Below, piece by piece: positions 1 through 64,000 of a DNA stretch of 64,000 nt. The translations under genes were made by a program, and so were the position numbers. The DNA comes from Paracoccaceae bacterium (GTDB taxonomy: Bacteria > Pseudomonadota > Alphaproteobacteria > Rhodobacterales > Rhodobacteraceae). Position 1 is the stretch's first letter. Each line of letters begins with the position of its first letter. The stretch is taken from assembly GCA_902534325.1 (NCBI GenBank), contig CACAPQ010000001.1, forward strand, positions 62,001 through 126,000, given 5' to 3'. The notes beneath the pieces were generated by a model. That model saw only the letters and a program-made list of their open reading frames with translations, made no database searches and was not told the origin of the DNA.

Positions 1-51
1 ACTTCTCTCCTCAGTTTTTCCAATCCATTCCTGTAAATTTTCTGTCTTCAT
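1..51 (-). CDS. 5' end of a gene, possibly a FAS1-type/MaoC-like dehydratase (partial)
   Basis: An ATG at 49-51 (minus strand) opens a frame that runs off the left edge after 17 codons. It starts one base after the stop codon of the glutathione S-transferase gene, so it looks like the next gene of that operon. The visible N-terminus contains the string EWIGKTEER, which resembles the start of FAS1-like dehydratase or mesaconyl-CoA-hydratase-type proteins. That identity rests on very few residues and is only a suggestion. Confidence 0.4.
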   Translation of the reverse strand, partial: MKTENLQEWIGKTEERS

Positions 52-52
52 A

Positions 53-658
53 TCAATCCGTCGGTATTGTTTTAATTAATGCTGGAAGCTTCATTATTTT
101 ATCATTCCAAGAAGCTAAGTTTGAGTGCCCAATACGCCACTGTTTAGCATCATGTCGAAAATCTAAATACCCAAGGGCACAAGCCAACGCTATTTGACCC
201 ATATTTATTTCTCCATCCATAGCTTTGAACTCTCCATCATTAAGAGCTTTGACTGCATGTAAAACCTTAGACCATTGAGCTTCCATCCAAGATGGAGATT
301 GTTCATTATCAGGTCTCAATTTACTTTCGTATATAATTGAAACAGCGCTCTCCATTATCCCATCTGCTAAAGCTTCCAGTGTTAGAATATCATAAATTTT
401 TTCCTGTGGATAAAGGTTTGATCCGGCAAACTCGTCGAGATATCGAGTAATAACACGACTATCAAATATAGCTTTTCCATCTTCCAAAATCATGACGGGA
501 ATCTTCCCTAGTGGATTGGCAGCTCTTGCTTCCTCTGCCACGGAAAGTGCTGTTGTTTTGACATTAATGAGCTCAATATTATCATTGAGATCTGCATGAT
601 GAATAAGTGTTGTTACTTTACGAACGAATGGTGATGGTGGTGAGTAAACTAGCTTCAT
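53..658 (-). CDS. glutathione S-transferase family protein
   Basis: This 201-residue cytosolic protein has the N-terminal thioredoxin-like GST domain (MKLVYSPPSPFVRKV, then NPLGKIPVM with the cis-proline, then FDSRVITRYLDE) and an alpha-helical C-terminal domain. Such enzymes conjugate glutathione to electrophiles or act as glutathione-dependent lyases or reductases; the substrate cannot be read from sequence. The frame can be extended one codon upstream to a TTG, but the ATG at 658 has a good ribosome binding site (AGGAG seven bases upstream) and is preferred. It is the second GST-like gene downstream of dapF-mtaB, transcribed in the same direction after a 96-base gap. Confidence 0.85.
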   Translation of the reverse strand: MKLVYSPPSPFVRKVTTLIHHADLNDNIELINVKTTALSVAEEARAANPLGKIPVMILEDGKAIFDSRVITRYLDEFAGSNLYPQEKIYDILTLEALADGIMESAVSIIYESKLRPDNEQSPSWMEAQWSKVLHAVKALNDGEFKAMDGEINMGQIALACALGYLDFRHDAKQWRIGHSNLASWNDKIMKLPALIKTIPTD

Positions 659-754
659 CAAATTGCTCCTGAGTGGCGTTTAGCTTATTGTATAGATTTT
701 CGATTTACCAGAAAATTAGCAAGTTCAAATTGTGAAATAAGCCCTATTTAGATA

Positions 755-1381
755 TCATGGAAATAAAGTTACAGGATCATTTTCTTCCCACTTGGGATAT
801 TTTTTCATGACCGAATTGAACATTTTAGAAGTTTTGAAATTTTCCAGCCATTGTGCGGTTTTTGGCCAAGGTTGGGATAAGAACCAATCAAAATCAATAT
901 GAGCAAATTGTCTGATAAATGGTAAAATAGATATATCGGCGAGATTAAAACTTTCTCCAAACAAACAGGGGTTAAGCTTGCTTTCAATAACACCTAAAAA
1001 GTTACTGGCCAGCACTCGATTTTCCACTGCATTCTCATCAGGATATCGGTTGGGATATTTTGTTCGATCAAGCGCATTTTTAAATGGGCCATCACAGGTC
1101 TCTATTAATTCACGGCTTTTATTGATTTCTCTAAGCCAGTTGTTGGGGTCATTTATTTTTAGAGCCCAAATCATGATTTCAAGACTTTCATCTAAAATGC
1201 CATCGTTAGTTTGCAAGCACGGAACAGTTTTGCTTTTGGATACTTCTAAAAACTTAGGGGCTTTTTCTCTCAATAAAACTTCACGTAGTTCTAATTCTAT
1301 GCCTGCTGAGTAAATAGCCAGCCGAGCCCTTATTGCATAGGGGCACCTGCGAAAGCTGTAAAGTATGGGCGTAGTACTCAT
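755..1381 (-). CDS. glutathione S-transferase-like protein
   Basis: This 208-residue protein has a thioredoxin-fold N-terminus with the motif FRRCPYAIRARLA, where the Cys suggests an omega- or glutaredoxin-like GST, followed by KTVPCL and DESLEIMIWAL. The C-terminal half (NLADISILPFIRQFA) fits the helical GST domain. The frame is open 14 codons further upstream, but the ATG at 1381 lies four bases after the mtaB stop and gives the usual N-terminus, so it is preferred. A GST directly after mtaB is a common arrangement in Rhodobacterales. The biochemical role is unknown; thiol-dependent reductase or lyase activity is more likely than detoxifying conjugation. Confidence 0.8.
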   Translation of the reverse strand: MSTTPILYSFRRCPYAIRARLAIYSAGIELELREVLLREKAPKFLEVSKSKTVPCLQTNDGILDESLEIMIWALKINDPNNWLREINKSRELIETCDGPFKNALDRTKYPNRYPDENAVENRVLASNFLGVIESKLNPCLFGESFNLADISILPFIRQFAHIDFDWFLSQPWPKTAQWLENFKTSKMFNSVMKKYPKWEENDPVTLFP

Positions 1382-1385
1382 TTTC

Positions 1386-2654
1386 TTAGATTGCAGTTGC
1401 GAAAAGTTGCTTTTCATTTGCATCGGTTATTTTACCTAAGACAATACTGCCCTCGATTTGCTCTTTATCAAATTTTACTTCGGTAAACTGCTCTGTTCTA
1501 CCCATGTAGGAATTTTCCATGAGAATACTGTGATCTTTCCCAAGCTGGGACGAAAGATGAGACTGTATTTGTTTTGCTCCAAGACCTCTCAAAACTGCAG
1601 CTCGTCTTTTTATTTGGTTTCCATTCACTTGGGGCATCCTGGCGGCTGGCGTGCCCTCTCGAGGAGAATAAGGGAAAATATGAAGCCATGTCAGCCCACA
1701 ATCTTGAATAAGGTTAACAGAGTTTTCAAAGTGCTCATCTGTCTCGGTTGGGAAGCCAGCAATGATATCGGCGCCAAAAGTTATTTCAGGTCTCACCTTT
1801 CGGGCTTCCTCACAAAACTTAATTGCATCAGTCCTCGAGTGACGACGTTTCATACGTTTCAGAATTAGATCGTCCCCGTGTTGTAGACTTAAGTGTAAGT
1901 GGGGCATTAATCTTTTTTCAGTTGCAATTGCTTGCATTAGATTTTCATCAATCTCAATACTATCAATCGAGCTAATTCGTAGTCTTGATAAATCGGGTAC
2001 TAACTTTAAAATTCTCATCACCAAATCGCCTAACTTTGGAGCGCTTGGAAGATCTGCACCCCAACTGGTTAGATCAACACCCGTAAGGACCACCTCATTA
2101 AAACCTTTATCAACTAGTCGTTTTATTTGATCAACGATGATACCTGCTGGAACAGAGCGCGAATTGCCTCGACCGAATGGAATAATGCAGAAAGTGCATC
2201 GGTGGTCACAACCATTTTGCACCTGAACATATGCTCTACTTCTGGAACCGAAGCCGTCGATTAAATGGCCTGCAGTTTCATTAACCGACATAATGTCATC
2301 GACTTTAATTTTTTCAGTTTCAAAGCTTTCTTTATCTGAAAGTTGTGCCCAAGTCTCTTCGGCCATTTTTTCAGAATTACCGATTACAAAATCTACTTCA
2401 GCCATACTAGCGAAACTATAAGGATCAATTTGAGCCGCGCAGCCTGTCACAATTACTTTTGCATTTGGGTTTTCTTTTCGTAGTTTTCTAACTTCTTGTT
2501 TTGATTTTCGCACTGCTTCCGCAGTCACTGCACAGGTATTAATAATTACCGCATCGTTTAAGCCTGAAGATGTCACAAGCTCTCGCATCGCTTCAGTCTC
2601 ATATGCGTTGAGCCTACATCCTAGTGTTGATAATTTTGGTGTGGGGAAAGTCAT
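1386..2654 (-). CDS. mtaB: tRNA threonylcarbamoyladenosine C2-methylthiotransferase MtaB
   Basis: This radical-SAM methylthiotransferase converts t6A37 to ms2t6A37 in tRNAs reading ANN codons. The 422-residue protein shows all the family hallmarks: an N-terminal UPF0004 domain with cluster-binding cysteines in LGCRLN, NTCAVT and TGCAAQ; the radical-SAM motif CDHRCTFC (CxxxCxxC) near residue 150; and a short C-terminal TRAM-like region. The length is normal for MtaB. Its ATG overlaps the dapF stop by four bases (ATGA), so it is translationally coupled to dapF. Confidence 0.95.
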   Translation of the reverse strand: MTFPTPKLSTLGCRLNAYETEAMRELVTSSGLNDAVIINTCAVTAEAVRKSKQEVRKLRKENPNAKVIVTGCAAQIDPYSFASMAEVDFVIGNSEKMAEETWAQLSDKESFETEKIKVDDIMSVNETAGHLIDGFGSRSRAYVQVQNGCDHRCTFCIIPFGRGNSRSVPAGIIVDQIKRLVDKGFNEVVLTGVDLTSWGADLPSAPKLGDLVMRILKLVPDLSRLRISSIDSIEIDENLMQAIATEKRLMPHLHLSLQHGDDLILKRMKRRHSRTDAIKFCEEARKVRPEITFGADIIAGFPTETDEHFENSVNLIQDCGLTWLHIFPYSPREGTPAARMPQVNGNQIKRRAAVLRGLGAKQIQSHLSSQLGKDHSILMENSYMGRTEQFTEVKFDKEQIEGSIVLGKITDANEKQLFATAI

Positions 2655-3481
2655 AAGCTATTTAAAAACTCTTCAGAAAAGCTGCCGGCAAAAACGTTCA
2701 TTGTGGGCCCGGTCATCCAGACCCCTTCCTCACGCCAACTAATATTTAAAACGCCGCCGTCCAGTTCTATCTGAACTTCTTTTCCAGTTAACCCTCGTCT
2801 GTTTGCAGCAACGGCCGTTGCACAAGAAGAAGATCCAGATGCCAATGTTACGCCTACACCTCTTTCCCAAACGCGCATTCTAATTTTGTTTGGGGCAGAT
2901 ATAGATGCAAATTGCACATTTGTCCGTTCTGGGAATAGGGGGTGATTTTCAAATTTTTGCCCTATTTCTTCAAGATTTATTTTTTCTGCATCTTCAACAA
3001 AGAACGTACAATGAGGATTGCCCATTCCTGTAGCAGTTGGTGATCCTTCTATCGGTAGTTCTAACGTTGGGATATTTTTAGATAAAGGTACTTTGTCCCA
3101 TTCCAGTTCAGGTTGACCCATATTTACTGATGTGACGCCGTTCCCTAAATCTACAGCAGGTATTTGTCCGTGCATTGTGGTAAGAATCAAACTTTCTTTA
3201 GACTCTTCATCCATCAAATGACGGGCTATGCATCGAGTTGCATTTCCACAAGCCAAAGACTCAGATCCATCTGCATTATAGAATGTAAGATGTGCATCAA
3301 ATTCACCTTTGGATATTACGGCCAGCTGATCGAAGCCTACGCCAAAGTGCCTATCTGCAATACCAGATATAACCCTTTGAGGGAGTTGGATATCCCTTTC
3401 GCGTGCATCAATTACAACGAAATCGTTGCCTAGGCCGTGCATCTTGATAAACGGCAAATTATTTGTAGTTATCGAGTCCAT
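2651..3481 (-). CDS. dapF: diaminopimelate epimerase DapF (second catalytic Cys replaced by Ser)
   Basis: DapF interconverts LL- and meso-diaminopimelate for lysine and peptidoglycan synthesis. The protein begins with the family signature FIKMHGLGNDFVVID, keeps the first catalytic cysteine in ACGNATRC, and has the conserved MGNPHC and ERG segments. The second active-site motif, normally ACGS/T, reads ASGS: the codon at 2837-2839 (minus strand) is TCT, so the cysteine equivalent to Cys217 of E. coli DapF is serine. A cysteine four residues later is a separate conserved position. Starts at 3502 (TTG), 3490 and 3481 are possible; 3481 gives the usual N-terminal length. It leads the dapF-mtaB-GST operon. 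Confidence 0.92.
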   Translation of the reverse strand: MDSITTNNLPFIKMHGLGNDFVVIDARERDIQLPQRVISGIADRHFGVGFDQLAVISKGEFDAHLTFYNADGSESLACGNATRCIARHLMDEESKESLILTTMHGQIPAVDLGNGVTSVNMGQPELEWDKVPLSKNIPTLELPIEGSPTATGMGNPHCTFFVEDAEKINLEEIGQKFENHPLFPERTNVQFASISAPNKIRMRVWERGVGVTLASGSSSCATAVAANRRGLTGKEVQIELDGGVLNISWREEGVWMTGPTMNVFAGSFSEEFLNSL

Positions 3482-3546
3482 ACGCTGCATATACGCCGCC
3501 AAACCATATGAATCCAGTAATACAGTGATTATTTTCGTTTTCGGGG

Positions 3547-3575
3547 TTGACCAGAGGATCTGTGCTTCCTAAGTA
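3547..3575 (+). promoter_or_regulatory. candidate promoter of tRNA-Lys
   Basis: TTGACC (3547-3552) and TAAGTA (3570-3575) are separated by 17 bases and lie 11 bases upstream of the mature tRNA 5' end, the expected geometry for a sigma-70 promoter of a tRNA gene. Confidence 0.45.
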
Positions 3576-3585
3576 GCTCCCTAGT

Positions 3586-3661
3586 GGGCCGTTAGCTCAG
3601 TTGGTAGAGCAACTGACTTTTAATCAGTGGGTCACAGGTTCAAATCCTGTACGGCTCACCA
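3586..3661 (+). tRNA. tRNA-Lys(TTT)
   Basis: This is a complete 76-base cloverleaf. The acceptor arms GGGCCGT (3586-3592) and ACGGCTC (3651-3657) pair with one G-U; the D-arm contains AGCTCAGTTGGTAGAGC; the anticodon stem-loop CTGACTTTTAATCAG carries anticodon TTT; and the T-arm is ACAGGTTCAAATCCTGT. The discriminator is A and the 3' CCA (3659-3661) is encoded. The decoded amino acid is lysine (AAA/AAG). The 3' side is followed by a non-coding strip and two genes that look locally foreign, so it may be an integration site. Confidence 0.97.
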
Positions 3662-3903
3662 CTAAAATCAATGACTTAGCAGAAAATTAGAAGAACAAAA
3701 AACCTATTGGGGAAACGCTGGGGAAACATTCTACCGTAATTTCAGTAGATTAAGGGGTGGGGGTCAAAAACTGGCAGCGGTTAGCTTGCTAAGATACTGT
3801 ACTAACATTTTTTATCAGAAAGTTAATATGGAAACTTATACTAAGATTACAACACTTCAGTGCTTTTCAGTTGGAAAACATAATAAATTTTGTATGAGTA
3901 GTT
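3662..3903. other. intergenic strip 3' of tRNA-Lys
   Basis: No gene can be supported in these 242 bases. The strip holds the tandem TGGGGAAAC repeat at 3708-3727 and a G-rich motif GGGGTGGGGGTC at 3754-3765. The motif recurs with one change at 5091-5102. A short frame from 3786 overlaps the next gene and has no recognisable product. The strip may be the remnant of an integration junction, but no integrase gene is left. Confidence 0.4.
3708..3727 (+). repeat. tandem 9-base direct repeat TGGGGAAAC
   Basis: Two exact copies of TGGGGAAAC (3708-3716 and 3719-3727) are separated by two bases and sit 47 bases after the tRNA 3' end. Repeats of this kind can be recombinase arm-type sites beside tRNA attachment sites, but no recombinase gene is present and the function is unproven. 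Confidence 0.6.
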
Positions 3904-5028
3904 ATGCGCAAATTAATAAAGTATGTCTTCGTATTAACAACTATGTTTTCATGCGGTTTTATTTTGAGTGCTGAAACAGTGATTGACAAAAAGCCCCTTC
4001 AATCAAGTTTAAAGAGAGTTCCTGCTGAGTGGGAACCTCAGGAGGCAATCTGGTTGCAATGGCCTGGCCGATGGGAAAAGGATTATGAAGAGGCTATTGC
4101 GAAAATTTCTGATATAATCTCTCGTTATCAAACTCTACATATTCTGTATGGTTCGAATAAAATTTTAAAAGAAGCTAAAGATGCAATTCTGAGTGTTGGA
4201 GCTGACCCAGAAAACCTCAATATCCGATGGCAAGCTGCTAAATACGATAATTCTTGGATTCGAGATAATGGCCCAGTTTATGTGGTCGAAGAGAATAAGT
4301 TAAGAATACAAAATTGGGAATTTAATGCTTGGGGCGGTGGCTTTGGTACAAATATTCCTTTCTATCTTGATAACTCTATACCAGATCAGATCGGCAAGAT
4401 ACTTCAGATGCCAGTTGATCATATAGATATAGTACACGAGCGCGGAAATCTTGAGTTCAACGGGTTGGATACCGTAATGTTGAATTGGAGTACTATTGGC
4501 GATCCAAATAGAAATATAGGATATACTAAAGAGCAGCTCGAGAGTGACCTTAAACAATACTTTGGTGTCTCTAAGGTTGTCTTAATTGAAGGCATTCCAC
4601 ACGGCGATCGGACGCGAGGACATATTGACGGTATAGCAAGGTTTATTAATGTCAGTACAGTTGTGGTTCTGCAGTGTACTAAAAGTTCGTATTGCAAGCC
4701 AGATAGTCGAGATGGCAGACTATTTGATAAGATAGGTGAAACTATTGAGGCTGCTGGATTTAATGTGATTAGAGAGCCGATCGAAAGTTACGTTGAATAT
4801 AATGGCCAAAGATTCGACACAAACTACGTCAATTGGTTAGTTGGAAATGGATTTGTCATAGCACCAGGTTTTGGTAATCCCAAAACAGATGCTGCAGCAA
4901 AATCTAGAATTGAAAATTACTTTCCCAATCGAGACGTGCACATCGTAGAAATGTTAAATTCTTGGGCAGCTGGTGGCGGTGTTCACTGCCATACGAATGA
5001 TCAACCAGCACAATCAATTTTGGAGTAG
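3904..5028 (+). CDS. exported agmatine deiminase / peptidyl-arginine-deiminase family protein
   Basis: This 374-residue protein belongs to the guanidine-hydrolysing family that turns agmatine into N-carbamoylputrescine, or acts on related arginine compounds. Visible motifs are the N-terminal VPAEWEPQEAIWLQWP, the substrate segment DNSWIRDNGPVYVV, the histidine region HGDRTRGHIDG, and the C-terminal catalytic cysteine in AGGGVHCHTNDQP. Unlike cytosolic AguA it begins with about 20 hydrophobic residues ending in ILSA, a probable Sec signal peptide, so a periplasmic location is inferred. No partner gene such as aguB is adjacent. The true substrate is uncertain. Confidence 0.85.
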   Translation: MRKLIKYVFVLTTMFSCGFILSAETVIDKKPLQSSLKRVPAEWEPQEAIWLQWPGRWEKDYEEAIAKISDIISRYQTLHILYGSNKILKEAKDAILSVGADPENLNIRWQAAKYDNSWIRDNGPVYVVEENKLRIQNWEFNAWGGGFGTNIPFYLDNSIPDQIGKILQMPVDHIDIVHERGNLEFNGLDTVMLNWSTIGDPNRNIGYTKEQLESDLKQYFGVSKVVLIEGIPHGDRTRGHIDGIARFINVSTVVVLQCTKSSYCKPDSRDGRLFDKIGETIEAAGFNVIREPIESYVEYNGQRFDTNYVNWLVGNGFVIAPGFGNPKTDAAAKSRIENYFPNRDVHIVEMLNSWAAGGGVHCHTNDQPAQSILE

Positions 5029-5109
5029 CGCTATAATCAAGTCTCGTAATCATTATGGGGTTATAATTTGTTTTGCTATCTGCCCATCAGGGGGTGGGGG
5101 CCACAAATA

Positions 5110-5796
5110 ATGACAGACAAGCAACATCGTATTCAAGCACTTATTTATTCCATTGTTACCTATTTCCAGAATCACGGAGTTGGTATGTGCGGTGTTGATC
5201 TAACGTTGGACAGGCTGAAGGGTATAGATCTTTCTGACGAAAAACTCATTGATCTACCTCCCCAAGAGACTCGGCATGATGAGGTTCTGAAGAATGCCAT
5301 CGCCGGGATTGTTGCTCCAGAATTGCGCGATATAAAAATTCACCTGGCAGCCGCAAAAGATGATCTGATCTGGCGCGAAGACAACGCCCAATTCTATCCC
5401 CCCGGTGCGGATTTGGGTGAGGGATACGCAAAGTGCAACCTGCATACACTGCTCATTGGGCCAGCTGCATGTGGGTATCAACATCCAGGTTTTCGACTTG
5501 GCATTTTCATGATGGGCCCACGGACGCTCTACAGGGATCACAACCACGACGCGCCAGAGCTCTATTTAAATCTGTCAAAAAGATCAGGGTGGCGTTTTGG
5601 CACTCCCGACTGGCAGGATTACCCGGCTGGATCATTTATTTGGAATGCGGCGGGCAGACCCCATGCTATCCGAGTATATGAGCAGCCCTTCCTCTCAGTA
5701 TTTGTATGGCTCGAGAATGTGAACTCACTCTGCAATGTAATCCCTTCCGACGACTGGGCAGAGGTCGAACAGGATCTTGCCAAACAGCCTAATTGA
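5110..5796 (+). CDS. cupin-fold protein of the dimethylsulfoniopropionate (DMSP) lyase family
   Basis: This 228-residue protein ends in a cupin domain. It carries the metal-binding signature of the DddL/DddQ/DddW group: Y-x2-H-x-H-x3-E-x-Y in YRDHNHDAPELY, and a second cupin histidine in AGRPHAIRV. Family members cleave DMSP to dimethyl sulfide and acrylate, and the length is close to DddL, but cupins of this family with other roles exist. The ATG at 5110 is preferred over an upstream TTG at 5068, because the latter adds an atypical N-terminus. Base composition is about 50-57% GC in sampled stretches, clearly above the neighbours, which suggests recent acquisition. The preceding gene ends 81 bases upstream. 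Confidence 0.7.
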   Translation: MTDKQHRIQALIYSIVTYFQNHGVGMCGVDLTLDRLKGIDLSDEKLIDLPPQETRHDEVLKNAIAGIVAPELRDIKIHLAAAKDDLIWREDNAQFYPPGADLGEGYAKCNLHTLLIGPAACGYQHPGFRLGIFMMGPRTLYRDHNHDAPELYLNLSKRSGWRFGTPDWQDYPAGSFIWNAAGRPHAIRVYEQPFLSVFVWLENVNSLCNVIPSDDWAEVEQDLAKQPN

Positions 5797-5847
5797 GGTT
5801 TAAAAAATTGAGTTAGATTATAAAACCCTGACGGCTGATGATCAAAA

Positions 5848-6420
5848 TCAATCCCAGGTTACAATTTCTGAAAGATTAGGTCGTGGCCGCTCAGATGGAG
5901 TAATTGTTTCGGTTCCAAAGTAAATTATTCCAGCAATCCTCTCGTTTGTTCGTAGTCCGAAAGTCTCTGCTACAAACTTTTTATCATGTGATAACCATCC
6001 CGTTAGCCAATTAGCTCCCCAGCCGGCGGCAAGCCCAGCATTAACAAGGCTTAGGCAAACAGCACCTGCAGAGTATGTTTGCTCAATTTCTGGAATTTTT
6101 TCTGAGCGCTTTTGTACTTCGATAACAAGCACACCCAACTCACCATCTTCAAATTGTTTCACTGCTTTTGCCGTAACGGCTTCATCACAGTTGAGTGAAT
6201 TACAGTATTTTTTAGCCGTAACTGCAACTTTTTCTAACGCTGGTTTCTCCAGAACTTTAAGCCTCCATGGCTCCAATTTACCATGATCAGGTACACGAGT
6301 ACCGGCTTCTAAGATTACAATTAACTCGTCCTTTGACGGGGCTGGGCTAGTTAGTGTTTTGGCTGGTCTAGAACGGCGGTTTAGTAAAAAGTCTAAAGCA
6401 GCGTCGTTTCTCAAGGTCAT
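5848..6420 (-). CDS. nitroreductase family protein (YdjA-like)
   Basis: This 190-residue flavoenzyme-family protein has the N-terminal FMN-binding pattern LLNRRSRPAKTL and AGTRVPDHGKLEPWRLKVL. The C-terminal half contains AGLAAGWGANWLTGW and the FGTE segment near the end. Family members are homodimeric FMN proteins that use NAD(P)H to reduce nitro or other electrophilic groups; the physiological substrate is unknown. The ATG at 6420 gives the standard N-terminus. It converges with the DMSP-lyase-family gene and follows the proline iminopeptidase gene after a 57-base gap. Confidence 0.87.
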   Translation of the reverse strand: MTLRNDAALDFLLNRRSRPAKTLTSPAPSKDELIVILEAGTRVPDHGKLEPWRLKVLEKPALEKVAVTAKKYCNSLNCDEAVTAKAVKQFEDGELGVLVIEVQKRSEKIPEIEQTYSAGAVCLSLVNAGLAAGWGANWLTGWLSHDKKFVAETFGLRTNERIAGIIYFGTETITPSERPRPNLSEIVTWD

Positions 6421-6477
6421 TTAAATTATCCAAAAAATTTTAGTGATACTGATTTAAACAATAATTTACTTTTGATC

Positions 6478-7446
6478 TCAAGATACGAGTTCATTTGTAA
6501 TTCTTACCAGCTCTGAAGATATACCAGGCTCTGACATAGCGTGCCCAGCTTGAGGCACTATTTTGATTTTGGCTTTTGGCCATTTTTCAAACAAATTGAA
6601 AGCGCTTGTTGGAGGGCAAATCATATCAAACCTTCCCTGCACGATGTTACCAGGAATATCTCCTATCTTATCCATATTGCTCAAAATCGCATCTTTATCC
6701 TCTAAAAATCCATTGTTTATAAAGTAATGATTTTCAAGGCGCGCGAAGGTCCGAGCATAATCCGCTGGCGCCCGTGCTGAAATACCATCAGAAGCAATAG
6801 AGGCAAGGGCATTTTCCCAAGATGACCAATGCTGACCAAACTCCATTTCTTCTCTTAGATTCCCTGAAAATAGTCGTTTGTTGTATGCTTTTATGAGATC
6901 TGTCTGTTCATCGGTTGGTATTGGATCTTTAAATTTTTTCCAAACATCAGGCCAAAATTGCCCAGCGCCCCCACCATAAAACCAATGCAATTCTGGCTTC
7001 GTCATTAAAAAAACTCCACGAAGCAAAAGGTTGTTAACGCGCTTTGGAAAATTCTGGGCATATATTAATGCAAGCGTGGCTCCCCAACTTCCACCAAATA
7101 CTAACCAATCCGATATCTCTAATTTTTTTCGGATCATTTCTATATCCGCTACCAGATCCCAGGTTGTATTGTTTTTGATTGATGCTTGTGGTTTAGAGCG
7201 TCCACATCCGCGTTGATCAAAGAGAATGATATGGTACTTGGTAGGGTCAAAATACCTCCTCATAACAGGGCTGCAGCCACCTCCGGGTCCACCGTGCAGC
7301 ACGATTACAGATTTACCTTTTGGATTACCGCATCTCTCAACGTAAATTTTGTGGCCACCCCCTACCTCGAACATCATGCTGTCAAAGGGATCGATTGATG
7401 GAAATAAAAATTGAGCTGCGCGTTTTTGACCAGAGAATTTATCCAT
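6478..7446 (-). CDS. pip: proline iminopeptidase
   Basis: This alpha/beta-hydrolase of 322 residues releases N-terminal proline from peptides in the cytosol (peptidase family S33). Recognisable elements are the oxyanion-loop [10 protein letters not shown], the DQRGCGRS motif, the nucleophile elbow [10 protein letters not shown] (Ser), the catalytic Asp in GRFDMICP, and the His in [10 protein letters not shown]. The frame extends to 7527, but the ATG at 7446 restores the normal family length and avoids overlap with the divergent ubiG start at 7496. The 49 bases between them must hold both promoters. Confidence 0.93.
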
Positions 7447-7495
7447 ATTTAGATTATATGGTATTTTAGTGGTAAATGACCAGACGGAGTATCCA

Positions 7496-8248
7496 ATGAA
7501 ATCTGTTATTGATACAATAGACCCCAAAGAAGTGGCTAAATTTGAGGCTATGGCTGATGAGTGGTGGGATCCTCATGGAAAATTTAAACCTTTGCATATG
7601 CTTAACCCATGTAGGCTTGATTATATTGTAAGCCAAATAGCTTTAGAGTTTGACCGAGATCTTAAGAGTAAAGAGCCCTTCAAAGGCTTGGCGATATTAG
7701 ATATCGGTTGTGGGGGAGGTCTTTTATGTGAGCCTATGGCGCGCTTAGGTGCGACAGTAGTTGGGGTTGATGCAGCCGAGCGGAATATACCTATAGCAAA
7801 AGCACATGCGAGCCGTTCTAACCTTTCTATTGATTACAGAGTCGGAACAGCTGAGGAGTTAGTTGAAAGTGGCAATAAGTTTGACGTAGTTCTTAATATG
7901 GAAGTTGTTGAACATGTCGCTGATCCGCTTACCTATCTAACGGCATGCAGGCAACTTTTAGTAAAAGGTGGACTGATGATTTGTTCCACAATTAATCGAA
8001 ACCCTAAGAGTTTTGCCATGGCGATTGTTGGAGCTGAATATGTGATGCGGTGGCTCCCAAAAGGGACTCACGAATGGTCAAAATTCATAAAGCCAGATGA
8101 GCTCTATCAACTTATTTCAAAATCTGGGCTTACTCCTGTTGATAAAAAAGGGTTTGTTTTTAATCCTATCAAATGGTCTTGGGCTTTATCTGATAGAGAC
8201 CTTAGCGTTAATTATGTAACTGCAAGTTTAAACGATGGAGAAAACTAG
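7496..8248 (+). CDS. ubiG: ubiquinone biosynthesis O-methyltransferase UbiG
   Basis: UbiG performs both O-methylation steps of ubiquinone synthesis. The 250-residue protein has the N-terminal [30 protein letters not shown] block diagnostic for UbiG, the SAM-binding motif [19 protein letters not shown], and [11 protein letters not shown]. The ATG at 7496 follows GGAG by eight bases and is preferred over a GTG at 7469. It stands alone, divergent from pip and convergent with the response-regulator gene, and ends 12 bases before that gene's stop. Confidence 0.95.
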
Positions 8249-8260
8249 TCTGTTTTTCAA

Positions 8261-8956
8261 TTAATCGAAGAGAAGCATGTAACCGGCTCCCCTAACCGTT
8301 TGAAGGTATCTAGGTTGGCTGGGATTAACTTCTATTTTCCTACGCAATCTTGTTATTTGTACATCGATTGCACGATCATGTGCTGAACTAACATCTCTCC
8401 CTAAAGATGTTACTAAATCTGCGCGTGATATAGGTTCACCTAATGCAGAAGTGAAGATTTTCATCAGTTGACTTTCTGTAGTTGTCAAACGTACTTGGTT
8501 TCCGCCTTTCCAAAGTTCGTTGCGTGCAACATCATAAATCAAGTTGCCAAAATTTAAAGTTTCTGGCGTCACTTGATTTTCTTTCAAGTCGGGCATCCGG
8601 CGTAGAATTGCGCTTATACGCAGGAGTAATTCTTTGGGTTCGAATGGCTTAGGAAGATAATCATCTGCACCAGCTTCTAACCCTTTTATTCTATCCTCAG
8701 TTTCCCCTCTAGCTGTAAGCAATAAAATTGGCGTATTATTTTGTAATTTTCTAAGTTCAGCGGTAAGTAAAATACCGTCATGACCAGGCATCATTACGTC
8801 GAGAATGATCAAGTCAAATTCTATTGCAGACAAAAGCGTTCTGGCTTGTTCAGCATCTTCAGCAGTTGATACTAAATAATCACTTTGAATAAGAAATTGC
8901 TGTAAAAGAGAACGAATTCGCTCATCATCATCCACAATTAAAAGATGCGGATCCAT
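8261..8956 (-). CDS. petR: OmpR-family response regulator, PetR-like
   Basis: This two-domain transcription factor of 231 residues has a receiver domain (DDDERIR acidic pocket, phospho-acceptor Asp in LIILDVMMPG, LLTARGE, conserved Lys in DYLPKPFEP). It also has a C-terminal winged helix that ends RKIEVNPSQPRYLQTVRGAGYML. It lies one base after the MarR-type gene and about 2.4 kb upstream of petABC. In Rhodobacter capsulatus a petPR pair of the same types sits upstream of the bc1 operon, which is the basis for the name. No sensor kinase gene is adjacent. Confidence 0.85.
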   Translation of the reverse strand: MDPHLLIVDDDERIRSLLQQFLIQSDYLVSTAEDAEQARTLLSAIEFDLIILDVMMPGHDGILLTAELRKLQNNTPILLLTARGETEDRIKGLEAGADDYLPKPFEPKELLLRISAILRRMPDLKENQVTPETLNFGNLIYDVARNELWKGGNQVRLTTTESQLMKIFTSALGEPISRADLVTSLGRDVSSAHDRAIDVQITRLRRKIEVNPSQPRYLQTVRGAGYMLLFD

Positions 8957-8957
8957 T

Positions 8958-9461
8958 TTAATTACCCTCTGCTCTCAATTTTGAGTAAATTTTATTAAGC
9001 TCTGGATCCATCATAGCTTCTAGAACTGTTTTAAAACCCGAAACAGCATTGGGGCCGGCATTTTTATAAGCTTTTCGCATCCGATTACTTTGCGCTGACG
9101 ATAAACGTTCCTGCAGTTCACGTCCTTGGTTGGTCAAGTAAAGATGCCGTTCTCTTTTGTCTCGAGTACCAACTTTCACCTCAACAAGTGTGTCATTTAC
9201 CAAAGTTCTTAAGACCCTGTTTAATGACTGCTTTGTCACTCCCAATATATTCAGTAAATTATTAACAGTTGTTCCTGGTGAGCCATTTATGAAGTGAACT
9301 GCACGGTGGTGAGCACGACCATAACCGTATTCTTCCAAGATTCTGTCTGGGTCAGCGGTAAAGCCGCGATATGCAAAAAACATGGCCTCTATACCTTGTC
9401 GCAATTGATTGTCTGTGAGGTAAAGAAGTGACTCGCCAGTGATGTTATTTGAGTTGGTCAT
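8958..9461 (-). CDS. petP: MarR-family transcriptional regulator, PetP-like
   Basis: This 167-residue winged-helix regulator carries the MarR pattern: a dimerising N-terminus (RQGIEAMFFAYRGFTADPD), a recognition region NNLLNILGVTKQSLNRVLRTL, and the wing RDKRERHLYLTNQGRELQ. The ATG at 9461 is preceded by GGAG at seven bases and is chosen over an in-frame ATG at 9485. Directly followed by petR, it probably forms the petPR operon. A palindrome at 9501-9519 upstream of the start may be an autoregulatory operator. Confidence 0.82.
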   Translation of the reverse strand: MTNSNNITGESLLYLTDNQLRQGIEAMFFAYRGFTADPDRILEEYGYGRAHHRAVHFINGSPGTTVNNLLNILGVTKQSLNRVLRTLVNDTLVEVKVGTRDKRERHLYLTNQGRELQERLSSAQSNRMRKAYKNAGPNAVSGFKTVLEAMMDPELNKIYSKLRAEGN

Positions 9462-9500
9462 ATCGGATCTCCAAAGATGCTTCATAATAAGTCAGTCTTA

Positions 9501-9519
9501 TTGACATTGTAAGTGTCAA
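9501..9519. promoter_or_regulatory. candidate operator palindrome in the petP-ilvE divergent gap
   Basis: The inverted repeat TTGACA (9501-9506) and TGTCAA (9514-9519) has a seven-base centre and lies 40-58 bases upstream of the petP start. The size and symmetry suit a MarR-type dimer. Further TGACA-like half sites occur on either side. No binding evidence exists. Confidence 0.3.
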
Positions 9520-9614
9520 ATGTTAGCCAATCTGACATTTTGCGAAATTTTATGTCCGTTTCGGCCTTAATTTTGTAATTTTTGAAAACAGTGGGCAATT
9601 TGAAAGGATTTACT

Positions 9615-10484
9615 ATGTCAGGTGGCTATGATGATCGGGATGGTAAAATTTGGTTAGATGGAAACTTCATTGATTGGAGAGACGCCAATGTTCATGTCCT
9701 TACGCATGCCATGCATTATGCAAGTTCTGTATTTGAAGGTGAACGTGCTTATAATGGTAAAATATTTAAAAGCTTTGAGCATTCTGAAAGATTTAAGAAG
9801 TCAGCCAATTTAATTGATTTTGAAATACCTTATTCTGTCGAAGAAATAGAAAAGGCTAAATATCAAGCATTAGAAGAAAATGGTCTCACAGATGCTTACG
9901 TAAGAGCCTTTGCTTGGCGCGGCGCGGGCGAGGATATGGGAGTCGCTTCATCAAGAAACCCTGTTCGAGTTGCTGTAGCCGTGTGGTCTTGGGGAAATTA
10001 CTACGGTGATGCGAAATTTAAAGGAGCCAAATTAGATATAGCGAAGTGGAGAAGGCCAGATCCAGCAACAGCGCCATCTCAAGCAAAGGCTGCTGGTCTT
10101 TATATGATTGCAACCATGTCCAAACATTCAGCCGAAGACAAGGGTTGTTCAGATGCTCTGATGTTTGATTATAGAGGCTACGTTGCTGAGGCAACGGGGG
10201 CTAACATGTTTTTTGTAAAAGATGGAGCTGTACATACTCCCACCCCTGACGCATTTTTAAATGGGATCACTCGCCAAACAGTAATTGATCTTTTAAAAGA
10301 AAAAGGCGTCTCAGTAATTGAAAGGCACATCATGCCTGAAGAATTGGAAGGTTTTGAACAGTGTTGGCTTACGGGTACGGCTGCCGAAGTGACACCTGTT
10401 GGTCAGATTGGAGATTATACATTTGAAGTAGGTGCGCTAACCAAAGAGATATCGGATACTTACGACAAATTGGTTAGATCTTAA
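9615..10484 (+). CDS. ilvE: branched-chain amino acid aminotransferase IlvE
   Basis: This PLP fold-type IV aminotransferase of 289 residues does the final transamination of leucine, isoleucine and valine synthesis. Family features are DGNFIDWRDANVHVLTHAMHYASSVFEGERAY near the N-terminus, the PLP lysine in SQAKAAGLY, and EATGANMFFVKDG followed by LNGITRQTVIDL. The ATG at 9615 is preceded by AAAGGA and gives the standard start; upstream codons to 9582 are in frame but unlikely. Its 5' region is shared with the divergent petP. Confidence 0.93.
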   Translation: MSGGYDDRDGKIWLDGNFIDWRDANVHVLTHAMHYASSVFEGERAYNGKIFKSFEHSERFKKSANLIDFEIPYSVEEIEKAKYQALEENGLTDAYVRAFAWRGAGEDMGVASSRNPVRVAVAVWSWGNYYGDAKFKGAKLDIAKWRRPDPATAPSQAKAAGLYMIATMSKHSAEDKGCSDALMFDYRGYVAEATGANMFFVKDGAVHTPTPDAFLNGITRQTVIDLLKEKGVSVIERHIMPEELEGFEQCWLTGTAAEVTPVGQIGDYTFEVGALTKEISDTYDKLVRS

Positions 10485-10491
10485 AGGATAC

Positions 10492-11151
10492 TTAGAAGTT
10501 GTAACTTACGCCTGCATTAACGGCATTTGTTAAGAGTTTAGTGTTTAAAGTGCCGCCATTTCTTAGTGAAACTTTGTTGTCTGATGCTGTAAATTGATAT
10601 TCGGTGAAAATTGAAAAATCCTCATTTAACTTTCGCGATAAGCCTACAGCGGCTCTCACAGCAGGTCCGGTATACTGATATTCAAATGTGTGTAGACCTC
10701 CTGAAGGCAGAGCATCTACATGCGGCATAGCGATACCTAGCCCAACGAGAGAGTAGGTTTTAAAATTACCCAATTCCCAACGTCGATTTATATTGAAAGT
10801 TATGATATTGTGGCCGTCTGTGAATTCTAACCTGTCAAATCCGGTGCTTTGTAAAGCGCTACTGGGCGCGTAAGCTTTTGCATGTGTAAATTCTGCTCCA
10901 TAACTCAACTTATCATTGCGCCAAAAAGTTGTCCGGATACCGTAATAGATGGGAGCATCGAAAGACTTTCCGTCCCATCCAACTAATTCACTATACTGGA
11001 CCCCAGAGGTGCTGTGCTTGCCAGTTATTCGGCTATGCGGTGAAGACTGAATACCCCCATAAACATCTATTTCTAAAGACTGCGCATTAACGTTTTGGAT
11101 CGGTAAAAAAATTGACAAAAAAAGTAAAAAACTGCAAATAATTCTGACCAT
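10492..11151 (-). CDS. outer-membrane beta-barrel protein (possibly lipid A oxidase LpxQ-like)
   Basis: This 219-residue protein has a clear Sec signal peptide (hydrophobic stretch ending VNAQS) and alternating hydrophobic strands. It ends in NAGVSYNF, the terminal Phe expected of BAM-inserted outer-membrane barrels. The general layout and length resemble alphaproteobacterial proteins annotated as lipid A oxidase (LpxQ, formation of 2-aminogluconate), but I see no motif that proves this activity. It is convergent with ilvE, leaving 7 bases between stops. Confidence 0.7.
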   Translation of the reverse strand: MVRIICSFLLFLSIFLPIQNVNAQSLEIDVYGGIQSSPHSRITGKHSTSGVQYSELVGWDGKSFDAPIYYGIRTTFWRNDKLSYGAEFTHAKAYAPSSALQSTGFDRLEFTDGHNIITFNINRRWELGNFKTYSLVGLGIAMPHVDALPSGGLHTFEYQYTGPAVRAAVGLSRKLNEDFSIFTEYQFTASDNKVSLRNGGTLNTKLLTNAVNAGVSYNF

Positions 11152-11281
11152 TTTATAACTTTAGCAAATAATTCTATTAGATCAAAGCTATTGGTTTCAG
11201 AGTTTTTTTAAAAAATGCCGCGACACATTACCGCTTAACGAAATAAATCGCATGATAGCCGGTTTGAAAGCTGGACTATAG

Positions 11282-11310
11282 TTGCACGTAGAGCTAAATA
11301 ACCTGACATA
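11282..11310 (+). promoter_or_regulatory. candidate promoter of petABC
   Basis: In the 224-base gap before petA, TTGCAC (11282-11287) is followed after 17 bases by GACATA (11305-11310), with CATAAT overlapping two bases further on. This is a weak sigma-70-like match. The rest of the gap shows nothing else I can identify. Confidence 0.25.
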
Positions 11311-11375
11311 ATGAGAATCTCGCAATAATGTTCAGTGGGGGTGTGATCGCCACATAATTTTTTTGGAGCTAACAA

Positions 11376-11933
11376 GTGTCACAAACTGAAGAAAAAGGAA
11401 CTCGCAGAGACTTTTTGTTTTATGCAACAGGAGGAACAGCCGCCGTAGGAGCTGGAGCAGCTGTTTGGCCGCTAATTAATCAAATGAACCCTTCCGCAGA
11501 TGTCAAAGCATTGGCATCAATTAGGGTAGACATATCTGAGATTGAACCTGGTACCCAGCTTACTGTGAAATGGTTAGGGAAGCCCGTTTTTATTCGTCGT
11601 AGGACTGAAACGGAAATAGAAGAAGCCCAAAGTGTTAATTTAGACGAGCTGCTAGATAATACCGCCCGAAACGATAATATTGCTGAAGCATCTGCTGACG
11701 ATCAGAACAGAAGTTTAGATGAAAACGGTGAATGGCTAGTTATGATGGGTGTTTGTACTCACCTAGGCTGTGTCCCACTAGGAGACGGTGCGGGCGAGTT
11801 TAACGGTTGGTTTTGTCCATGTCATGGGTCGCATTACGATACATCGGGACGAATTAGAAAAGGTCCAGCACCTGAAAACTTAGCGGTGCCCAAAGCCGTC
11901 TTCGTTGATGATACCACTATCAAGTTAGGATAA
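11376..11933 (+). CDS. petA: ubiquinol-cytochrome c reductase Rieske iron-sulfur subunit
   Basis: This is the 2Fe-2S subunit of the cytochrome bc1 complex. The 185-residue protein starts at GTG with GGAG seven bases upstream. It has a twin-arginine-type N-terminus ([11 protein letters not shown]) leading into one membrane helix, and a periplasmic Rieske domain with both cluster boxes, CTHLGC and CPCHGSHYD. It is the first gene of petABC; the petB start follows after 12 bases. Confidence 0.96.
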
Positions 11934-11945
11934 GGATTTAGAGCA

Positions 11946-13292
11946 ATGGCAGGAATACCTCACGACCACTATGAACCTGGATCAAAGGGTGAAAAATGGT
12001 TGCACAGAAGGCTACCTATAGTCGGGTTGCTTTATGACACTATAATGCTTCCAACCCCAAAAAATTTGAATTGGATGTGGATTTGGGGCGCTGTTCTTAC
12101 ATTTTGTTTGGCTTTGCAGATCATAACAGGCATCGTTCTTGCGATGCATTATACGCCTCACGTAGACCAGGCTTTTGCTAGCGTCGAACACATTATGAGA
12201 AATGTTAACGGCGGGCATATGCTTCGCTACCTCCATGCCAATGGTGCTTCCCTATTTTTTATTGCAGTGTATGCCCATATTTTTCGGGGTCTTTATTATG
12301 GATCTTATAAAGAACCAAGAGAAGTCACTTGGATCATTGGAATGTTAATCTATGTTCTCATGATGGCGACAGCGTTTATGGGTTATGTCTTACCTTGGGG
12401 ACAAATGTCATTTTGGGGTGCAACTGTTATAACTGGTCTTTTTGGTGCGGTACCATTTGTTGGGGATGCGCTTCAAACGCTGTTACTTGGTGGTCCAGCG
12501 GTCGATAATGCGACCCTGAATCGCTTTTTTAGTTTACATTACCTATTACCCTTCTTGATAGCTGGATTGGTTATTGTACATATTTGGGCGTTTCATACTA
12601 CAGGAAACAATAATCCGACGGGTGTGGAAGTGCGAAGAGGTTCCAAAGAGGAGGCGGAGAAAGATACAGTTCCATTTTGGCCTTATTACATAATAAAAGA
12701 CGTATTTGCTTTAGCAGTTATTATGGTTATTTTCTTTGCAGTTGTTGGCTTTATGCCAAATTATCTAGGGCATCCCGATAACTATATTGAGGCTAACCCT
12801 CTAGCTACTCCGGCTCATATTGTTCCTGAATGGTACTTTCTGCCCTTTTACGCAATCCTACGCGCTTTCACCGCTGATGTTTGGGTGGTTCAGATTGTGA
12901 GTTTTTTAACAGGTGGAATTATTGATGCTAAGTTCTTTGGCGTTTTAGCAATGTTTGGAGCAATTCTTGTGATGGCAATAGCTCCTTGGCTTGACACCTC
13001 TTCTGTACGGTCAGCCCGGTACAGACCGATGCTGAAGCTTTGGTTTGCTATATTGGTAGTCGACTTCATTCTTCTTATGTGGTTGGGAGCGATGCCAGCT
13101 GAAGAACCATATGCTTCGCTATCACTGATCGCATCAGCTTACTGGTTTGCTTATTTTCTAGTTATTCTGCCGCTGCTAGGCGTGCTTGAGAAGCCCCTTC
13201 CGCAACCGATGACAATTGAAGAAGATTTCAATAAGTCGCACCCCAAAGAAGCTAATGCGGGCTCTTCTCCAACCGAAGTACCTGCTGAATGA
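11946..13292 (+). CDS. petB: cytochrome b of the bc1 complex
   Basis: This integral membrane subunit of 448 residues carries the two b hemes and both quinone sites. Conserved stretches include [22 protein letters not shown], the heme histidines around [22 protein letters not shown] and [21 protein letters not shown], and the Qo-site [14 protein letters not shown] motif (PEWY). Length is typical for the alphaproteobacterial subunit. It lies between petA and petC, 12 bases after petA and about 20 bases before the petC start. Confidence 0.97.
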
Positions 13293-13311
13293 GCCAAGGA
13301 TGATTAATAGT

Positions 13312-14103
13312 ATGTTTGTAGGAAAAACAATTTTAAACTTTTTTGTTGTACTCTTTTTGACAGCAACCTCTTCTGTTGCTGCTGGTGGTGGGGATAATTA
13401 TGTCAAAGATTACAAGTTTTCATTCGAAGGCCCACTAGGGTCTTACGATCAAAATCAGCTGCAAAGAGGACTGAAGGTCTACACGGAAATATGCTCCGCA
13501 TGTCATGGTTTAAAGTATGTTCCAATCCGTACTCTAGGCGACGAAGGCGGTCTAGGTTATTCCGAAGACCAAGTTCGAGCCTATGCAGAGAACTACGAAA
13601 TCTTTGACCCAGAACTTGATGATTACCGTCCTGCAAAGCCAACAGATCATTTTCCAGAAGTTGTTGATGCAGGCGCACCTGATCTGTCTCTAATGGCAAA
13701 AGCCAGGGCTGGATTTCATGGTCCTATGGGAACGGGTATAAATCAATTTGTAAAAGGAATTGGTGGGGCAGAATATATAGCGTCACTTTTGGCTGGGTAC
13801 ACTGGAGAAGAAAAAGAAGAATTTGGTACGGTATTTTATGAAAACACTGCTTATCCTGGTCGCTGGATAGCGATGGCACCACCACTATACGGTGAAGATG
13901 TAGACTTTGACGATGGGCACTCGAATGAGCTGAAGTATGAAGCTATGGATGTTGCGGCATTTCTAACGTGGGCTGCTGAGCCAAAAATGATGGCAAGAAA
14001 GCATGTTGGTCTTCGCGCCGTTTTATTTTTAGTTCTATTATCTGCATTGCTATATGCCACGAATAAAACTCTATGGGCTCCGATAAAAAAGCGAGCTGCT
14101 TAG
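13312..14103 (+). CDS. petC: cytochrome c1 of the bc1 complex
   Basis: This 263-residue heme subunit passes electrons from the Rieske protein to soluble cytochrome c. It has an N-terminal signal peptide ([23 protein letters not shown]), a covalent heme motif CSACHG, the downstream Met-containing segment [10 protein letters not shown], and a C-terminal membrane anchor ([13 protein letters not shown]). The frame is open back to 13216 inside petB. The ATG at 13312 has AAGGA about 11 bases upstream, and the ATG at 13300 is the other candidate. Confidence 0.95.
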
Positions 14104-14137
14104 GTTTTTGTGAGATCTAGTCGAAATTATCTAGAAA

Positions 14138-14626
14138 TTAGTCATTATCTGACAGCCCAGCGCCGGCTCCACTAAGTCTGCTTTCATCTGTAGCAGGTGC
14201 GTAAGTTTTTTGGGCAAGTTCGTTTAATATTTTGAATTGTGTTTCACTAAGACAGGCACGAAATGATGTTGTTTGCTTTACTCCATCAATAATAAGCTCC
14301 CACCCATTCCACTCATAGCTATCCAATTTTACCTTGGTATCAGGTTGCACGTAGACTGAAGCCGCTAAATCAAAAATATTATTCAGTTTGTTACTGCTGG
14401 GCTGATCTATTTTCTTACAATAATCTATCCAAAAAGAGTTATCTTTTAAGCGATCAATCCAGGTGTTGAGCTTATTTACTCCACAAGACATAAACCACGC
14501 CCCACAAGCGGCAGCATCTTCTGCAATTCCCCAAGGTAAACCCGAACCCACCGCAGCCTTGTTAAGAAGAGCTTCATATTCATTTAGAGAAAGTTCAATT
14601 CCCTTTTTCAAGGTGCCCAAATCCAA
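14138..14626 (-). CDS. DUF3726-like protein of unknown function
   Basis: This 162-residue soluble protein has no signal peptide or membrane segment. The N-terminal part (SLNEYEALLNKAAVGSGLPWGIAEDAA) resembles the DUF3726 family seen in marine alphaproteobacteria, but the function is not known. The C-terminus is a Gly/Ser/Asp-rich tail. It overlaps the end of the 544-residue upstream gene by 19 bases, so the two are very likely co-translated. It converges on petC, with 34 bases between stops, and I see no terminator there. Confidence 0.65.
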   Translation of the reverse strand: MDLGTLKKGIELSLNEYEALLNKAAVGSGLPWGIAEDAAACGAWFMSCGVNKLNTWIDRLKDNSFWIDYCKKIDQPSSNKLNNIFDLAASVYVQPDTKVKLDSYEWNGWELIIDGVKQTTSFRACLSETQFKILNELAQKTYAPATDESRLSGAGAGLSDND

Positions 14627-16242
14627 TTCTCTGGATCACTTCCAGAGGATAATTCATCTGGAAACGGCGCTCCTTTAAACATGTTAATCCTTACCCATCG
14701 GTCAGAGCGAGGATCAAAATGACAAGCGCCAAAAAATGATAACTTTGCTCTCAACATATCGATTGGTAACATCGAACTGTTTATTGTGTTATCTCGAATT
14801 TCCGAAAATGGCAGTTCACCACAAGTAAGACAGCGTCTTATTATATGTCTATGTTTCGGATATGTCCTTAAAAAATCTGCAATAGTGGTGCTTGGTTCAA
14901 GTTCACATAGATCTTTATATGCTCTGGCTACATCTCGACCTGGCTGAAGCGCTTGTTCATATTCGTTTAATTCTGGCATCTCATAGCGTTCTCCTAAGCG
15001 TGGCTCTAATTTTTCTTCTGAAGTATACCATGCCCTAGCATCACAATTAGGATCTGCCCAATCAATTTCTAAAGCCCATCCATAATTTTGCTCAATGGTC
15101 GACTTTACATTTGCAATAGTCACATCGCCATTTATCGCGAATAATTTTGCCTCGTCACAAGACATTTCATCGCCAAAAGTATCTACTAGATGTCCATAAG
15201 GTTCCAGAATAAGAGAGTTTAACATCTCTTGTCCCTCTATACTTAGCTCATCCTCTGACCAGTCACACAAAAGCCTCCAAGGGGATCCTATACTAAAACT
15301 GAAGTTTTCTAATTTGGTCTCTAGTTTTTCAATATCTTCCTCAAGCGCCAGATTTTTCTCAATTTGTATAGGGTGTTCTGACCGCCAAGCTTTTAAATGT
15401 GGTTTTAATCTTGTTACTAGTTCTTTAAATTTTGATATTTCAGTTTGTGTCGCAGTTTTTAAATTTTTTACTGTCGCGATAGCGTTTTCTTTTGCTTCAA
15501 ACCAATTATGAATTAATCTAGGATGGTTGACCAAAAATGGAGCCATTCCAAGACCTGTTGAGTTACCAACTCCAAACGAACGCCTTATAGTGCTATCCAA
15601 TTTTACCGCGCTGCCCGGATTTTTTATTTTTGCCAAGTGCTCAATTAAATCCATTACAAATGTTCTTATTAAATACACAGTCATCATTTCTAATTGGAAC
15701 GGAGAATTCGCTTCTTCCCGATTTTCGACAACTCGACGGTCAGCCGATCCGAACTTTCCTGATCCATATACCGCTGTTGTACGCATCAAATACCCAACAT
15801 CTCTGACTCGGTCTAAGTCGGGCTGGTTGCCATTTGAAAGACAGTCTAAAACATAATCCCAAAGTCTAACGGAGCGGTTTGCGCGAGACAGGCATAATTC
15901 ATTTTGTGTTAGCCGACCCTCCTCTTGGTAAGGCACATGCTTTTCTAGTCTTTCTAGATCATCCAGCGTAGGCCTTCCATCATAAAGAGTAAATGTAGCG
16001 TCCCAAGCTGAGGCTATGACGCGATCGCTACGCATTTCATCAGGTAAATCATGTGAAAAGCATATCAGAGTATAATCGCGTAAAGGTGTGCTGAGCCTGT
16101 AGAGTGCTCTGCCTACACCATTAACGTTTATTTCAAACAGATCCCTGTTAAACTTCCAGTTTTCTTTCGCAGCTCTTCTTAAAAATTGCCTTAAAAAAGA
16201 CAGCCTGGATTGATGCATTGAGCCCATACGATCTAATCGCAT
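14608..16242 (-). CDS. hypothetical protein, 544 residues
   Basis: I do not recognise a characterised family. The protein appears cytosolic, with no signal peptide or membrane helix. Residues around 245-320 are charged and heptad-like, suggesting a coiled coil (KNLKTATQTEISKFKELV through KNLALEEDIEKLETKLENF). A CxxC pair occurs in RRCLTCGELPF near residue 480, and the C-terminus ends ENWIWAP. The reading frame is long, codon use matches its neighbours, and it overlaps the DUF3726-like gene, so it is a real gene. It is divergent from the acyl-CoA-ligase-like gene across a 215-base gap. Confidence 0.7.
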   Translation of the reverse strand: MRLDRMGSMHQSRLSFLRQFLRRAAKENWKFNRDLFEINVNGVGRALYRLSTPLRDYTLICFSHDLPDEMRSDRVIASAWDATFTLYDGRPTLDDLERLEKHVPYQEEGRLTQNELCLSRANRSVRLWDYVLDCLSNGNQPDLDRVRDVGYLMRTTAVYGSGKFGSADRRVVENREEANSPFQLEMMTVYLIRTFVMDLIEHLAKIKNPGSAVKLDSTIRRSFGVGNSTGLGMAPFLVNHPRLIHNWFEAKENAIATVKNLKTATQTEISKFKELVTRLKPHLKAWRSEHPIQIEKNLALEEDIEKLETKLENFSFSIGSPWRLLCDWSEDELSIEGQEMLNSLILEPYGHLVDTFGDEMSCDEAKLFAINGDVTIANVKSTIEQNYGWALEIDWADPNCDARAWYTSEEKLEPRLGERYEMPELNEYEQALQPGRDVARAYKDLCELEPSTTIADFLRTYPKHRHIIRRCLTCGELPFSEIRDNTINSSMLPIDMLRAKLSFFGACHFDPRSDRWVRINMFKGAPFPDELSSGSDPENWIWAP

Positions 16243-16457
16243 AACTTTCTCAGCAGATCTTTTAAGATCGGAAATTTCTACAATGCGATTAATCGGATCA
16301 ACTCCGTAGTTTAAAATCTATTAGAAATTTATAATAAACTGTGTTTTTTGATTTTCCAAGGTCAGTTGATATTATAGTTACGTCAAAAAGAAGAAAACTC
16401 AATGTTACAAGTATATATTTCTTTAAAGATAATATGCCTTAGTTCTAACAAAAGTTC

Positions 16458-17642
16458 TTGGTGTTAAAATTGGGAAGTTTATTTAAGTGGCATACCGAAG
16501 CGCGTTACTCAACTTCACATTTAAAGCCATGCAATTTTTCAGAGGCTATAGCTGGAGATTTAGCAATAGGAATTTTTATTAAAAAGGTTTCTGAAGACAA
16601 GTGCCCACTTATCTCAGATTTTGATGAGGTCAAAACTGACGATACTAATGGTATAGGCGTTTTTAGAACTAAAACTGGTGGGACATCGAAAGACCCTAAA
16701 TTTGTTTTGAGAACTACCCAGAGCTGGATTAGCTCATTTGAAGTTATCAATTTATTACAAAAAGAAAAAGAAAACTATCTGGTATTTGGTGATTTAACAC
16801 ATTCGTTAGCACTATACGGAATGCTTGAGGCTTTATACTTAGGTCACAACGTCCACCACGTTCAGAAACTGAGATCTAAAAGTGAATTTAAGGCGTCGAT
16901 TAAATTTAAGCCAACTTTTGTCTATATTACGCCTACACAAATAAGGTTCATTTCTTCGTTTTTTATTACTCTACCAAGTACTTTAAATGTATTTATTGGG
17001 GGAGGGCGCCTTAATTCTGAAACTAGAGAAATGGCCAAACAAATTTTTCCTAACGCGATTGTGCATTTATTTTATGGATCTAGTGAAACAAGTTTTATAA
17101 CGATTTCAGATGAGTTTACTCCTGTTGGGTCAGTTGGCAAAGCTTTTCCAAATGTCGAAATTAAAGTAGAAGAAACTGGACCCAATAAAAACCGTATATG
17201 GGTGAAATCGAATTACTTATTTTTGAAATATGCTGAAGGATCTAACAAAAATTTAGTTTGGCAAGATGAATGGCTAACTATTGGTGAATATGGAAAGATA
17301 GATAGAGACGGGTATTTATTTCTACTTAGTGAAGACAGTTCACGATTAACGGTCGCTGATAAAACTATGGAAAGTTACGAAATTGAAGACAAACTTAAGA
17401 CGGCTGAGAGTGTAATAGATGCTGCTGTTTGGAAAATTGAAAATAAATTAAGTGACTATCGAATAATAGCTGCAGTAGCAACAAATGGCGAAGTTCCCAC
17501 AGACAGGCTCTACGATACCTTGAAAGAGATAAACAAAATATTCAAACCTAAAAAGATTTATAAGATTAGTTTAAATGAGTGGCCCTTACTTCCCTCCGGC
17601 AAGACAGATCTAAGAGCTTTGAAAAATAACTACCATGAGTAG
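16458..17642 (+). CDS. short adenylate-forming (acyl-CoA ligase-like) enzyme
   Basis: This 394-residue member of the ANL superfamily has the AMP-binding P-loop TKTGGTSKDPKF, the A5-like YGSSE motif, a GEYGKIDRDGYLFLLSEDSSRL hinge region and the C-terminal catalytic lysine in LPSGKTDLRAL. Only about 65 residues precede the P-loop, roughly 100 fewer than in typical acyl-CoA synthetases. No ATG lies near the start, so it must begin at TTG 16458 or GTG 16461. It overlaps the thiolase gene by eight bases. The pairing of ligase, thiolase and bioY recalls yhfT-yhfS-yhfU of Bacillus subtilis, so a role with a biotin-related acid is inferred. The substrate is unknown. Confidence 0.75.
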   Translation: MVLKLGSLFKWHTEARYSTSHLKPCNFSEAIAGDLAIGIFIKKVSEDKCPLISDFDEVKTDDTNGIGVFRTKTGGTSKDPKFVLRTTQSWISSFEVINLLQKEKENYLVFGDLTHSLALYGMLEALYLGHNVHHVQKLRSKSEFKASIKFKPTFVYITPTQIRFISSFFITLPSTLNVFIGGGRLNSETREMAKQIFPNAIVHLFYGSSETSFITISDEFTPVGSVGKAFPNVEIKVEETGPNKNRIWVKSNYLFLKYAEGSNKNLVWQDEWLTIGEYGKIDRDGYLFLLSEDSSRLTVADKTMESYEIEDKLKTAESVIDAAVWKIENKLSDYRIIAAVATNGEVPTDRLYDTLKEINKIFKPKKIYKISLNEWPLLPSGKTDLRALKNNYHE

Positions 17643-18750
17643 TCAACGCGTTTTTATAATTGCGGGCAAGCGAAGCGCGGTGGCTCCACGTTCTGGAGCA
17701 TTTGCATCGCTGACATATTATGATTTGGCAGCTCAGGTTGTGATTGATACCTTAAAAGAGGCTAAAATAGATAATCTCGAAGTTGATGAACTTGTTGTTT
17801 CTAATGCTTTGGGTGCTGGTGGAAATCCAGCTCGAATGGTTAGCCTTGAAGCAAAACTAAATCTTTCGGTAGGTGGAATATCAATTGACCGGCAGTGTTG
17901 TGGAGGAATGGACGCAATTAGTATCGGGACAGATCTTATAAAAAGTGGTCGTGCAGAAGTTGTAGTTGCTGGAGGAGTGGAAAGCTACTCCACGCGGCCA
18001 GTTAGATTACACCCCAAAAACTCAGATCAGCCACTAGTTTCTTATGATAGGCCAGCTTTCGCTCCAGCTGGTTTCAATGATCCTGATTTGGCTGAAGCCA
18101 CTGCAAAGTTGGCTAGGAAGTTTGGGATTAGTAAGGAAGAACAAGATAATTGGAGTATTAATAGCCACTCAAACGCACTGAAATCTAAGGAGATTTTGAG
18201 ATCTGAAATAACTCCAGTTTTAAATCAAACAAATGATTTGTTTGCGCGAGAACTTAACCAAAAAATTTGCAAACGAGCGCCCAAATTATCAGATACGATT
18301 ACTCATGCAAATTCAGCGATAGCGGCTGATGCGGCTAGTTTTGTTGTTTTGGTGTCAGAGCTTTTTTTAAAAAACAATATGTGCAAAGGAGTTGAGGTAT
18401 TAGGTTCTGGAACAAGTGGAGTTATTCCAGAGGAAGCACCATTGGCGCCAGTTGGAGCAATAAAAGCGCTTTTAGATCAGACAAAAATAAGCTTATCAAA
18501 TGTGGCCTTTATTGAGCTCATGGAGGCTTATGCGGCACAAGCAATAATATGTACTCGTTTATGTGATCTTGATTTAGATAAAGTAAATATAAGAGGAGGT
18601 GCTCTTTCTCGAGGTCATCCAATTGGTGCTTCGGGAGCGATACTGGTAGTTCGTTTATTTAATGAACTTATTAACACACCAGGAGCATCTGGAATGGCGG
18701 CAATAGCTGCAGCTGGAGGTATTGGTTCGGCTATGATGTTAAAGTCTTAG
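17635..18750 (+). CDS. thiolase-family protein lacking the C-terminal catalytic cysteine
   Basis: This 371-residue protein has the two-domain thiolase fold. The acyl-accepting cysteine is present in DRQCCGGMDAI and the His motif in GGALSRGHPIGASGA. Two other positions deviate: NEAFA reads MEAYA, and the C-terminal CxGGG motif that supplies the second cysteine reads IAAAGGIG. Normal biosynthetic or degradative thiolase chemistry is therefore doubtful, and it may act like sterol-carrier-type or thiolase-like proteins. It is translationally coupled to the acyl-CoA-ligase-like gene and ends convergent with bioY with a four-base overlap. Confidence 0.8.
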   Translation: MSSQRVFIIAGKRSAVAPRSGAFASLTYYDLAAQVVIDTLKEAKIDNLEVDELVVSNALGAGGNPARMVSLEAKLNLSVGGISIDRQCCGGMDAISIGTDLIKSGRAEVVVAGGVESYSTRPVRLHPKNSDQPLVSYDRPAFAPAGFNDPDLAEATAKLARKFGISKEEQDNWSINSHSNALKSKEILRSEITPVLNQTNDLFARELNQKICKRAPKLSDTITHANSAIAADAASFVVLVSELFLKNNMCKGVEVLGSGTSGVIPEEAPLAPVGAIKALLDQTKISLSNVAFIELMEAYAAQAIICTRLCDLDLDKVNIRGGALSRGHPIGASGAILVVRLFNELINTPGASGMAAIAAAGGIGSAMMLKS

Positions 18751-19292
18751 AGTCTGGTTAAGACACTATTCGGCCGCGCTTTTAATATCGCACTAGTAAC
18801 TATAGTTACTAATATCACCTTTAAAATATCACCAGGTAAGTAGACCGCAACAGCCACGATTGCTGCATTCAGAGACATTCCAGCATTAATCATCATACCA
18901 ATAAGCCCAGGAATGTAGAGTATGACTATTCCTCCCATTATGGAAGACAGCGAGACAGAAATTAGAATATCTACAGATTTTGTCTTCTCCATGAGCCAGC
19001 CAGTAATATAGGCCGCAATAGGAAAACCAACTATAAAACCCGCAGATGCTCCCGCAAGGAGGCCAATTCCCCCTCTTCCACCAGCCAATAAGGGTAAACC
19101 TATCAAAGTCAAAACCACAAAAAATAATGCTGCCAAGCCACCTTTTCTAGAACCTAAAATTGTTCCACATAGCATAACGCCCAAACTTTGCGCGGTTATT
19201 GGGACCCCAGAAGCTAAAGGAAAGGCAGGAACCAACCCAAGCACAGCAATCAGAGCGGCAAATAAAGCTACCAGAACACTTGTTTTTTCCAT
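18747..19292 (-). CDS. bioY: biotin transporter substrate-binding component BioY
   Basis: This is the S-component of the energy-coupling-factor biotin importer, an integral membrane protein of 181 residues with about six hydrophobic segments. The conserved BioY stretches are PITAQSLGVMLCGTILG, the GLPLLAGGRGGIGLLAGASAGFIVGFPIAAYITGW block and the VYLPGDILKVI segment. The ATG at 19292 overlaps the bioN stop as TGATG. It is the last gene of bioM-bioN-bioY. Confidence 0.95.
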   Translation of the reverse strand: MEKTSVLVALFAALIAVLGLVPAFPLASGVPITAQSLGVMLCGTILGSRKGGLAALFFVVLTLIGLPLLAGGRGGIGLLAGASAGFIVGFPIAAYITGWLMEKTKSVDILISVSLSSIMGGIVILYIPGLIGMMINAGMSLNAAIVAVAVYLPGDILKVILVTIVTSAILKARPNSVLTRL

Positions 19293-19906
19293 CAATTTTC
19301 TCTCTTCTTTATCCCACCCCTAGCACGCAGAGCATCTGATACATGATCCGCATCATCTAAAATTGATAATGCTAGAGGTACTGAAATTCTCCAAAAACTG
19401 CGTTTAGTTGATCTGGCCGATTGCGCAAGCATTAAATTTTTAGCGCGCTGGTTCAATATTGGAATTGATCTGATAAACAAGCCTATTGTTATAGATACGG
19501 CATGGGGATTTATTCCAAAAATCTTGAGGTAAAGTGAGTATTTCTGAATTGCTAAAATTATATCATGAATTTTGCTGGTCATTAAAAAAAGGTTCGCGAT
19601 TAAGAATGCTGAAATAAGCCGAAAAATAAGAGTGACACCCTTATCTAAGTGGCCTAGATACAGATGCCAAAAAGCCAGAATAACAACAAAAGGGACAGTA
19701 ATTTTGAGGTGATACAACCCTAACCCTAGAAATTTTAGCCCACCTGCTAAAAAATAGATTAGCAAGAGCATTAAGAATATACTGAACATTACAAGTGGAT
19801 TTTTTATAAAAAATAAAATTGCTGCAGCAGAACAGCTGAGAACGATCTTTTTTTGAACAGAGATTTCATCTAGTTTGGTGTTATGTGGAGACACGTTAGT
19901 AAACAT
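19292..19906 (-). CDS. bioN: energy-coupling factor transmembrane protein BioN
   Basis: This T-component of 204 residues links BioY to the ATPase BioM. It has several membrane helices and the coupling-helix motifs near the C-terminus: AQSARSTKRSF and SDALRARGGIKK, the latter matching the Ala-Arg-Gly signature of EcfT proteins. It shares one base with the bioM stop codon and one with the bioY start, so the three genes are one tightly coupled operon. Confidence 0.93.
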   Translation of the reverse strand: MFTNVSPHNTKLDEISVQKKIVLSCSAAAILFFIKNPLVMFSIFLMLLLIYFLAGGLKFLGLGLYHLKITVPFVVILAFWHLYLGHLDKGVTLIFRLISAFLIANLFLMTSKIHDIILAIQKYSLYLKIFGINPHAVSITIGLFIRSIPILNQRAKNLMLAQSARSTKRSFWRISVPLALSILDDADHVSDALRARGGIKKREN

Positions 19907-20628
19907 TAAATAGTCTTTTCGTCGTAATTTTTCATAGCATCTCTATACTTCTTTATGACAGTTTTTGGTGTGCCGTCAGCTTGAACAATACCTTCATCCA
20001 TCCAGATTAATCTTTGATAGTTTTCGAATGTTTCTGGAACATGGGAAACGTGAATGATAGTTTGCTTTAGAGAACTTAAGTAATTTTCCAATTTTAGCTG
20101 TGTAGGTATATCTATTCCAGTAAATGGTTCGTCCAAAAGTAAAACCTTAGGTTTCATTAATAAAACCGAGAGTAGGCAAACCAAGTGCTTCTGGCCTTGA
20201 GACAAAGTAGAAATGGATCGTTCAAACCAGTCAACTTTGTCATATTGTTTCAAACATGTGATAACTTTTATATCAGCCTCATTTTTGTTCAGACCTAATT
20301 GCGTGAGGCCAAAACGAAGCTCTTCGCCAACAGTTGGGAAAATGATTTGATGATCGGGATTTTGAAAAATTATCCCAACCTTTTTAATGGCCTCTTCTCT
20401 TTTTTTTGCTACTTCGGTCCCATCTATTAAAACTTTTCCATTATTCAATTCTTGTAAACCAGCTAAAATGCGTAAAAGGGTAGTTTTGCCCGAGCCGTTA
20501 CGCCCGATAAATCCGACCCTTTGTTCTTTAATGGATAGACTTAAGTTTTCTAAAATTCTCTCATTTCCGTAAAAAACAGAAGCTGAGTAAATTTCAATTT
20601 CTATTGGTTTATCTGTGCTAATTTCCAT
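19906..20628 (-). CDS. bioM: biotin ECF transporter ATPase BioM
   Basis: This cytosolic ABC-type ATPase of 240 residues has Walker A GRNGSGKTTLL, the Q-loop IIFQNPDHQI, the signature LSQGQKHLVC (a Q in place of the usual second G), Walker B VLLLDEPFTG and a switch His in IIHVSHVPE. It leads the bioMNY operon. The 73-base region upstream shows no convincing BioR-type palindrome. Confidence 0.93.
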   Translation of the reverse strand: MEISTDKPIEIEIYSASVFYGNERILENLSLSIKEQRVGFIGRNGSGKTTLLRILAGLQELNNGKVLIDGTEVAKKREEAIKKVGIIFQNPDHQIIFPTVGEELRFGLTQLGLNKNEADIKVITCLKQYDKVDWFERSISTLSQGQKHLVCLLSVLLMKPKVLLLDEPFTGIDIPTQLKLENYLSSLKQTIIHVSHVPETFENYQRLIWMDEGIVQADGTPKTVIKKYRDAMKNYDEKTI

Positions 20629-20701
20629 TTATCCATCTTCTTAGAGTGGAAAACAAAACATCGGATTGAAATTATTACTATTTTTGACAAAATTAGAGAT
20701 T

Positions 20702-21292
20702 TTAGATAACTAGAACCTGCGTACCAACTTCCGTCATAGTGAATAATTCTGCAATATGTTCATTATAAAGACCAATGCATCCATTCGATGACCGGCGCCC
20801 TATTTTTCGCGTATCATGAGTTCCATGAATTCGAAAATAAGTCCAACTCAGATATAGAGCATGCGTGCCTAAGGGATTTTCTGGGCCTGGCCCTATAAAA
20901 TCTGGCCATTCAGGATTTCTAATTTTCATAGCCGGTGTTGGGCTCCAGCTAGGGCCTTCAACTTTTTTGGTAACTTTTGTTCTCCCAGTTTTTATCAAAT
21001 CATCAGACATGGGAACTGAAGATGGAAACAAACGGTAAGTTTGTTCATCAGATGACCAATAATGTAATGCTCTGGACGAGATATCGACCAAAATGGCACC
21101 TTTTCGGAGAGTTTTAAAGTAAGGCTTCCAATTTAAAGCTCTAAAACTAGACACGTTGTGTCTTATATTTTCCGAGATTTCCTTTTCTATTTCTGTTGTG
21201 TTGTCTTGGTTGACATTTGATAGAGCAAGGCTTGGGGCACATAAAGAGGCACCCGAAACTCTCAAAAAATTACGACGATTAATTATAAACAT
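20702..21292 (-). CDS. L,D-transpeptidase (YkuD family) with Tat-type signal
   Basis: This 196-residue exported enzyme would form 3-3 peptidoglycan cross-links or attach proteins to the wall. The N-terminus NRRNFLRVSGASLCAPSLALS is a twin-arginine-like signal. The YkuD domain has the histidine in FRIHGTHDT and the catalytic cysteine in SSNGCIGL, a variant of the common SHGCVRL. It is divergent from the CAP-domain lipoprotein gene; a second YkuD gene lies beyond that. Confidence 0.88.
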   Translation of the reverse strand: MFIINRRNFLRVSGASLCAPSLALSNVNQDNTTEIEKEISENIRHNVSSFRALNWKPYFKTLRKGAILVDISSRALHYWSSDEQTYRLFPSSVPMSDDLIKTGRTKVTKKVEGPSWSPTPAMKIRNPEWPDFIGPGPENPLGTHALYLSWTYFRIHGTHDTRKIGRRSSNGCIGLYNEHIAELFTMTEVGTQVLVI

Positions 21293-21400
21293 TAAAAAAC
21301 CCTAATTGTGTTCCGTATATTTTAATGCAAGAACGTTGTAGGCTCAATTGGAAATATTAGACTGCTTTGCTAGGATGAAAAAGCATGGGTGTGGGACGTA

Positions 21401-21913
21401 ATGCTAAAGATTTTTATTTCGATTTTAATTGCTGTTATTTTAGTAGCCTGTGCTCCGCAAGAAATACAAATGGCGTCTGATGGCAAGCCGGTCCCCAAAG
21501 TTTATGATATGAGAGCTCAATCGACAGCCCAAATACAATTCAGGATGCTTGATGCTGTTAATGTTTTACGGTCTAGCCAGTCTTTGACCAGTCTGCAGTT
21601 AAACGCTCAGCTAAATGCTGCAGCAGCGACACATTCCCGTGATATGTCTGTTCAAAACCGCCCTTGGCATTTTGGTTCAGACGGTTCGTCACCTTTGGAT
21701 AGGGCTCGGCGTCTAAACTATTCTGGCGAGTTTCGGGGAGAGGTAATTTCTGAAACATTTGAGAATGAATTGGATACACTTGCTGCATGGATGGAAAATA
21801 AAAATACTAGAGCTGTAATTCTAGATCCAAATGCAATTGATTTAGGTTTCTCTTGGTACCAAGAGCCCAGTGGAAAAATTTGGTGGACACTAGTTCTAGG
21901 TGGGCCAACTTAA
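21401..21913 (+). CDS. CAP-domain (SCP/PR-1-like) lipoprotein
   Basis: This 170-residue protein has a lipoprotein signal with lipobox LVAC near residue 17 and a CAP domain: NVLRSSQSLTSLQLNAQLNAAAATHSRDM, HFGSDGSSPLDRARR, then GEVISETF and WWTLVLG at the end. CAP proteins are extracytoplasmic with varied roles, and the activity here is unknown. The ATG at 21401 is chosen over a GTG at 21389. It converges with the second L,D-transpeptidase gene, leaving 4 bases between stops, so the trio may concern the cell envelope. Confidence 0.85.
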   Translation: MLKIFISILIAVILVACAPQEIQMASDGKPVPKVYDMRAQSTAQIQFRMLDAVNVLRSSQSLTSLQLNAQLNAAAATHSRDMSVQNRPWHFGSDGSSPLDRARRLNYSGEFRGEVISETFENELDTLAAWMENKNTRAVILDPNAIDLGFSWYQEPSGKIWWTLVLGGPT

Positions 21914-21917
21914 ATAT

Positions 21918-22415
21918 TTATGGGAGGATAAAAATTGGTGTGCCAATATCGACAGCACGATAAATTTCGTCCATTTCATGATTTCGTATGGCTATACAAC
22001 CGAACGTCCAATCGCGCCTCCACCATTTTGGTGACTTATCGCGGCCATGAATAAAAATATTACCTCCAGGCGATTTCCCTAGCTTCGCCGCTTCTTTTTT
22101 GTCTCTGTCGTTGGGATAAGAAATTCCTAAAGATAGATAATACTGACTGTTAGGATTCTTGCGGTCTATGTAATATTTTCCTTCTGGTGTTTTGCCATCA
22201 CCTTCAAATTTCTTGTCGCCTTTGGGTGAAAACCCCAGTCCAATGCGATACCGGCGCAGTACTTTTTCACCATTAAAAAGATACATTTTTCGGTCTGATT
22301 TTTTAACTACAATTGAAGTGATTGGTTGGTCGATGGCTGTAGTATTATTTGCCAAAGAAAATACGGCACTTAAAGAAGTAAAGATGACTGTAATCAGAAT
22401 TAATTTTAATTTCAT
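21918..22415 (-). CDS. L,D-transpeptidase (YkuD family), periplasmic
   Basis: This 165-residue protein has a Sec signal peptide (KLILITVIFTSLSAVFSLA) followed by a YkuD domain. It contains SDRKMYLFNGEKVLRRYRIGLG, then TPEGKYYI, NIFIHGRD with the active-site region His, and DWTFGCIAIRNHEMDEIY with the catalytic Cys, the DWTxGCIA variant of the family. The frame extends to 22442, but the ATG at 22415 gives a normal signal peptide. It is distinct in sequence from the Tat-exported homologue 0.6 kb away. Confidence 0.88.
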   Translation of the reverse strand: MKLKLILITVIFTSLSAVFSLANNTTAIDQPITSIVVKKSDRKMYLFNGEKVLRRYRIGLGFSPKGDKKFEGDGKTPEGKYYIDRKNPNSQYYLSLGISYPNDRDKKEAAKLGKSPGGNIFIHGRDKSPKWWRRDWTFGCIAIRNHEMDEIYRAVDIGTPIFILP

Positions 22416-22527
22416 TTTATACTTTGACTGCTCTTTTTCCACCTTATTACCTTAAATATTTAATTTTCGGCAACAAAATTCTTTATAAAATTTACTTAAC
22501 TTTCCTGTTTGTGCTTTAAGTCTTTAG

Positions 22528-24357
22528 TCACTCAGATTTTAAAAACCCACCAGATTGATGATGCCAAAGTTCAGAGTACAACCCGCCCTTTGATAAAAGG
22601 GACTGATGATCTCCATCCTCTATAATTTTACCATTATCTAGCACAAGTATTCGGTCCATCTGGGCAATCGTCGACAATCTATGCGCGATTGCAATTACTG
22701 TCTTCCCATTCATCATATTTTTTAAAGTATCTTGAATTTGGTTTTCAATTTCGCTGTCTAGCGCACTCGTAGCCTCATCTAAAAGCAGAATAGGAGCATT
22801 TTTTAAAATTACTCGTGCCAACGTTATCCGCTGGCGTTGTCCTCCTGACAGTTTAATTCCACGCTCTCCAACGTGAGCATCGTATCCTTTTCTTCCACTT
22901 TCATCTTGCAGGTTTAAAATAAAATCGTGGGCATGCGCCTTTTTTGCTGCTGCGATGATTTCTTTTTCGGTTGCATCTGATTTTCCGTAGCAAATGTTTT
23001 CACGAATGGACCTATGTAGGAGGCTACTATCCTGCTGAACAACACCAATATTCTTGTGTAGACTAACTTGGCTTATTTTTGAAATATCTTGGCCGTCGAT
23101 ATAGATCGCACCAACTTCCACATCATAGAAGCGAAGAATTAATTTTAACAAAGTAGATTTTCCAGCACCTGACTTGCCAACTAATCCAACTTTCTCATTT
23201 TCTCTAAAAGTCATACTTAACTTATTCAAACCGCCACTTTGAAGCCCGTAGTGATGACTTAAATTTTTTACTTCAATTCTAGCTTTTGTAATTTCTAGAT
23301 TTTCTGCATTTTCTTGATCCTTTAGTTTGATTGGATCCGCCAAACTACCCATACCCTCCTGTATCACACCAAGCTCTCTAAAAAATGAAGATATTGCCCA
23401 CATTATCCAACCTGTCATAGCATTTAATTTAATTGCTAGGGCTGATGCAGCTGCTATGGTTCCGGTAGTAGCTTCTCCAATATACCAAAGATAAAGTGAC
23501 ATGCCTATCAAACTCGTTATTAGTAAACCGTTTAAAATATTCAGGCCAAAGTCCATTATAGTATAAAGGCGCATCTCGCGGGCAAACGTTTGACGTGTTT
23601 TTTCAATAGCTGATTTGGCACTGTCTATCTCTTGGCTTTCATAAGCGAATAATTTAACCGAATGAATATTGGTATATGTATCGATGATTTGACCATTTAG
23701 ACTTGATCGTGCGTCTGAAGATGCTTTTGAGGCCGGACTGATATTTTTAATAACCCAGACGATTAAAACAAGGTATAATAAAAACCAGATTGCCATGGGT
23801 AGCATGAGTCGAAAGTCTACGCTATTTAATAACAACAAGCCGCCAAAAATATAGGCAAGCGAGTATCCTAGAGAATCAAATACTTGGAATACTACTTCCC
23901 CTGCAGATCTGGGTGTTTGCATTACTCTATTGGCAATCCTGCCTGCGAAATCATTTTCGAACCAGCCAATTGATTGTCGTAAAACATGTTTGTGCCCTCG
24001 CCATCTAAAAAGTGTGGCGATATTAACCATTAAAGTATTGTTAATTAATAATACATCTACGGCAAAAATAAGTGGCCGAAGGATAAGGATAAAAGCTGCC
24101 GCCCAAATAAAATTATTTGAAAAATTAGTGAAAACGTCTTTTGGATCACCGCTTACAATATCGATTATCCAGCCCAATAAATAAATAAGGTAAATTTCGC
24201 TAGCGGCAGCTAGTGTGGCTACCAAGCCAGTTATAATAAATATTCCTAGAAACGGCTCTGTATAACTCATAAAAAATGAGCGAACGGTGTTCGGAGGATC
24301 ATCTAATTCGTGGTAGTTGGAAAATGGATCTACTAAATTTTCAAAAAAACGGAACAT
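22528..24357 (-). CDS. ABC exporter, fused permease and ATPase
   Basis: This 609-residue half-transporter has an N-terminal six-helix exporter domain (about residues 30-330) and a C-terminal nucleotide-binding domain. The latter contains Walker A GKSGAGKSTLLKL, signature LSGGQRQRITLARV, Walker B ILLLDEATSALD and the H-loop IAIAHRLSTI. It belongs to the MsbA/multidrug-type group and should work as a homodimer. The substrate (lipid or drug-like molecule) cannot be read from sequence. It follows the CCA transferase gene by 48 bases on the same strand. Confidence 0.9.
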   Translation of the reverse strand: MFRFFENLVDPFSNYHELDDPPNTVRSFFMSYTEPFLGIFIITGLVATLAAASEIYLIYLLGWIIDIVSGDPKDVFTNFSNNFIWAAAFILILRPLIFAVDVLLINNTLMVNIATLFRWRGHKHVLRQSIGWFENDFAGRIANRVMQTPRSAGEVVFQVFDSLGYSLAYIFGGLLLLNSVDFRLMLPMAIWFLLYLVLIVWVIKNISPASKASSDARSSLNGQIIDTYTNIHSVKLFAYESQEIDSAKSAIEKTRQTFAREMRLYTIMDFGLNILNGLLITSLIGMSLYLWYIGEATTGTIAAASALAIKLNAMTGWIMWAISSFFRELGVIQEGMGSLADPIKLKDQENAENLEITKARIEVKNLSHHYGLQSGGLNKLSMTFRENEKVGLVGKSGAGKSTLLKLILRFYDVEVGAIYIDGQDISKISQVSLHKNIGVVQQDSSLLHRSIRENICYGKSDATEKEIIAAAKKAHAHDFILNLQDESGRKGYDAHVGERGIKLSGGQRQRITLARVILKNAPILLLDEATSALDSEIENQIQDTLKNMMNGKTVIAIAHRLSTIAQMDRILVLDNGKIIEDGDHQSLLSKGGLYSELWHHQSGGFLKSE

Positions 24358-24405
24358 TTTGTTTTTTATATCTTTCGTTTCCTAAATAACGAATTATTCT
24401 TTTGA

Positions 24406-25560
24406 CTATCTGATGCTGAACAACAACCTTTCTTTACTTAGTGTGAAATCTGATTCAATCCATTTTTGCTCTAAATATGCGAGCATTTCACCTAATTTTG
24501 GGCCAGAAAAATATTCTGTTAAGTCAGCTGATTTAACTGGAAATTTAGAAACAGATCCCAGTTTTATTCTACTAAAAACGTTCCCGCTAAGTTCTGTGCC
24601 GTGCAAGCTCGACCTCACCAGTATACAATCCAAAGCTAGTTTCTCGTTATAACGATAAGAAAGCTCAGCGGCGTCTTTTTGACTTGCCGCCTCTTCTCTT
24701 AAAACTCTATGAGCTTTTGCTAGTTTGTTTGAAAACCTTAGGTGTGATTTTAAATTATCATCTGTATAGGCGGCTAAACGCCTTATTGCGCAAGGGGCGA
24801 CCTCTAGTCTGTTTTCCAACTTTTCTAGGTTTTTAAGACTTTCGTAATCGTAAGCATCAAAAATTTTTGAACTAATGCTTGCCTTTTCCATTAAAAAAAT
24901 TGAGTGTTTTAGATTATGCGCCGCGAATAATTTTAAAATTTCATCACTTTTTCTTTCAGCTGAAACTGTGTCCAATCCATCTCTTAAATCATTTAATGCG
25001 GCAATTTCGATTTCATGGGTTCCATCTTTTTTACCAAATAATGCTAGAAATCGAAAAAACCTTAATATACGCAAATAGTCTTCTTTTATTCGTGCATAGG
25101 GATCTCCTATGAATTTTACTCGTTTTCCAACTATATCAGCGATCCCACCTAGCGGATCTAAAATTGTTCCATCCTGCTCACAATATATGGCGTTAATACT
25201 GAAATCACGTCTTTTAGCATCTTCTAAAATGGACTTAGAAAATTTGACCTTAGCTCTTCGCCCATCTGTTTTAATATCTTCTCGAAGAGTAGTCACTTCA
25301 TAGTTTCTTTTGTCAGCCACTACGGTGACAGTTCCATGTTCAATTCCTGTTGGTAAAGCTTTTAACCCCGCGTTTCCCATAATTTCCAAAACTTTTTTTG
25401 GATGGGCACTGGTAGCAATATCAATATCTGTAGCTTCAATATTTAAGAGAGTATTCCTGACGCAACCCCCAACAAAGTAGGCTTGATATCCTCTGGAAAC
25501 TAATCTTTCCATTACTAATCGAGTTGATGGTTTATTTAGCCAATCAGCAGATATTTTCAT
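24406..25560 (-). CDS. CCA tRNA nucleotidyltransferase / poly(A) polymerase family
   Basis: This 384-residue class II nucleotidyltransferase adds or repairs the tRNA 3' CCA. It has the GG[x]VRD-type motif FVGGCVRNTLL, the metal-binding DIDIATSA, the RRDFSIN motif and the IKEDYLRILRFFRF domain. The start is set at the ATG at 25560, which overlaps the upstream Nudix stop by four bases; an open frame to 25665 is not needed. The order hslO, Nudix, CCA transferase is usual in Rhodobacterales. Confidence 0.92.
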   Translation of the reverse strand: MKISADWLNKPSTRLVMERLVSRGYQAYFVGGCVRNTLLNIEATDIDIATSAHPKKVLEIMGNAGLKALPTGIEHGTVTVVADKRNYEVTTLREDIKTDGRRAKVKFSKSILEDAKRRDFSINAIYCEQDGTILDPLGGIADIVGKRVKFIGDPYARIKEDYLRILRFFRFLALFGKKDGTHEIEIAALNDLRDGLDTVSAERKSDEILKLFAAHNLKHSIFLMEKASISSKIFDAYDYESLKNLEKLENRLEVAPCAIRRLAAYTDDNLKSHLRFSNKLAKAHRVLREEAASQKDAAELSYRYNEKLALDCILVRSSLHGTELSGNVFSRIKLGSVSKFPVKSADLTEYFSGPKLGEMLAYLEQKWIESDFTLSKERLLFSIR

Positions 25561-26165
25561 CGGCTTAATGCCTGTGATAAGTTTAACAATATTCTCGCAG
25601 TTGCACCCCAGACATAATAGGGGCCATATGGAACTGCATAGTATTGTATTTGCGAACCATTCCATTTTCTTGTTTGAATGGAAAAATTTTCTTCATTCAG
25701 AATATGATCGAAAGGTACAGTAAAAATTTCATCAACCTCGCCACATCGTAATGTTTCTTCGAAAGGTTGGCTAATTACACCGATGTAAGGCTTTATTTTA
25801 AAGCCCGTGGCGGTTTTATGTGTTGGAAGAGATGCAATTATTTCAACTAGATGCTGGCTTAGACCAACCTCTTCTTCTGTTTCTCTGAGAGCAGTTTCTA
25901 TCGGGCTACTATCGAATATTTCTTTCTTGCCTCCTGGAAACGCTATTTGTCCTGGATGGTTTTTTAGGTTAGTCGATCGTTTTGTTAACAAAATCTCAAC
26001 ATTTTTTTTAAAAGTTAAAACTGGAATTAATACACTAGCTTCAAGAAAGTTTGATTTTTGATTAAAAGCCATATCTGGGTTTAGATCAAAATCTGAGGAG
26101 CAAGATTCATATTTTGAAAGATTAGACTTGATATTACTTATTAAATTATTTTTATGACTTTCCAT
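25557..26165 (-). CDS. Nudix hydrolase, CoA-pyrophosphatase type
   Basis: This 202-residue cytosolic hydrolase contains a complete Nudix box (GGKKEIFDSSPIETALRETEEEVGL) preceded by the LLTKRSTNLKNHPGQIAFPGG stretch typical of the CoA-pyrophosphatase (NudL) branch. It probably cleaves CoA or related nucleoside diphosphates to 4-phosphopantetheine and 3',5'-ADP. It overlaps hslO by 14 bases and the CCA transferase gene by four, so it is the middle gene of a coupled operon. Confidence 0.9.
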   Translation of the reverse strand: MESHKNNLISNIKSNLSKYESCSSDFDLNPDMAFNQKSNFLEASVLIPVLTFKKNVEILLTKRSTNLKNHPGQIAFPGGKKEIFDSSPIETALRETEEEVGLSQHLVEIIASLPTHKTATGFKIKPYIGVISQPFEETLRCGEVDEIFTVPFDHILNEENFSIQTRKWNGSQIQYYAVPYGPYYVWGATARILLNLSQALSR

Positions 26166-27141
26166 TTTTGTTTGCCTGAAATCCTACCGTCTCCGGGCTT
26201 AAATCATAATGTGCTCCACAAAATTGGCAATCGGCGGTTACGGTGCCTTCCGGTGTGGTCATTTTCTCAATATCTTTAGCTGAATAGATAGACAAAGACT
26301 GGCGAACGCGTTCTTCGCTGCAGGTACAACCAAATTCCACACTTTGTGGTTCAAAAGCTCTTGGAACTTCTTCGTGAAATAATCTGATAAGTAGGTTTTT
26401 TGGTTCTACAACTGGGCCCGTGAGCTCAATTTCTTCAACTGTATCCAATAATATATTTACACGATTCCAGTCATCATGATCATTGCCAGTCAATAAATCT
26501 GATGCAACCATGAGCCCGTCTTCTCCTGAGCCGCCCTCACCCGATACTTCGATTGACGACTTAGGCATGTGTTGAACCATTATGCCACCTGCACGCCAGT
26601 GTTCCTGTCGATTTGCTTCTGTAGATTTTCCAAAACTAAGCTTAAATCGTGTTGGAAGTTGTTCCGATTGAGCAAAATAAGCTTCGGCACAAGAAGCTAA
26701 TGATCCACCTGAGAGTGGAGTAATTCCTTTATATGGCTTCATGCCTTCGCCTTGGTCAATTAGGATCGCAAAGTAGCCTTCACCGAGTTGCTCAAAATAG
26801 GGTGCCTTATTTAAACGTTTTTCATCAAAACTTGCATAGGCTCTTATTTTTGCAGGCTCCCCTTTTTTAGATGGTCCATAGTAATCTGTTGCAATCATTC
26901 TGACTGCACCTTTTGATTGGATTTGCAAGGATAGTTTCCACCTAAGCTTAATACTTTCGCCAATTATTGCGGTTAAAAGTGTCATTTCTGCCACCAATGC
27001 TTCCACGGTAATGGGGTAGTTATGTTGCTTAAGTACGCCGTCAAGAACTCCATCTAATCTTGCTACTCGGCCTCTTATCTCAGATTTATCAAGTTGAAAT
27101 GGAAGGACTGTATCATCCCAAATTCTAGCTGACGAGTTCAT
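26152..27141 (-). CDS. hslO: Hsp33 redox-regulated chaperone
   Basis: This cytosolic holdase of 329 residues is activated by oxidative unfolding. The C-terminal zinc site is intact, with the CxC pair in EFGCTCSEERV and the CxxC pair in CQFCGAHYDL. The N-terminal domain contains the conserved GxxLxxLAE-like region and the ALPTR-type segment (EQLPTRFKL). It is the promoter-proximal gene of the hslO, Nudix, CCA transferase operon and diverges from a second Nudix gene. Confidence 0.94.
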   Translation of the reverse strand: MNSSARIWDDTVLPFQLDKSEIRGRVARLDGVLDGVLKQHNYPITVEALVAEMTLLTAIIGESIKLRWKLSLQIQSKGAVRMIATDYYGPSKKGEPAKIRAYASFDEKRLNKAPYFEQLGEGYFAILIDQGEGMKPYKGITPLSGGSLASCAEAYFAQSEQLPTRFKLSFGKSTEANRQEHWRAGGIMVQHMPKSSIEVSGEGGSGEDGLMVASDLLTGNDHDDWNRVNILLDTVEEIELTGPVVEPKNLLIRLFHEEVPRAFEPQSVEFGCTCSEERVRQSLSIYSAKDIEKMTTPEGTVTADCQFCGAHYDLSPETVGFQANKNGKS

Positions 27142-27223
27142 GACATGCTCTTTTTAATTATACTAGCGACACGCATACCCTGTCTATATAGTGGCTACAA
27201 GATAACTTAAGTGAGAAATTAAT

Positions 27224-27661
27224 ATGCGGCGTTTTGGAAATGTTCCTGATTTAGAAAAAAAATATGTAAGAAGACCAGGCGTTTACGCAATTTTAACTCG
27301 TGGTGATCAGATTTTATTAACCTACCAAGAGGAACCAGATTTTGAGTTTCAATTGCCTGGTGGGGGAATAGATCAAGGAGAAAACTCTATTCAAGCTCTA
27401 CATCGTGAGGTTTTAGAAGAAACAGGTTGGCTAATCTCAAAGCCTAGGTTTTTGGGTGTATACAAGCGCTTTGTCTATATGCCGGAATATAAAATGTACG
27501 CCGAGAAAGTATGCAAAATCTACCATGCTATTCCTTCGCTTAAGACAAGTAACATATTAGAAAAAGGCCACTCAGCTCACATTATGCATGCGCATTTGGC
27601 ACTTCGCTTATTACATGGTGGTGATTTACATTTTTTAGAAAATCATCTTCAGAAAATTTAA
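27224..27661 (+). CDS. Nudix hydrolase
   Basis: This 145-residue protein consists of a single Nudix domain: VYAILTRGDQILLTYQ, then the full box GGGIDQGENSIQALHREVLEETGW. It lacks extra domains, and the substrate (a nucleoside diphosphate derivative or oxidised nucleotide) cannot be told from sequence. It stands alone, divergent from hslO and convergent with an SDR gene with a four-base overlap of the ends. Confidence 0.88.
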   Translation: MRRFGNVPDLEKKYVRRPGVYAILTRGDQILLTYQEEPDFEFQLPGGGIDQGENSIQALHREVLEETGWLISKPRFLGVYKRFVYMPEYKMYAEKVCKIYHAIPSLKTSNILEKGHSAHIMHAHLALRLLHGGDLHFLENHLQKI

Positions 27662-28470
27662 ACTAGATGAAGTATGTCCAAAGGTTTTGCTGAGCCTCGC
27701 TTTGCAATAGACTTCTTTTTTAATTTGCGCATGCCATCGATCCAGCGATCGTAATCTGACACTTTATTTGTCAAATATTTTTGGACTTTTGAATGAGGTA
27801 AGATTAAAAATTCTTCGCGGCACATCGCTTCATAAACTTTTTCTGCAACTTCTGTGGGCGATAATAATCCCTCGATAGTTTCAGCATCTGAAGGATCACT
27901 AAATCCCAATAAATTACTGGCAACGTACTGTGGACATATAACGGAAGATCTTATGCCGTCATCGCCATGCGATATTGCTATTCCTTCAGAAAAACTTATT
28001 GCAGCTGCTTTACTGGCGCTATACGGGGCATCGCCTATTTGATAAAGGAGGCCAGCAGCGGAAGCCGTATTTACGAGATAACCGTATTTACGGTCCAACA
28101 TCTCCGGTAACAATCGTCTAGCAGCATAGACGTGTGCCATTACATGTAAATTCCAGCTTAACTCCCAAGTTTTGTTTGAAGCAGATGCGACGTGATCTGG
28201 ATCAACAAAAATCGTTCCTGCGTTTGAAATGAAACAATCAACTCCACCAAGCTTACTCTCGGCAAAAGTTATAAAACTATTTAGTTCTTCTTCTTGAGTT
28301 ACATCACACACATATCCGAAGCCACCAAAGTTGTCTGCTATATTAGGGGTGTCTTTATGTTTGTCCGCAATTACAACATTAGCGCCCATAGTGGAAAATT
28401 TTGTAGATAAAGCAAAACCTATACCTTGGGCCCCACCGGTAATCAAAATTGTTTTGTTTTTGAAGTTCAT
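27658..28470 (-). CDS. short-chain dehydrogenase/reductase
   Basis: This classical SDR of 270 residues has the cofactor loop TGGAQGIGFA, the DVTQEEE and SNAG motifs, and the catalytic Ser-Tyr-Lys set (TASAAG then YSASKAA). The acidic residue after the second strand (IADKHK) favours NAD. The ATG at 28470 overlaps the ilvA stop (TGATG), so it is co-transcribed with threonine deaminase; a TTG one codon earlier is also in frame. The substrate is unknown. Confidence 0.88.
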   Translation of the reverse strand: MNFKNKTILITGGAQGIGFALSTKFSTMGANVVIADKHKDTPNIADNFGGFGYVCDVTQEEELNSFITFAESKLGGVDCFISNAGTIFVDPDHVASASNKTWELSWNLHVMAHVYAARRLLPEMLDRKYGYLVNTASAAGLLYQIGDAPYSASKAAAISFSEGIAISHGDDGIRSSVICPQYVASNLLGFSDPSDAETIEGLLSPTEVAEKVYEAMCREEFLILPHSKVQKYLTNKVSDYDRWIDGMRKLKKKSIAKRGSAKPLDILHLV

Positions 28471-29711
28471 CAAATTACAAATTGAGCTAGCGTTTCATCA
28501 TTTGTAATATCTGAAAACGTTATGCCTGCGTCTGACAGTTTTTCAAAAAAATCATCAAAATGATTAGGATCTTTAGTTTCTATTCCGATCAGGATCGATC
28601 CAAAATTACGGGCAGATTTTTTCAAATACTCAAACCTCGTAATATCGTCATCTGGTCCCAAAAAATTTAGAAATTCTTTTAGGGCACCTGGGCGTTGAGG
28701 CATTCTAAGAATTAAATATTTTTTAACTCCTTTGAAACGCTGTGACCTTTCTTTCACCTCTGGCAAGCGCTCAAAATCAAAATTTCCACCTGTGGTAATA
28801 CAAACCACAGATCTACCGCTTATTGATTGTCCTAAATCCTGCAAAGCGTCTATAGAGAGCGCCCCGGCTGGCTCAAGAACAATTCCTTCGACATTGAGCA
28901 TTTCTAACATTGTAATGCAAACTCTGTCTTCTGGCGCTCTTAAAACATTAGCTAAACCAATCGACTTAAGTGTTTCGAAGGGCTTATTGCCAATTTGGCC
29001 AACAGCCGCACCATCTGCAAATGTGTCAACTTTATCTAGAGGCACAGGCCTACCAGCAATTAATGCAGCCCACAGGGATGCACCTCCCAAAGGCTCAATC
29101 AAAGAATATTGTGCGCTATTTTTAAAATATTTTAAGATACCAGCTGAAAGTCCTCCGCCTCCTACAGGCATAACAATATGATCAGGGCAAAAACCGAGTT
29201 GTGCTTCTATTTCAACAGCAACTGATGCTTGACCTTCAATAACATCAGCATCATTGAAGGGCGATAAAAAATGTCCATTGTTTTTTTTGCAAAAATCTTG
29301 TGCAGCCTTTAGACAGTCGTCAAAGTAATCCCCAACTAATTCAATTTGAATGGCATCGCCTCCAAAAATCTCAGTTTTTTGAATTTTTTGCTTTGGAGTA
29401 GTTACGGGCATAAAAATGGTACCCCTAACGCCAAAGTGCTTACACATGTACGCAACACCTTGAGCATGATTTCCAGCGCTTGCTGCAACAAAAAGCTTAT
29501 TTTTGTCTTGTTTGCGCATAGCATTGAACGCACCCCGTAACTTGTAAGAGCGAACAGGGCTTAAATCTTCTCGTTTTAACCAAATATCTGCACCATAAAT
29601 TGCAGAAAGGTGCTCATTTTTTTGAAGTGGTGTTCTTTCAAAGACTCCACGCATTGCTTTTTCGGCTTCTTTTGCCGCTTCGTTGAAGTGTTCCATAGCA
29701 TAGCTTTGCAT
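28470..29711 (-). CDS. ilvA: threonine ammonia-lyase (threonine deaminase)
   Basis: This PLP enzyme of about 413 residues converts threonine to 2-oxobutyrate, the first step of isoleucine synthesis, or degrades serine and threonine. The PLP lysine is in SYKLRGAFNAM, the phosphate loop is PVGGGGLSAG, and a single ACT-like regulatory domain forms the last 80 residues (KYLILRMPQRPGALKEFLNFL). In-frame starts exist at 29735 (GTG), 29711 and 29696; none has a strong binding site. It is divergent from argG. Confidence 0.92.
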   Translation of the reverse strand: MQSYAMEHFNEAAKEAEKAMRGVFERTPLQKNEHLSAIYGADIWLKREDLSPVRSYKLRGAFNAMRKQDKNKLFVAASAGNHAQGVAYMCKHFGVRGTIFMPVTTPKQKIQKTEIFGGDAIQIELVGDYFDDCLKAAQDFCKKNNGHFLSPFNDADVIEGQASVAVEIEAQLGFCPDHIVMPVGGGGLSAGILKYFKNSAQYSLIEPLGGASLWAALIAGRPVPLDKVDTFADGAAVGQIGNKPFETLKSIGLANVLRAPEDRVCITMLEMLNVEGIVLEPAGALSIDALQDLGQSISGRSVVCITTGGNFDFERLPEVKERSQRFKGVKKYLILRMPQRPGALKEFLNFLGPDDDITRFEYLKKSARNFGSILIGIETKDPNHFDDFFEKLSDAGITFSDITNDETLAQFVI

Positions 29712-29789
29712 TAAGTTTAAACATCTTACAAGCACTCAAAAGATTTAAATACCTACGTATTTTTTCATATAATAAGAAAATATGTTAAC

Positions 29790-29818
29790 TTGCCCATCAG
29801 GTTAAAAAACGTTATCGC
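29790..29818 (+). promoter_or_regulatory. candidate argG promoter
   Basis: TTGCCC (29790-29795) and TATCGC (29813-29818) are separated by 17 bases and lie 31 bases before the argG start codon, in the divergent ilvA-argG gap. The -10 element is a partial match only. Confidence 0.3.
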
Positions 29819-29848
29819 GCTGAACTTAGAAATGTAGAGGATTGTTTA

Positions 29849-31078
29849 ATGTCCAAACCGAAAAAAGTTGTTTTAGCCTATTCCGGCGGTCTAGATACAT
29901 CTATTATTCTGAAATGGCTCCAAAGTGAGTATGGCTGTGAGGTTGTAACTTTCACAGCTGATCTTGGCCAGGGTGAAGAGCTCGAACCAGCTAGAAAAAA
30001 AGCTGAACTGCTTGGCATCGAACCTAAAAATATTTTCATTGAGGACGTTCGTGAAGAGTTTGTACAAGATTTTGTTTTTCCGATGTTTCGAGCTAATGCA
30101 GTTTATGAAGGACAATATCTTTTAGGAACCTCAATTGCGAGGCCATTAATCTCCAAGAGATTGGTTGAAATAGCTGCAGAAACCGGTGCTGACGCTATTG
30201 CACATGGAGCAACTGGAAAGGGTAACGATCAAGTTCGATTTGAGCTGTCCGCCTATGCTTTAGACCCGAATATAAAAGTTATAGCTCCTTGGAGGGAATG
30301 GGATTTGAGTAGCCGAACCAAGTTGCTTGCATTTGCAGAGGAGCATCAAATACCAATAGCAAAAGATAAGAAAGGTGAAGCTCCTTTCTCAGTTGATGCA
30401 AATTTGCTTCACACATCGTCAGAAGGAAAGGTTTTAGAAGATCCTGCAAAGATTGCTCCTGAATATGTTTTCCAGCGTACAGTTAATCCAGAAGATGCAC
30501 CGGACGAACCTGAGATGATTGAAGTCGAATTTGATAAGGGCGACCCGGTGGCAATTAATGGAAATAAAATGTCGCCAGCTACAATCTTAACTTCTTTGAA
30601 TGAGTATGGATATAAACATGGGATCGGGCGGTTGGATTTTGTAGAGAACCGGTTTGTTGGCATGAAATCGCGCGGTATATATGAGACCCCAGGTGGTGAG
30701 ATTTTGTTAGAGGCACACCGTGGAATTGAACAAATAACTCTTGATAGTGGCGCGGGGCATCTAAAGGATAGCCTAATGCCCAAGTATTCTGAATTGATAT
30801 ATAATGGGTTTTGGTATTCACCAGAGCGTGAGATGCTTCAGGCTGCAATAGATCTTTCACAAGAATTTGTGTCAGGAACAGTAAGACTAAAACTTTTCAA
30901 GGGCTCTGTCCGTACGATTGGAAGGCGGTCACAAAACTCTTTATATTCTGAAGCTCATGTTACTTTTGAGGATGATGCTGGAGCTTATGATCAAAAAGAC
31001 GCTGCGGGTTTCATTCAGTTGAATGCTCTTCGGCTGAAGTTACTCTCGGCTCGAAATGCGCGTTGCAATGAAGGGTAA
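29849..31078 (+). CDS. argG: argininosuccinate synthase
   Basis: This 409-residue enzyme joins citrulline and aspartate in arginine synthesis. The ATP-binding loop [12 protein letters not shown] is at the N-terminus, followed by the conserved segments [24 protein letters not shown] and [13 protein letters not shown]. Length and all these blocks are normal. The ATG at 29849 is preceded by AGAGGA. It is a single-gene unit, convergent with rlmN, with nine bases between stops. Confidence 0.97.
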
Positions 31079-31087
31079 AAGTTAAAT

Positions 31088-32293
31088 TTATCCGTTTAGG
31101 TCTACAGGTACTGAAGTTCTCTTTGATCTGCGTTCTTTTTCTGTAGCTGATTTGAGTTGACCACAAGCAGCCATAATATCCTCGCCCCTAGGCGTTCGTA
31201 TCGGACTGGCATAACCAGCTCGGTAAATTATTTCTGCAAAAGATTCTATTTGCTTCCAATCTGATCTTTCAAATGGCGATCCTGGCCATTCATTAAAGGG
31301 TATCAAATTTATTTTGGCCGGAATTCCTTTTATTAATTTCACCAACCGGCGAGCGTCTTCATCAGAGTCGTTTATGTTTTTTAGCATTACATATTCGAAA
31401 GTTATTCTTTCTGAATTTGAAACTTTTGGATAGTTTTTAAGAGTTTCCAACAAATTGGAAATATTCCACTTTTTATTTATAGGAACCAGTTTATCGCGAA
31501 TTTCATCAGTGGTGGCGTGAAAAGAAATAGCTAATTGGCAACCAATCTCTTCAGCTGTTTTTGCTATTTCTGGAACAACACCTGATGTTGAAAGCGTAAT
31601 TCTTCTTCTTGATAAAGCAATTCCCTCAGGGTCCATAGCTATTTTCATAGCATCACGAACATTATCAAAATTATATAAGGGTTCTCCCATGCCCATTAAA
31701 ACGACATTAGACAGAAGCCTAGGTTCAGTTTTAGGTATTCCTCGAGTTGGCCATTCACCTAGGTCATCTCTCGCTACTAAAATTTGCCCTACAATTTCAC
31801 TGGAAGTTAAATTTCTAACTAATCTTTGCGTTCCTGTATGGCAAAAAGAGCAGGTTAAAGTACAACCTACCTGGGAACTTATGCAAAGAGTTCCTCTATT
31901 CTCTTCGGGGATGTAAACGGTTTCTATTTCATGCCCACCGTCTATTCGCATTAAATACTTTCGTGTTCCGTCTTGGGAAATATTTTTTGAGATTATTTTG
32001 GGAACTGAAATCAGAAAGTTGTTTTGAAGAGCTTCGCGATAAGGTTTGGCTAAGTTTGTCATTTTGCCGAAGTCACGTATACCTTTCTCGTATATCCATT
32101 GCCATATCTGCCCAACACGCATATTTGCTTGTTTTTCAGGAGTGCCGCTTTCGATAAGAACCTCCCGCAAAGACGATCTAGTAAGACCAACTATATTTAG
32201 AGGTCCCTCAGGCGCCTTTCTCGGAACCGTTACAAAATTATGTGTTAATATTTTTGATGTTTGAGTTTCTTCAGTCAAAATATTTCCAGTCAA
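31088..32293 (-). CDS. rlmN: dual-specificity 23S rRNA A2503 / tRNA A37 C2-methyltransferase RlmN
   Basis: This radical-SAM methyltransferase has the cluster motif [11 protein letters not shown], the [12 protein letters not shown] segment, and the conserved C-terminal region ending AACGQLK with the mechanistic cysteine. There is no ATG near the expected start; translation probably begins at TTG, either 32293 or 32275, the latter having GGA about seven bases upstream. This gives roughly 395-401 residues, normal for alphaproteobacterial RlmN. Confidence 0.94.
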
Positions 32294-32343
32294 ATTTTGT
32301 ATTTGCCAATTAATAGTGGCTAATTAATTCGATAGTATGGAGC

Positions 32344-32883
32344 TTATTTACAGCGTTTTTCGGCATCTTCAACTGCTGCCGTAAAGCCTAATAAAGAAAA
32401 AGTATCTTGGGTTTTGGTGCCACGGGATGATCGTGCCGTCAAAATAGCTTTGGCACCTTTTTTCATAGCTTTGATGATTTTAACGTCGTCTTCGTCAGAG
32501 CGGGCCCATGCCCATTCACCCTCAGTAAAAAGGGCAAAATTTGTTCCATCTACATTTAATGTTACATTTGAGCCATCTGCAAAGGGATATCCACCGGTAA
32601 ATGTTAATTGGCCATTAACCTTACTTTCCGGCCGGAAATTTACGAACAGCAGAATATCCCCTCTTTTCACACTTACAATTCTCCCATCTCTTGTATTGAT
32701 TATTTCTTTAGGTTGAGACACGCTCCAACATTCTTTTGGATTATCTTCCACAAAAATGCTCCAGTCTGTCTTATCTGCAACTTTGTTGCTACTTGTTTCT
32801 TGTGAAAAAGCCTGTGTTGAAAGAGTTATGCCAATAAAAGCGATAATTGTTTTTACTGATATTAATAGTGTCAAAAATTTCAT
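32344..32883 (-). CDS. invasion-associated locus B (IalB)-like protein
   Basis: This 179-residue exported protein has a Sec signal ending near QAFSQE. The mature part matches the IalB family layout: WSIFVEDNPKECWSVSQP, SVKRGDILLFVNFRPE, GTNFALFTEGEWAWARSDEDD, KAGAKAILTARSSRGT-like spacing and a terminal EKRCK cysteine. IalB proteins are periplasmic or outer-membrane-associated and widespread in non-pathogenic alphaproteobacteria. The function is unclear despite the name. The ATG at 32883 has AGGAG upstream and is chosen over an open frame to 32919. It diverges from the asparaginase gene. Confidence 0.85.
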   Translation of the reverse strand: MKFLTLLISVKTIIAFIGITLSTQAFSQETSSNKVADKTDWSIFVEDNPKECWSVSQPKEIINTRDGRIVSVKRGDILLFVNFRPESKVNGQLTFTGGYPFADGSNVTLNVDGTNFALFTEGEWAWARSDEDDVKIIKAMKKGAKAILTARSSRGTKTQDTFSLLGFTAAVEDAEKRCK

Positions 32884-33049
32884 AAACAACTGCTCCTTTA
32901 TCATCAAAGCCAACGCCAATATAGATTTTTTCTTTATTTAGTCATGCCCGTTTAAATAGTATAGTACGTTGAAAGGACCCTAGCCTAAAATATGCTTCAG
33001 TTGAAACCCCTGAGAAAGTTAATTTTTTAATAAAAGGTATAAAAATTTT

Positions 33050-34045
33050 ATGAAACCACAAATTATGTGTGAAATATGGCGCGGTTCATATTTAGAGTCT
33101 GTACATACTGGTATGGCTGTAATTTGCGATAAAGATGGTGAAATAAGCCATCAATGGGGCGATCCAAATGCATTAATTCTACCTCGAAGCTCTGCAAAGA
33201 TGATACAGGCTATACCTCTTATCATATCAGGAGCTGAAAAAAAATTTTCTATCGGGGAAGATTTGTTAGCCCTTGCCTGTTCTTCGCACAATGCAGGGGA
33301 AATTCATTTATCAAGAGTCCTAGGTTGGCTTTCTCATCTTGGTTTTAGTGACACTGATCTAAGATGTGGTTCTCAACCACCAAAGGATCCGCATGTTAAA
33401 AAAGAGATGCGTGAAAAAGGGCGCTCACCTTGTCAAATTCACAATAATTGTTCCGGAAAACATGCTGGTTTTCTATCCGTTTCTCGCCATTTAAACGCTG
33501 GAGCAGAATATACAGATCCGGACCATCCCGTTCAACTCATGGTAATGGACGTGTTCCAGGAATTAACGCAAAATAAAGTTGATGGAATTGTAATAGATGG
33601 GTGCTCGGCTCCCAACCCTGCCATGCCTTTATATTCTCTTGGCAAAGCTATGTCTTGGTTTGCAACAGCGCATAAACGGGATGATCAGTTAAGCAAAGCG
33701 GCACTTAAGTTAAGAAATGCAATGGTAAACTACCCAGAACTGGTGGCCGGCGAGCGGCGTGCTTGTACAAATTTAATGAAGGCTTGCGAAAAAAAAGCAA
33801 TTTTAAAAACTGGGGCCGAAGGTGTCTTTGTAGCAATCTTACCTGAGTTAGAAAAAGGAATTGCACTTAAAATATTTGATGGGGGAACTCGAGCTTCAGA
33901 ATGTGCAATCGCTTCACTGCTTATACAATTGGGTGTTCTTAACTCTAACCATCCAACGGCATTAGCTTATACGCACACGCCGATATTAAACTGGCGAAAG
34001 ATTGAGACTGGGATGATGAAAGCAAGCAATTCGTTCAAAGTATGA
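33050..34045 (+). CDS. asparaginase (type II-like, PF06089 family)
   Basis: This 331-residue protein matches the asparaginase family first described in rhizobia, not the classical E. coli AnsA/AnsB fold. Characteristic blocks are PRSSAKMIQAIPL, ACSSHNAGEIH, NNCSGKHAGFL and the DGCSAPNPAMPL motif. It should hydrolyse asparagine to aspartate and ammonia in the cytosol. Its stop overlaps the next start as ATGA, so it is coupled to rluE. Confidence 0.88.
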   Translation: MKPQIMCEIWRGSYLESVHTGMAVICDKDGEISHQWGDPNALILPRSSAKMIQAIPLIISGAEKKFSIGEDLLALACSSHNAGEIHLSRVLGWLSHLGFSDTDLRCGSQPPKDPHVKKEMREKGRSPCQIHNNCSGKHAGFLSVSRHLNAGAEYTDPDHPVQLMVMDVFQELTQNKVDGIVIDGCSAPNPAMPLYSLGKAMSWFATAHKRDDQLSKAALKLRNAMVNYPELVAGERRACTNLMKACEKKAILKTGAEGVFVAILPELEKGIALKIFDGGTRASECAIASLLIQLGVLNSNHPTALAYTHTPILNWRKIETGMMKASNSFKV

Positions 34046-34584
34046 TTATTTTATTTAATAAGCCGTTTAATGTTCTTTCTCAATTTACTGACAAGTCAAA
34101 TTTTGCAAAAGAAAGGAAAACTTTATCCCACTTTATAAATATTAAACAGGTTTATTCGGCAGGAAGATTAGATTTAGACAGTGAGGGTTTAGTAATCTTA
34201 ACCGATGACGGCAGTCTGCAGACAAAGATATCTTCGCCTAAATTTAAAATTGAAAAAACTTATTTTGTTCAGGTTGAGGGAATACCTAAAGAAAAGGATT
34301 TGTACGCTCTCAGAAAAGGACTTGAATTGAAAGATGGTCTTACAAAGCCTGCAAAAGCTCAAACAATAGAAGAGCCAAAGTGGCTTTGGGAAAGAAACCC
34401 GCCCATTAGGGTGCGTAAGTCTATTGCTGACAGCTGGATCGAGCTGAAAATTAAGGAGGGGAAAAACAGGCAAGTTCGGCGAATGACTGCTAATATCGGA
34501 TTTCCAACGCTGCGGCTTATCCGAACATCAATTGGAGAATGGAAATTAGGTGATTTAAAGCCTGGAGACTTCAAAGTTTTATAA
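34042..34584 (+). CDS. rluE: 23S rRNA pseudouridine synthase RluE-like
   Basis: This small (180 residues) RsuA-family pseudouridine synthase lacks an S4 domain, which is the usual shape of RluE. The catalytic aspartate lies in AGRLDLDSEGLVILTDDG, and KEGKNRQVRRMTANIGFPTLRLIR is the conserved C-terminal block. RluE modifies U2457 of 23S rRNA in E. coli. Coupled to the asparaginase gene by a four-base overlap and convergent with the aminotransferase gene. Confidence 0.88.
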   Translation: MIILFNKPFNVLSQFTDKSNFAKERKTLSHFINIKQVYSAGRLDLDSEGLVILTDDGSLQTKISSPKFKIEKTYFVQVEGIPKEKDLYALRKGLELKDGLTKPAKAQTIEEPKWLWERNPPIRVRKSIADSWIELKIKEGKNRQVRRMTANIGFPTLRLIRTSIGEWKLGDLKPGDFKVL

Positions 34585-34617
34585 AGTAGGAAATATAACT
34601 TTGGATAAAGCTTTAGG

Positions 34618-35970
34618 TTACATCGATGAAAAACCATAATCCAAAGCATCTAAAATCTGGTCTACTTCTGCTTCCGATATCACAAGAGGTGGCGACATTA
34701 AGATATTGTTCAATCCTAGCCGAACCATAGCTCCTGCTTCATAAGTATTTTGGTGTAGTTTTTTCATTTCATCCATACTCATAGCAGTTTTTTTCCTCTG
34801 ATCGCTGACAACTTCAATAGCTGCCATTAAACCCTGACCTCCCCTTACATCACCTATAACATCAAATTTCTTTTTCAGTTTAACTATGCCATCATAGAGT
34901 TGTTTGCCTCGAATTCCTGCATTGTCTTTTGTGCTGATTCTTTGAGTTTCAGAAAGGCAGGCACAAACAGCAGCTGCGCCAACAGGATGAGCGGAATAAG
35001 TGTAGCCATGAAAGATACCAGCTTCAGGACTATTAGAGTTTTCGAAAACATCTGCTACTTTTTCGCCCATTAGGGCTGCACCGACAGGGAAATAACCTGA
35101 TGTGATACCTTTAGCCATACTCATCATGTCTGGTTTAACGTTCCAGTGCCTCGCGCCCGACCAGGATCCAGTCCTACCAAAACCAGTTATTACTTCATCT
35201 GAAATCATTAGTATGCCGTTCCTCTCACAAATTTCCTGCATGAGGCCCATGAAAGAAGGATCTGGAACAATTACGCCACCGGCTCCCTGGATAGGTTCCA
35301 TAATAAAGGCAGCGATAGTATTTTTGTCTTGAAAAGAAATTTCATCTTCGAAAGCCTGCGCAATATTTAGAGCCAATTTCTGGGGATCGGTTTCATTAAA
35401 TGGATTTCGATAAGTGTACGGGCTAGGTAAATGAAAACAGCCTGGCAACAAAGGTTCATATGCTATTCTAAACCTATTATTCCCATTCACGGATGCCCCG
35501 CCAAAGTGCGTTCCGTGGTATCCTTTTTTTAGGGATATGAATTTTGTTCTGGTAGGTTCTCCCCGCAAACGATGATATTGCCGAGACAGCCTAAGGCAGG
35601 TTTCTACTGAATCTGATCCACCTGCTGTAAAAAAAACTTTCTCCATTCCATCAGCTTTAAACATTTCTTTGACCATAAAAGAGGCTTCAATAGCAGCTGG
35701 ATTGGTTGTCCCTGCAAAACCAGAATAATAAGGTAGATGATTGAGTTGCTCTGATATGGCCTTTTTAACTGCTTCATTTGAGTAACCTAGGTTTACACAC
35801 CAAAGGCCTCCAACGGCATCAACTGTAGTATGCTCGTCTATATCGCTAATCTGCGATCCATTAGCATTCGTGATAACTTTAGGAGGATTATTAATCGAGT
35901 CTCTTGGCGCTCCCATTGGATGCCATAAATGTTTTGCATTGTTTTCGATGATGAAATTATTGTCTCGCAT
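34618..35970 (-). CDS. class III PLP-dependent aminotransferase
   Basis: This 450-residue fold-type I aminotransferase belongs to the omega-amino-acid/pyruvate transaminase group. Visible elements are HPMGAPRDS at the N-terminus, FFTAGGSDSVETCLRLSRQYH, the cofactor Asp in LMISDEVITGFGRTG, and the PLP lysine in SMAKGITSGYFPVG. Likely amino donors are beta-alanine, taurine, GABA or putrescine, with pyruvate as acceptor; the sequence does not decide. It is divergent from smpB. Confidence 0.88.
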   Translation of the reverse strand: MRDNNFIIENNAKHLWHPMGAPRDSINNPPKVITNANGSQISDIDEHTTVDAVGGLWCVNLGYSNEAVKKAISEQLNHLPYYSGFAGTTNPAAIEASFMVKEMFKADGMEKVFFTAGGSDSVETCLRLSRQYHRLRGEPTRTKFISLKKGYHGTHFGGASVNGNNRFRIAYEPLLPGCFHLPSPYTYRNPFNETDPQKLALNIAQAFEDEISFQDKNTIAAFIMEPIQGAGGVIVPDPSFMGLMQEICERNGILMISDEVITGFGRTGSWSGARHWNVKPDMMSMAKGITSGYFPVGAALMGEKVADVFENSNSPEAGIFHGYTYSAHPVGAAAVCACLSETQRISTKDNAGIRGKQLYDGIVKLKKKFDVIGDVRGGQGLMAAIEVVSDQRKKTAMSMDEMKKLHQNTYEAGAMVRLGLNNILMSPPLVISEAEVDQILDALDYGFSSM

Positions 35971-36090
35971 ATTGTCCCCCCTATACTCAAATTTAAATTT
36001 AATAATGTTTAAGTACCCTGTCGATTAAATTTTTGTGTAAACTTATCGTTTTGTGGACAATAATTACCAGTGTGTGTAAGCGACTAATTC

Positions 36091-36567
36091 ATGAACAAAG
36101 CAAAAGCAGATCAAAATTATAAAGTTATCGCTGAAAATAGGCGTGCGCGATTTGACTATGCCATAGAAAATGATCTTGAGTGTGGTGTTGTTTTGCGAGG
36201 ATCTGAGGTTAAATCACTGCGGAATGGTGGTTCAAACATCGCAGAAAGTTACGCTCAAATTGAAAATGGTGAACTTTGGTTGGTAAACTCATATGTGGCC
36301 CCTTATGACCAGGCAAAAAACTGGGGGCATCAAGAGCGTCGAAAAAGAAAATTACTGGCAAACAAAAAAGAACTATCTAGGCTTTGGAATGATACCCAGC
36401 GAAAAGGAATGACGCTTGTTCCTTTGGTTATGTATTTCAATCATACTGGGCGGGTTAAAATTAAAATCGGTATCGCTAAAGGTAAAAAAATTCACGATAA
36501 GCGTGCAGATGAGGCAAAACGGGATTGGGGAAGACAAAAACAAAGGCTTCTTCGGCAATCTGAATAA
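36091..36567 (+). CDS. smpB: SsrA-binding protein SmpB
   Basis: This 158-residue RNA-binding protein delivers tmRNA to stalled ribosomes. It has the conserved N-terminal [13 protein letters not shown] and [15 protein letters not shown], the central [22 protein letters not shown] block and a basic tail. No tmRNA gene was seen in this window. It is a single gene between the divergent aminotransferase gene and sseA, which begins 118 bases later. Confidence 0.96.
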
Positions 36568-36685
36568 CGAAGGTGAACTTTGGGAAACCAAATGAATTAT
36601 TATGTGCTAAATTTAATCAATGTTGATGCTTGCCCTAATCATCTTGAGATTGTAGTCAGCTATTTTAAGTTAGTGGAAAAATTAA

Positions 36686-37540
36686 ATGGAAAATGATCCG
36701 CAGGTTTTAGTTTCAACTGATTGGCTTTCTAGCCGATTGACTGATCCCGAAATTCGAATCTTGGATGCCACTTGGTACCTCCCTAATATTGATAGAGATG
36801 CAAAGGCTGAATATGACGAGGCTCATATTCCAAATGCTAGATATTTTGATATTGATGATATTTCTGATCATCGTTCTGATTTACCTCATATGGTTCCACC
36901 GGTTGAAAAGTTCATGTCTAAAGTCAGAAAGCTTGGCGTTGGGGATGGTCACCAAATTATAATTTATGACTCTCATGGGCTCTTTTCAGCGGCTCGAGTT
37001 AGATGGCTATTTAATGTGATGGGCCAAAAAAATGTCGCCGTACTTGATGGCGGGCTTCCTAAATGGTTAAGGGAGGGAAGACCCGTTGATGGTCTTCCAT
37101 CTCTAATAAGAGATAGGCATATGTTTGTTAAATACCGTGACGAAATGGTCAAAGATGTGACCCAAGTATCGTTGGCTTCAAAAATAGGTGATTATGAAAT
37201 TCTTGATGCGAGATCTGCTGGACGGTTCAGAGGAGATGATCCAGAACCCAGACCCGGACTTCGGTCGGGGCACATACCTGGTTCTAAGAATATTTTTTAT
37301 GGTGATCTTTTAAATGATGATGGTACTCTTAAATCCCAAAATGAGCTTATAAATCATTTTAAAGCCAAAGATGTTAACTTAGAAAAACCGGTGATAACTA
37401 GTTGTGGATCCGGTGTCACAGCAGCAATTATAAACTTAGCTTTGGATCGAATTGGAAAATCTGACCACTCGCTTTACGATGGAAGTTGGACAGAGTGGGG
37501 TATGTATCCAACTGTACCTGTAGAAACCGGGGATACATAA
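36686..37540 (+). CDS. sseA: 3-mercaptopyruvate sulfurtransferase
   Basis: This tandem-rhodanese protein has 284 residues. The first domain is inactive. The second ends in the active-site loop SCGSGVTAAI, whose CGSGVT form marks 3-mercaptopyruvate sulfurtransferases, in contrast to the CRKGVT of thiosulfate sulfurtransferases. It moves sulfur from 3-mercaptopyruvate to thiol acceptors or cyanide. Its stop overlaps the start of the aminotransferase gene (TAATG). This fits a cysteine-to-mercaptopyruvate step by the neighbouring transaminase. Confidence 0.92.
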   Translation: MENDPQVLVSTDWLSSRLTDPEIRILDATWYLPNIDRDAKAEYDEAHIPNARYFDIDDISDHRSDLPHMVPPVEKFMSKVRKLGVGDGHQIIIYDSHGLFSAARVRWLFNVMGQKNVAVLDGGLPKWLREGRPVDGLPSLIRDRHMFVKYRDEMVKDVTQVSLASKIGDYEILDARSAGRFRGDDPEPRPGLRSGHIPGSKNIFYGDLLNDDGTLKSQNELINHFKAKDVNLEKPVITSCGSGVTAAIINLALDRIGKSDHSLYDGSWTEWGMYPTVPVETGDT

Positions 37541-38724
37541 TGTTTAATTCTTTACAACATCAACCTGCAGATAAAATCCTAGCTCTAATGCAGCTTTACG
37601 AAGAAGATCCTCGAGAGAATAAAATTGATCTTGGTGTTGGAGTTTACAAAGACGCATCAGGGCAAACTCCAATAATGGACTCAATTAAAAAAGCTGAACA
37701 ATTATTATGGGAAACCCAAAAAACAAAGTCATATGTTGGCTTAACGGGCACCCCTGAGTTTTCTGAAGCTATGATCAATCTTCTCTTGGGAGATAAAATT
37801 GACAAAAGTTTGACGGCCTCCGCGGCGACTCCTGGTGGAACTGGAGCCGTGCGCCAAGCTTTTGAGTTAGGTAAAATGGCAAATCCCAATCTTAGGGTTT
37901 TTGTTTCGGATCCGACCTGGCCAAACCATCTATCAATTCTAAAATATCTAGGAGTTCCAGTCGAACCTTACCGATATTTTGAAGCTAAGACACGGTCAGT
38001 TGATTTTCCTGCGATGATGTCAGATTTAGCTAATGCAAGTTATGGTGATATTATTTTGCTTCATGGTTGTTGCCACAACCCGACGGGCGCAAACCTAAAG
38101 GCCCCCGAGTGGGATGCGGTAATTGAACTTTTGCTTAAATCTGGGGCAACGCCAATGATAGATATTGCCTATCAAGGTTTTGGCGATGGTTTGGAAGAAG
38201 ACGCTGCTGGAGTTCGAAAGCTTGTGAGCAGTGTGCCAGAAACAATTATAGCGGCTAGCTGTTCTAAAAATTTTGGTATTTACCGTGAGCGAACAGGTCT
38301 TTTAACAGTGGTATCACATAATAAAGATGCCCGTAATTTAAATCAGTCGACACTTGCTTTTTTAAACCGACAAAATTTTTCTTTTCCCCCAGATCATGGT
38401 GCGCGTCTGGTAACGATGGTTTTATCGGATGAAAACCTAAAAAGTAATTGGATGGAAGAACTTGAGAAGGTCAGGAAGTCGATGCTTTCACTGCGCACGC
38501 AATTAGCAAATGAATTAGAAAAATTATCTGGCTCAAATCGATTTGGATTCTTAGCCGATCACCGTGGTATGTTCTCAAGACTTGGAGCTTCTTCAGAACA
38601 AGTAAGTGCCTTAAGAGAAAAACATGGCATTTATATGGTAGGTGATAGTCGATTGAATATAGCGGGATTGAATTCTAATACAGTTCCGATACTTGCTAAA
38701 GCAATTGTTGATTGTGAAATTTAA
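37540..38724 (+). CDS. aromatic/aspartate amino acid aminotransferase
   Basis: This class I PLP aminotransferase of 394 residues is of the TyrB/AspC type. It has KIDLGVGVYKDASGQTPIMDSI at the N-terminus, the Asn in GCCHNPTGANL, the PLP lysine in ASCSKNFGIYRERTG and a C-terminal substrate Arg in DSRLNIAGL. The ATG at 37540 sits on the last base of the sseA stop codon. Translational coupling to sseA suggests it may also transaminate cysteine to mercaptopyruvate; this is inference. Confidence 0.9.
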   Translation: MFNSLQHQPADKILALMQLYEEDPRENKIDLGVGVYKDASGQTPIMDSIKKAEQLLWETQKTKSYVGLTGTPEFSEAMINLLLGDKIDKSLTASAATPGGTGAVRQAFELGKMANPNLRVFVSDPTWPNHLSILKYLGVPVEPYRYFEAKTRSVDFPAMMSDLANASYGDIILLHGCCHNPTGANLKAPEWDAVIELLLKSGATPMIDIAYQGFGDGLEEDAAGVRKLVSSVPETIIAASCSKNFGIYRERTGLLTVVSHNKDARNLNQSTLAFLNRQNFSFPPDHGARLVTMVLSDENLKSNWMEELEKVRKSMLSLRTQLANELEKLSGSNRFGFLADHRGMFSRLGASSEQVSALREKHGIYMVGDSRLNIAGLNSNTVPILAKAIVDCEI

Positions 38725-38732
38725 ATCAGTTT

Positions 38733-39500
38733 TTAATCTTCATTGAATAGACTATCGGCAAGTTGGTTTGCTGCTTCCGTTAAGATGTCCTTACGAGCCA
38801 AAGCATTTTCTATTGATATTCTCTGTGTAGGTCCATGAAATGCAAGTGCAGCAGCAAATCGTCCACGATTGTCCTTAACGGGTACAGCAATTGCCACCAT
38901 ACCATCCATAAATTCCTCTTGATCTAAAGCATAACCTTGTTTTGAAACTTGCTTTAGTTCTGACAGTAAAGTTTCTTGTCTGACATGCGTTCTTTTGGTA
39001 TGTGCTTTCAAATCCATTACCTCTATCATAGCCTTTCTTTTCTTTGGAGCTAGACTGGCTAAAAAGCATTTGCCGCTGGCAGTACAATGAAATGGTACGT
39101 TGGTCCCTATCGGAAGTTGGATTCTGAAAGCCCAGTCGGTTTCAACGCGGTCAATGTAGTTCATTCCAGAAGCTTCGGGTATCACGAAGTTAACTGTCTC
39201 TTTTACTTTATTTGAAATATTTAACAGAATCTGGCGACGTGCGATATGATCACGAGAGTTATATAATAAACCTATACCCAAGTCTCTTAATCGTCGTGCT
39301 GCCTGATAACGTTTTGTATGGCCAACTCTTGTTAGAAAACCATTCTCTTCCAAGGTGCTACACAACCTATGCACCGTTTGTTTTGGTAATTGTAGAGTAT
39401 CGTTAATTTCAGTGGCTGTCATAGCTCGATTGTTTTTGCCTAATACCTCTAAAATAAGGAGTGTTCTTAAATTTGTCGGTATCCTTTCTATCTCCGTCAT
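38733..39500 (-). CDS. IclR-family transcriptional regulator (sulfonate locus)
   Basis: This 255-residue regulator has an N-terminal winged helix (AMTATEINDTLQLPKQTVHRLCSTLEENGFL) and the IclR effector domain (FRIQLPIGTNVPFHCTASGKCFLA, then GYALDQEEFMDGMVAIAVPV). It is divergent from the GMC oxidoreductase and the sulfonate catabolic genes, the usual place for a local regulator. I infer that it senses DHPS, isethionate or a pathway intermediate. The 104-base gap shows no clean palindrome that I can name as its operator. Confidence 0.87.
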   Translation of the reverse strand: MTEIERIPTNLRTLLILEVLGKNNRAMTATEINDTLQLPKQTVHRLCSTLEENGFLTRVGHTKRYQAARRLRDLGIGLLYNSRDHIARRQILLNISNKVKETVNFVIPEASGMNYIDRVETDWAFRIQLPIGTNVPFHCTASGKCFLASLAPKKRKAMIEVMDLKAHTKRTHVRQETLLSELKQVSKQGYALDQEEFMDGMVAIAVPVKDNRGRFAAALAFHGPTQRISIENALARKDILTEAANQLADSLFNED

Positions 39501-39604
39501 AACATTCCCTAAATAAAACTATTGCGTTCTCTTAAATTAGCTGTAACGTATTAATTTGCAATAATCGAGAAAAAAAGTCTCATTTTTTGATATCGGGTGA
39601 ATTA

Positions 39605-41200
39605 ATGGAGTTTGATTATGTTGTTGTGGGCGCTGGATCTGCTGGCTGTGCAGTTGCAAGCCGCCTATCGCAATGTGGAAACTATAACGTCGCTTTAATT
39701 GAGGCGGGCCCAGATGATAATAACCCGTGGATACATGTACCGGTTGGATATTTTCGTACAATGGGTAATCCAAAATCTGACTGGCGCTACGAAACGCAAC
39801 CAGACAAAGGAATTGCAGGTAGATCCATACCCTGGCCTAGGGGAAGGGTTATGGGTGGGTCTAGCTCTACTAACGGTCTTCTTTACGTTCGAGGTCAGCC
39901 GCAGGATTTTGACATCTGGTCCCAACTTGGTTGCAGAGGATGGTCTTGGGAGGAAGTTTTACCATTTTTTAAGCGTTCTGAAAATTGGGATGGAATTGAT
40001 GAAACTGGATTAAGGGGAAAAGACGGTCCTCTTTCGGTTCAATCGTCTCGATTGAAACGTGATATTGTGGACCGCTGGGTCGATGCTGCTGTTACAGCAG
40101 GTTATCAACGCAATTACGACTACAATGGCTTAACGCAAGAAGGGGTGGGCCATTTTCAATTGACTATGAAAGGTGGTCGCAGGTGTTCGTCGTCAGTTGC
40201 ATACATAACGCCTATTAAAAGTAGAAAAAATTTAAAAATTATTACAAACGCCCAATCAAAAAAAGTTAATATTGTTGATGGAAAAGCAACATCTATCGAC
40301 ATAATCATAAAAGATAAGTTGGATACGATTACAGCAAGAAAAGAAATTATTATTTGTGCTGGTGCAATAGGCTCTCCGCAACTTCTTATGCTTTCTGGAA
40401 TTGGCCCTGGAGAAGATCTGAGAAATCTGGGAATAGAGGTTGTTAGTGATTTGGTAGGCGTTGGTAAAAACTTACAAGATCACCTCCAAGCTCGACCTGT
40501 CTTTAAGACCGATTTATCTACAATAAATACGGAAACGAGTAATTACGTTAAAATGGCTTTAATGGGCCTGCAATATATCTTAACTCAACGTGGTCCCATG
40601 ACTATGGCAGCAAGCTTGGGAACAGGTTTTCTTAAAACTGAAGATCACTTGGAAACTCCAGATATTCAATTTCATATTCAGCCATTCAGTGCAGACATGC
40701 CTTCAAAAGGTACACACACTTTTTCGGCATTCACTGCATCTGTCCTTCAGTTAAGGCCAGAAAGCACAGGGTATTTAAAGTTGAAGTCTCCAAACTATTT
40801 GGACCATCCTGAAATCCATCCAAATTATTTAGCCACAGTTACGGACTGTAAAACTATTGTAAAGGGCGTTCAGATTGCTCGTAAAATTGCGCAGTACGAG
40901 CCATTGAAGAGCCATGTCTCAGAGGAGTATGCTCCAGGCTCGGAAGTGCCTTTGGCAGATGAAGAAGGAACGTTGGACTGGGTTCGAAGGACTGCTGTTA
41001 CGATCTACCATCCAACGGGTACATGTAAAATGGGAACCGATGAAATGTCTGTGGTTTCGCCAACATTGAAAGTACGAGGTGTTGAAGGTCTGCGAGTTGC
41101 TGATGCCTCAATCATGCCTAAAATTACGAGCGGCAATACAAATGCTCCAGCCATAATGATTGGTGAAAAAGCAAGTGATTTAATTTTGAAGGAGGCTTAA
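39605..41200 (+). CDS. GMC-family oxidoreductase (choline/isethionate-dehydrogenase-like)
   Basis: This FAD flavoprotein of 531 residues has the dinucleotide-binding VVVGAGSAGCAVASRL, the GMC signature region PRGRVMGGSSSTNGLLYVRG and the active-site block YHPTGTCKMG. Enzymes of this family oxidise alcohols with membrane electron acceptors, and isethionate dehydrogenase IseJ is one. It is the first gene of the sulfonate locus, 104 bases from the IclR gene and 119 bases before the TRAP genes. It could oxidise DHPS, isethionate or another sulfonated alcohol. No xsc gene for sulfoacetaldehyde is in the window. The ATG at 39605 is preferred over the in-frame ATG at 39587. Confidence 0.85.
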   Translation: MEFDYVVVGAGSAGCAVASRLSQCGNYNVALIEAGPDDNNPWIHVPVGYFRTMGNPKSDWRYETQPDKGIAGRSIPWPRGRVMGGSSSTNGLLYVRGQPQDFDIWSQLGCRGWSWEEVLPFFKRSENWDGIDETGLRGKDGPLSVQSSRLKRDIVDRWVDAAVTAGYQRNYDYNGLTQEGVGHFQLTMKGGRRCSSSVAYITPIKSRKNLKIITNAQSKKVNIVDGKATSIDIIIKDKLDTITARKEIIICAGAIGSPQLLMLSGIGPGEDLRNLGIEVVSDLVGVGKNLQDHLQARPVFKTDLSTINTETSNYVKMALMGLQYILTQRGPMTMAASLGTGFLKTEDHLETPDIQFHIQPFSADMPSKGTHTFSAFTASVLQLRPESTGYLKLKSPNYLDHPEIHPNYLATVTDCKTIVKGVQIARKIAQYEPLKSHVSEEYAPGSEVPLADEEGTLDWVRRTAVTIYHPTGTCKMGTDEMSVVSPTLKVRGVEGLRVADASIMPKITSGNTNAPAIMIGEKASDLILKEA

Positions 41201-41319
41201 CAGCTGATGTCTTAATTAGAATAAGGGTGCAAGAAGCATCTTTAAATAAAGGTCAAGAAAAGTCTCCGGCTTGGCTGTTATCTTCAAACTAGGAGGCGTT
41301 GAACTATGGGAGGAGATTC

Positions 41320-42414
41320 ATGTTCAATTTTAAAATTTTAACCGCAGGGGCTACATCCCTTGCTCTCTTGGCTTCGACAGCAATGTCTGAAACCGTCATT
41401 CGTATTCAATCTGTTCTTGGAAATTCGACAGATGAGGTGCGAATGGTTGAGGCGTTTGCAGCAGATGTTTTGGAGCTGACTGGTGGTTCGGTAAAAATCG
41501 AAATTCTACCAGCTGGCGCGGTGGTTGGACCACGTGATATCATGGATGCTGTTGATGCTGGTCTTGTTGAGGCTGGTTTTGCTTGGACACACTATTGGGG
41601 TGGTAAGCACCCTGCAGCTAACCTTTTTGGTGCACCAATTGCAGGTGCTGGCGTTGGTCTAGACGCAATGGCATTTTTATCTTGGTTTCAGTACGGTGGT
41701 GGTAAAGAACTTTATGACCGTCTCTGGGATGAGATGGGTGTTAACGTAAAAGGTTTTATGCTGCAGCCAGTTGGCCCAGAAGCTTTGGGTTGGTTTCCAG
41801 AAAAAATCGAGTCTATGGATGATTTCCGTAAGCTACGTTTCCGCGCACCTCCTGGTATGGTTGGCGCTGCCTACAATGAGATTGGTGTTGCAGCTGTTGC
41901 TATGGGTGGTGGCGATATTTTGCCAGCGCTGGAAAAAGGTGCAATTGATGCTGCTGAGTGGTGCTGCCCTAAGCCAGACTCTGTTTTTGGTTTTCAGAAA
42001 GTGCTGAAGCATTACTACTTACAAGGCTTACACCAAGTTGTCGTGAACGCTGACCTTTACATAAATGGAGATGTTTATGACAGCCTTTCAGCGACTGAAA
42101 AGAAAGCTCTGGAAGTTGCCGCAAATGCTTCTCTGTCTAAGTCAATGTCTTATCGTATTTACGAAAATGGAAAATCACTGAAAGACTTGACAGAAAATCA
42201 TGGTGTCATCTTAGAAGATACTCCTGCTGATTACTTTACAGAGTATATGGCCGCAGCCAAAAAGCTTCTTGAAGAAGCAGCAGCAGATAATGAATTCTTT
42301 GCTGAGGTGTGGCAGTCACAAAAAGATTTTGCTGATATAGCTGTTCCTTTTTGGGCTGGTGCTCAAGCATCGAATGCTGGTCTAGGTAAAGCACACGCAG
42401 ATACTTTAAAGTAA
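41320..42414 (+). CDS. TRAP transporter substrate-binding protein (DctP family)
   Basis: This periplasmic binding protein has 364 residues including a Sec signal (LTAGATSLALLASTAMSE). It shows the DctP pattern: VLGNSTDEVRMVEAFAADVLELTGGSVKIEI, then ALGWFPEKIESMDDFRKLRFRAPPG with the conserved substrate-binding Arg. GALDAAEW-like GAIDAAEWCCPKP follows. The ATG at 41320 has a strong AGGAG. The location next to DHPS genes predicts a sulfonate ligand, as for HpsKLM-type importers. Two inverted repeats follow before the permease gene, probably setting the binding protein above the permease in expression. Confidence 0.9.
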   Translation: MFNFKILTAGATSLALLASTAMSETVIRIQSVLGNSTDEVRMVEAFAADVLELTGGSVKIEILPAGAVVGPRDIMDAVDAGLVEAGFAWTHYWGGKHPAANLFGAPIAGAGVGLDAMAFLSWFQYGGGKELYDRLWDEMGVNVKGFMLQPVGPEALGWFPEKIESMDDFRKLRFRAPPGMVGAAYNEIGVAAVAMGGGDILPALEKGAIDAAEWCCPKPDSVFGFQKVLKHYYLQGLHQVVVNADLYINGDVYDSLSATEKKALEVAANASLSKSMSYRIYENGKSLKDLTENHGVILEDTPADYFTEYMAAAKKLLEEAAADNEFFAEVWQSQKDFADIAVPFWAGAQASNAGLGKAHADTLK

Positions 42415-42427
42415 ATTTATAAACCTT

Positions 42428-42451
42428 TCGTGGAGCTTGTTGGCTCCACGA
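42428..42451 (+). promoter_or_regulatory. stem-loop after the TRAP binding-protein gene
   Basis: A perfect nine-base inverted repeat, TCGTGGAGC (42428-42436) and GCTCCACGA (42443-42451), has a six-base loop and begins 14 bases after the dctP stop. Only a short ATTTT follows, so it is more likely an mRNA-stabilising or partial-termination hairpin than a strong terminator. Confidence 0.65.
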
Positions 42452-42500
42452 ATTTTCTCAATTAATAAGGTGCTGCAAGCTCTTTTTTAATTGAGAAAAT
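42452..42500 (+). repeat. 14-base perfect inverted repeat in the dctP-dctQM gap
   Basis: ATTTTCTCAATTAA (42452-42465) and TTAATTGAGAAAAT (42487-42500) are exact inverted copies around a 21-base spacer that itself ends in a T-run. It abuts the preceding hairpin. Together they fill most of the gap, suggesting transcript processing or attenuation between the binding protein and permease. Confidence 0.7.
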
Positions 42501-42543
42501 CTTCCTCAAGAGTGGGAAGAATATCTAAAGGGGAGATCAGAAC

Positions 42544-45006
42544 ATGGCGGATGAACAGGTTCCTGATGATTTGGAAATCGCAGATGAACTGATTGCTGAG
42601 CGTCGAACAGAAAGACCAGGAGAAACACCAGCTGACATGACGTCATGGCAACGGCCAATTACTGGTTATATCGACCTTTTGAACGATTTTGCTGGTAGGG
42701 CGCTGTGTCTTTTAATGGTTCCTCTGATCGGTGTCGTTGTTTTTGAAGTCATTTCTAGAAATGCTTTCGGAATTATGGCTAGTTATGATTGGGATGATAC
42801 AGCCCGTGCATTAGGTCTAGGTCCCACCTTATTTGCTTACGATATTAGCCGAATGATTGCTGGAGTTTTATTTATGGGTGCAGCCGGTTACGGCTTGATG
42901 CGAGGTGTCCATATTCGCGCTGATTTTCTCTATCGCAATTGGAGTGATAAAACCCAAGCGACAGTTGACGCTATTCTTTATATGGTTTTTTTCATACCAT
43001 CTATGTTGTTTTTCACCATTATTGCAGCACAGTATTGGGAGCTTGCTTACCGAACCGGCGAAACCGCGTTTGATAGTCCTTGGGAGCCCTTATTATGGCC
43101 AGCTAGATTGGCTATGCCAGTTGGTGGTTTGCTGCTTATGCTTCAGGGTTTTCCAGAGCTATTCAGAGCATTTCATAAAATGGGCGAGGAGCGGGAACGA
43201 TATTTTGTAATGGCTCTTCCATTCTACTTTATTGCTCTTTTTTGGCTAGTTATGGCTGTTTTTCTGCCGGATATGACACCTGGTGGAGAGGCCTTCACCG
43301 ATCTTATGTCATCACGGCCTGGACTTTCTAAGCCAACGATTGGTTTAATTATGCTCGCGGCAATGCTTTTTGTAATTTTTATTGGTTTCCCAATATCATT
43401 TACGCTTATTTTCCTCGCCTTTGTTTTTGGAATTTGGGGATCGAATTTCAAATTAACAACATTGCTTATGACTTTGAATACGAATTCGACAATGTTGAAC
43501 GATCAATTGATGGCAGTACCATTATTTATACTTATGGGCATTGTCATGGAAGCAGCAGGTCTTATGGAGCGTCTCTTCTCATCAATTCAGATGATTATGG
43601 CGCGTGTTCGGGGTTCTCTTTATATTGCTGTTTTGATTGTTTCTACGATATTTGCTGCGGCAACAGGAATTGTCGGTGCCTCTGTTACGCTATTGGGTAT
43701 CATGGCCGGTACGACTATGACGCGTTCAGGTTACAATGTTAAATTGGCAGCTGGAACGATAACGGCCGGCGGTACTTTGGGTATCCTTATACCTCCATCA
43801 ATAATGTTAATTGTTATGGGCCCAGTTCTCGAAGTATCAACATTAGATTTGTTTCGTGGTGCATTTATCCCTGGAGCTTTGCTAGCATCACTTTATTTAA
43901 TTTATACTTTGGGGAGATGTTGGCTTAATCCAGAGCTAGGTCCAGTGCTGTCAGAAGAAGATCAGCCAAAAACATCTGACTACTATGGCGCTGAAATTGC
44001 ATTAATTTCTCTGGGTGTCCTTACAATCTGCCGTGTTTTTGGTTTAGGTATAGGCGGAACTTTTGCCAGCATTATTCCTTTCAGTGGGTTGATAGTACTA
44101 GTCGTAACAATATTGATTGCATTTCGGGCATACCGAAAACTAAATATTCTTCGCTTAACGCTTCCATTGGCTCTTTTGTTCCATCTGTACTGTCTGATCA
44201 CAACATGGGGTGACAATGTCCCTTGGGTTTCTCTAGTTCTATTTCTGTTTGCCACTTTTCTTGGTGCCTTAAGTTTGGCTATTTACAGAAAAGATGCTGC
44301 TGAAAGGTTTGAGTTCTCAGAACTATGGGATGAGTTTTTCGCAGGTTTAATGCCCCCGACAATTTTGATTTCATTTGCTTTGGGTTCAATACTCTTAGGT
44401 TTTGCTACTCCAGCAGAAGCCGCAGCTATGGGTGCCTTTGGGGCAATTCTTCTATCGTTAGGATATGGAAAATTCACAATTCCTGGTTTCTTCGATAATC
44501 TAGTCAAATCTCTTGAGATAACAGTATTAATCATGTTTCTTGTGGCAGCATCAAATTTCTTCGGTGCTGAGTTCTCATCTCTGGGCACACCCAAGATGAT
44601 GACAGAGATGATGCTTCAATTGGATGTATCTCCTTACTTGATTTTAATTATGGTTATGGCGCTGATATTTCTACTTGGCTGGCCGCTGGAATGGGTTCCT
44701 ATTGTATTGATTGTTGTTCCAATCCTTTTGCCTACCGTAGCTGCTTTGGATATCCATGGATTAAATCCCTATGATCTAATGGTTTGGTTTGGCATTTTAG
44801 TGGCTGTAAACCTTCAAACAGCTTGGTTGTCTCCACCGGTGGCTTTATCTGCATACTTTTTGAAAGGTGTTGTGCCAAACTGGGACCTGAAAGACATTTA
44901 TTTTGGAATGATGCAATTTATGCTTATCCAACTCGTAGGTTTGATACTGATTTTTATCTTCCCACAAATTGTACTCTGGTTACCAAACCAAGTTTTTGGG
45001 CAATAA
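42544..45006 (+). CDS. TRAP transporter fused permease (DctQ-DctM)
   Basis: This 820-residue membrane protein fuses the small and large TRAP permeases. After a 55-residue hydrophilic N-terminus come about four DctQ-type helices (residues 55-240) and then the large DctM part with conserved MAVPLFILMGIVMEAAGLMERL, GIVGASVTLLGIMAG, GTLGILIPPSIMLIVMGP and ATPAEAAAMGAFGA. It imports the ligand of the adjacent DctP protein with sodium symport, as in other TRAP systems. The ATG at 42544 is preceded by GGGGAGATCAGAAC. It is followed after four bases by the DUF475 gene. Confidence 0.9.
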   Translation: MADEQVPDDLEIADELIAERRTERPGETPADMTSWQRPITGYIDLLNDFAGRALCLLMVPLIGVVVFEVISRNAFGIMASYDWDDTARALGLGPTLFAYDISRMIAGVLFMGAAGYGLMRGVHIRADFLYRNWSDKTQATVDAILYMVFFIPSMLFFTIIAAQYWELAYRTGETAFDSPWEPLLWPARLAMPVGGLLLMLQGFPELFRAFHKMGEERERYFVMALPFYFIALFWLVMAVFLPDMTPGGEAFTDLMSSRPGLSKPTIGLIMLAAMLFVIFIGFPISFTLIFLAFVFGIWGSNFKLTTLLMTLNTNSTMLNDQLMAVPLFILMGIVMEAAGLMERLFSSIQMIMARVRGSLYIAVLIVSTIFAAATGIVGASVTLLGIMAGTTMTRSGYNVKLAAGTITAGGTLGILIPPSIMLIVMGPVLEVSTLDLFRGAFIPGALLASLYLIYTLGRCWLNPELGPVLSEEDQPKTSDYYGAEIALISLGVLTICRVFGLGIGGTFASIIPFSGLIVLVVTILIAFRAYRKLNILRLTLPLALLFHLYCLITTWGDNVPWVSLVLFLFATFLGALSLAIYRKDAAERFEFSELWDEFFAGLMPPTILISFALGSILLGFATPAEAAAMGAFGAILLSLGYGKFTIPGFFDNLVKSLEITVLIMFLVAASNFFGAEFSSLGTPKMMTEMMLQLDVSPYLILIMVMALIFLLGWPLEWVPIVLIVVPILLPTVAALDIHGLNPYDLMVWFGILVAVNLQTAWLSPPVALSAYFLKGVVPNWDLKDIYFGMMQFMLIQLVGLILIFIFPQIVLWLPNQVFGQ

Positions 45007-45010
45007 ACTT

Positions 45011-46063
45011 ATGTTACCCAAAAGATCAGTAGTTTCCTATCTTAAGTGGCCACTAGTAGTCACATTTGTTGGTTTAGTTTTGTCAGCTTGGTTGGGCTGG
45101 GAGACGGAAAAAACACTAAGTGCAGTTTTTTCATTTTTGCTAGTCGGAACAGTGTTGGCCGCACTCGAGATTGCTCTATCTTTTGATAATGCAATAGTGA
45201 ATGCCAACAAGTTGGTTGAGATGACTCCTGTTTGGAGGCAGAGGTTCTTAACTTGGGGAATACTCATAGCCGTCTTTGGGATGCGTATAGTTTTTCCTGT
45301 TGCGATTGTCGCGACTTTCGCCTGGATAAATCCTTTTGCAGCAATTCATTTGGCGCTTTCAGATCCAGACGAGTACTCTCACATTATTCACCAATCACAT
45401 AGTTCTATCGCAGCTTTTGGGGGAACCTTTTTAATAATGGTTTCGCTTAAGTTTTTTATAGATGAGGATAAATCAATTGATTGGATTGTTGGTTTAGAAA
45501 AAAACTTAAGAAAGTGGGGGTCAATACGCGGCTTCGAAATTGCTGTTGTCCTATTTATTATTTCATTCATGTCGCAGGTGGTTACTGAAAGCCAGCAGGC
45601 ATCATTTCTTCTTTCTGCTATTTCTGGTTTGTTGGTCTTTACTCTTGTAGATGGACTAGGAAGTTTTCTTGATGACTATTCAAATAGTGCAACAAATTTG
45701 GGTGCTCGAGGTGGTCTAGGAGCATTTTTATACTTAGAAGTACTTGACGCTAGTTTCTCATTTGATGGTGTAATTGGGGCTTTTGCATTAACAACAAATA
45801 TTATTTTAATAGCCATAGGTCTTGGAATTGGCGCGATGTACGTTCGCGCGATGACTATTATGTTGGTTGAAAAAGGAACACTACAGCAGTTTCGATATCT
45901 TGAGCATGGTGCTTTTTATTCAATTTTCGCTCTTTCCATAATTATGTTTGCCCAATCTATCATTGAAGTTCCTGAAACTATCACTGGAGCTATTGGAGCA
46001 ATAATAATCGGATTATCTCTGTATTCATCCGTTCGCTATAACAATAAAGAGCAGTCGCTCTAA
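45011..46063 (+). CDS. DUF475 integral membrane protein (TerC-like), in the sulfonate operon
   Basis: This 350-residue protein has about nine hydrophobic segments. It carries two acidic membrane motifs of the DUF475/TerC type: LEIALSFDNAIVNANKLV and the partner LEVLDASFSFDGVIGAFAL. TerC relatives export metal ions such as Mn(II); DUF475 itself is uncharacterised. The ATG at 45011 lies four bases after the permease stop, and hpsN follows after 15 bases, so it is embedded in the sulfonate operon. Because no TauE/SafE-type sulfite exporter is present, export of sulfite or another product is an attractive but untested idea. A metal-homeostasis role is the alternative. Confidence 0.8.
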   Translation: MLPKRSVVSYLKWPLVVTFVGLVLSAWLGWETEKTLSAVFSFLLVGTVLAALEIALSFDNAIVNANKLVEMTPVWRQRFLTWGILIAVFGMRIVFPVAIVATFAWINPFAAIHLALSDPDEYSHIIHQSHSSIAAFGGTFLIMVSLKFFIDEDKSIDWIVGLEKNLRKWGSIRGFEIAVVLFIISFMSQVVTESQQASFLLSAISGLLVFTLVDGLGSFLDDYSNSATNLGARGGLGAFLYLEVLDASFSFDGVIGAFALTTNIILIAIGLGIGAMYVRAMTIMLVEKGTLQQFRYLEHGAFYSIFALSIIMFAQSIIEVPETITGAIGAIIIGLSLYSSVRYNNKEQSL

Positions 46064-46078
46064 ACAGGAGACACAAAT

Positions 46079-47386
46079 ATGTCACGAAGATACCTGAAGA
46101 AGGCACAACTTACACCAAAATCTAATGCCTCAGAGGTTCATGAAACGGTAAAAAATATTCTTACAGATATAGAAGCTGGAGGTGATGAAAAGGCTGAAGA
46201 GTATGCCTCAAAATTTGACCAGTACCAAGGGAATATAATTTTAACAGACGAAGAAATAGAGGCGGCAAGTGACTTAGTTCCAGCTAAGCTAAAAAAAGAT
46301 ATAGAGTTTGCGCACGATAATGTGAGACGATTTGCGGAAAAGCAGAAAGAAACATTAAAGAACACTGAAATTGAAATTCATCCTGGGTTTGTAACTGGTC
46401 AAAAGGTTATTCCAGTTGATGCAGCTGGGTGTTATGTTCCTGGTGGTCGCTATAGTCATATTGCTAGTGCCATTATGACAGTGACAACTGCAAAAGTTGC
46501 AGGGTGTAAGTTCATAACTGCTTGTTCACCACCTAAGCCAAATGTTGGTGTTGCTCCGGCGATTATTTATGCTGCTCATATCTGTGGCGCAGACAAAATA
46601 ATGGCCATGGGGGGCGTTCAGGGAGTTGCTTCAATGACATACGGTTTATTTGGGTTGCCACAGGCAAATATTTTAGTTGGACCTGGTAATCAGTTTGTAG
46701 CTGAGGCAAAACGTATTCTGTTTGGCCGAGTTGGAATAGATATGATAGCAGGTCCGACTGATAGTTTGATTTTGGCAGATGAAACTGCTGATCCATTTAT
46801 TGTAGCTACAGATTTAGTATCGCAAGCAGAACATGGCTATAACTCACCTGTATGGTTGGTTACGGATAACGAAACTTTAGCGAATAATGTTATGAATTTG
46901 GTTCCAAAGTTGATTGATGACTTGCCTGAGACTAACCGAGAAAATGCAACTGCGGCCTGGCGAGATTATGCGGAGGTAATTGTTTGCGAGAACAGGGAAG
47001 AAATGGCTGCTTGTTCTGATGAATATGCGCCTGAACACCTTACAGTTCAGGCTGATGATCTTGATTGGTGGCTTGAACGTCTGACCTGTTACGGCTCATT
47101 ATTTTTGGGTGAGGAAACAACTGTTTCTTATGGTGACAAAGCCGCGGGAACCAACCATGTTTTGCCCACTTCAAGAGCCGCTAATTATACTGGTGGTTTG
47201 AGCGTCCACAAATATATGAAGATAGTGACATATCAAAGAGCAACAAGAGAGGGGTCAAAATCAATTGCTGAAGCCACGGCTCGGATCTCTCGATTGGAGG
47301 GAATGGAAGGTCATGCAAGGGCTGCAGACGTTCGCTTGGCTAAATTTTTTCCTAATGAGGAGTTTGATTTAACAGCTAATGGATAA
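46079..47386 (+). CDS. hpsN: sulfopropanediol (DHPS) 3-dehydrogenase HpsN
   Basis: HpsN oxidises (R)-2,3-dihydroxypropane-1-sulfonate at C3 in two NAD-linked steps to (R)-3-sulfolactate. The 435-residue protein belongs to the histidinol-dehydrogenase family. It keeps the zinc ligands in SQAEHG (Gln, His), GDKAAGTNH (Asp) and EGMEGH (His). It carries the HpsN-type AAGCYVPGGRYSHIASAIM stretch in place of the HisD form. The context (TRAP importer before; SDR, zinc ADH and SuyAB after) fits DHPS breakdown and not histidine synthesis. The start has CAGGAG upstream. The SDR gene overlaps its end by eight bases. Confidence 0.88.
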   Translation: MSRRYLKKAQLTPKSNASEVHETVKNILTDIEAGGDEKAEEYASKFDQYQGNIILTDEEIEAASDLVPAKLKKDIEFAHDNVRRFAEKQKETLKNTEIEIHPGFVTGQKVIPVDAAGCYVPGGRYSHIASAIMTVTTAKVAGCKFITACSPPKPNVGVAPAIIYAAHICGADKIMAMGGVQGVASMTYGLFGLPQANILVGPGNQFVAEAKRILFGRVGIDMIAGPTDSLILADETADPFIVATDLVSQAEHGYNSPVWLVTDNETLANNVMNLVPKLIDDLPETNRENATAAWRDYAEVIVCENREEMAACSDEYAPEHLTVQADDLDWWLERLTCYGSLFLGEETTVSYGDKAAGTNHVLPTSRAANYTGGLSVHKYMKIVTYQRATREGSKSIAEATARISRLEGMEGHARAADVRLAKFFPNEEFDLTANG

Positions 47387-48140
47387 ATCCACGTCTTTAT
47401 TTAATTTAACTGGAAAGGTGGCTGTTGTTACAGGCGCAAGTTCTGGGCTTGGTCGTCGTTCAGCCGAGGTACTTGCTGTCGCTGGAGCTAAAGTTGTTGG
47501 TGTGGCTAGGCGAACAGAGGTATTGGAAAGTTTAGCTTTGGAATTGGGACAAAATTTTTCTTATATTTCTGCTGATATTTCTGATCGCGGGCGATTGGCG
47601 GACTTGTGTTTAGAATTAAACAGCAAGTTTGGTCCGCCAGATATTCTAGTTCATGCGGCTGGAGTTAATACTCGGCAAACAGCTGATGAAGTAACCGATC
47701 TTGGATGGGATCAAACGATTTCATTAAATCTCTCGACGCCATTTTTTTTATCCCAGCTCCTTGTTCCTGAAATGAAAAAGAAAGGCTGGGGAAGAATTGT
47801 AAATTTTGCATCAGTACAAACCACTAGGGCATTTCCTGGTGGTATAGCATATGGTGCTTCAAAAGGTGCTATTGGACAGCTGACAAGAGCAATGGCTGAA
47901 GCCTGGTCGTCCCACGGCATTTGTGTGAATGCCATTGGTCCGGGCTTTTTTCCTACAGAATTAACTCAAATAGTTTTTGAAGATGCAGAGCGGTCCAAAA
48001 GAAATGCTGGTCAGACCTGTATTGGTAGAAATGGGGAGATGGAAGATTTAGATGGACCTTTGCTTTTTCTTTGTTCCGAGGCTTCCAGGTATGTTACGGG
48101 TCAAGTTCTAATGGTCGATGGAGGGTTCACAGCAAAATGA
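47379..48140 (+). CDS. short-chain dehydrogenase, HpsO/HpsP-type DHPS 2-dehydrogenase candidate
   Basis: This classical SDR of 253 residues has the cofactor loop TGASSGLGRRSAEV, a VGVARR segment after the second strand suggesting a basic NADP-type pocket, the catalytic Ser in NFASVQTT and YGASKGA. In known DHPS pathways two alcohol dehydrogenases invert the C2 configuration of S-DHPS through the ketone. This gene and the following zinc ADH fit that pair. Which corresponds to HpsO and which to HpsP I cannot assign safely. It overlaps hpsN by eight bases and the next gene by four. Confidence 0.82.
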   Translation: MDKSTSLFNLTGKVAVVTGASSGLGRRSAEVLAVAGAKVVGVARRTEVLESLALELGQNFSYISADISDRGRLADLCLELNSKFGPPDILVHAAGVNTRQTADEVTDLGWDQTISLNLSTPFFLSQLLVPEMKKKGWGRIVNFASVQTTRAFPGGIAYGASKGAIGQLTRAMAEAWSSHGICVNAIGPGFFPTELTQIVFEDAERSKRNAGQTCIGRNGEMEDLDGPLLFLCSEASRYVTGQVLMVDGGFTAK

Positions 48141-49117
48141 GGGCGCTTGTTTATGTCGGAGAGGAACAATTAGATTTTCGCGAAGTCATGGATCCTATTG
48201 TAAATTCTGATGAGCAGTTAATAAAAGTTGATAGCGCCGGTATATGCGGCTCTGATATGCATGCTTTCCTTGGCCATGATGAACGTCGACCGGCTCCTTT
48301 GATATTAGGTCATGAAGCATCCGGTATAATTTTGGGTGGCGATCGTGATGGTGAAAGAGTTACGATTAATCCGCTTGTAACCTGTAAGAATTGCCAAGCA
48401 TGCAAGGCTGGACGTGAAAATATATGTCCAAACCGCCAAATCATTTCAATGGCTCCACGTGAAGGCACTTTTGCTGAAATGGTATCAGTTCCCGAAACAA
48501 ATTTAGTAAAGGTTCCTTCTCACGTTTCCTTAGATAAAGCGGCTTTAACAGAACCGTTAGCTGTCAGTTGGCACGCTGCTAGATTGGCTCTAGAGGCTCT
48601 ACATCCGAGTATGGATAGAAACGTATTGATTGTAGGAGGAGGTGCGATTGGCTTGGCATCCGCTTTAGCATTCAAAGCGATGGAAATTGAAAACATTATA
48701 ATAGTGGAACCAAATTCTATTCGTAGAAAATATCTTAATGATCAATGTAACGTAATTGCATTTGAAAAAGTTGATCAATTTTTTTCGATTGTAGTAGATG
48801 CAGTGGGCTTTAGACAAACTCGTGAACTTGCATCTGCTAAAGTATCTCCTGGCGGAGTCATTACACATATAGGATTAGGTGAAGATACTGGTGGAATTGA
48901 TGTAAGGCGAATAACCCTGCAAGAAATTAACTTCATTGGAACTTACACGTATACAGCAGGAGATTTTAAAAATACTGCTCAAGCGATTTTTGATGGTCGT
49001 TTAGGTCCTTTAGATTGGATTGAAAGAAGACCACTATCAGAAGGAAATAGAGCTTTTAGAGAGATTAGAGAGGGTAAAATTGCCTCTCCAAAAATTTTAC
49101 TAAGCCCAAATGATTAA
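48137..49117 (+). CDS. zinc-dependent alcohol dehydrogenase, HpsO/HpsP-type candidate
   Basis: This medium-chain dehydrogenase of 326 residues has the catalytic zinc region GICGSDMHAFLG and LGHEASG, the structural zinc cysteines in TCKNCQACKAGRENICPN, and the nucleotide fold VLIVGGGAIGLASALA. The ATG at 48137 overlaps the SDR stop (ATGA). With the SDR it would interconvert the two DHPS enantiomers so that HpsN receives R-DHPS. SuyA follows after 17 bases. Function is inferred from context; sorbitol- or threonine-dehydrogenase-like enzymes share this fold. Confidence 0.82.
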   Translation: MRALVYVGEEQLDFREVMDPIVNSDEQLIKVDSAGICGSDMHAFLGHDERRPAPLILGHEASGIILGGDRDGERVTINPLVTCKNCQACKAGRENICPNRQIISMAPREGTFAEMVSVPETNLVKVPSHVSLDKAALTEPLAVSWHAARLALEALHPSMDRNVLIVGGGAIGLASALAFKAMEIENIIIVEPNSIRRKYLNDQCNVIAFEKVDQFFSIVVDAVGFRQTRELASAKVSPGGVITHIGLGEDTGGIDVRRITLQEINFIGTYTYTAGDFKNTAQAIFDGRLGPLDWIERRPLSEGNRAFREIREGKIASPKILLSPND

Positions 49118-49134
49118 TAAAATAGGAGAAAAAT

Positions 49135-49425
49135 ATGTCGAATATACCGCATCTTTTAGTACACGATCATGAAGATAATGTCGGTGTTGTTGTGGTTGAG
49201 GGCTTAACGGCCGGAACTGAAATGTTTTGCTGCGTTACGCACGATAATTCAACTTTTACGCTTACTGCGGGTGCAGATGTGCCGATTGGGCACAAGATAG
49301 CCCTTAAAGATTTAAAGGACGGTGATACTGCAGTTAAATATGGGGAAGATATTGGTAAAATAATAGCTGATATCCCTAAAGGCGGACATGTTCATACACA
49401 CAATTGCAAAACCAAACGCTGGTAA
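49135..49425 (+). CDS. suyA: (2R)-sulfolactate sulfo-lyase alpha subunit SuyA
   Basis: This small 96-residue SAF-domain subunit is equivalent to the N-terminal part of altronate dehydratase (UxaA-like). It contains [33 protein letters not shown] and the terminal GGHVHTHN motif typical of the split small subunits. With SuyB it removes sulfite from (R)-3-sulfolactate to leave pyruvate. An AGGAG site precedes the ATG. The separate SuyB gene starts ten bases later, so the enzyme is split as in known SuyAB. Altronate or other hydroxyacid dehydratase is the alternative reading. Confidence 0.85.
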
Positions 49426-49435
49426 GGAAAGAAAA

Positions 49436-50617
49436 ATGGCATCAAAATATTCAAATATAACAGTTAAGGGTTTTCGTAGAGAAAACGGGCGTGTTGGCGT
49501 TAGGAACCATGTTTTAATACTCCCAGTCGATGACATTTCGAATGCGGCATGTGAAGCTGTAGCCAATAATGTAAAAGGTACTATGGCAATTCCTCATGCA
49601 TACGGTCGGCTGCAATTTGGGGAAGATTTGGAAGTACATTTTCGCACAATGATTGGTACTGGCAGCAATGCGAATGTTCATTCAGTTGTTGTAATTGGAA
49701 TTGAACCTGATTGGACAAAACGAATTGCTGATGGAATTCGTGAGACTGGTAAAGAAGTTGCGGAATTCTCAATTGAGCAAAAAGGTGATTTTGAGACTAT
49801 AAGGGCGGCTAGCTGGGCTGCAAAAGACTTCGTTCATAAAGCGACTGAGGTACAACGAGAGGAATGTTCTATTTCAGAACTTTGGGTTTCAACGAAATGT
49901 GGTGAGAGTGACACGACAACTGGTCTGGGTTCATGTCCCACAGTTGGCAACATGTATGACAAACTTTTACCAGAAGGAATTACAGGGTTTTTTGGGGAAA
50001 CATCAGAAATAACTGGTGCCGAGCATATTTGTCAAAAGCGCGCTATCAATGAGGAAGTCGGTGAGCGTTGGTATAAGATGTGGAAGGCTTACCAAGATGA
50101 TGTTATTTTTGCCCATCAAACTGATGATCTTTCTGACAGTCAGCCGACCAAGGGTAACATACTTGGTGGGTTAACTACGATTGAAGAAAAAGCTTTGGGT
50201 AATTTAGAAAAAATTGGCAGAACATCTCAATACATAGATATTTTAGATCCTGCAGAACAACCCAACTCAGGAAAAGGTTTGTATTTTATGGATAGCTCAT
50301 CAGCAGCTGCAGAATGTGTGACCCTAATGGCAGCAGGCGGAGCTGTCATACATACATTTCCAACAGGGCAGGGCAACGTAGTAGGGAACCCCATTGTACC
50401 TGTGATCAAAATAACAGCTAATCCAAGAACTGTCAGAACCATGGGCGAACATATTGATGTTGATGTATCTGGAATTCTTCGGCGAGATCAAACAATCGAC
50501 GAAGCAGGAGATGCTCTCATAGATATGATCCGAAGAACAGCAAATGGCAGAAACACTGCGGCAGAAGCACTTGGTCACCGTGAATTTTCTATGACAAAGC
50601 TATATAGAAGTGCTTAG
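49436..50617 (+). CDS. suyB: (2R)-sulfolactate sulfo-lyase beta subunit SuyB
   Basis: This 393-residue protein corresponds to the large UxaA/GarD-type domain. It begins [24 protein letters not shown] and contains [31 protein letters not shown] with conserved cysteines, [14 protein letters not shown] and [20 protein letters not shown]. As SuyAB it cleaves the C-S bond of sulfolactate, releasing sulfite. The ATG at 49436 follows AAGGA; an open frame from 49388 overlaps suyA and is not needed. A stem-loop follows the gene. Confidence 0.87.
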
Positions 50618-50631
50618 ATGAGTTAAATTTG

Positions 50632-50650
50632 GTGGCTGCTTTGCAGCCAC
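50632..50650 (+). promoter_or_regulatory. stem-loop between suyB and the comC-like gene
   Basis: A perfect eight-base stem, GTGGCTGC (50632-50639) and GCAGCCAC (50643-50650), closes a TTT loop. It lies 14 bases after the suyB stop, is not followed by a T-run and precedes AATTAATAAG, a string also found after the dctP hairpin. An RNA-stability or processing element is likely. Confidence 0.6.
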
Positions 50651-50670
50651 TAATTAATAAGAGGTTTCAA

Positions 50671-51657
50671 ATGTCTTTAGAGACCAGAGTATCTATTGCT
50701 GAAGCTGAACAATTAGTAAAAGAAGCTTTTCTTAGAAACGGTGTAACAGAAGCCGTTGCCATGTCAGTTTCAACCGCGCTGGTTGCCGCTGAGGCTGAAG
50801 GGCAAATTGGCCATGGGTTTTCGCGAGTGAAAGATTATATTGCTCAAGTTAAATCAAAAAAAATCAATTCAAATGCTAAAATTAAAATAGAACATCTTAA
50901 GCCAACATCTATATCGGTAGATGCGGATTATGGCTTTGCCTACCCTGCTCTTGATCAGGCTATTTCTGAGGGTGCTTTAGTCGCAAAAGAATATGGGAGT
51001 GCCGTAGTATCTGTTTTCAGTTCGCATCACTGTGGGGCTCTTTCTGTACAAGTTGAAAAAATAGCAAACCATGGTCTAATTGGTTTGATGATGGCAAATA
51101 CGCCCAAAGCAATTGCCCCTTGGGGCGGTAAAGATCCATTTTTTGGTACCAATCCAATAGCTTTTGCAGTTCCACGAATAGAAAAAGATCCGTTAGTTAT
51201 AGACTTATCTTTATCAAAGGTTGCACGTGGGAAAATAATGCATGCGAAAAAGGTAAATACCACAATACCAGAGGGGTGGGCGTTGGATAGTTCAGGAAAA
51301 CCAACGACTGATCCTGATCAAGCTTTAAAAGGGTCAATGTTGCCTATTGGTGAAGCTAAAGGAAGTGCATTAGCCCTTATGGTTGAAATTTTAGCTGCTA
51401 CATTTTCTGGTGGCAGGCCGAGTAACGAAGCTAGTTCATTTCTCGACCCTGATGGTGATCCGCCGGGTGTTGGCCAGTTTCTAATGTTCATAGACCCAGG
51501 AAAAGATAACGGCTCCTTTTATAATCGTTTAGAAAAATTGCTGGTCAATATTGAGAAGACAGATGGAGTTCGTTTGCCGGGTAATAGAAGAAAAAATGAT
51601 ATCCAAAAATCAAAGGATCTTGGGCTACTGCTTCCAGCAGATTTTATTGATCATTAG
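50671..51657 (+). CDS. comC: Ldh2/ComC-family (sulfo)lactate dehydrogenase
   Basis: This 329-residue NAD(P)-dependent 2-hydroxyacid dehydrogenase is of the malate/L-lactate (Ldh2) family. It contains GHGFSRVKDYI, SSHHCGALSVQVEKIA, the APWGGKDPFFGTNPIAFAVPR block and GSMLPIGEAKGSALALMVEIL. ComC in sulfolactate-degrading bacteria is a member and oxidises (R)-sulfolactate to sulfopyruvate. The position at the end of the hps/suy genes supports that role. No SlcC-type partner is present. The ATG at 50671 has GAGG upstream. Its stop overlaps the convergent ABC permease gene by four bases. Confidence 0.78.
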   Translation: MSLETRVSIAEAEQLVKEAFLRNGVTEAVAMSVSTALVAAEAEGQIGHGFSRVKDYIAQVKSKKINSNAKIKIEHLKPTSISVDADYGFAYPALDQAISEGALVAKEYGSAVVSVFSSHHCGALSVQVEKIANHGLIGLMMANTPKAIAPWGGKDPFFGTNPIAFAVPRIEKDPLVIDLSLSKVARGKIMHAKKVNTTIPEGWALDSSGKPTTDPDQALKGSMLPIGEAKGSALALMVEILAATFSGGRPSNEASSFLDPDGDPPGVGQFLMFIDPGKDNGSFYNRLEKLLVNIEKTDGVRLPGNRRKNDIQKSKDLGLLLPADFIDH

Positions 51658-54191
51658 TATTCCGAACGAAGTACTGACGATGTACTAGTGCGCATAGCCC
51701 TTATTGAAAAATACAAACTTGCGACAACATTTGCTAATACACCTCCAACAATAACGTAAAATGCGTTGAGCCATATTATCGTATATTTTGTCCCCATTAT
51801 ATAGTTGCAAACGGCCCAGGCTCCTATCATGCCAATAGCTAAAGCTATTATACCGGCGACCCCACCAAGTAGGATTGAACGAAGTGCAAAACTAAACAAT
51901 ATAGATGCTTCACTAGCCCCGATTGCCTTTAGGATGGCGGCCTCGTATTTCCTTGCTTTTTCAGTCGACGCAGCGGTTCCAATTAAAACCAAAAACCCGG
52001 TCAGTATAGTGGTTGTTGCTCCATATAAAACAACGGAAGAAATAGAACTAAGAATACTAGAGACTTGCGCTATTGCCTCTTTAATTCTCACGGCAGTAAT
52101 ATTTGGAAACTTCCCTGCTACTTCCCGTAGCAACTGCGCCTCGGCTTTTGGTTTTGCATAAACGGTTGAAATAAATGAATGTGGTGCACTTTGTAAGGCA
52201 TGAGGATTCATTGACATGATGAAGCCTATTCCAGCAGTTGAAAAATCAACATCTCTAAAGCTTGTTATGGTAGCATTAATATCTCTGCCCATAATATTGA
52301 CGGTCAATTCATCTCCGAGGGATAAGCCCATTTCTTTGCCCTCTTCATCAGCAAAACTTATTTGAGCTGGTCCCTTATAATCTGGTGCCCACCAAACACC
52401 TTCAGTGATTTTACTTCGTTCCAGCGGTGCGGTTGAATAAGTAATACCACGGTCCCCGCTAAGAACCCAATGTTCCCCTGCAAACTCTTTTGCAGGAACA
52501 CCATTGATCCGAGATATTATACCTCTGATCATGGGCGCTTCATCGAAAGAGGTTACGTCTACATTTGCCTCCATAATTTGACGAAATTCTGGCATTTGTG
52601 ATTTTTGGATGTCGATGAAAAAATATGAAGGAGCTACAGCGGGTAGATCTTGTTGGACTGCTGCTCTTATGTTTCCACTGATTTGGCCAATACTGGATAA
52701 AACGGATAAGCCGATGCCTATCGATAGGATAACAATTACTGCCCCCTCTTTTGGTCCTGTAATTGCCGAAAGAGCCCAACGTATTTTTGGACTGTGCCTT
52801 AATTTAATTCTAAGTTTTTGAGTTCCAACTCGGATTGCAAAAGCCACAAATATCAAGAAAAGGAAGGAAGAACTAATTGAAAAAGCAGTCCAAAGCGTGA
52901 GCTTAATTGATCCTGTAAAATAGGCTGCTAAAGCAATCAAAGAAAGTATAATTACTGAAATAGTGGCAAGATAACGAAAACGCGGAAGCTTAAATTTTGT
53001 TTCAGCTTCATTCCTGAATAATGCAGAAGAGTTAATATTTTCGATACTCGACAAAGGCCACAAAGAAAACGCTATTGAGGTAAGCAGACCATAAAAAATG
53101 GCTTCTAAAACAGGTTTAAAATAAATACCAATCTTTATTGGTATAGGAATACTTAAAGTAAGCCATTTACCAAATAAAAAGGGTCCGATGCTTCCTAGAC
53201 ATCCACCAATTAGGATACCTAACAAGGAAAAAATTATTATTTGTATAAAGTAAGTTTGAAAAATAATATTATTTGATGCGCCTATGCTTCTAAGTGTTGC
53301 TATCGTACTTGTCTTCAAAAGAAGATAACTTCTTACAGATGCGGCAATGCCAACGCCTCCGACTATCAACCCCGACAGACCAACTAGTACTAAAAAAGTT
53401 TCTAGTCTTTCGACAAATTGATTTATACCTGGAGCAGCTTTACGTGCATCTTTCCAACGCATTCCCGTTTTCTCAAATTTTTCTGATGCATTTTTTGAAA
53501 GTAGATCTAAGTCGGCCGTATCTTTTAAATCCAGACGGTATTTCGTTGAAAAAAGTGTTCCCGGTGAGAGTAGGCCCGAACCTTCTAGGTCGTCTTTATA
53601 AACAATTGATCTCGGCCCTAGTCCAAATCCGTCGCTACCGCTATCTGGAACAGATTTAATAACTCCTCCAAGATGAAATTTAGTTTGCCCTAATTTGAAG
53701 GTATCTCCAATCTTTAAACCTAATCGGTCTACTAAAATTTGCTCAATAACTGCTCCGGGTACCCCGCTTTGTTTCTGAAGTGCTTCGGTTAGACTTTCAA
53801 AAGAATATAGGTTTACCTCACCCAGTAGTGGATAATTTTTATCAACAGCTTTTACTTGGGTTAATGCCCGTTCAATTGTTTTTCCTTCGACGAAAACCAT
53901 TGAGCGAAAATCTACTATTTCGCTTATTTTTTTTGCTTTGCTTTCTAGCCAACTTAACTCAGCCGGATTTGCAAAACGGTATGTAAACTCCGCTTCGGCA
54001 TCACCACCTAATAATAGAGCCCCTTCTTCTCTGAGCCCTTCCTCAATACCACTTTTTATTGAGCCAATAATTGTAATTGTGGCAACACCAAGGACTAAAC
54101 AAGCTATTAAAATCCGAAATCCAAAAATGCCATTTCGTATTTCTCGCCTAGCTATTGGCCAAGAGATTTGAAGTTCTTGCAAAATTTTCAT
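51654..54191 (-). CDS. FtsX-like ABC transporter permease (YbbP type)
   Basis: This 845-residue protein has an N-terminal helix, a large periplasmic domain, a middle group of about six helices, a second periplasmic domain and three or four C-terminal helices. This is the double-FtsX arrangement of YbbP. Its ATG overlaps the ATPase stop by four bases. With the ATPase and the divergent TesA-like esterase this is the ybbA-ybbP-tesA neighbourhood conserved in many proteobacteria, thought to handle lipids or other envelope substrates. The substrate is unknown. Confidence 0.88.
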   Translation of the reverse strand: MKILQELQISWPIARREIRNGIFGFRILIACLVLGVATITIIGSIKSGIEEGLREEGALLLGGDAEAEFTYRFANPAELSWLESKAKKISEIVDFRSMVFVEGKTIERALTQVKAVDKNYPLLGEVNLYSFESLTEALQKQSGVPGAVIEQILVDRLGLKIGDTFKLGQTKFHLGGVIKSVPDSGSDGFGLGPRSIVYKDDLEGSGLLSPGTLFSTKYRLDLKDTADLDLLSKNASEKFEKTGMRWKDARKAAPGINQFVERLETFLVLVGLSGLIVGGVGIAASVRSYLLLKTSTIATLRSIGASNNIIFQTYFIQIIIFSLLGILIGGCLGSIGPFLFGKWLTLSIPIPIKIGIYFKPVLEAIFYGLLTSIAFSLWPLSSIENINSSALFRNEAETKFKLPRFRYLATISVIILSLIALAAYFTGSIKLTLWTAFSISSSFLFLIFVAFAIRVGTQKLRIKLRHSPKIRWALSAITGPKEGAVIVILSIGIGLSVLSSIGQISGNIRAAVQQDLPAVAPSYFFIDIQKSQMPEFRQIMEANVDVTSFDEAPMIRGIISRINGVPAKEFAGEHWVLSGDRGITYSTAPLERSKITEGVWWAPDYKGPAQISFADEEGKEMGLSLGDELTVNIMGRDINATITSFRDVDFSTAGIGFIMSMNPHALQSAPHSFISTVYAKPKAEAQLLREVAGKFPNITAVRIKEAIAQVSSILSSISSVVLYGATTTILTGFLVLIGTAASTEKARKYEAAILKAIGASEASILFSFALRSILLGGVAGIIALAIGMIGAWAVCNYIMGTKYTIIWLNAFYVIVGGVLANVVASLYFSIRAMRTSTSSVLRSEY

Positions 54192-54862
54192 TGAGTAAAT
54201 ATGTCACCATCAGAGATTTTAATTTTTCTTTCACACCGGTCTGCCAACTCCAAATCATGAGTTACTAAGACTAGCGTGGCTTTGTTTTCACTATGAAGCT
54301 CGAATAAGTAGTCGGCTACTATCTTTCCGTTCTCGATATCTAAATTTCCGGTTGGTTCATCTGCTAATAAAATTTTTGGGTTGGCGATCACTGCTCTGGC
54401 AAGAGCTGTTCTTTGCTGTTCGCCTCCTGATAATTGTGAAGGAAAATGTGATAGCCTATTTTCAAGGCCAACTTTTATCAGTGCTTTTTCTGCAAGATCA
54501 AAAGCATCTTTATTTCCGCTTAATTCCAGAGGAATTGCAACATTTTCCAGTGCAGTCATTGTCGGAATAAGGTGGAATGACTGGAAAATTATTCCAACAT
54601 TGGTTCTTCTAAAACTTGCTAGCTTATTCTCATTCATTTCGTGAAGATTTTCGCCTAGTAAGCTTATCTTACCACTCGTAATTCTCTCTAATCCACCCAT
54701 TAGCATGAGCAATGAAGACTTACCAGATCCTGAAGGGCCAACAATCCCAATACTTTCACCTTCTTGAATATCAATTGAAATACCCTTTAGTATATCTACA
54801 ATCCCGGCATTTCCGTTTAAAGATAGTGAGACATTTTCTAATAAAATTGAGGGCCTTTTCAT
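54188..54862 (-). CDS. ABC transporter ATPase (YbbA/LolD type)
   Basis: This 224-residue ATPase of the MacB/LolD group has Walker A GPSGSGKSSLLMLMGG, Q-loop IIFQSFHLIPTMTALENV, signature LSGGEQQRTALARA, Walker B ILLADEPTGNLD and the switch His in LVLVTHDLELA. The ATG at 54862 is used because the upstream open frame would run through the divergent esterase gene. Its start codon interlocks with that of the esterase (CATG at 54860-54863). Confidence 0.9.
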   Translation of the reverse strand: MKRPSILLENVSLSLNGNAGIVDILKGISIDIQEGESIGIVGPSGSGKSSLLMLMGGLERITSGKISLLGENLHEMNENKLASFRRTNVGIIFQSFHLIPTMTALENVAIPLELSGNKDAFDLAEKALIKVGLENRLSHFPSQLSGGEQQRTALARAVIANPKILLADEPTGNLDIENGKIVADYLFELHSENKATLVLVTHDLELADRCERKIKISDGDIFTQ

Positions 54863-55559
54863 GATAAATAACCTAAGAAATTTTTGCTGTGTTATTAGAT
54901 ATGAAGCAAAAAATTTACTGTACAAGGCCATTATTCCGCTAATTATATTTATGGCGCCAACTTTTGCCTATTCTGAGCCAAAAGTTTTCATTTTGGGTGA
55001 CAGTATTACTCATGGATTTGGTTTGCCCCAGGAAGAGGGTCTCGTTAATCAGTTATCATACTGGTTTTCAAATAACGGTATCGCTGTAGACTTTATTAAC
55101 GGTGGAGTTTCAGGCGACACATCAGCGGGTGGTTTAGAGAGACTTTCTTGGTCCTTAACAGAAGATGTATCTGGAGTGGTGGTTGCCTTGGGTTCAAATG
55201 ATGTTTTGCGTGGCTTTCCACCAGAAATAACTAAAGAGAATTTATCAGCTATTATTGATATAGCCCAAAGTAATAAACTTCCGGTTCTTTTAGTTGGGAC
55301 ATATGCACCTGGAAATTACGGTGAGGAATATAAAAAAGATTTTGACGCTATTTTCACTGATCTAGCAGTGGAAAAGAATATCGCTTATATCGATAGCTAT
55401 TTAAAACCATTGCTTGACGAAGTTACACAAGGCAGAGATGTGTCACATCTTTTGCAAGCAGATGGCCTACACCCAAACCCAAATGGCGTGCAGATAATTG
55501 TCGAATATATCTCCCCTCAACTCCTAAGGTTTTTAAAAGAAACGGATATTATTGAGTGA
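54861..55559 (+). CDS. tesA: arylesterase / TesA-like SGNH hydrolase
   Basis: This 232-residue exported esterase of the GDSL family has block I FILGDSITHGFGLP (Ser), block II NGGVSGDTSAGG, block III VVALGSNDVLRG and the C-terminal DGLHPNPNG with Asp and His. A hydrophobic segment ending AYSEP is the signal peptide, preceded by an unusually long n-region if translation starts at 54861. The only ATG in a sensible place is that one. In E. coli TesA acts as periplasmic thioesterase/lysophospholipase. It is divergent from the YbbA/YbbP-type genes. Confidence 0.88.
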   Translation: MINNLRNFCCVIRYEAKNLLYKAIIPLIIFMAPTFAYSEPKVFILGDSITHGFGLPQEEGLVNQLSYWFSNNGIAVDFINGGVSGDTSAGGLERLSWSLTEDVSGVVVALGSNDVLRGFPPEITKENLSAIIDIAQSNKLPVLLVGTYAPGNYGEEYKKDFDAIFTDLAVEKNIAYIDSYLKPLLDEVTQGRDVSHLLQADGLHPNPNGVQIIVEYISPQLLRFLKETDIIE

Positions 55560-55583
55560 ATTTATTATTTAAAATTTTTTATG

Positions 55584-55614
55584 AAGATCTATCGTAAGAT
55601 CGGGGATAGATTTT
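55584..55614 (+). terminator. candidate terminator after the tesA-like gene
   Basis: AAGATCTATC (55584-55593) can pair with GATAGATTTT (55605-55614), ten base pairs with one G-U, around an 11-base loop. The 3' arm ends in TTTT. It lies 25 bases after the esterase stop. The stem is AT-rich, so strength is uncertain. Confidence 0.4.
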
Positions 55615-55676
55615 AAATACTTTTCATTTCTTTATATTTCGCCTATGCACGTCCCCAGAACATTTAAGGAGAGAAC

Positions 55677-55895
55677 ATGGCCAAGGAAGAATTGCTCGAA
55701 TTTCCAGGTGTCGTAAAGGAACTCCTGCCAAACGCGACATTTCGAGTTGAGCTAGAAAACGGCCATGAAATTATCGCTCACACGGCAGGGAAAATGCGAA
55801 AGAACAGAATTCGTGTTCTCGCAGGAGATAAAGTTCAAGTGGAGATGACACCGTACGATCTATCAAAAGGTCGTATAAATTACCGCTACAAATAA
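55677..55895 (+). CDS. infA: translation initiation factor IF-1
   Basis: This 72-residue S1-like OB-fold protein binds the 30S A site during initiation. The sequence [70 protein letters not shown] is the standard IF-1 pattern, summarised here by its ends. A strong AAGGAGAG site precedes the ATG. The maf gene starts three bases after its stop. Confidence 0.97.
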
Positions 55896-55898
55896 GCT

Positions 55899-56480
55899 GT
55901 GAAATTAATTCTAGGTTCAGGAAGTCCTCGCCGAAAAGAAATTTTGGCACAAGTCGGGATAATCCCCGCTGAAATTCGTGCTCCAAATGTGGATGAAACG
56001 CCTCTCAAAAAAGAATTACCTCTTCAGTATTGTAGAAGGATTGTCGAAAAAAAAATTCAGGCATTAGAATTAGCTGATGATGAAATCGCCATCTGTGCTG
56101 ATACAACAGTTTCTTTGGGTAGACGAATTTTGGGCAAACCTATCGACCGGGAGGAGGCGAATAGTTTTCTTAACTTGTTATCAGGAAGAAGACACAAGGT
56201 AATAACATGCGTAGCAGTTAAAAAACAAAATAAAATAAAAACAAAGGAAGTAGTAAGCCAGGTCAAAATGAAGGTTTTGGACTTTCAAGAAAAAGAAATT
56301 TATTTAGACAGCGGTGACTGGGAAGGCAAAGCAGGAGGGTATGGAATACAGGGACCTGCCTCAGCATTTATTCCATGGATAGCTGGCTCATATACCGGTA
56401 TAGTAGGTTTGCCTCTAATTGAAACAATTGGGTTGTTGAGCTCCTTTGGATATCCAGTATTTGGTAAAAACAATGGTTAA
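55899..56480 (+). CDS. maf: Maf-family nucleotide pyrophosphatase
   Basis: This 193-residue protein begins LILGSGSPRRKEIL, the Maf signature, and has the catalytic EADTTV-like segment CADTTVSLGRRILGKP and the YGIQGPASAFIPWIAGSYTGIVGLPL block. Maf proteins hydrolyse non-canonical or modified nucleoside triphosphates to monophosphates. Translation starts at GTG three bases after infA. The end overlaps the ribonuclease gene by eight bases. Confidence 0.94.
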   Translation: MKLILGSGSPRRKEILAQVGIIPAEIRAPNVDETPLKKELPLQYCRRIVEKKIQALELADDEIAICADTTVSLGRRILGKPIDREEANSFLNLLSGRRHKVITCVAVKKQNKIKTKEVVSQVKMKVLDFQEKEIYLDSGDWEGKAGGYGIQGPASAFIPWIAGSYTGIVGLPLIETIGLLSSFGYPVFGKNNG

Positions 56481-57480
56481 GCGATCAATTTTTTTAGATC
56501 ATTTTCACAATCAAGAGGCATCAGCCCTAGTCGTTGATGGCATTTTGCAAGACTTTTTTATAGAAAGTGATATCCCAACACCAGGGCAGATTTATCGGGC
56601 CACTGTTGATCGGCCGATCAAGGGTCAAGGTGGTTGTTTTTTGAAAACACCTGACGGTTCAGCTTTTTTGCGCCAAGGCAAGGGATTATCCCAGGGTTCA
56701 CGTTTAATTGTTCAAGTATCTGGCTTTGCTGAGACCGGGAAAGCGATACCAGTTAGCAGGAAAATTCTTTTAAAGAGCCGATATGTTATTATTACTCCTG
56801 AAAATCCAGGTCTTAATATTTCAAGACAAATTAAAAATGAAGAACGCAAAGAGGAATTGATTGCTTTAATTCGATTGAATTTGAAAAATTTTAAGGAAGG
56901 TATGATTTTACGATCAAGTTGCAAAAATGCCGTCGATAAAGACATCTTGGATGATGCAGAGGGAATGCTCAATTTGGCAAGCAAGATATCTTCTGATGAA
57001 TCGAATGAAGAACAGCTAATTTTGGAATCTGATAAGCCACACGTTCTTGCATGGCGTGAATGGAGCGAAGATGCAGTTGTTTTTTCAGAAAGTGGAAGCT
57101 TTGAAGCCCATGGAGTTCTAGATTTATTGGAGGAATTAAAATCTAAGCGGGTTGAAACTAGTGATGGGCATTTTTTTATCGAAACTACCAGAGCTTGCAC
57201 GACTGTAGATATAAACACGGGCTCGGATACTAGTCCGGCAGCAGCCCTGAAAGCCAATCTATCCACAGCTCGGGATCTTCCCAGACAGCTGCGTCTTCGA
57301 GGTATTGGAGGGCAAATTATTTTAGATCCAGCGCCAATTTCAAAAAAAGACCGAAAGATTCTTGATACAGCGCTGAGGACGGCTTTCAGAAAAGATTCCG
57401 TAGAAACAAATATTATTGGCTGGACAGCCATGGGGCTAATTGAAATACAACGCGCTAGGGTGCGTTCAAGCTGGAAATAA
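56473..57480 (+). CDS. rng: ribonuclease E/G family protein (short form)
   Basis: This 335-residue endoribonuclease-family protein is much shorter than RNase G or E. It keeps an S1-like N-terminal region (GQIYRATVDRPIKGQGGCFLKTPDG), and the catalytic metal site with the first Asp in TVDINTGSDTSP and the second in GGQIILDPAPI. The RQLRLRGIGG block is intact. This short form after infA-maf is usual in alphaproteobacteria. The yacG gene that often follows is absent: leuA converges after 29 bases. The ATG at 56473 overlaps maf. Confidence 0.88.
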   Translation: MVKRSIFLDHFHNQEASALVVDGILQDFFIESDIPTPGQIYRATVDRPIKGQGGCFLKTPDGSAFLRQGKGLSQGSRLIVQVSGFAETGKAIPVSRKILLKSRYVIITPENPGLNISRQIKNEERKEELIALIRLNLKNFKEGMILRSSCKNAVDKDILDDAEGMLNLASKISSDESNEEQLILESDKPHVLAWREWSEDAVVFSESGSFEAHGVLDLLEELKSKRVETSDGHFFIETTRACTTVDINTGSDTSPAAALKANLSTARDLPRQLRLRGIGGQIILDPAPISKKDRKILDTALRTAFRKDSVETNIIGWTAMGLIEIQRARVRSSWK

Positions 57481-57509
57481 GTTATCTAAATATGATCATT
57501 AATTTTGTT

Positions 57510-59078
57510 CTATGAAACATCTTTCCAATTAACTTCCCGCTTGTTTTGCCCAGTTCTACCCCTACGAATAAACAACCTATTTAGAGCATTGATGTAAGCT
57601 TTTGCACTGGCAACCACGGTATCAGTATCAGCAGACTGTCCAGTCGCTATATTTCCGTCTTCTTCCATTCGAACAGAAACGGTGGCCTGGGCATCTGTTC
57701 CCTCAGTGACTGCATGGACTTGGTACAACTGGAGGTGAGCATTATGCTCATAGAGTGATTTTACTGCATTAAATGTTGCATCTACCGGTCCATCGCCGGT
57801 GGCTGTAGTTGAAGACTCTTCCCCACCGATCGTTAATTTCATAGCTGCTTCCTGTGGACCAGTTGTGCCGCAGATTACTCTCAGCTCGTTTAAAACAATG
57901 TGATCGTTTGCAGCATCTTCACCAGCCTGCATTAGCGCGATTAAGTCTTCATCATATACTTCTTTCTTACGATCAGCTAATTCTTTGAACCTGACAAACA
58001 CATCCTTCAGTTGGTTATCGGCTAAATTATAGCCTAAATCTTGCAATTTTGATCGGAGAGCTGCGCGACCCGAATGTTTTCCTAAAACTAAATTTGTGGC
58101 TGAAAGCCCAACATCTTCAGGGCGCATAATTTCAAATGTTTCAGAGTTTTTTAACATTCCATCTTGATGAATACCGCTTTCATGTGCGAATGCATTTTTT
58201 CCTACTATTGCCTTGTTGAATTGAACTGGAAAACCGGAAACAGAAGCAACTCGTCTGGATATATTCATTATTTTAGAGGTGTTGATATTAGTATAAAACG
58301 GCATGATGTCGCCACGGACTTTTAATGCCATAACGACTTCTTCAAGAGCTGTGTTTCCGGCGCGCTCACCTAATCCGTTTATTGTACACTCAATTTGTCT
58401 GGCGCCCCCTTCTACAGCGGCTAAAGAATTTGCAGTAGCCATGCCCAAATCATTGTGGCAGTGGGTTGCAAAGACAACTTCGTCTGCTCCAGGTACTTTA
58501 TCTATTAACATTTTGATAAGATCAGCTGACTCAAGTGGCGCCGTGTAGCCTACTGTATCTGGAATATTGATGGTTGTTGCTCCAGCTTTAATAGCTATTT
58601 CTACAACGCGACATAAATAATCATGCTCTGTCCTGGTTGCGTCCATTGGCGACCACTGGATATTGCCACACAAGTTTCTGGCATGGGTCACTGTATCGTG
58701 AATTTTTTGCGCCATCTGATCTTTATCTAAATTCGGTATCGCGCGGTGTAATGGCGAAGTTCCAATAAATGTATGAATTCTTGGATTCTCTGAGTTTTTC
58801 ACTGCATCCCAACAACGATCTATATCCCCAAAATTAGCCCGTGCTAAGCCACATATGACGGCTGTTTTACTACGCTCGGCAATTTCACTTACCGCTTTGA
58901 AGTCACCCTCTGATGCAATAGGGAACCCAGCTTCAATAATATCAACTCCCATATCATCGAGGAGCTCTGCTATTTCTAATTTCTCCTCATGGGTCATGGT
59001 TGCCCCTGGTGACTGTTCGCCATCTCTCAGCGTAGTGTCAAAAATTACTACACGGTCTTTGTCTGTTGTTATTTTCAT
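57510..59078 (-). CDS. leuA: 2-isopropylmalate synthase
   Basis: This 522-residue enzyme condenses acetyl-CoA with 2-oxoisovalerate, the committed step of leucine synthesis. It has the metal/substrate motif DTTLRDGEQSPGATM, the THCHNDLGMATANSLAAVEGGA motif and a C-terminal allosteric domain (TGDGPVDATFNAVKSL) for leucine feedback. Length is typical for type 1 LeuA. Upstream lies a leucine-rich leader peptide with competing stems, so expression is probably controlled by attenuation as well. Confidence 0.96.
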   Translation of the reverse strand: MKITTDKDRVVIFDTTLRDGEQSPGATMTHEEKLEIAELLDDMGVDIIEAGFPIASEGDFKAVSEIAERSKTAVICGLARANFGDIDRCWDAVKNSENPRIHTFIGTSPLHRAIPNLDKDQMAQKIHDTVTHARNLCGNIQWSPMDATRTEHDYLCRVVEIAIKAGATTINIPDTVGYTAPLESADLIKMLIDKVPGADEVVFATHCHNDLGMATANSLAAVEGGARQIECTINGLGERAGNTALEEVVMALKVRGDIMPFYTNINTSKIMNISRRVASVSGFPVQFNKAIVGKNAFAHESGIHQDGMLKNSETFEIMRPEDVGLSATNLVLGKHSGRAALRSKLQDLGYNLADNQLKDVFVRFKELADRKKEVYDEDLIALMQAGEDAANDHIVLNELRVICGTTGPQEAAMKLTIGGEESSTTATGDGPVDATFNAVKSLYEHNAHLQLYQVHAVTEGTDAQATVSVRMEEDGNIATGQSADTDTVVASAKAYINALNRLFIRRGRTGQNKREVNWKDVS

Positions 59079-59096
59079 TTTTGGATCTCGTTTTTT

Positions 59097-59175
59097 CTAC
59101 TAAGTTGGTGGTGCGGTAGTCTGCCCCTCTGAGCGGTCGCACCAGACAATGGCACGCTCAGAGGCAGCTTAGTAG
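59097..59175 (-). promoter_or_regulatory. leuA attenuator-like structured leader
   Basis: On the minus strand the leader RNA can form several competing stems. One is a perfect ten-base stem between 59155-59164 (CCTCTGAGCG in RNA sense) and 59126-59135 (CGCTCAGAGG). A second is a seven-base stem between 59138-59144 and 59109-59115 (TGGTGCG/CGCACCA). A third is an eight-base stem between 59168-59175 and 59097-59104 (CTACTAAG/CTTAGTAG). The first stem begins at the leader stop codon, so ribosome stalling would change folding. No T-run follows, so translational control of leuA or Rho-dependent termination is as likely as intrinsic termination. Confidence 0.6.
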
Positions 59176-59241
59176 CAGGTGCAGTTCTAGAAGCTTTTGC
59201 ACCCCATTAATGGTTGTTTTTGTTAAGAACTCACAAATCAT
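59158..59241 (-). CDS. leuA leader peptide, 27 residues, leucine-rich
   Basis: A small frame from ATG 59241 to TGA 59158-59160 encodes 27 residues whose C-terminal part is KLLELHLLLSCL: seven Leu codons in the last eleven. It lies 79 bases upstream of leuA and its stop falls in the first strand of a stable stem, the layout of attenuator leader peptides. No clear ribosome binding site precedes it. The -10-like TATAGT places the expected transcription start on the A of the ATG, suggesting a leaderless message. A GTG at codon 14 would give a 14-residue alternative. Confidence 0.65.
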   Translation of the reverse strand: MICEFLTKTTINGVQKLLELHLLLSCL

Positions 59242-59247
59242 GTCTTA

Positions 59248-59275
59248 ACTATACACCGTTGTTGAAAAATGAAAA
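59248..59275 (-). promoter_or_regulatory. candidate leuA promoter giving a leaderless leader peptide
   Basis: On the minus strand TATAGT (59253-59248) is six bases upstream of the leader ATG, and TTTTCA (59275-59270) lies 16 bases further upstream as a weak -35 element. The -10 spacing predicts transcription from the A of the ATG at 59241. The remaining 116 bases to slyX must hold the divergent slyX promoter, for which I see only weak AT-rich candidates. Confidence 0.5.
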
Positions 59276-59391
59276 CCCAGTTTTAATGATAGCAAACATG
59301 GAATTAAATCATATAATTAATTACAAAATGAATTTTTATTTGGTTCGATGAAAATTTTGTTAAATAATAGTCATCAATATTGTGAGAAATT

Positions 59392-59613
59392 ATGGGTAAA
59401 ACAGAAAATAGCGCAACTAATTCACGGTTGACTGAAAATGAGGCAAATATTTCCTATCTTATAAAGGATATTGAAGATTTATCAGATATCGTAGCAAAGC
59501 AGAGCCGCGAATTAGAAAAATTAAATAAAAAAGTCAGCTTCTTAATTCAAAAAGAAACTGAGCGAGATGATATAAGTGGTGTTGTATTAGGTGATAAACC
59601 TCCACATTGGTGA
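59392..59613 (+). CDS. slyX: SlyX family protein
   Basis: This 73-residue protein is mostly a predicted coiled coil (LTENEANISYLIKDIEDLSDIVAKQSRELEKLNKKVSFLIQK) and ends GDKPPHW, the conserved PPHW/PPHY tail of SlyX. Its biochemical function is unknown. It is a single gene between the leuA control region and the MORN-repeat gene. Confidence 0.85.
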   Translation: MGKTENSATNSRLTENEANISYLIKDIEDLSDIVAKQSRELEKLNKKVSFLIQKETERDDISGVVLGDKPPHW

Positions 59614-59704
59614 TGAAATAAAAAAACAAATTAAAGAAAACATTGTAACCCGTGAGTTCTGTTATTAGGTTAGAGTGTAAGACACATGAGCAGGGACTTA
59701 ACTG

Positions 59705-61105
59705 ATGAAATTTAGTTACATCGTTATTCTAATCAGCACATTCTTTGTAAGTGGTAGTATGGCTGTTTCGCAAACATCAAGCGGTACTCAAGAATATGGT
59801 GATGGCGGGGCTTATGATGGCGAATTTTTGAATGGCTTGCCACATGGAAATGGAACCTATGAACTGCCAAATGGCTATCGGTATGTTGGTGAGTGGTTTG
59901 AAGGTGAAATAAATGGACAAGGTGAAGCATTATTTCCCAATGGATCAGTTTATGTTGGAAGTTTTGTCAAGGGAAAGCCTGAGGGAAGTGGAAAAATCAC
60001 CTTCGGTGATAGTGGTACATATGAAGGTGAATGGGTAAACGGAAGCATAACTGGTGTTGGCTATGCAAAGTATGCAAATGGAACAACTTACCAAGGAACT
60101 TTTCTTGATGCCATGCACAATGGAAATGGAGTTATGAAGAGCCCAGATGGTTATATTTATGACGGAACATGGGAAAATGGCGTAAAGCAAGGCACCGCAA
60201 AAGTAACTTACCCAGATGGATCAACTTACACAGGCGAAGTATCACAAGGTCTCCGTGAAGGTAAAGGCCGTCTCGAAATGCCAGAGGGTCTAGCCTATGA
60301 GGGGACATGGAAAGCTGGTGAAATTAATGGAGAAGGTCAACTTTCTCAGAAGAATGGCGATATTTATAAGGGAACACTGGTTAACGGCCGCCGAGAGGGT
60401 TTGGGGAGAGTAACTTACGCAAATGGTGATTTATATGAAGGGAACTTTTCTAATGATCAGAGAAGTGGCCAGGGGAAGTTTATTGGTGCTGATGGATATA
60501 AATATGAGGGAAGTTGGCAGGAAGGTCAGATAAAGGGTGAAGGTGAAGTAATCTATCCCGATGGTTCTCGATATGCAGGGACTTTCTCAGAGGGTTTGGC
60601 TGATGGACTTGGCGAAATAATCTATCCCGATGGTTCAAGCTACTCTGGGGAATGGCTGGCTGGAGTAATTGAAGGTAAAGGAAAAGCTACCTATCCTAAC
60701 AATGCAGTTTATGAGGGTTTATTTCGTAATGCTATGTACCATGGCTACGGAGTAATGCGTTTTGAAAATGGCTATATCTATGAGGGAAATTGGAAAGAGG
60801 GTAAGCGAAACGGTGTAGGGAAAGCAACCTTCACAGACGGTATGATTTATGAAGGTGACTATTTGGATGGTCAACGGCATGGAATAGGCACAATCACTTT
60901 AGCTGACGGTTTCAAATACACAGGTGATTGGGAATATGGTGAGATTACTGGAGTTGGAATTGCAACTTACGCTAATGGTGACATCTACCAAGGTAGTTTT
61001 GTAAAGGGCAAACGCCAGGGTAGAGGGACCATTAAATTTGCCAGTGGAGAGTCATCTAGTGGGAAATGGGATGACGGTGCATTGGTGGAAACAGGTTCCG
61101 ACTAA
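59705..61105 (+). CDS. exported MORN-repeat protein
   Basis: This 466-residue protein has a signal peptide (YIVILISTFFVSGSMAVSQ) followed almost entirely by MORN repeats of about 23 residues. Their core is Y-x-G-x-[WF]-x2-G-x2-x-G-x-G-x2-x-[YF]-x2-G. I count 18 good copies plus a degenerate last one, up to the C-terminus ALVETGSD. MORN arrays form elongated beta-sheets used for lipid or protein binding; no enzymatic domain is attached. A periplasmic or outer-membrane-facing location is inferred. The partner is unknown. Confidence 0.88.
   Translation: MKFSYIVILISTFFVSGSMAVSQTSSGTQEYGDGGAYDGEFLNGLPHGNGTYELPNGYRYVGEWFEGEINGQGEALFPNGSVYVGSFVKGKPEGSGKITFGDSGTYEGEWVNGSITGVGYAKYANGTTYQGTFLDAMHNGNGVMKSPDGYIYDGTWENGVKQGTAKVTYPDGSTYTGEVSQGLREGKGRLEMPEGLAYEGTWKAGEINGEGQLSQKNGDIYKGTLVNGRREGLGRVTYANGDLYEGNFSNDQRSGQGKFIGADGYKYEGSWQEGQIKGEGEVIYPDGSRYAGTFSEGLADGLGEIIYPDGSSYSGEWLAGVIEGKGKATYPNNAVYEGLFRNAMYHGYGVMRFENGYIYEGNWKEGKRNGVGKATFTDGMIYEGDYLDGQRHGIGTITLADGFKYTGDWEYGEITGVGIATYANGDIYQGSFVKGKRQGRGTIKFASGESSSGKWDDGALVETGSD
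59809..61074 (+). repeat. tandem MORN-coding repeats (about 69 bases each)
   Basis: The repeats are visible at DNA level as recurring TATGANGGNGANTGG-like segments about 69 bases apart, though diverged enough that they are protein-level repeats and not recent copies. Near-identical CTATCCCGATGGTTC strings at about 60552 and 60621 show that at least two units are recently related. Confidence 0.6.
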
Positions 61106-61118
61106 CTAATATTAATTT

Positions 61119-61784
61119 TTACCAAGGTACTATTTTTTTATTCCAATCAAAAAATTGACCAGAAGATTCTGGTTTTAAATTTTCGGCTAACTGCAGAATA
61201 TTCGTGGAAGCGTCTTCAGGCGAAACAGCAGGATGACGGCCAAGATATTTTTTAGTGAAGTTTGTTCTCACTGTTCCAGGATGAATGGCAACACATGTCA
61301 GGTTTGGAAATGAGCGAGAGTATTCGACAGCTGTAGTTCGAATAAATTGGTTTAAAGCAGCTTTTGATGCCCTGTAGCTATACCAACCACCTAGCTTATT
61401 GTCGCCAATGGAGCCTACCCTTGCTGATAATACACCGATAAAACAACTCGAATTCTTATCTATTAGTTTTTTGATATGTTTTAAAATAAGAGTTGGCCCC
61501 ACAGCATTAGTTATAAACTGGTCGAGCGCAGCATTAGAGTTAAACTGCCGAATAGTTTTTTCTGGTTCTGCTGAATTTACCACGAGTGCTCCAGTCGTAA
61601 TAAATATCTGGTCGAAACTACCATCCAAAGTTTCGATTAAAGAAATAATTTTACTTTCATCTGATAAATCCAAGTCATGCTGGCTCCTAGAGAGCCCCAA
61701 TACATTATAGCCTTTGGCGATACACCCCTCTTGTATGGCAGCACCTATTCCGCCAGAATTTCCAAATATTAAAACTCGTTTCAT
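61119..61784 (-). CDS. short-chain dehydrogenase/reductase (CsgA-like)
   Basis: This SDR of 221 residues starts MKRVLIFGNSGGIGAAIQ with the nucleotide loop GNSGGIG, a variant of TGxxxGIG, and has the catalytic region SARVGSIGDNKLGGWYSYRASKAALNQ (Ser and YxxxK). The PGTVRTNFTKKYL segment matches the group that includes the C-factor CsgA-type proteins. An open frame extends upstream to 62021 but runs over the divergent hisS start, so the ATG at 61784 is used. The substrate is unknown. It is convergent with the MORN gene. Confidence 0.85.
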   Translation of the reverse strand: MKRVLIFGNSGGIGAAIQEGCIAKGYNVLGLSRSQHDLDLSDESKIISLIETLDGSFDQIFITTGALVVNSAEPEKTIRQFNSNAALDQFITNAVGPTLILKHIKKLIDKNSSCFIGVLSARVGSIGDNKLGGWYSYRASKAALNQFIRTTAVEYSRSFPNLTCVAIHPGTVRTNFTKKYLGRHPAVSPEDASTNILQLAENLKPESSGQFFDWNKKIVPW

Positions 61785-61898
61785 GTAAATTGAGGTAGTA
61801 GAATAAATAGAACAATCAAGAATGTGACCCCGCATTGCTTGCTCATTGAATGGGAAATCGCTAGATGGATGATAAATAGATGCCGCAGGACATTCATA

Positions 61899-63371
61899 AT
61901 GGCTAAAGACAAAAAACAAAATAGACCAAAAGCTATTAGGCCAAAAGGCTTTCGTGACTATTTTGGTTCCGAAGTGACAGAACGAAACCAGATGTTGCAG
62001 AAAATAGCGGAAATATATCAAAGCTACGGTTTTGAGGCTCTTGAAAGTTCCGCAGTGGAAACTGTAGAAGCACTCGGAAAATTTTTACCTGATGTAGATC
62101 AGCCGAATGAAGGTGTTTTTGCTTGGCAAGAAGATGATCAAGATTGGTTGGCACTTCGCTATGATCTAACTGCTCCGTTAGCAAGGGTTTATGCGCAATA
62201 TAGAAACGAACTTCCGACTCCATACCGTCGGTATTCAATGGGGCCAGTATGGAGAAATGAGAAACCCGGTCCAGGCCGTTTTCGACAGTTCTATCAATGT
62301 GATGCCGACACGGTAGGGTCGGCAAGTATAGCAGCGGACTCTGAAATTTGTATGCTCCTTTCTGATACCATTCAGAGTGTAGGAATTTCGGAGGGTGACT
62401 ACATAATTAAAGCAAATAATCGCAAAGTTCTTAATGGTGTCCTTGAGAGTATGAATATTCAAAAAACATCTAAAAAAGACGCAATACTTCGAACTGTCGA
62501 TAAGTTTGATAAAGTTGGAGAGAGTGGCATAAGACAGCTACTGGGAAAAGGCCGGCTTGATGCATCTGGGGCTTACATTGATGGAGTGGGTCTATCTGAT
62601 AGCGAGGCCGATATAGTTTTGGCGTTCTTAACTTCTAAGGGCACCAATATTGAAAAAACATTAAAAAATTTAAAAAATTTGATTGGATCTTCTGAAATAG
62701 GACTAGAGGGTGTCAATGAACTGGAAACGATGGCAGAACTCTTTGAAGCTGGCGGATACGGCAGTAATAAGATTTCAATCGATCCTTCTGTAGTAAGGGG
62801 TTTGGGCTATTACACTGGTCCAGTCTATGAAGCCGAGCTTACCTTTGAGATTTTTGATGAAAAGGGAAGGAAAAGACAGTTTGGATCAGTTTCAGGCGGT
62901 GGACGCTACGATGATTTAGTAAAGCGCTTTACAGGTCAATCCGTTCCTGCAACAGGTGTATCGATTGGGGTAGATAGGCTCTTAGCTGCATTAAAAGAAA
63001 AAGGAAGAATAAAAGCTTCTGGTTTGGGCCCCGTCGTTGTTACTGTTATGGATAGAGATCGAATTAGTGATTATCAAGAGATAGTAGCCGAATTGCGGAA
63101 TGCTGGAATACGTTCTGAAGTATATCTTGGGAACCCAAAAAACTTTGGTAATCAGTTGAAGTATGCAGATAATAGAGGTTCACCAGCTGCCGTTATAGAG
63201 GGTACTGAAGAACGTGAAAGTGAAACGATCCAAATTAAGGATCTAATTTTAGGCAAAAAACTTTCTGAGGAAGCGACTTTAGAGGAGTGGAAAGATAGGC
63301 CAAGCCAATTCACTGTTCAGCGGGATGAGCTTGTGCAAAAAATTAAAGAAATACTAAATTCCTACAAATGA
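61899..63371 (+). CDS. hisS: histidyl-tRNA synthetase
   Basis: This class II aminoacyl-tRNA synthetase of 490 residues has [10 protein letters not shown] at the N-terminus, motif 2 in [31 protein letters not shown], and the histidine-specific blocks [15 protein letters not shown] and [12 protein letters not shown] with motif 3 [11 protein letters not shown]. The C-terminal anticodon-binding domain is present. The ATG at 61899 follows AGGA by about ten bases; codons back to 61824 are in frame but not needed. Its stop overlaps the hisZ start. Confidence 0.96.
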
Positions 63372-64000
63372 TGACTGACCTGAAAGACTTATCAAGAGAA
63401 GCAAAAAAATTAGCTGTTGTTTTTGAAGCAACAGGCGCAGAAGTCGTTGAACTGAACTTTTTACAAATTTCAAATGTTTTACTTGATTTGTATGGGGAGG
63501 ATATTCGCGGTCGGGCTTTTATAACTAATGACCCTATTTATGGTGAAATGATGTTAAGGCCTGATTTTACCATTCCGATTGTAGAGCAACATATGGCAAA
63601 CAGTGTGTCACCCGCGAGATATACTTATTGTGGTAAGGTATTTAGAAGACAAGAAGAGTTTCCGGATCGACCAAGAGAATTTCTGCAAGTAGGTTATGAA
63701 ATATTTGATGGTGCTAACCCAGAAAAAGCAGATGCAGAAGTTTTTTCGCTCGTTAATGAAGCCCTGAATGGTTTCCCAGTTAGAATAGCTACTGGTGATA
63801 TTGGTATTTTGATGGCTGCTGTACGGTCTTTATCAACTACGGAAACACGTAAAAAGGCACTCCTGAGACATATCTGGCGCCCTGATCGTTTTAGAACGCT
63901 TTTAAACCAATTCTCAGGTTTATCTTCAAAAGCTCAGTCTATTCAAGATTTTGAAGACTATAACAAGCTACTTGATAAATTTCAGGCTATTGGGTCGAGA
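63368..64000 (+). CDS. hisZ: ATP phosphoribosyltransferase regulatory subunit HisZ (partial)
   Basis: The frame opens at ATGATG (63368/63371), overlapping the hisS stop, and is still open at the right edge after 211 codons. It resembles the catalytic core of histidyl-tRNA synthetase without anticodon domain: [39 protein letters not shown]. This is the HisZ pattern. HisZ binds short-form HisG and makes its activity histidine-sensitive in the first step of histidine synthesis. A hisS-hisZ pair is usual in Rhodobacterales, and hisG is expected just outside the window. Confidence 0.92.

Follow-up and report, generated by a model that had tools for sequence, protein, structure and literature searches.

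The DNA studied here, called the window, is a stretch of 64,000 nucleotides of contig CACAPQ010000001.1 (positions 62,001 to 126,000) from a Paracoccaceae bacterium (assembly GCA_902534325.1). In this window a gene encoding a membrane protein of the DUF475 family is located between the gene of a TRAP permease and hpsN, and the question arose of what such a protein does in a sulfonate operon. A preliminary description, made from the sequence alone, had offered two answers: export of the sulfite released by SuyAB, or handling of a metal needed by HpsN or the zinc-type alcohol dehydrogenase.

Organisation of the operon

The genes considered are found at positions 38733 to 51657 of the window:

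38733–39500, minus strand: IclR-family regulator, IseR-like by position, divergent from the operon (IclR_C 124 bits, HTH_IclR 46 bits)
39587–41200, plus strand: GMC flavin dehydrogenase, a putative IseJ judged by its position (profile matches)
41299–42414, plus strand: DctP, TRAP solute-binding protein, putatively of the TakP type, with a cation-site signature (profile and alignment)
42544–45006, plus strand: fused DctQM TRAP permease (DctM and DctQ both over cut-off)
45011–46063, plus strand: DUF475 / TerC-superfamily membrane protein, the subject of this study (ATG start, 350 amino acids; Pfam and motifs)
46079–47386, plus strand: HpsN, (R)-DHPS 3-dehydrogenase (best solved relative 8wwe)
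47379–48140, plus strand: SDR in the HpsO position (profile matches; order N-O-P as in PMC4334477)
48137–49117, plus strand: zinc-type alcohol dehydrogenase in the HpsP position (profile matches)
49135–49425, plus strand: SuyA-like small subunit, named by position and the split gene pair (TIGR03248 39 bits, below cut-off)
49388–50617 (listed ORF), plus strand: SuyB-like large subunit, named by position (GD_AH_C and GD_AH_second over cut-off)
50671–51657, plus strand: Ldh2-family dehydrogenase, sulfolactate dehydrogenase-like (NF040650 207 bits, cut-off of 500 not reached)

The ORF coordinates bear out the tight spacing that had been described: four bases separate the end of the TRAP permease gene (45006) from the DUF475 gene and 15 bases separate the latter from the start of hpsN (46079). 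We take IseR to be of the IclR class, and the leader of DctP is presumably of the Sec type, as judged by eye. The ORF of DctP as listed begins at TTG, an ATG being present at 41320, and the probable start of the SuyB-like ORF is the ATG at 49436. Compared with solved proteins, HpsN reached 726 bits with 8wwe, annotated as '(R)-DHPS dehydrogenase', and 254 bits with the best histidinol dehydrogenase; by sequence comparison its identity is confirmed, since it is closer to the (R)-DHPS dehydrogenase than to histidinol dehydrogenase. In the window an isethionate-like TRAP system heads hpsNOP and suyAB-like genes, and hpsKLM are absent from the operon.

Two clusters of Ruegeria pomeroyi serve as references. 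The DHPS cluster is described as hpsR (LacI) - hpsKLM - hpsNOPQ - slcD and the isethionate cluster iseRJKLM (SPO2355-2359) as encoding a regulator, a flavin dehydrogenase, a TRAP binding protein and permeases (PMC4334477); IseJ is described as a membrane-bound flavin dehydrogenase (PMC6453916). HpsN is real, but judged by content the TRAP and GMC genes look like the isethionate cluster and not like hpsKLM under hpsR, and the GMC protein may be IseJ. The module formed by these genes also stands without hpsN.

Affiliation of the DUF475 protein

The protein matched Pfam DUF475 (PF04332) with 347 bits (cut-off 27, E 1e-103) over positions 1-292 of the 293 of the model and, in two stretches, Pfam TerC (PF03741) with 66.8 bits (cut-off 27.8). 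On these profile matches it is a member of the TerC superfamily. The paired acidic membrane motifs that had been compared to those of TerC are real: E53, D59-N60 and E243, D246, D252 are invariant in 59 of 59 aligned DUF475 sequences including that of the window, all from alphaproteobacteria, and proteins of the module and other DUF475 proteins are alike in them. The matches to the YjbE subfamily (TIGR03717, 23.9 bits, cut-off 134.8) and the YkoY subfamily (TIGR03716, 42.5 bits, cut-off 138.5) were far below the cut-offs, and TauE/SafE (PF01925) was absent among the Pfam matches at E ≤ 0.001. A scan of the window with Rfam at gathering scores gave one tRNA only and no yybP-ykoY Mn riboswitch. 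A solved homologue was not found by sequence at E ≤ 1, and with the AF2 model (pLDDT 81.3) Foldseek gave no match under E 0.001. The VIA fold list had APC- and Nramp-like transporters on top with Z of ~6–8 (best Z 8.1), which is common for helical models.

DUF475 as part of a TRAP module

The surroundings of DUF475 genes were compared across 394 sampled genomes of the bacterium's family. DUF475 was over the cut-off in 99 of them and 100 regions around these genes were compared. The DUF475 clade of the window was present in 20 of the 394 genomes, each time in the same module with the order IclR, GMC, DctP, fused DctQM and DUF475, mostly followed by hpsN; the 20 comprise 20 regions from 19 genomes, in one of which the gene is split over two contigs, plus the window's own genome. 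In the remaining 80 regions no comparable genes were present, the best matches being 40% for DctQM and 41% for GMC. At one locus (L235) DUF475 is in two fragments in an otherwise normal module, by decay or assembly error.

The clade comprised 48 unique loci. DctQM was located directly upstream of DUF475 in 43 of the 46 loci with enough upstream sequence, the exceptions being L052, L069 and L080, and since this is so the association goes beyond chance. In all module loci with DctQM directly upstream the gap between the two genes is 0 to 17 bases. Downstream, hpsN was present in 38 of 45 loci with enough sequence and missing in L057, L069, L080, L084, L091, L103 and L156. SuyA was found in 10 of the 48 loci; several others have, as seen by eye, sulfopyruvate decarboxylase-like genes instead. 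The association of DUF475 with the module is real, and the recurrence next to sulfonate genes that the preliminary description had proposed to survey holds in 20 of 394 genomes; viewed from hpsN it is weaker, with DUF475 within 4 kb at 15 of 120 hpsN places (at least 73% identity). Nineteen of the 20 module genomes are in the list of 120 places; in the twentieth, G439, a contig end truncates hpsN. Clusters without DUF475 are thus common (105 of 120 hpsN places have none nearby).

From such places, 35 stretches were chosen for the absence of DUF475, which show only that such clusters exist, the rate being the 15 of 120. Twenty of the 35 are of the hpsKLM type, and in the others the stretch contains hpsN but not these TRAP genes. 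In two genomes the hpsKLM type and the DUF475 module co-occur (L265 with L176, L269 with L161), indicating that the module is not just another form of the DHPS cluster.

Replacement of DUF475 by a YjbE-type TerC protein

A search of the 394 genomes with DctQM found 43 genomes. Apart from one locus cut by a contig end (L312) and five distant ones that were left out, these gave 37 modules, of which 20 had DUF475, 15 a YjbE-type TerC protein (L298-L300, L302-L311, L313 and L315) and two neither (L301, L314); none of the 37, the module of the window's genome included, had both. The mutual exclusion was counted on the 394-genome sample only and gave a Fisher value of 1.5e-8 with kinship ignored; a set of 58 DUF475 modules, which had been fetched by DUF475 and included duplicates, was not used.

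The YjbE-type protein has ~222 amino acids and is encoded between GMC and DctP, upstream of the latter. All five proteins tested were over the cut-off of TIGR03717, 'YjbE family putative metal transport protein' (190–199 bits, cut-off 134.8), and the motifs S-G-D-N and S-x-D-N were invariant in 8 of 8 aligned sequences. With DUF475 the protein shares by BLAST only a short stretch (E 3e-5). In these sequences the swap thus puts a distantly related protein of the TerC superfamily in the place of DUF475. It occurred repeatedly: on a DctQM tree made by a quick method from 57 rows, without L312 and the five distant genomes and with long rows unsure, the state changed between DUF475 and YjbE type seven times on the best tree and at least five times by starred branches. 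The TerC-type gene is retained where hpsN is missing and also where GMC is missing, as in L304 (1074-6458), a module of IclR, YjbE-TerC, DctP and DctQM in which YjbE-TerC stands between IclR and DctP. The swap is the strongest hint to function, in that the module would need what DUF475 and the YjbE-type TerC protein have in common, and a metal-handling protein of the TerC type seems to be required by it.

DUF475 outside of the module

At two loci, L069 (10001-11029) and L080 (10001-11038), natural deletions between conserved flanks have removed the module and hpsN. IclR, GMC, TRAP and HpsN are lost and an intact DUF475 gene is left at the same chromosomal site, in L080 together with an HpsP-like alcohol dehydrogenase. 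In these two genomes, which may be incomplete, the best hpsN matches were 48% and 46% and no DctQM was found at E ≤ 1e-60. Both DUF475 genes fall inside the module clade of the DUF475 tree, and their retention suggests a use without DctP. L052 has lost IclR, DctP and DctQM and has retained GMC, DUF475 and hpsN.

Besides the window, the DUF475 tree was built from 91 loci out of 163 unique ones, namely L069, L080, 24 of 46 module loci, 34 unlabelled loci and all 31 others with a label; counts under its 'DPP' label are upper limits, as that label includes further ABC ATPases. Closest to the module clade on the tree are two Octadecabacter genes, which are also located behind a TRAP permease, and the other DUF475 clade had no common conserved neighbour. 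Outside the module clade, 11 of 113 DUF475 genes stand directly behind an importer gene compared with 22 of 909 control genes, a count from which kin were not removed and which includes two pairs of near-copies. Some follow peptide-type ABC importers, and relatives occur in operons with genes of the ManD or mandelate-racemase type, RraA, altronate dehydratase or 2-hydroxyacid dehydrogenase.

In phage and plasmid records, 14 of which were picked by hand among 75 matches listed, DUF475 stands among TerD, TelA or VWA genes in six, from several phyla (Rhizobium and Caulobacter phages; Lactococcus, Mycobacteroides, Deinococcus and Rhodococcus plasmids). The Rhizobium and Caulobacter phages (L284, L285) are large and carry TelA-VWA-DUF475-TerD clusters, and a Ralstonia phage is described with DUF475 between 'general stress protein 16U' and a VWA gene (PMC8504454). 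In the other eight of the 14 records ter genes were absent beside DUF475; three of these have a 2-hydroxyacid dehydrogenase or RraA gene next to it, and on a ter-less Streptomyces plasmid DUF475 follows a metal P-type ATPase. In the window's own genome, which is 78% complete, the DUF475 gene is the only TerC-family gene found, and a general metal role may therefore be part of the picture.

Sulfite export as a possible function

The observation that no TauE gene lies within the window is correct. The genome has six TauE genes, all on contigs other than that of the window (C1), namely C6, C9, C14, C28 (two) and C36. The pair on C28 (L244, 22347-23865) consists of two tandem TauE-family matches near an ABC importer. 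On C14, where Xsc scored 901 bits (cut-off 676) and Pta was over its cut-off, the TauE gene stands between pta and a molybdopterin oxidoreductase gene, next to xsc. A TauE-type exporter elsewhere in the genome that is induced with the locus had been named as something that would refute the earlier proposal; of this, the six genes bear out one half, the existence.

Export by DUF475 of the sulfite that SuyAB or Xsc release is very improbable. It would agree with the suyAB-like genes in the same operon of the window and with the hpsN place listed for 19 of the 20 module genomes, the twentieth having a cut one; but xsc, pta, TauE and the molybdopterin oxidoreductase gene adjoin in the same genome, which has five more TauE genes, 105 of the 120 hpsN places have no DUF475 nearby, the YjbE-type protein replaces DUF475 in sister modules, and its acidic motifs also speak against such a role. 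Because TauE stands beside xsc and relatives of DUF475 occur in non-sulfonate operons, such as those of the sugar-acid type, and in ter clusters, sulfite export was rejected as the main reading.

Probable metal handling and the solute-binding protein DctP

TerC proteins are described as Mn exporters and as metallochaperones for exported proteins (PMC10550928, PMC12096827). This literature, the ter genes next to relatives of DUF475 and the metal P-type ATPase on the Streptomyces plasmid make metal handling the default reading, and as a predicted function it is probable. Of the earlier proposals the metal branch has gained ground by the affiliation to the TerC superfamily and by the YjbE-type TerC protein that takes the place of DUF475 in sister modules. 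Its proposed recipients have not: supply of metal to the cytosolic HpsN or the zinc-type alcohol dehydrogenase, and likewise to SuyAB, was rejected, because the TerC-type gene tracks the TRAP module whether these genes follow or not.

DctP is the one exported soluble protein of the module and its best solved relative is TakP, which is reported to bind its ligand via a cation held by Q156, E214, W215 and E240 (PMC1839085). In an alignment with TakP, Y100, R177, E214 and W215 are kept in DctP, Q156 is replaced by E and E240 by Q; all six positions are identical in 60 of 60 DctP sequences. For HpsK, the DHPS binding protein, a pattern search of 20 sequences, two of them also aligned, found the E-W motif in none, and no YjbE-TerC was found in HpsK loci. 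The twin arginines of HpsK we take, judged by eye, to be a Tat signal.

In the reading that we prefer, with a probability of about one half, DUF475 serves an isethionate-like TRAP uptake module as its TerC-type component. By way of its paired acidic membrane motifs it would expel a divalent metal (Mn2+, or Ca2+) from the cytoplasm and deliver it on the periplasmic side to wherever the module requires it; the candidate client that we favour is the module's own exported DctP with its putative TakP-like cation site. The sequences themselves show the family, the motifs, the membership in the module and the mutually exclusive swap; the ion, the direction of transport and the client are what we infer here. 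DctP as client, proposed because it keeps the TakP-like positions named above while HpsK lacks both the E-W motif and a YjbE-TerC partner, is a tentative choice. Metal loading can also be given a more specific form, which we hold to be rather unlikely: TRAP uptake would depend on a dedicated metallochaperone, in that a TerC-superfamily protein of either the DUF475 or the YjbE type would load a divalent metal into DctP at the exit of the Sec translocon to yield a metal-dependent sulfonate receptor, and HpsK, being without the site and seemingly exported by Tat, would need none. Several observations count against DctP as client. The cation of TakP is taken to be sodium (PMC1839085), and for TRAP systems the cations are described as mostly non-specific (PMC5812351); loading of DctP may therefore be unnecessary. 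Furthermore, the two modules without a TerC-type gene (L301, L314) have a DctP with the same site, and in Octadecabacter (L088) DUF475 stands behind another TRAP system whose DctP lacks the motif. The DUF475 genes behind peptide-type ABC importers, and those retained in L069 and L080 after loss of the module, likewise count against the preferred reading.

Alternative explanations

A metal-exporting protein may also do without a client. If the importer brought in metal bound to a hydroxylated anionic substrate, the TerC-type protein could pump out the excess, which would explain why DUF475 stands in operons of hydroxy or sugar acid importers such as L088 (TRAP with a mandelate-racemase-type enzyme) and beside peptide-type ABC importers with 2-hydroxyacid dehydrogenase or RraA. 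The 11 of 113 DUF475 genes directly behind an importer, against 22 of 909 controls with kin not removed, fit this, as does the description of TerC proteins as Mn exporters (PMC13274385). The DHPS TRAP loci compared have no such partner, however, and the window has no Mn riboswitch. In addition, isethionate and DHPS are poor metal ligands, and we consider this relief of a metal load unlikely.

Export of an organic anion, for instance of sulfolactate or a sugar acid that accumulates as an intermediate and overflows, would be in line with the repeated presence of DUF475 in catabolic operons with dehydrogenases and with the amino-acid exporters that are described in the LysE superfamily (PMC4608589). 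It has little probability in view of the acidic motifs, which are identical in module and other DUF475 proteins of the alphaproteobacterial alignment, and of the swap partner being a YjbE-type TerC protein. Just as doubtful is a mere passenger, a generally useful metal exporter that landed in the operon and was kept as harmless: the gene outlives the module in L069 and L080, and no other TerC-family gene was found in the window's genome, but 35 of the 37 modules have one TerC-type gene and never two, with at least five swaps, and the short gap to DctQM is kept in all module loci where the two adjoin.

The DUF475 family and the function of TerC proteins are already known. A title-and-text search of open-licence papers listed none on the function of DUF475 and none with DUF475 in the title; a paper on silver nanoparticles (PMC13306010) names it in the abstract. 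Among the papers listed there was no link of DUF475 or TerC with a TRAP module, and as far as this literature goes it is new that a TerC-type protein forms a constant but exchangeable component of a TRAP sulfonate module. Phytoplankton and Roseobacters exchange carbon and sulfur in the currency of isethionate and DHPS. If a metal exporter of its own is required for the uptake of these sulfonates, the supply of trace metals and the turnover of sulfonates would be coupled at one operon, DUF475 would gain a testable role, and research on TerC would gain a natural pair of protein and client from outside the Firmicutes.

Comparison with known systems

With iseRJKLM the module shares the regulator, the flavin dehydrogenase and the TRAP genes, and Xsc is also encoded in the window's own genome. 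Unlike the fused DctQM of the window, the permease parts of iseRJKLM are separate, and its consecutive locus tags leave no room for a TerC gene. The DHPS cluster of R. pomeroyi has HpsN and the order N-O-P in common with the window but has a LacI-type regulator and another TRAP system, and DUF475 is not among the genes listed for it. The xsc-pta-TauE locus of the window's genome resembles in gene order the xsc-pta-soe region of R. pomeroyi (SPO3557-3561). TauE/SafE proteins are likewise membrane proteins expected near desulfonation genes; the DUF475 protein has no Pfam match to them and the TauE genes are located elsewhere in the genome.

TakP shares Y100, R177, E214 and W215 with the DctP of the window and differs at Q156 and E240 (E and Q in DctP). 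In ter clusters with TerD, TelA and VWA genes on phages and plasmids, DUF475 holds the slot of TerC, whereas no ter genes stand beside the DUF475 gene of the window. With the members of the TerC family (YjbE, YkoY = MeeY, YceF = MeeF and Alx of E. coli) DUF475 shares the superfamily and the paired motifs of the S-x-D-N type. It differs from them in having 350 amino acids and a Pfam family of its own, in the absence of a Mn riboswitch from the window, which is known for several TerC members although not for all, and in its location, an operon of TRAP and sulfonate genes with an IclR gene next to it.
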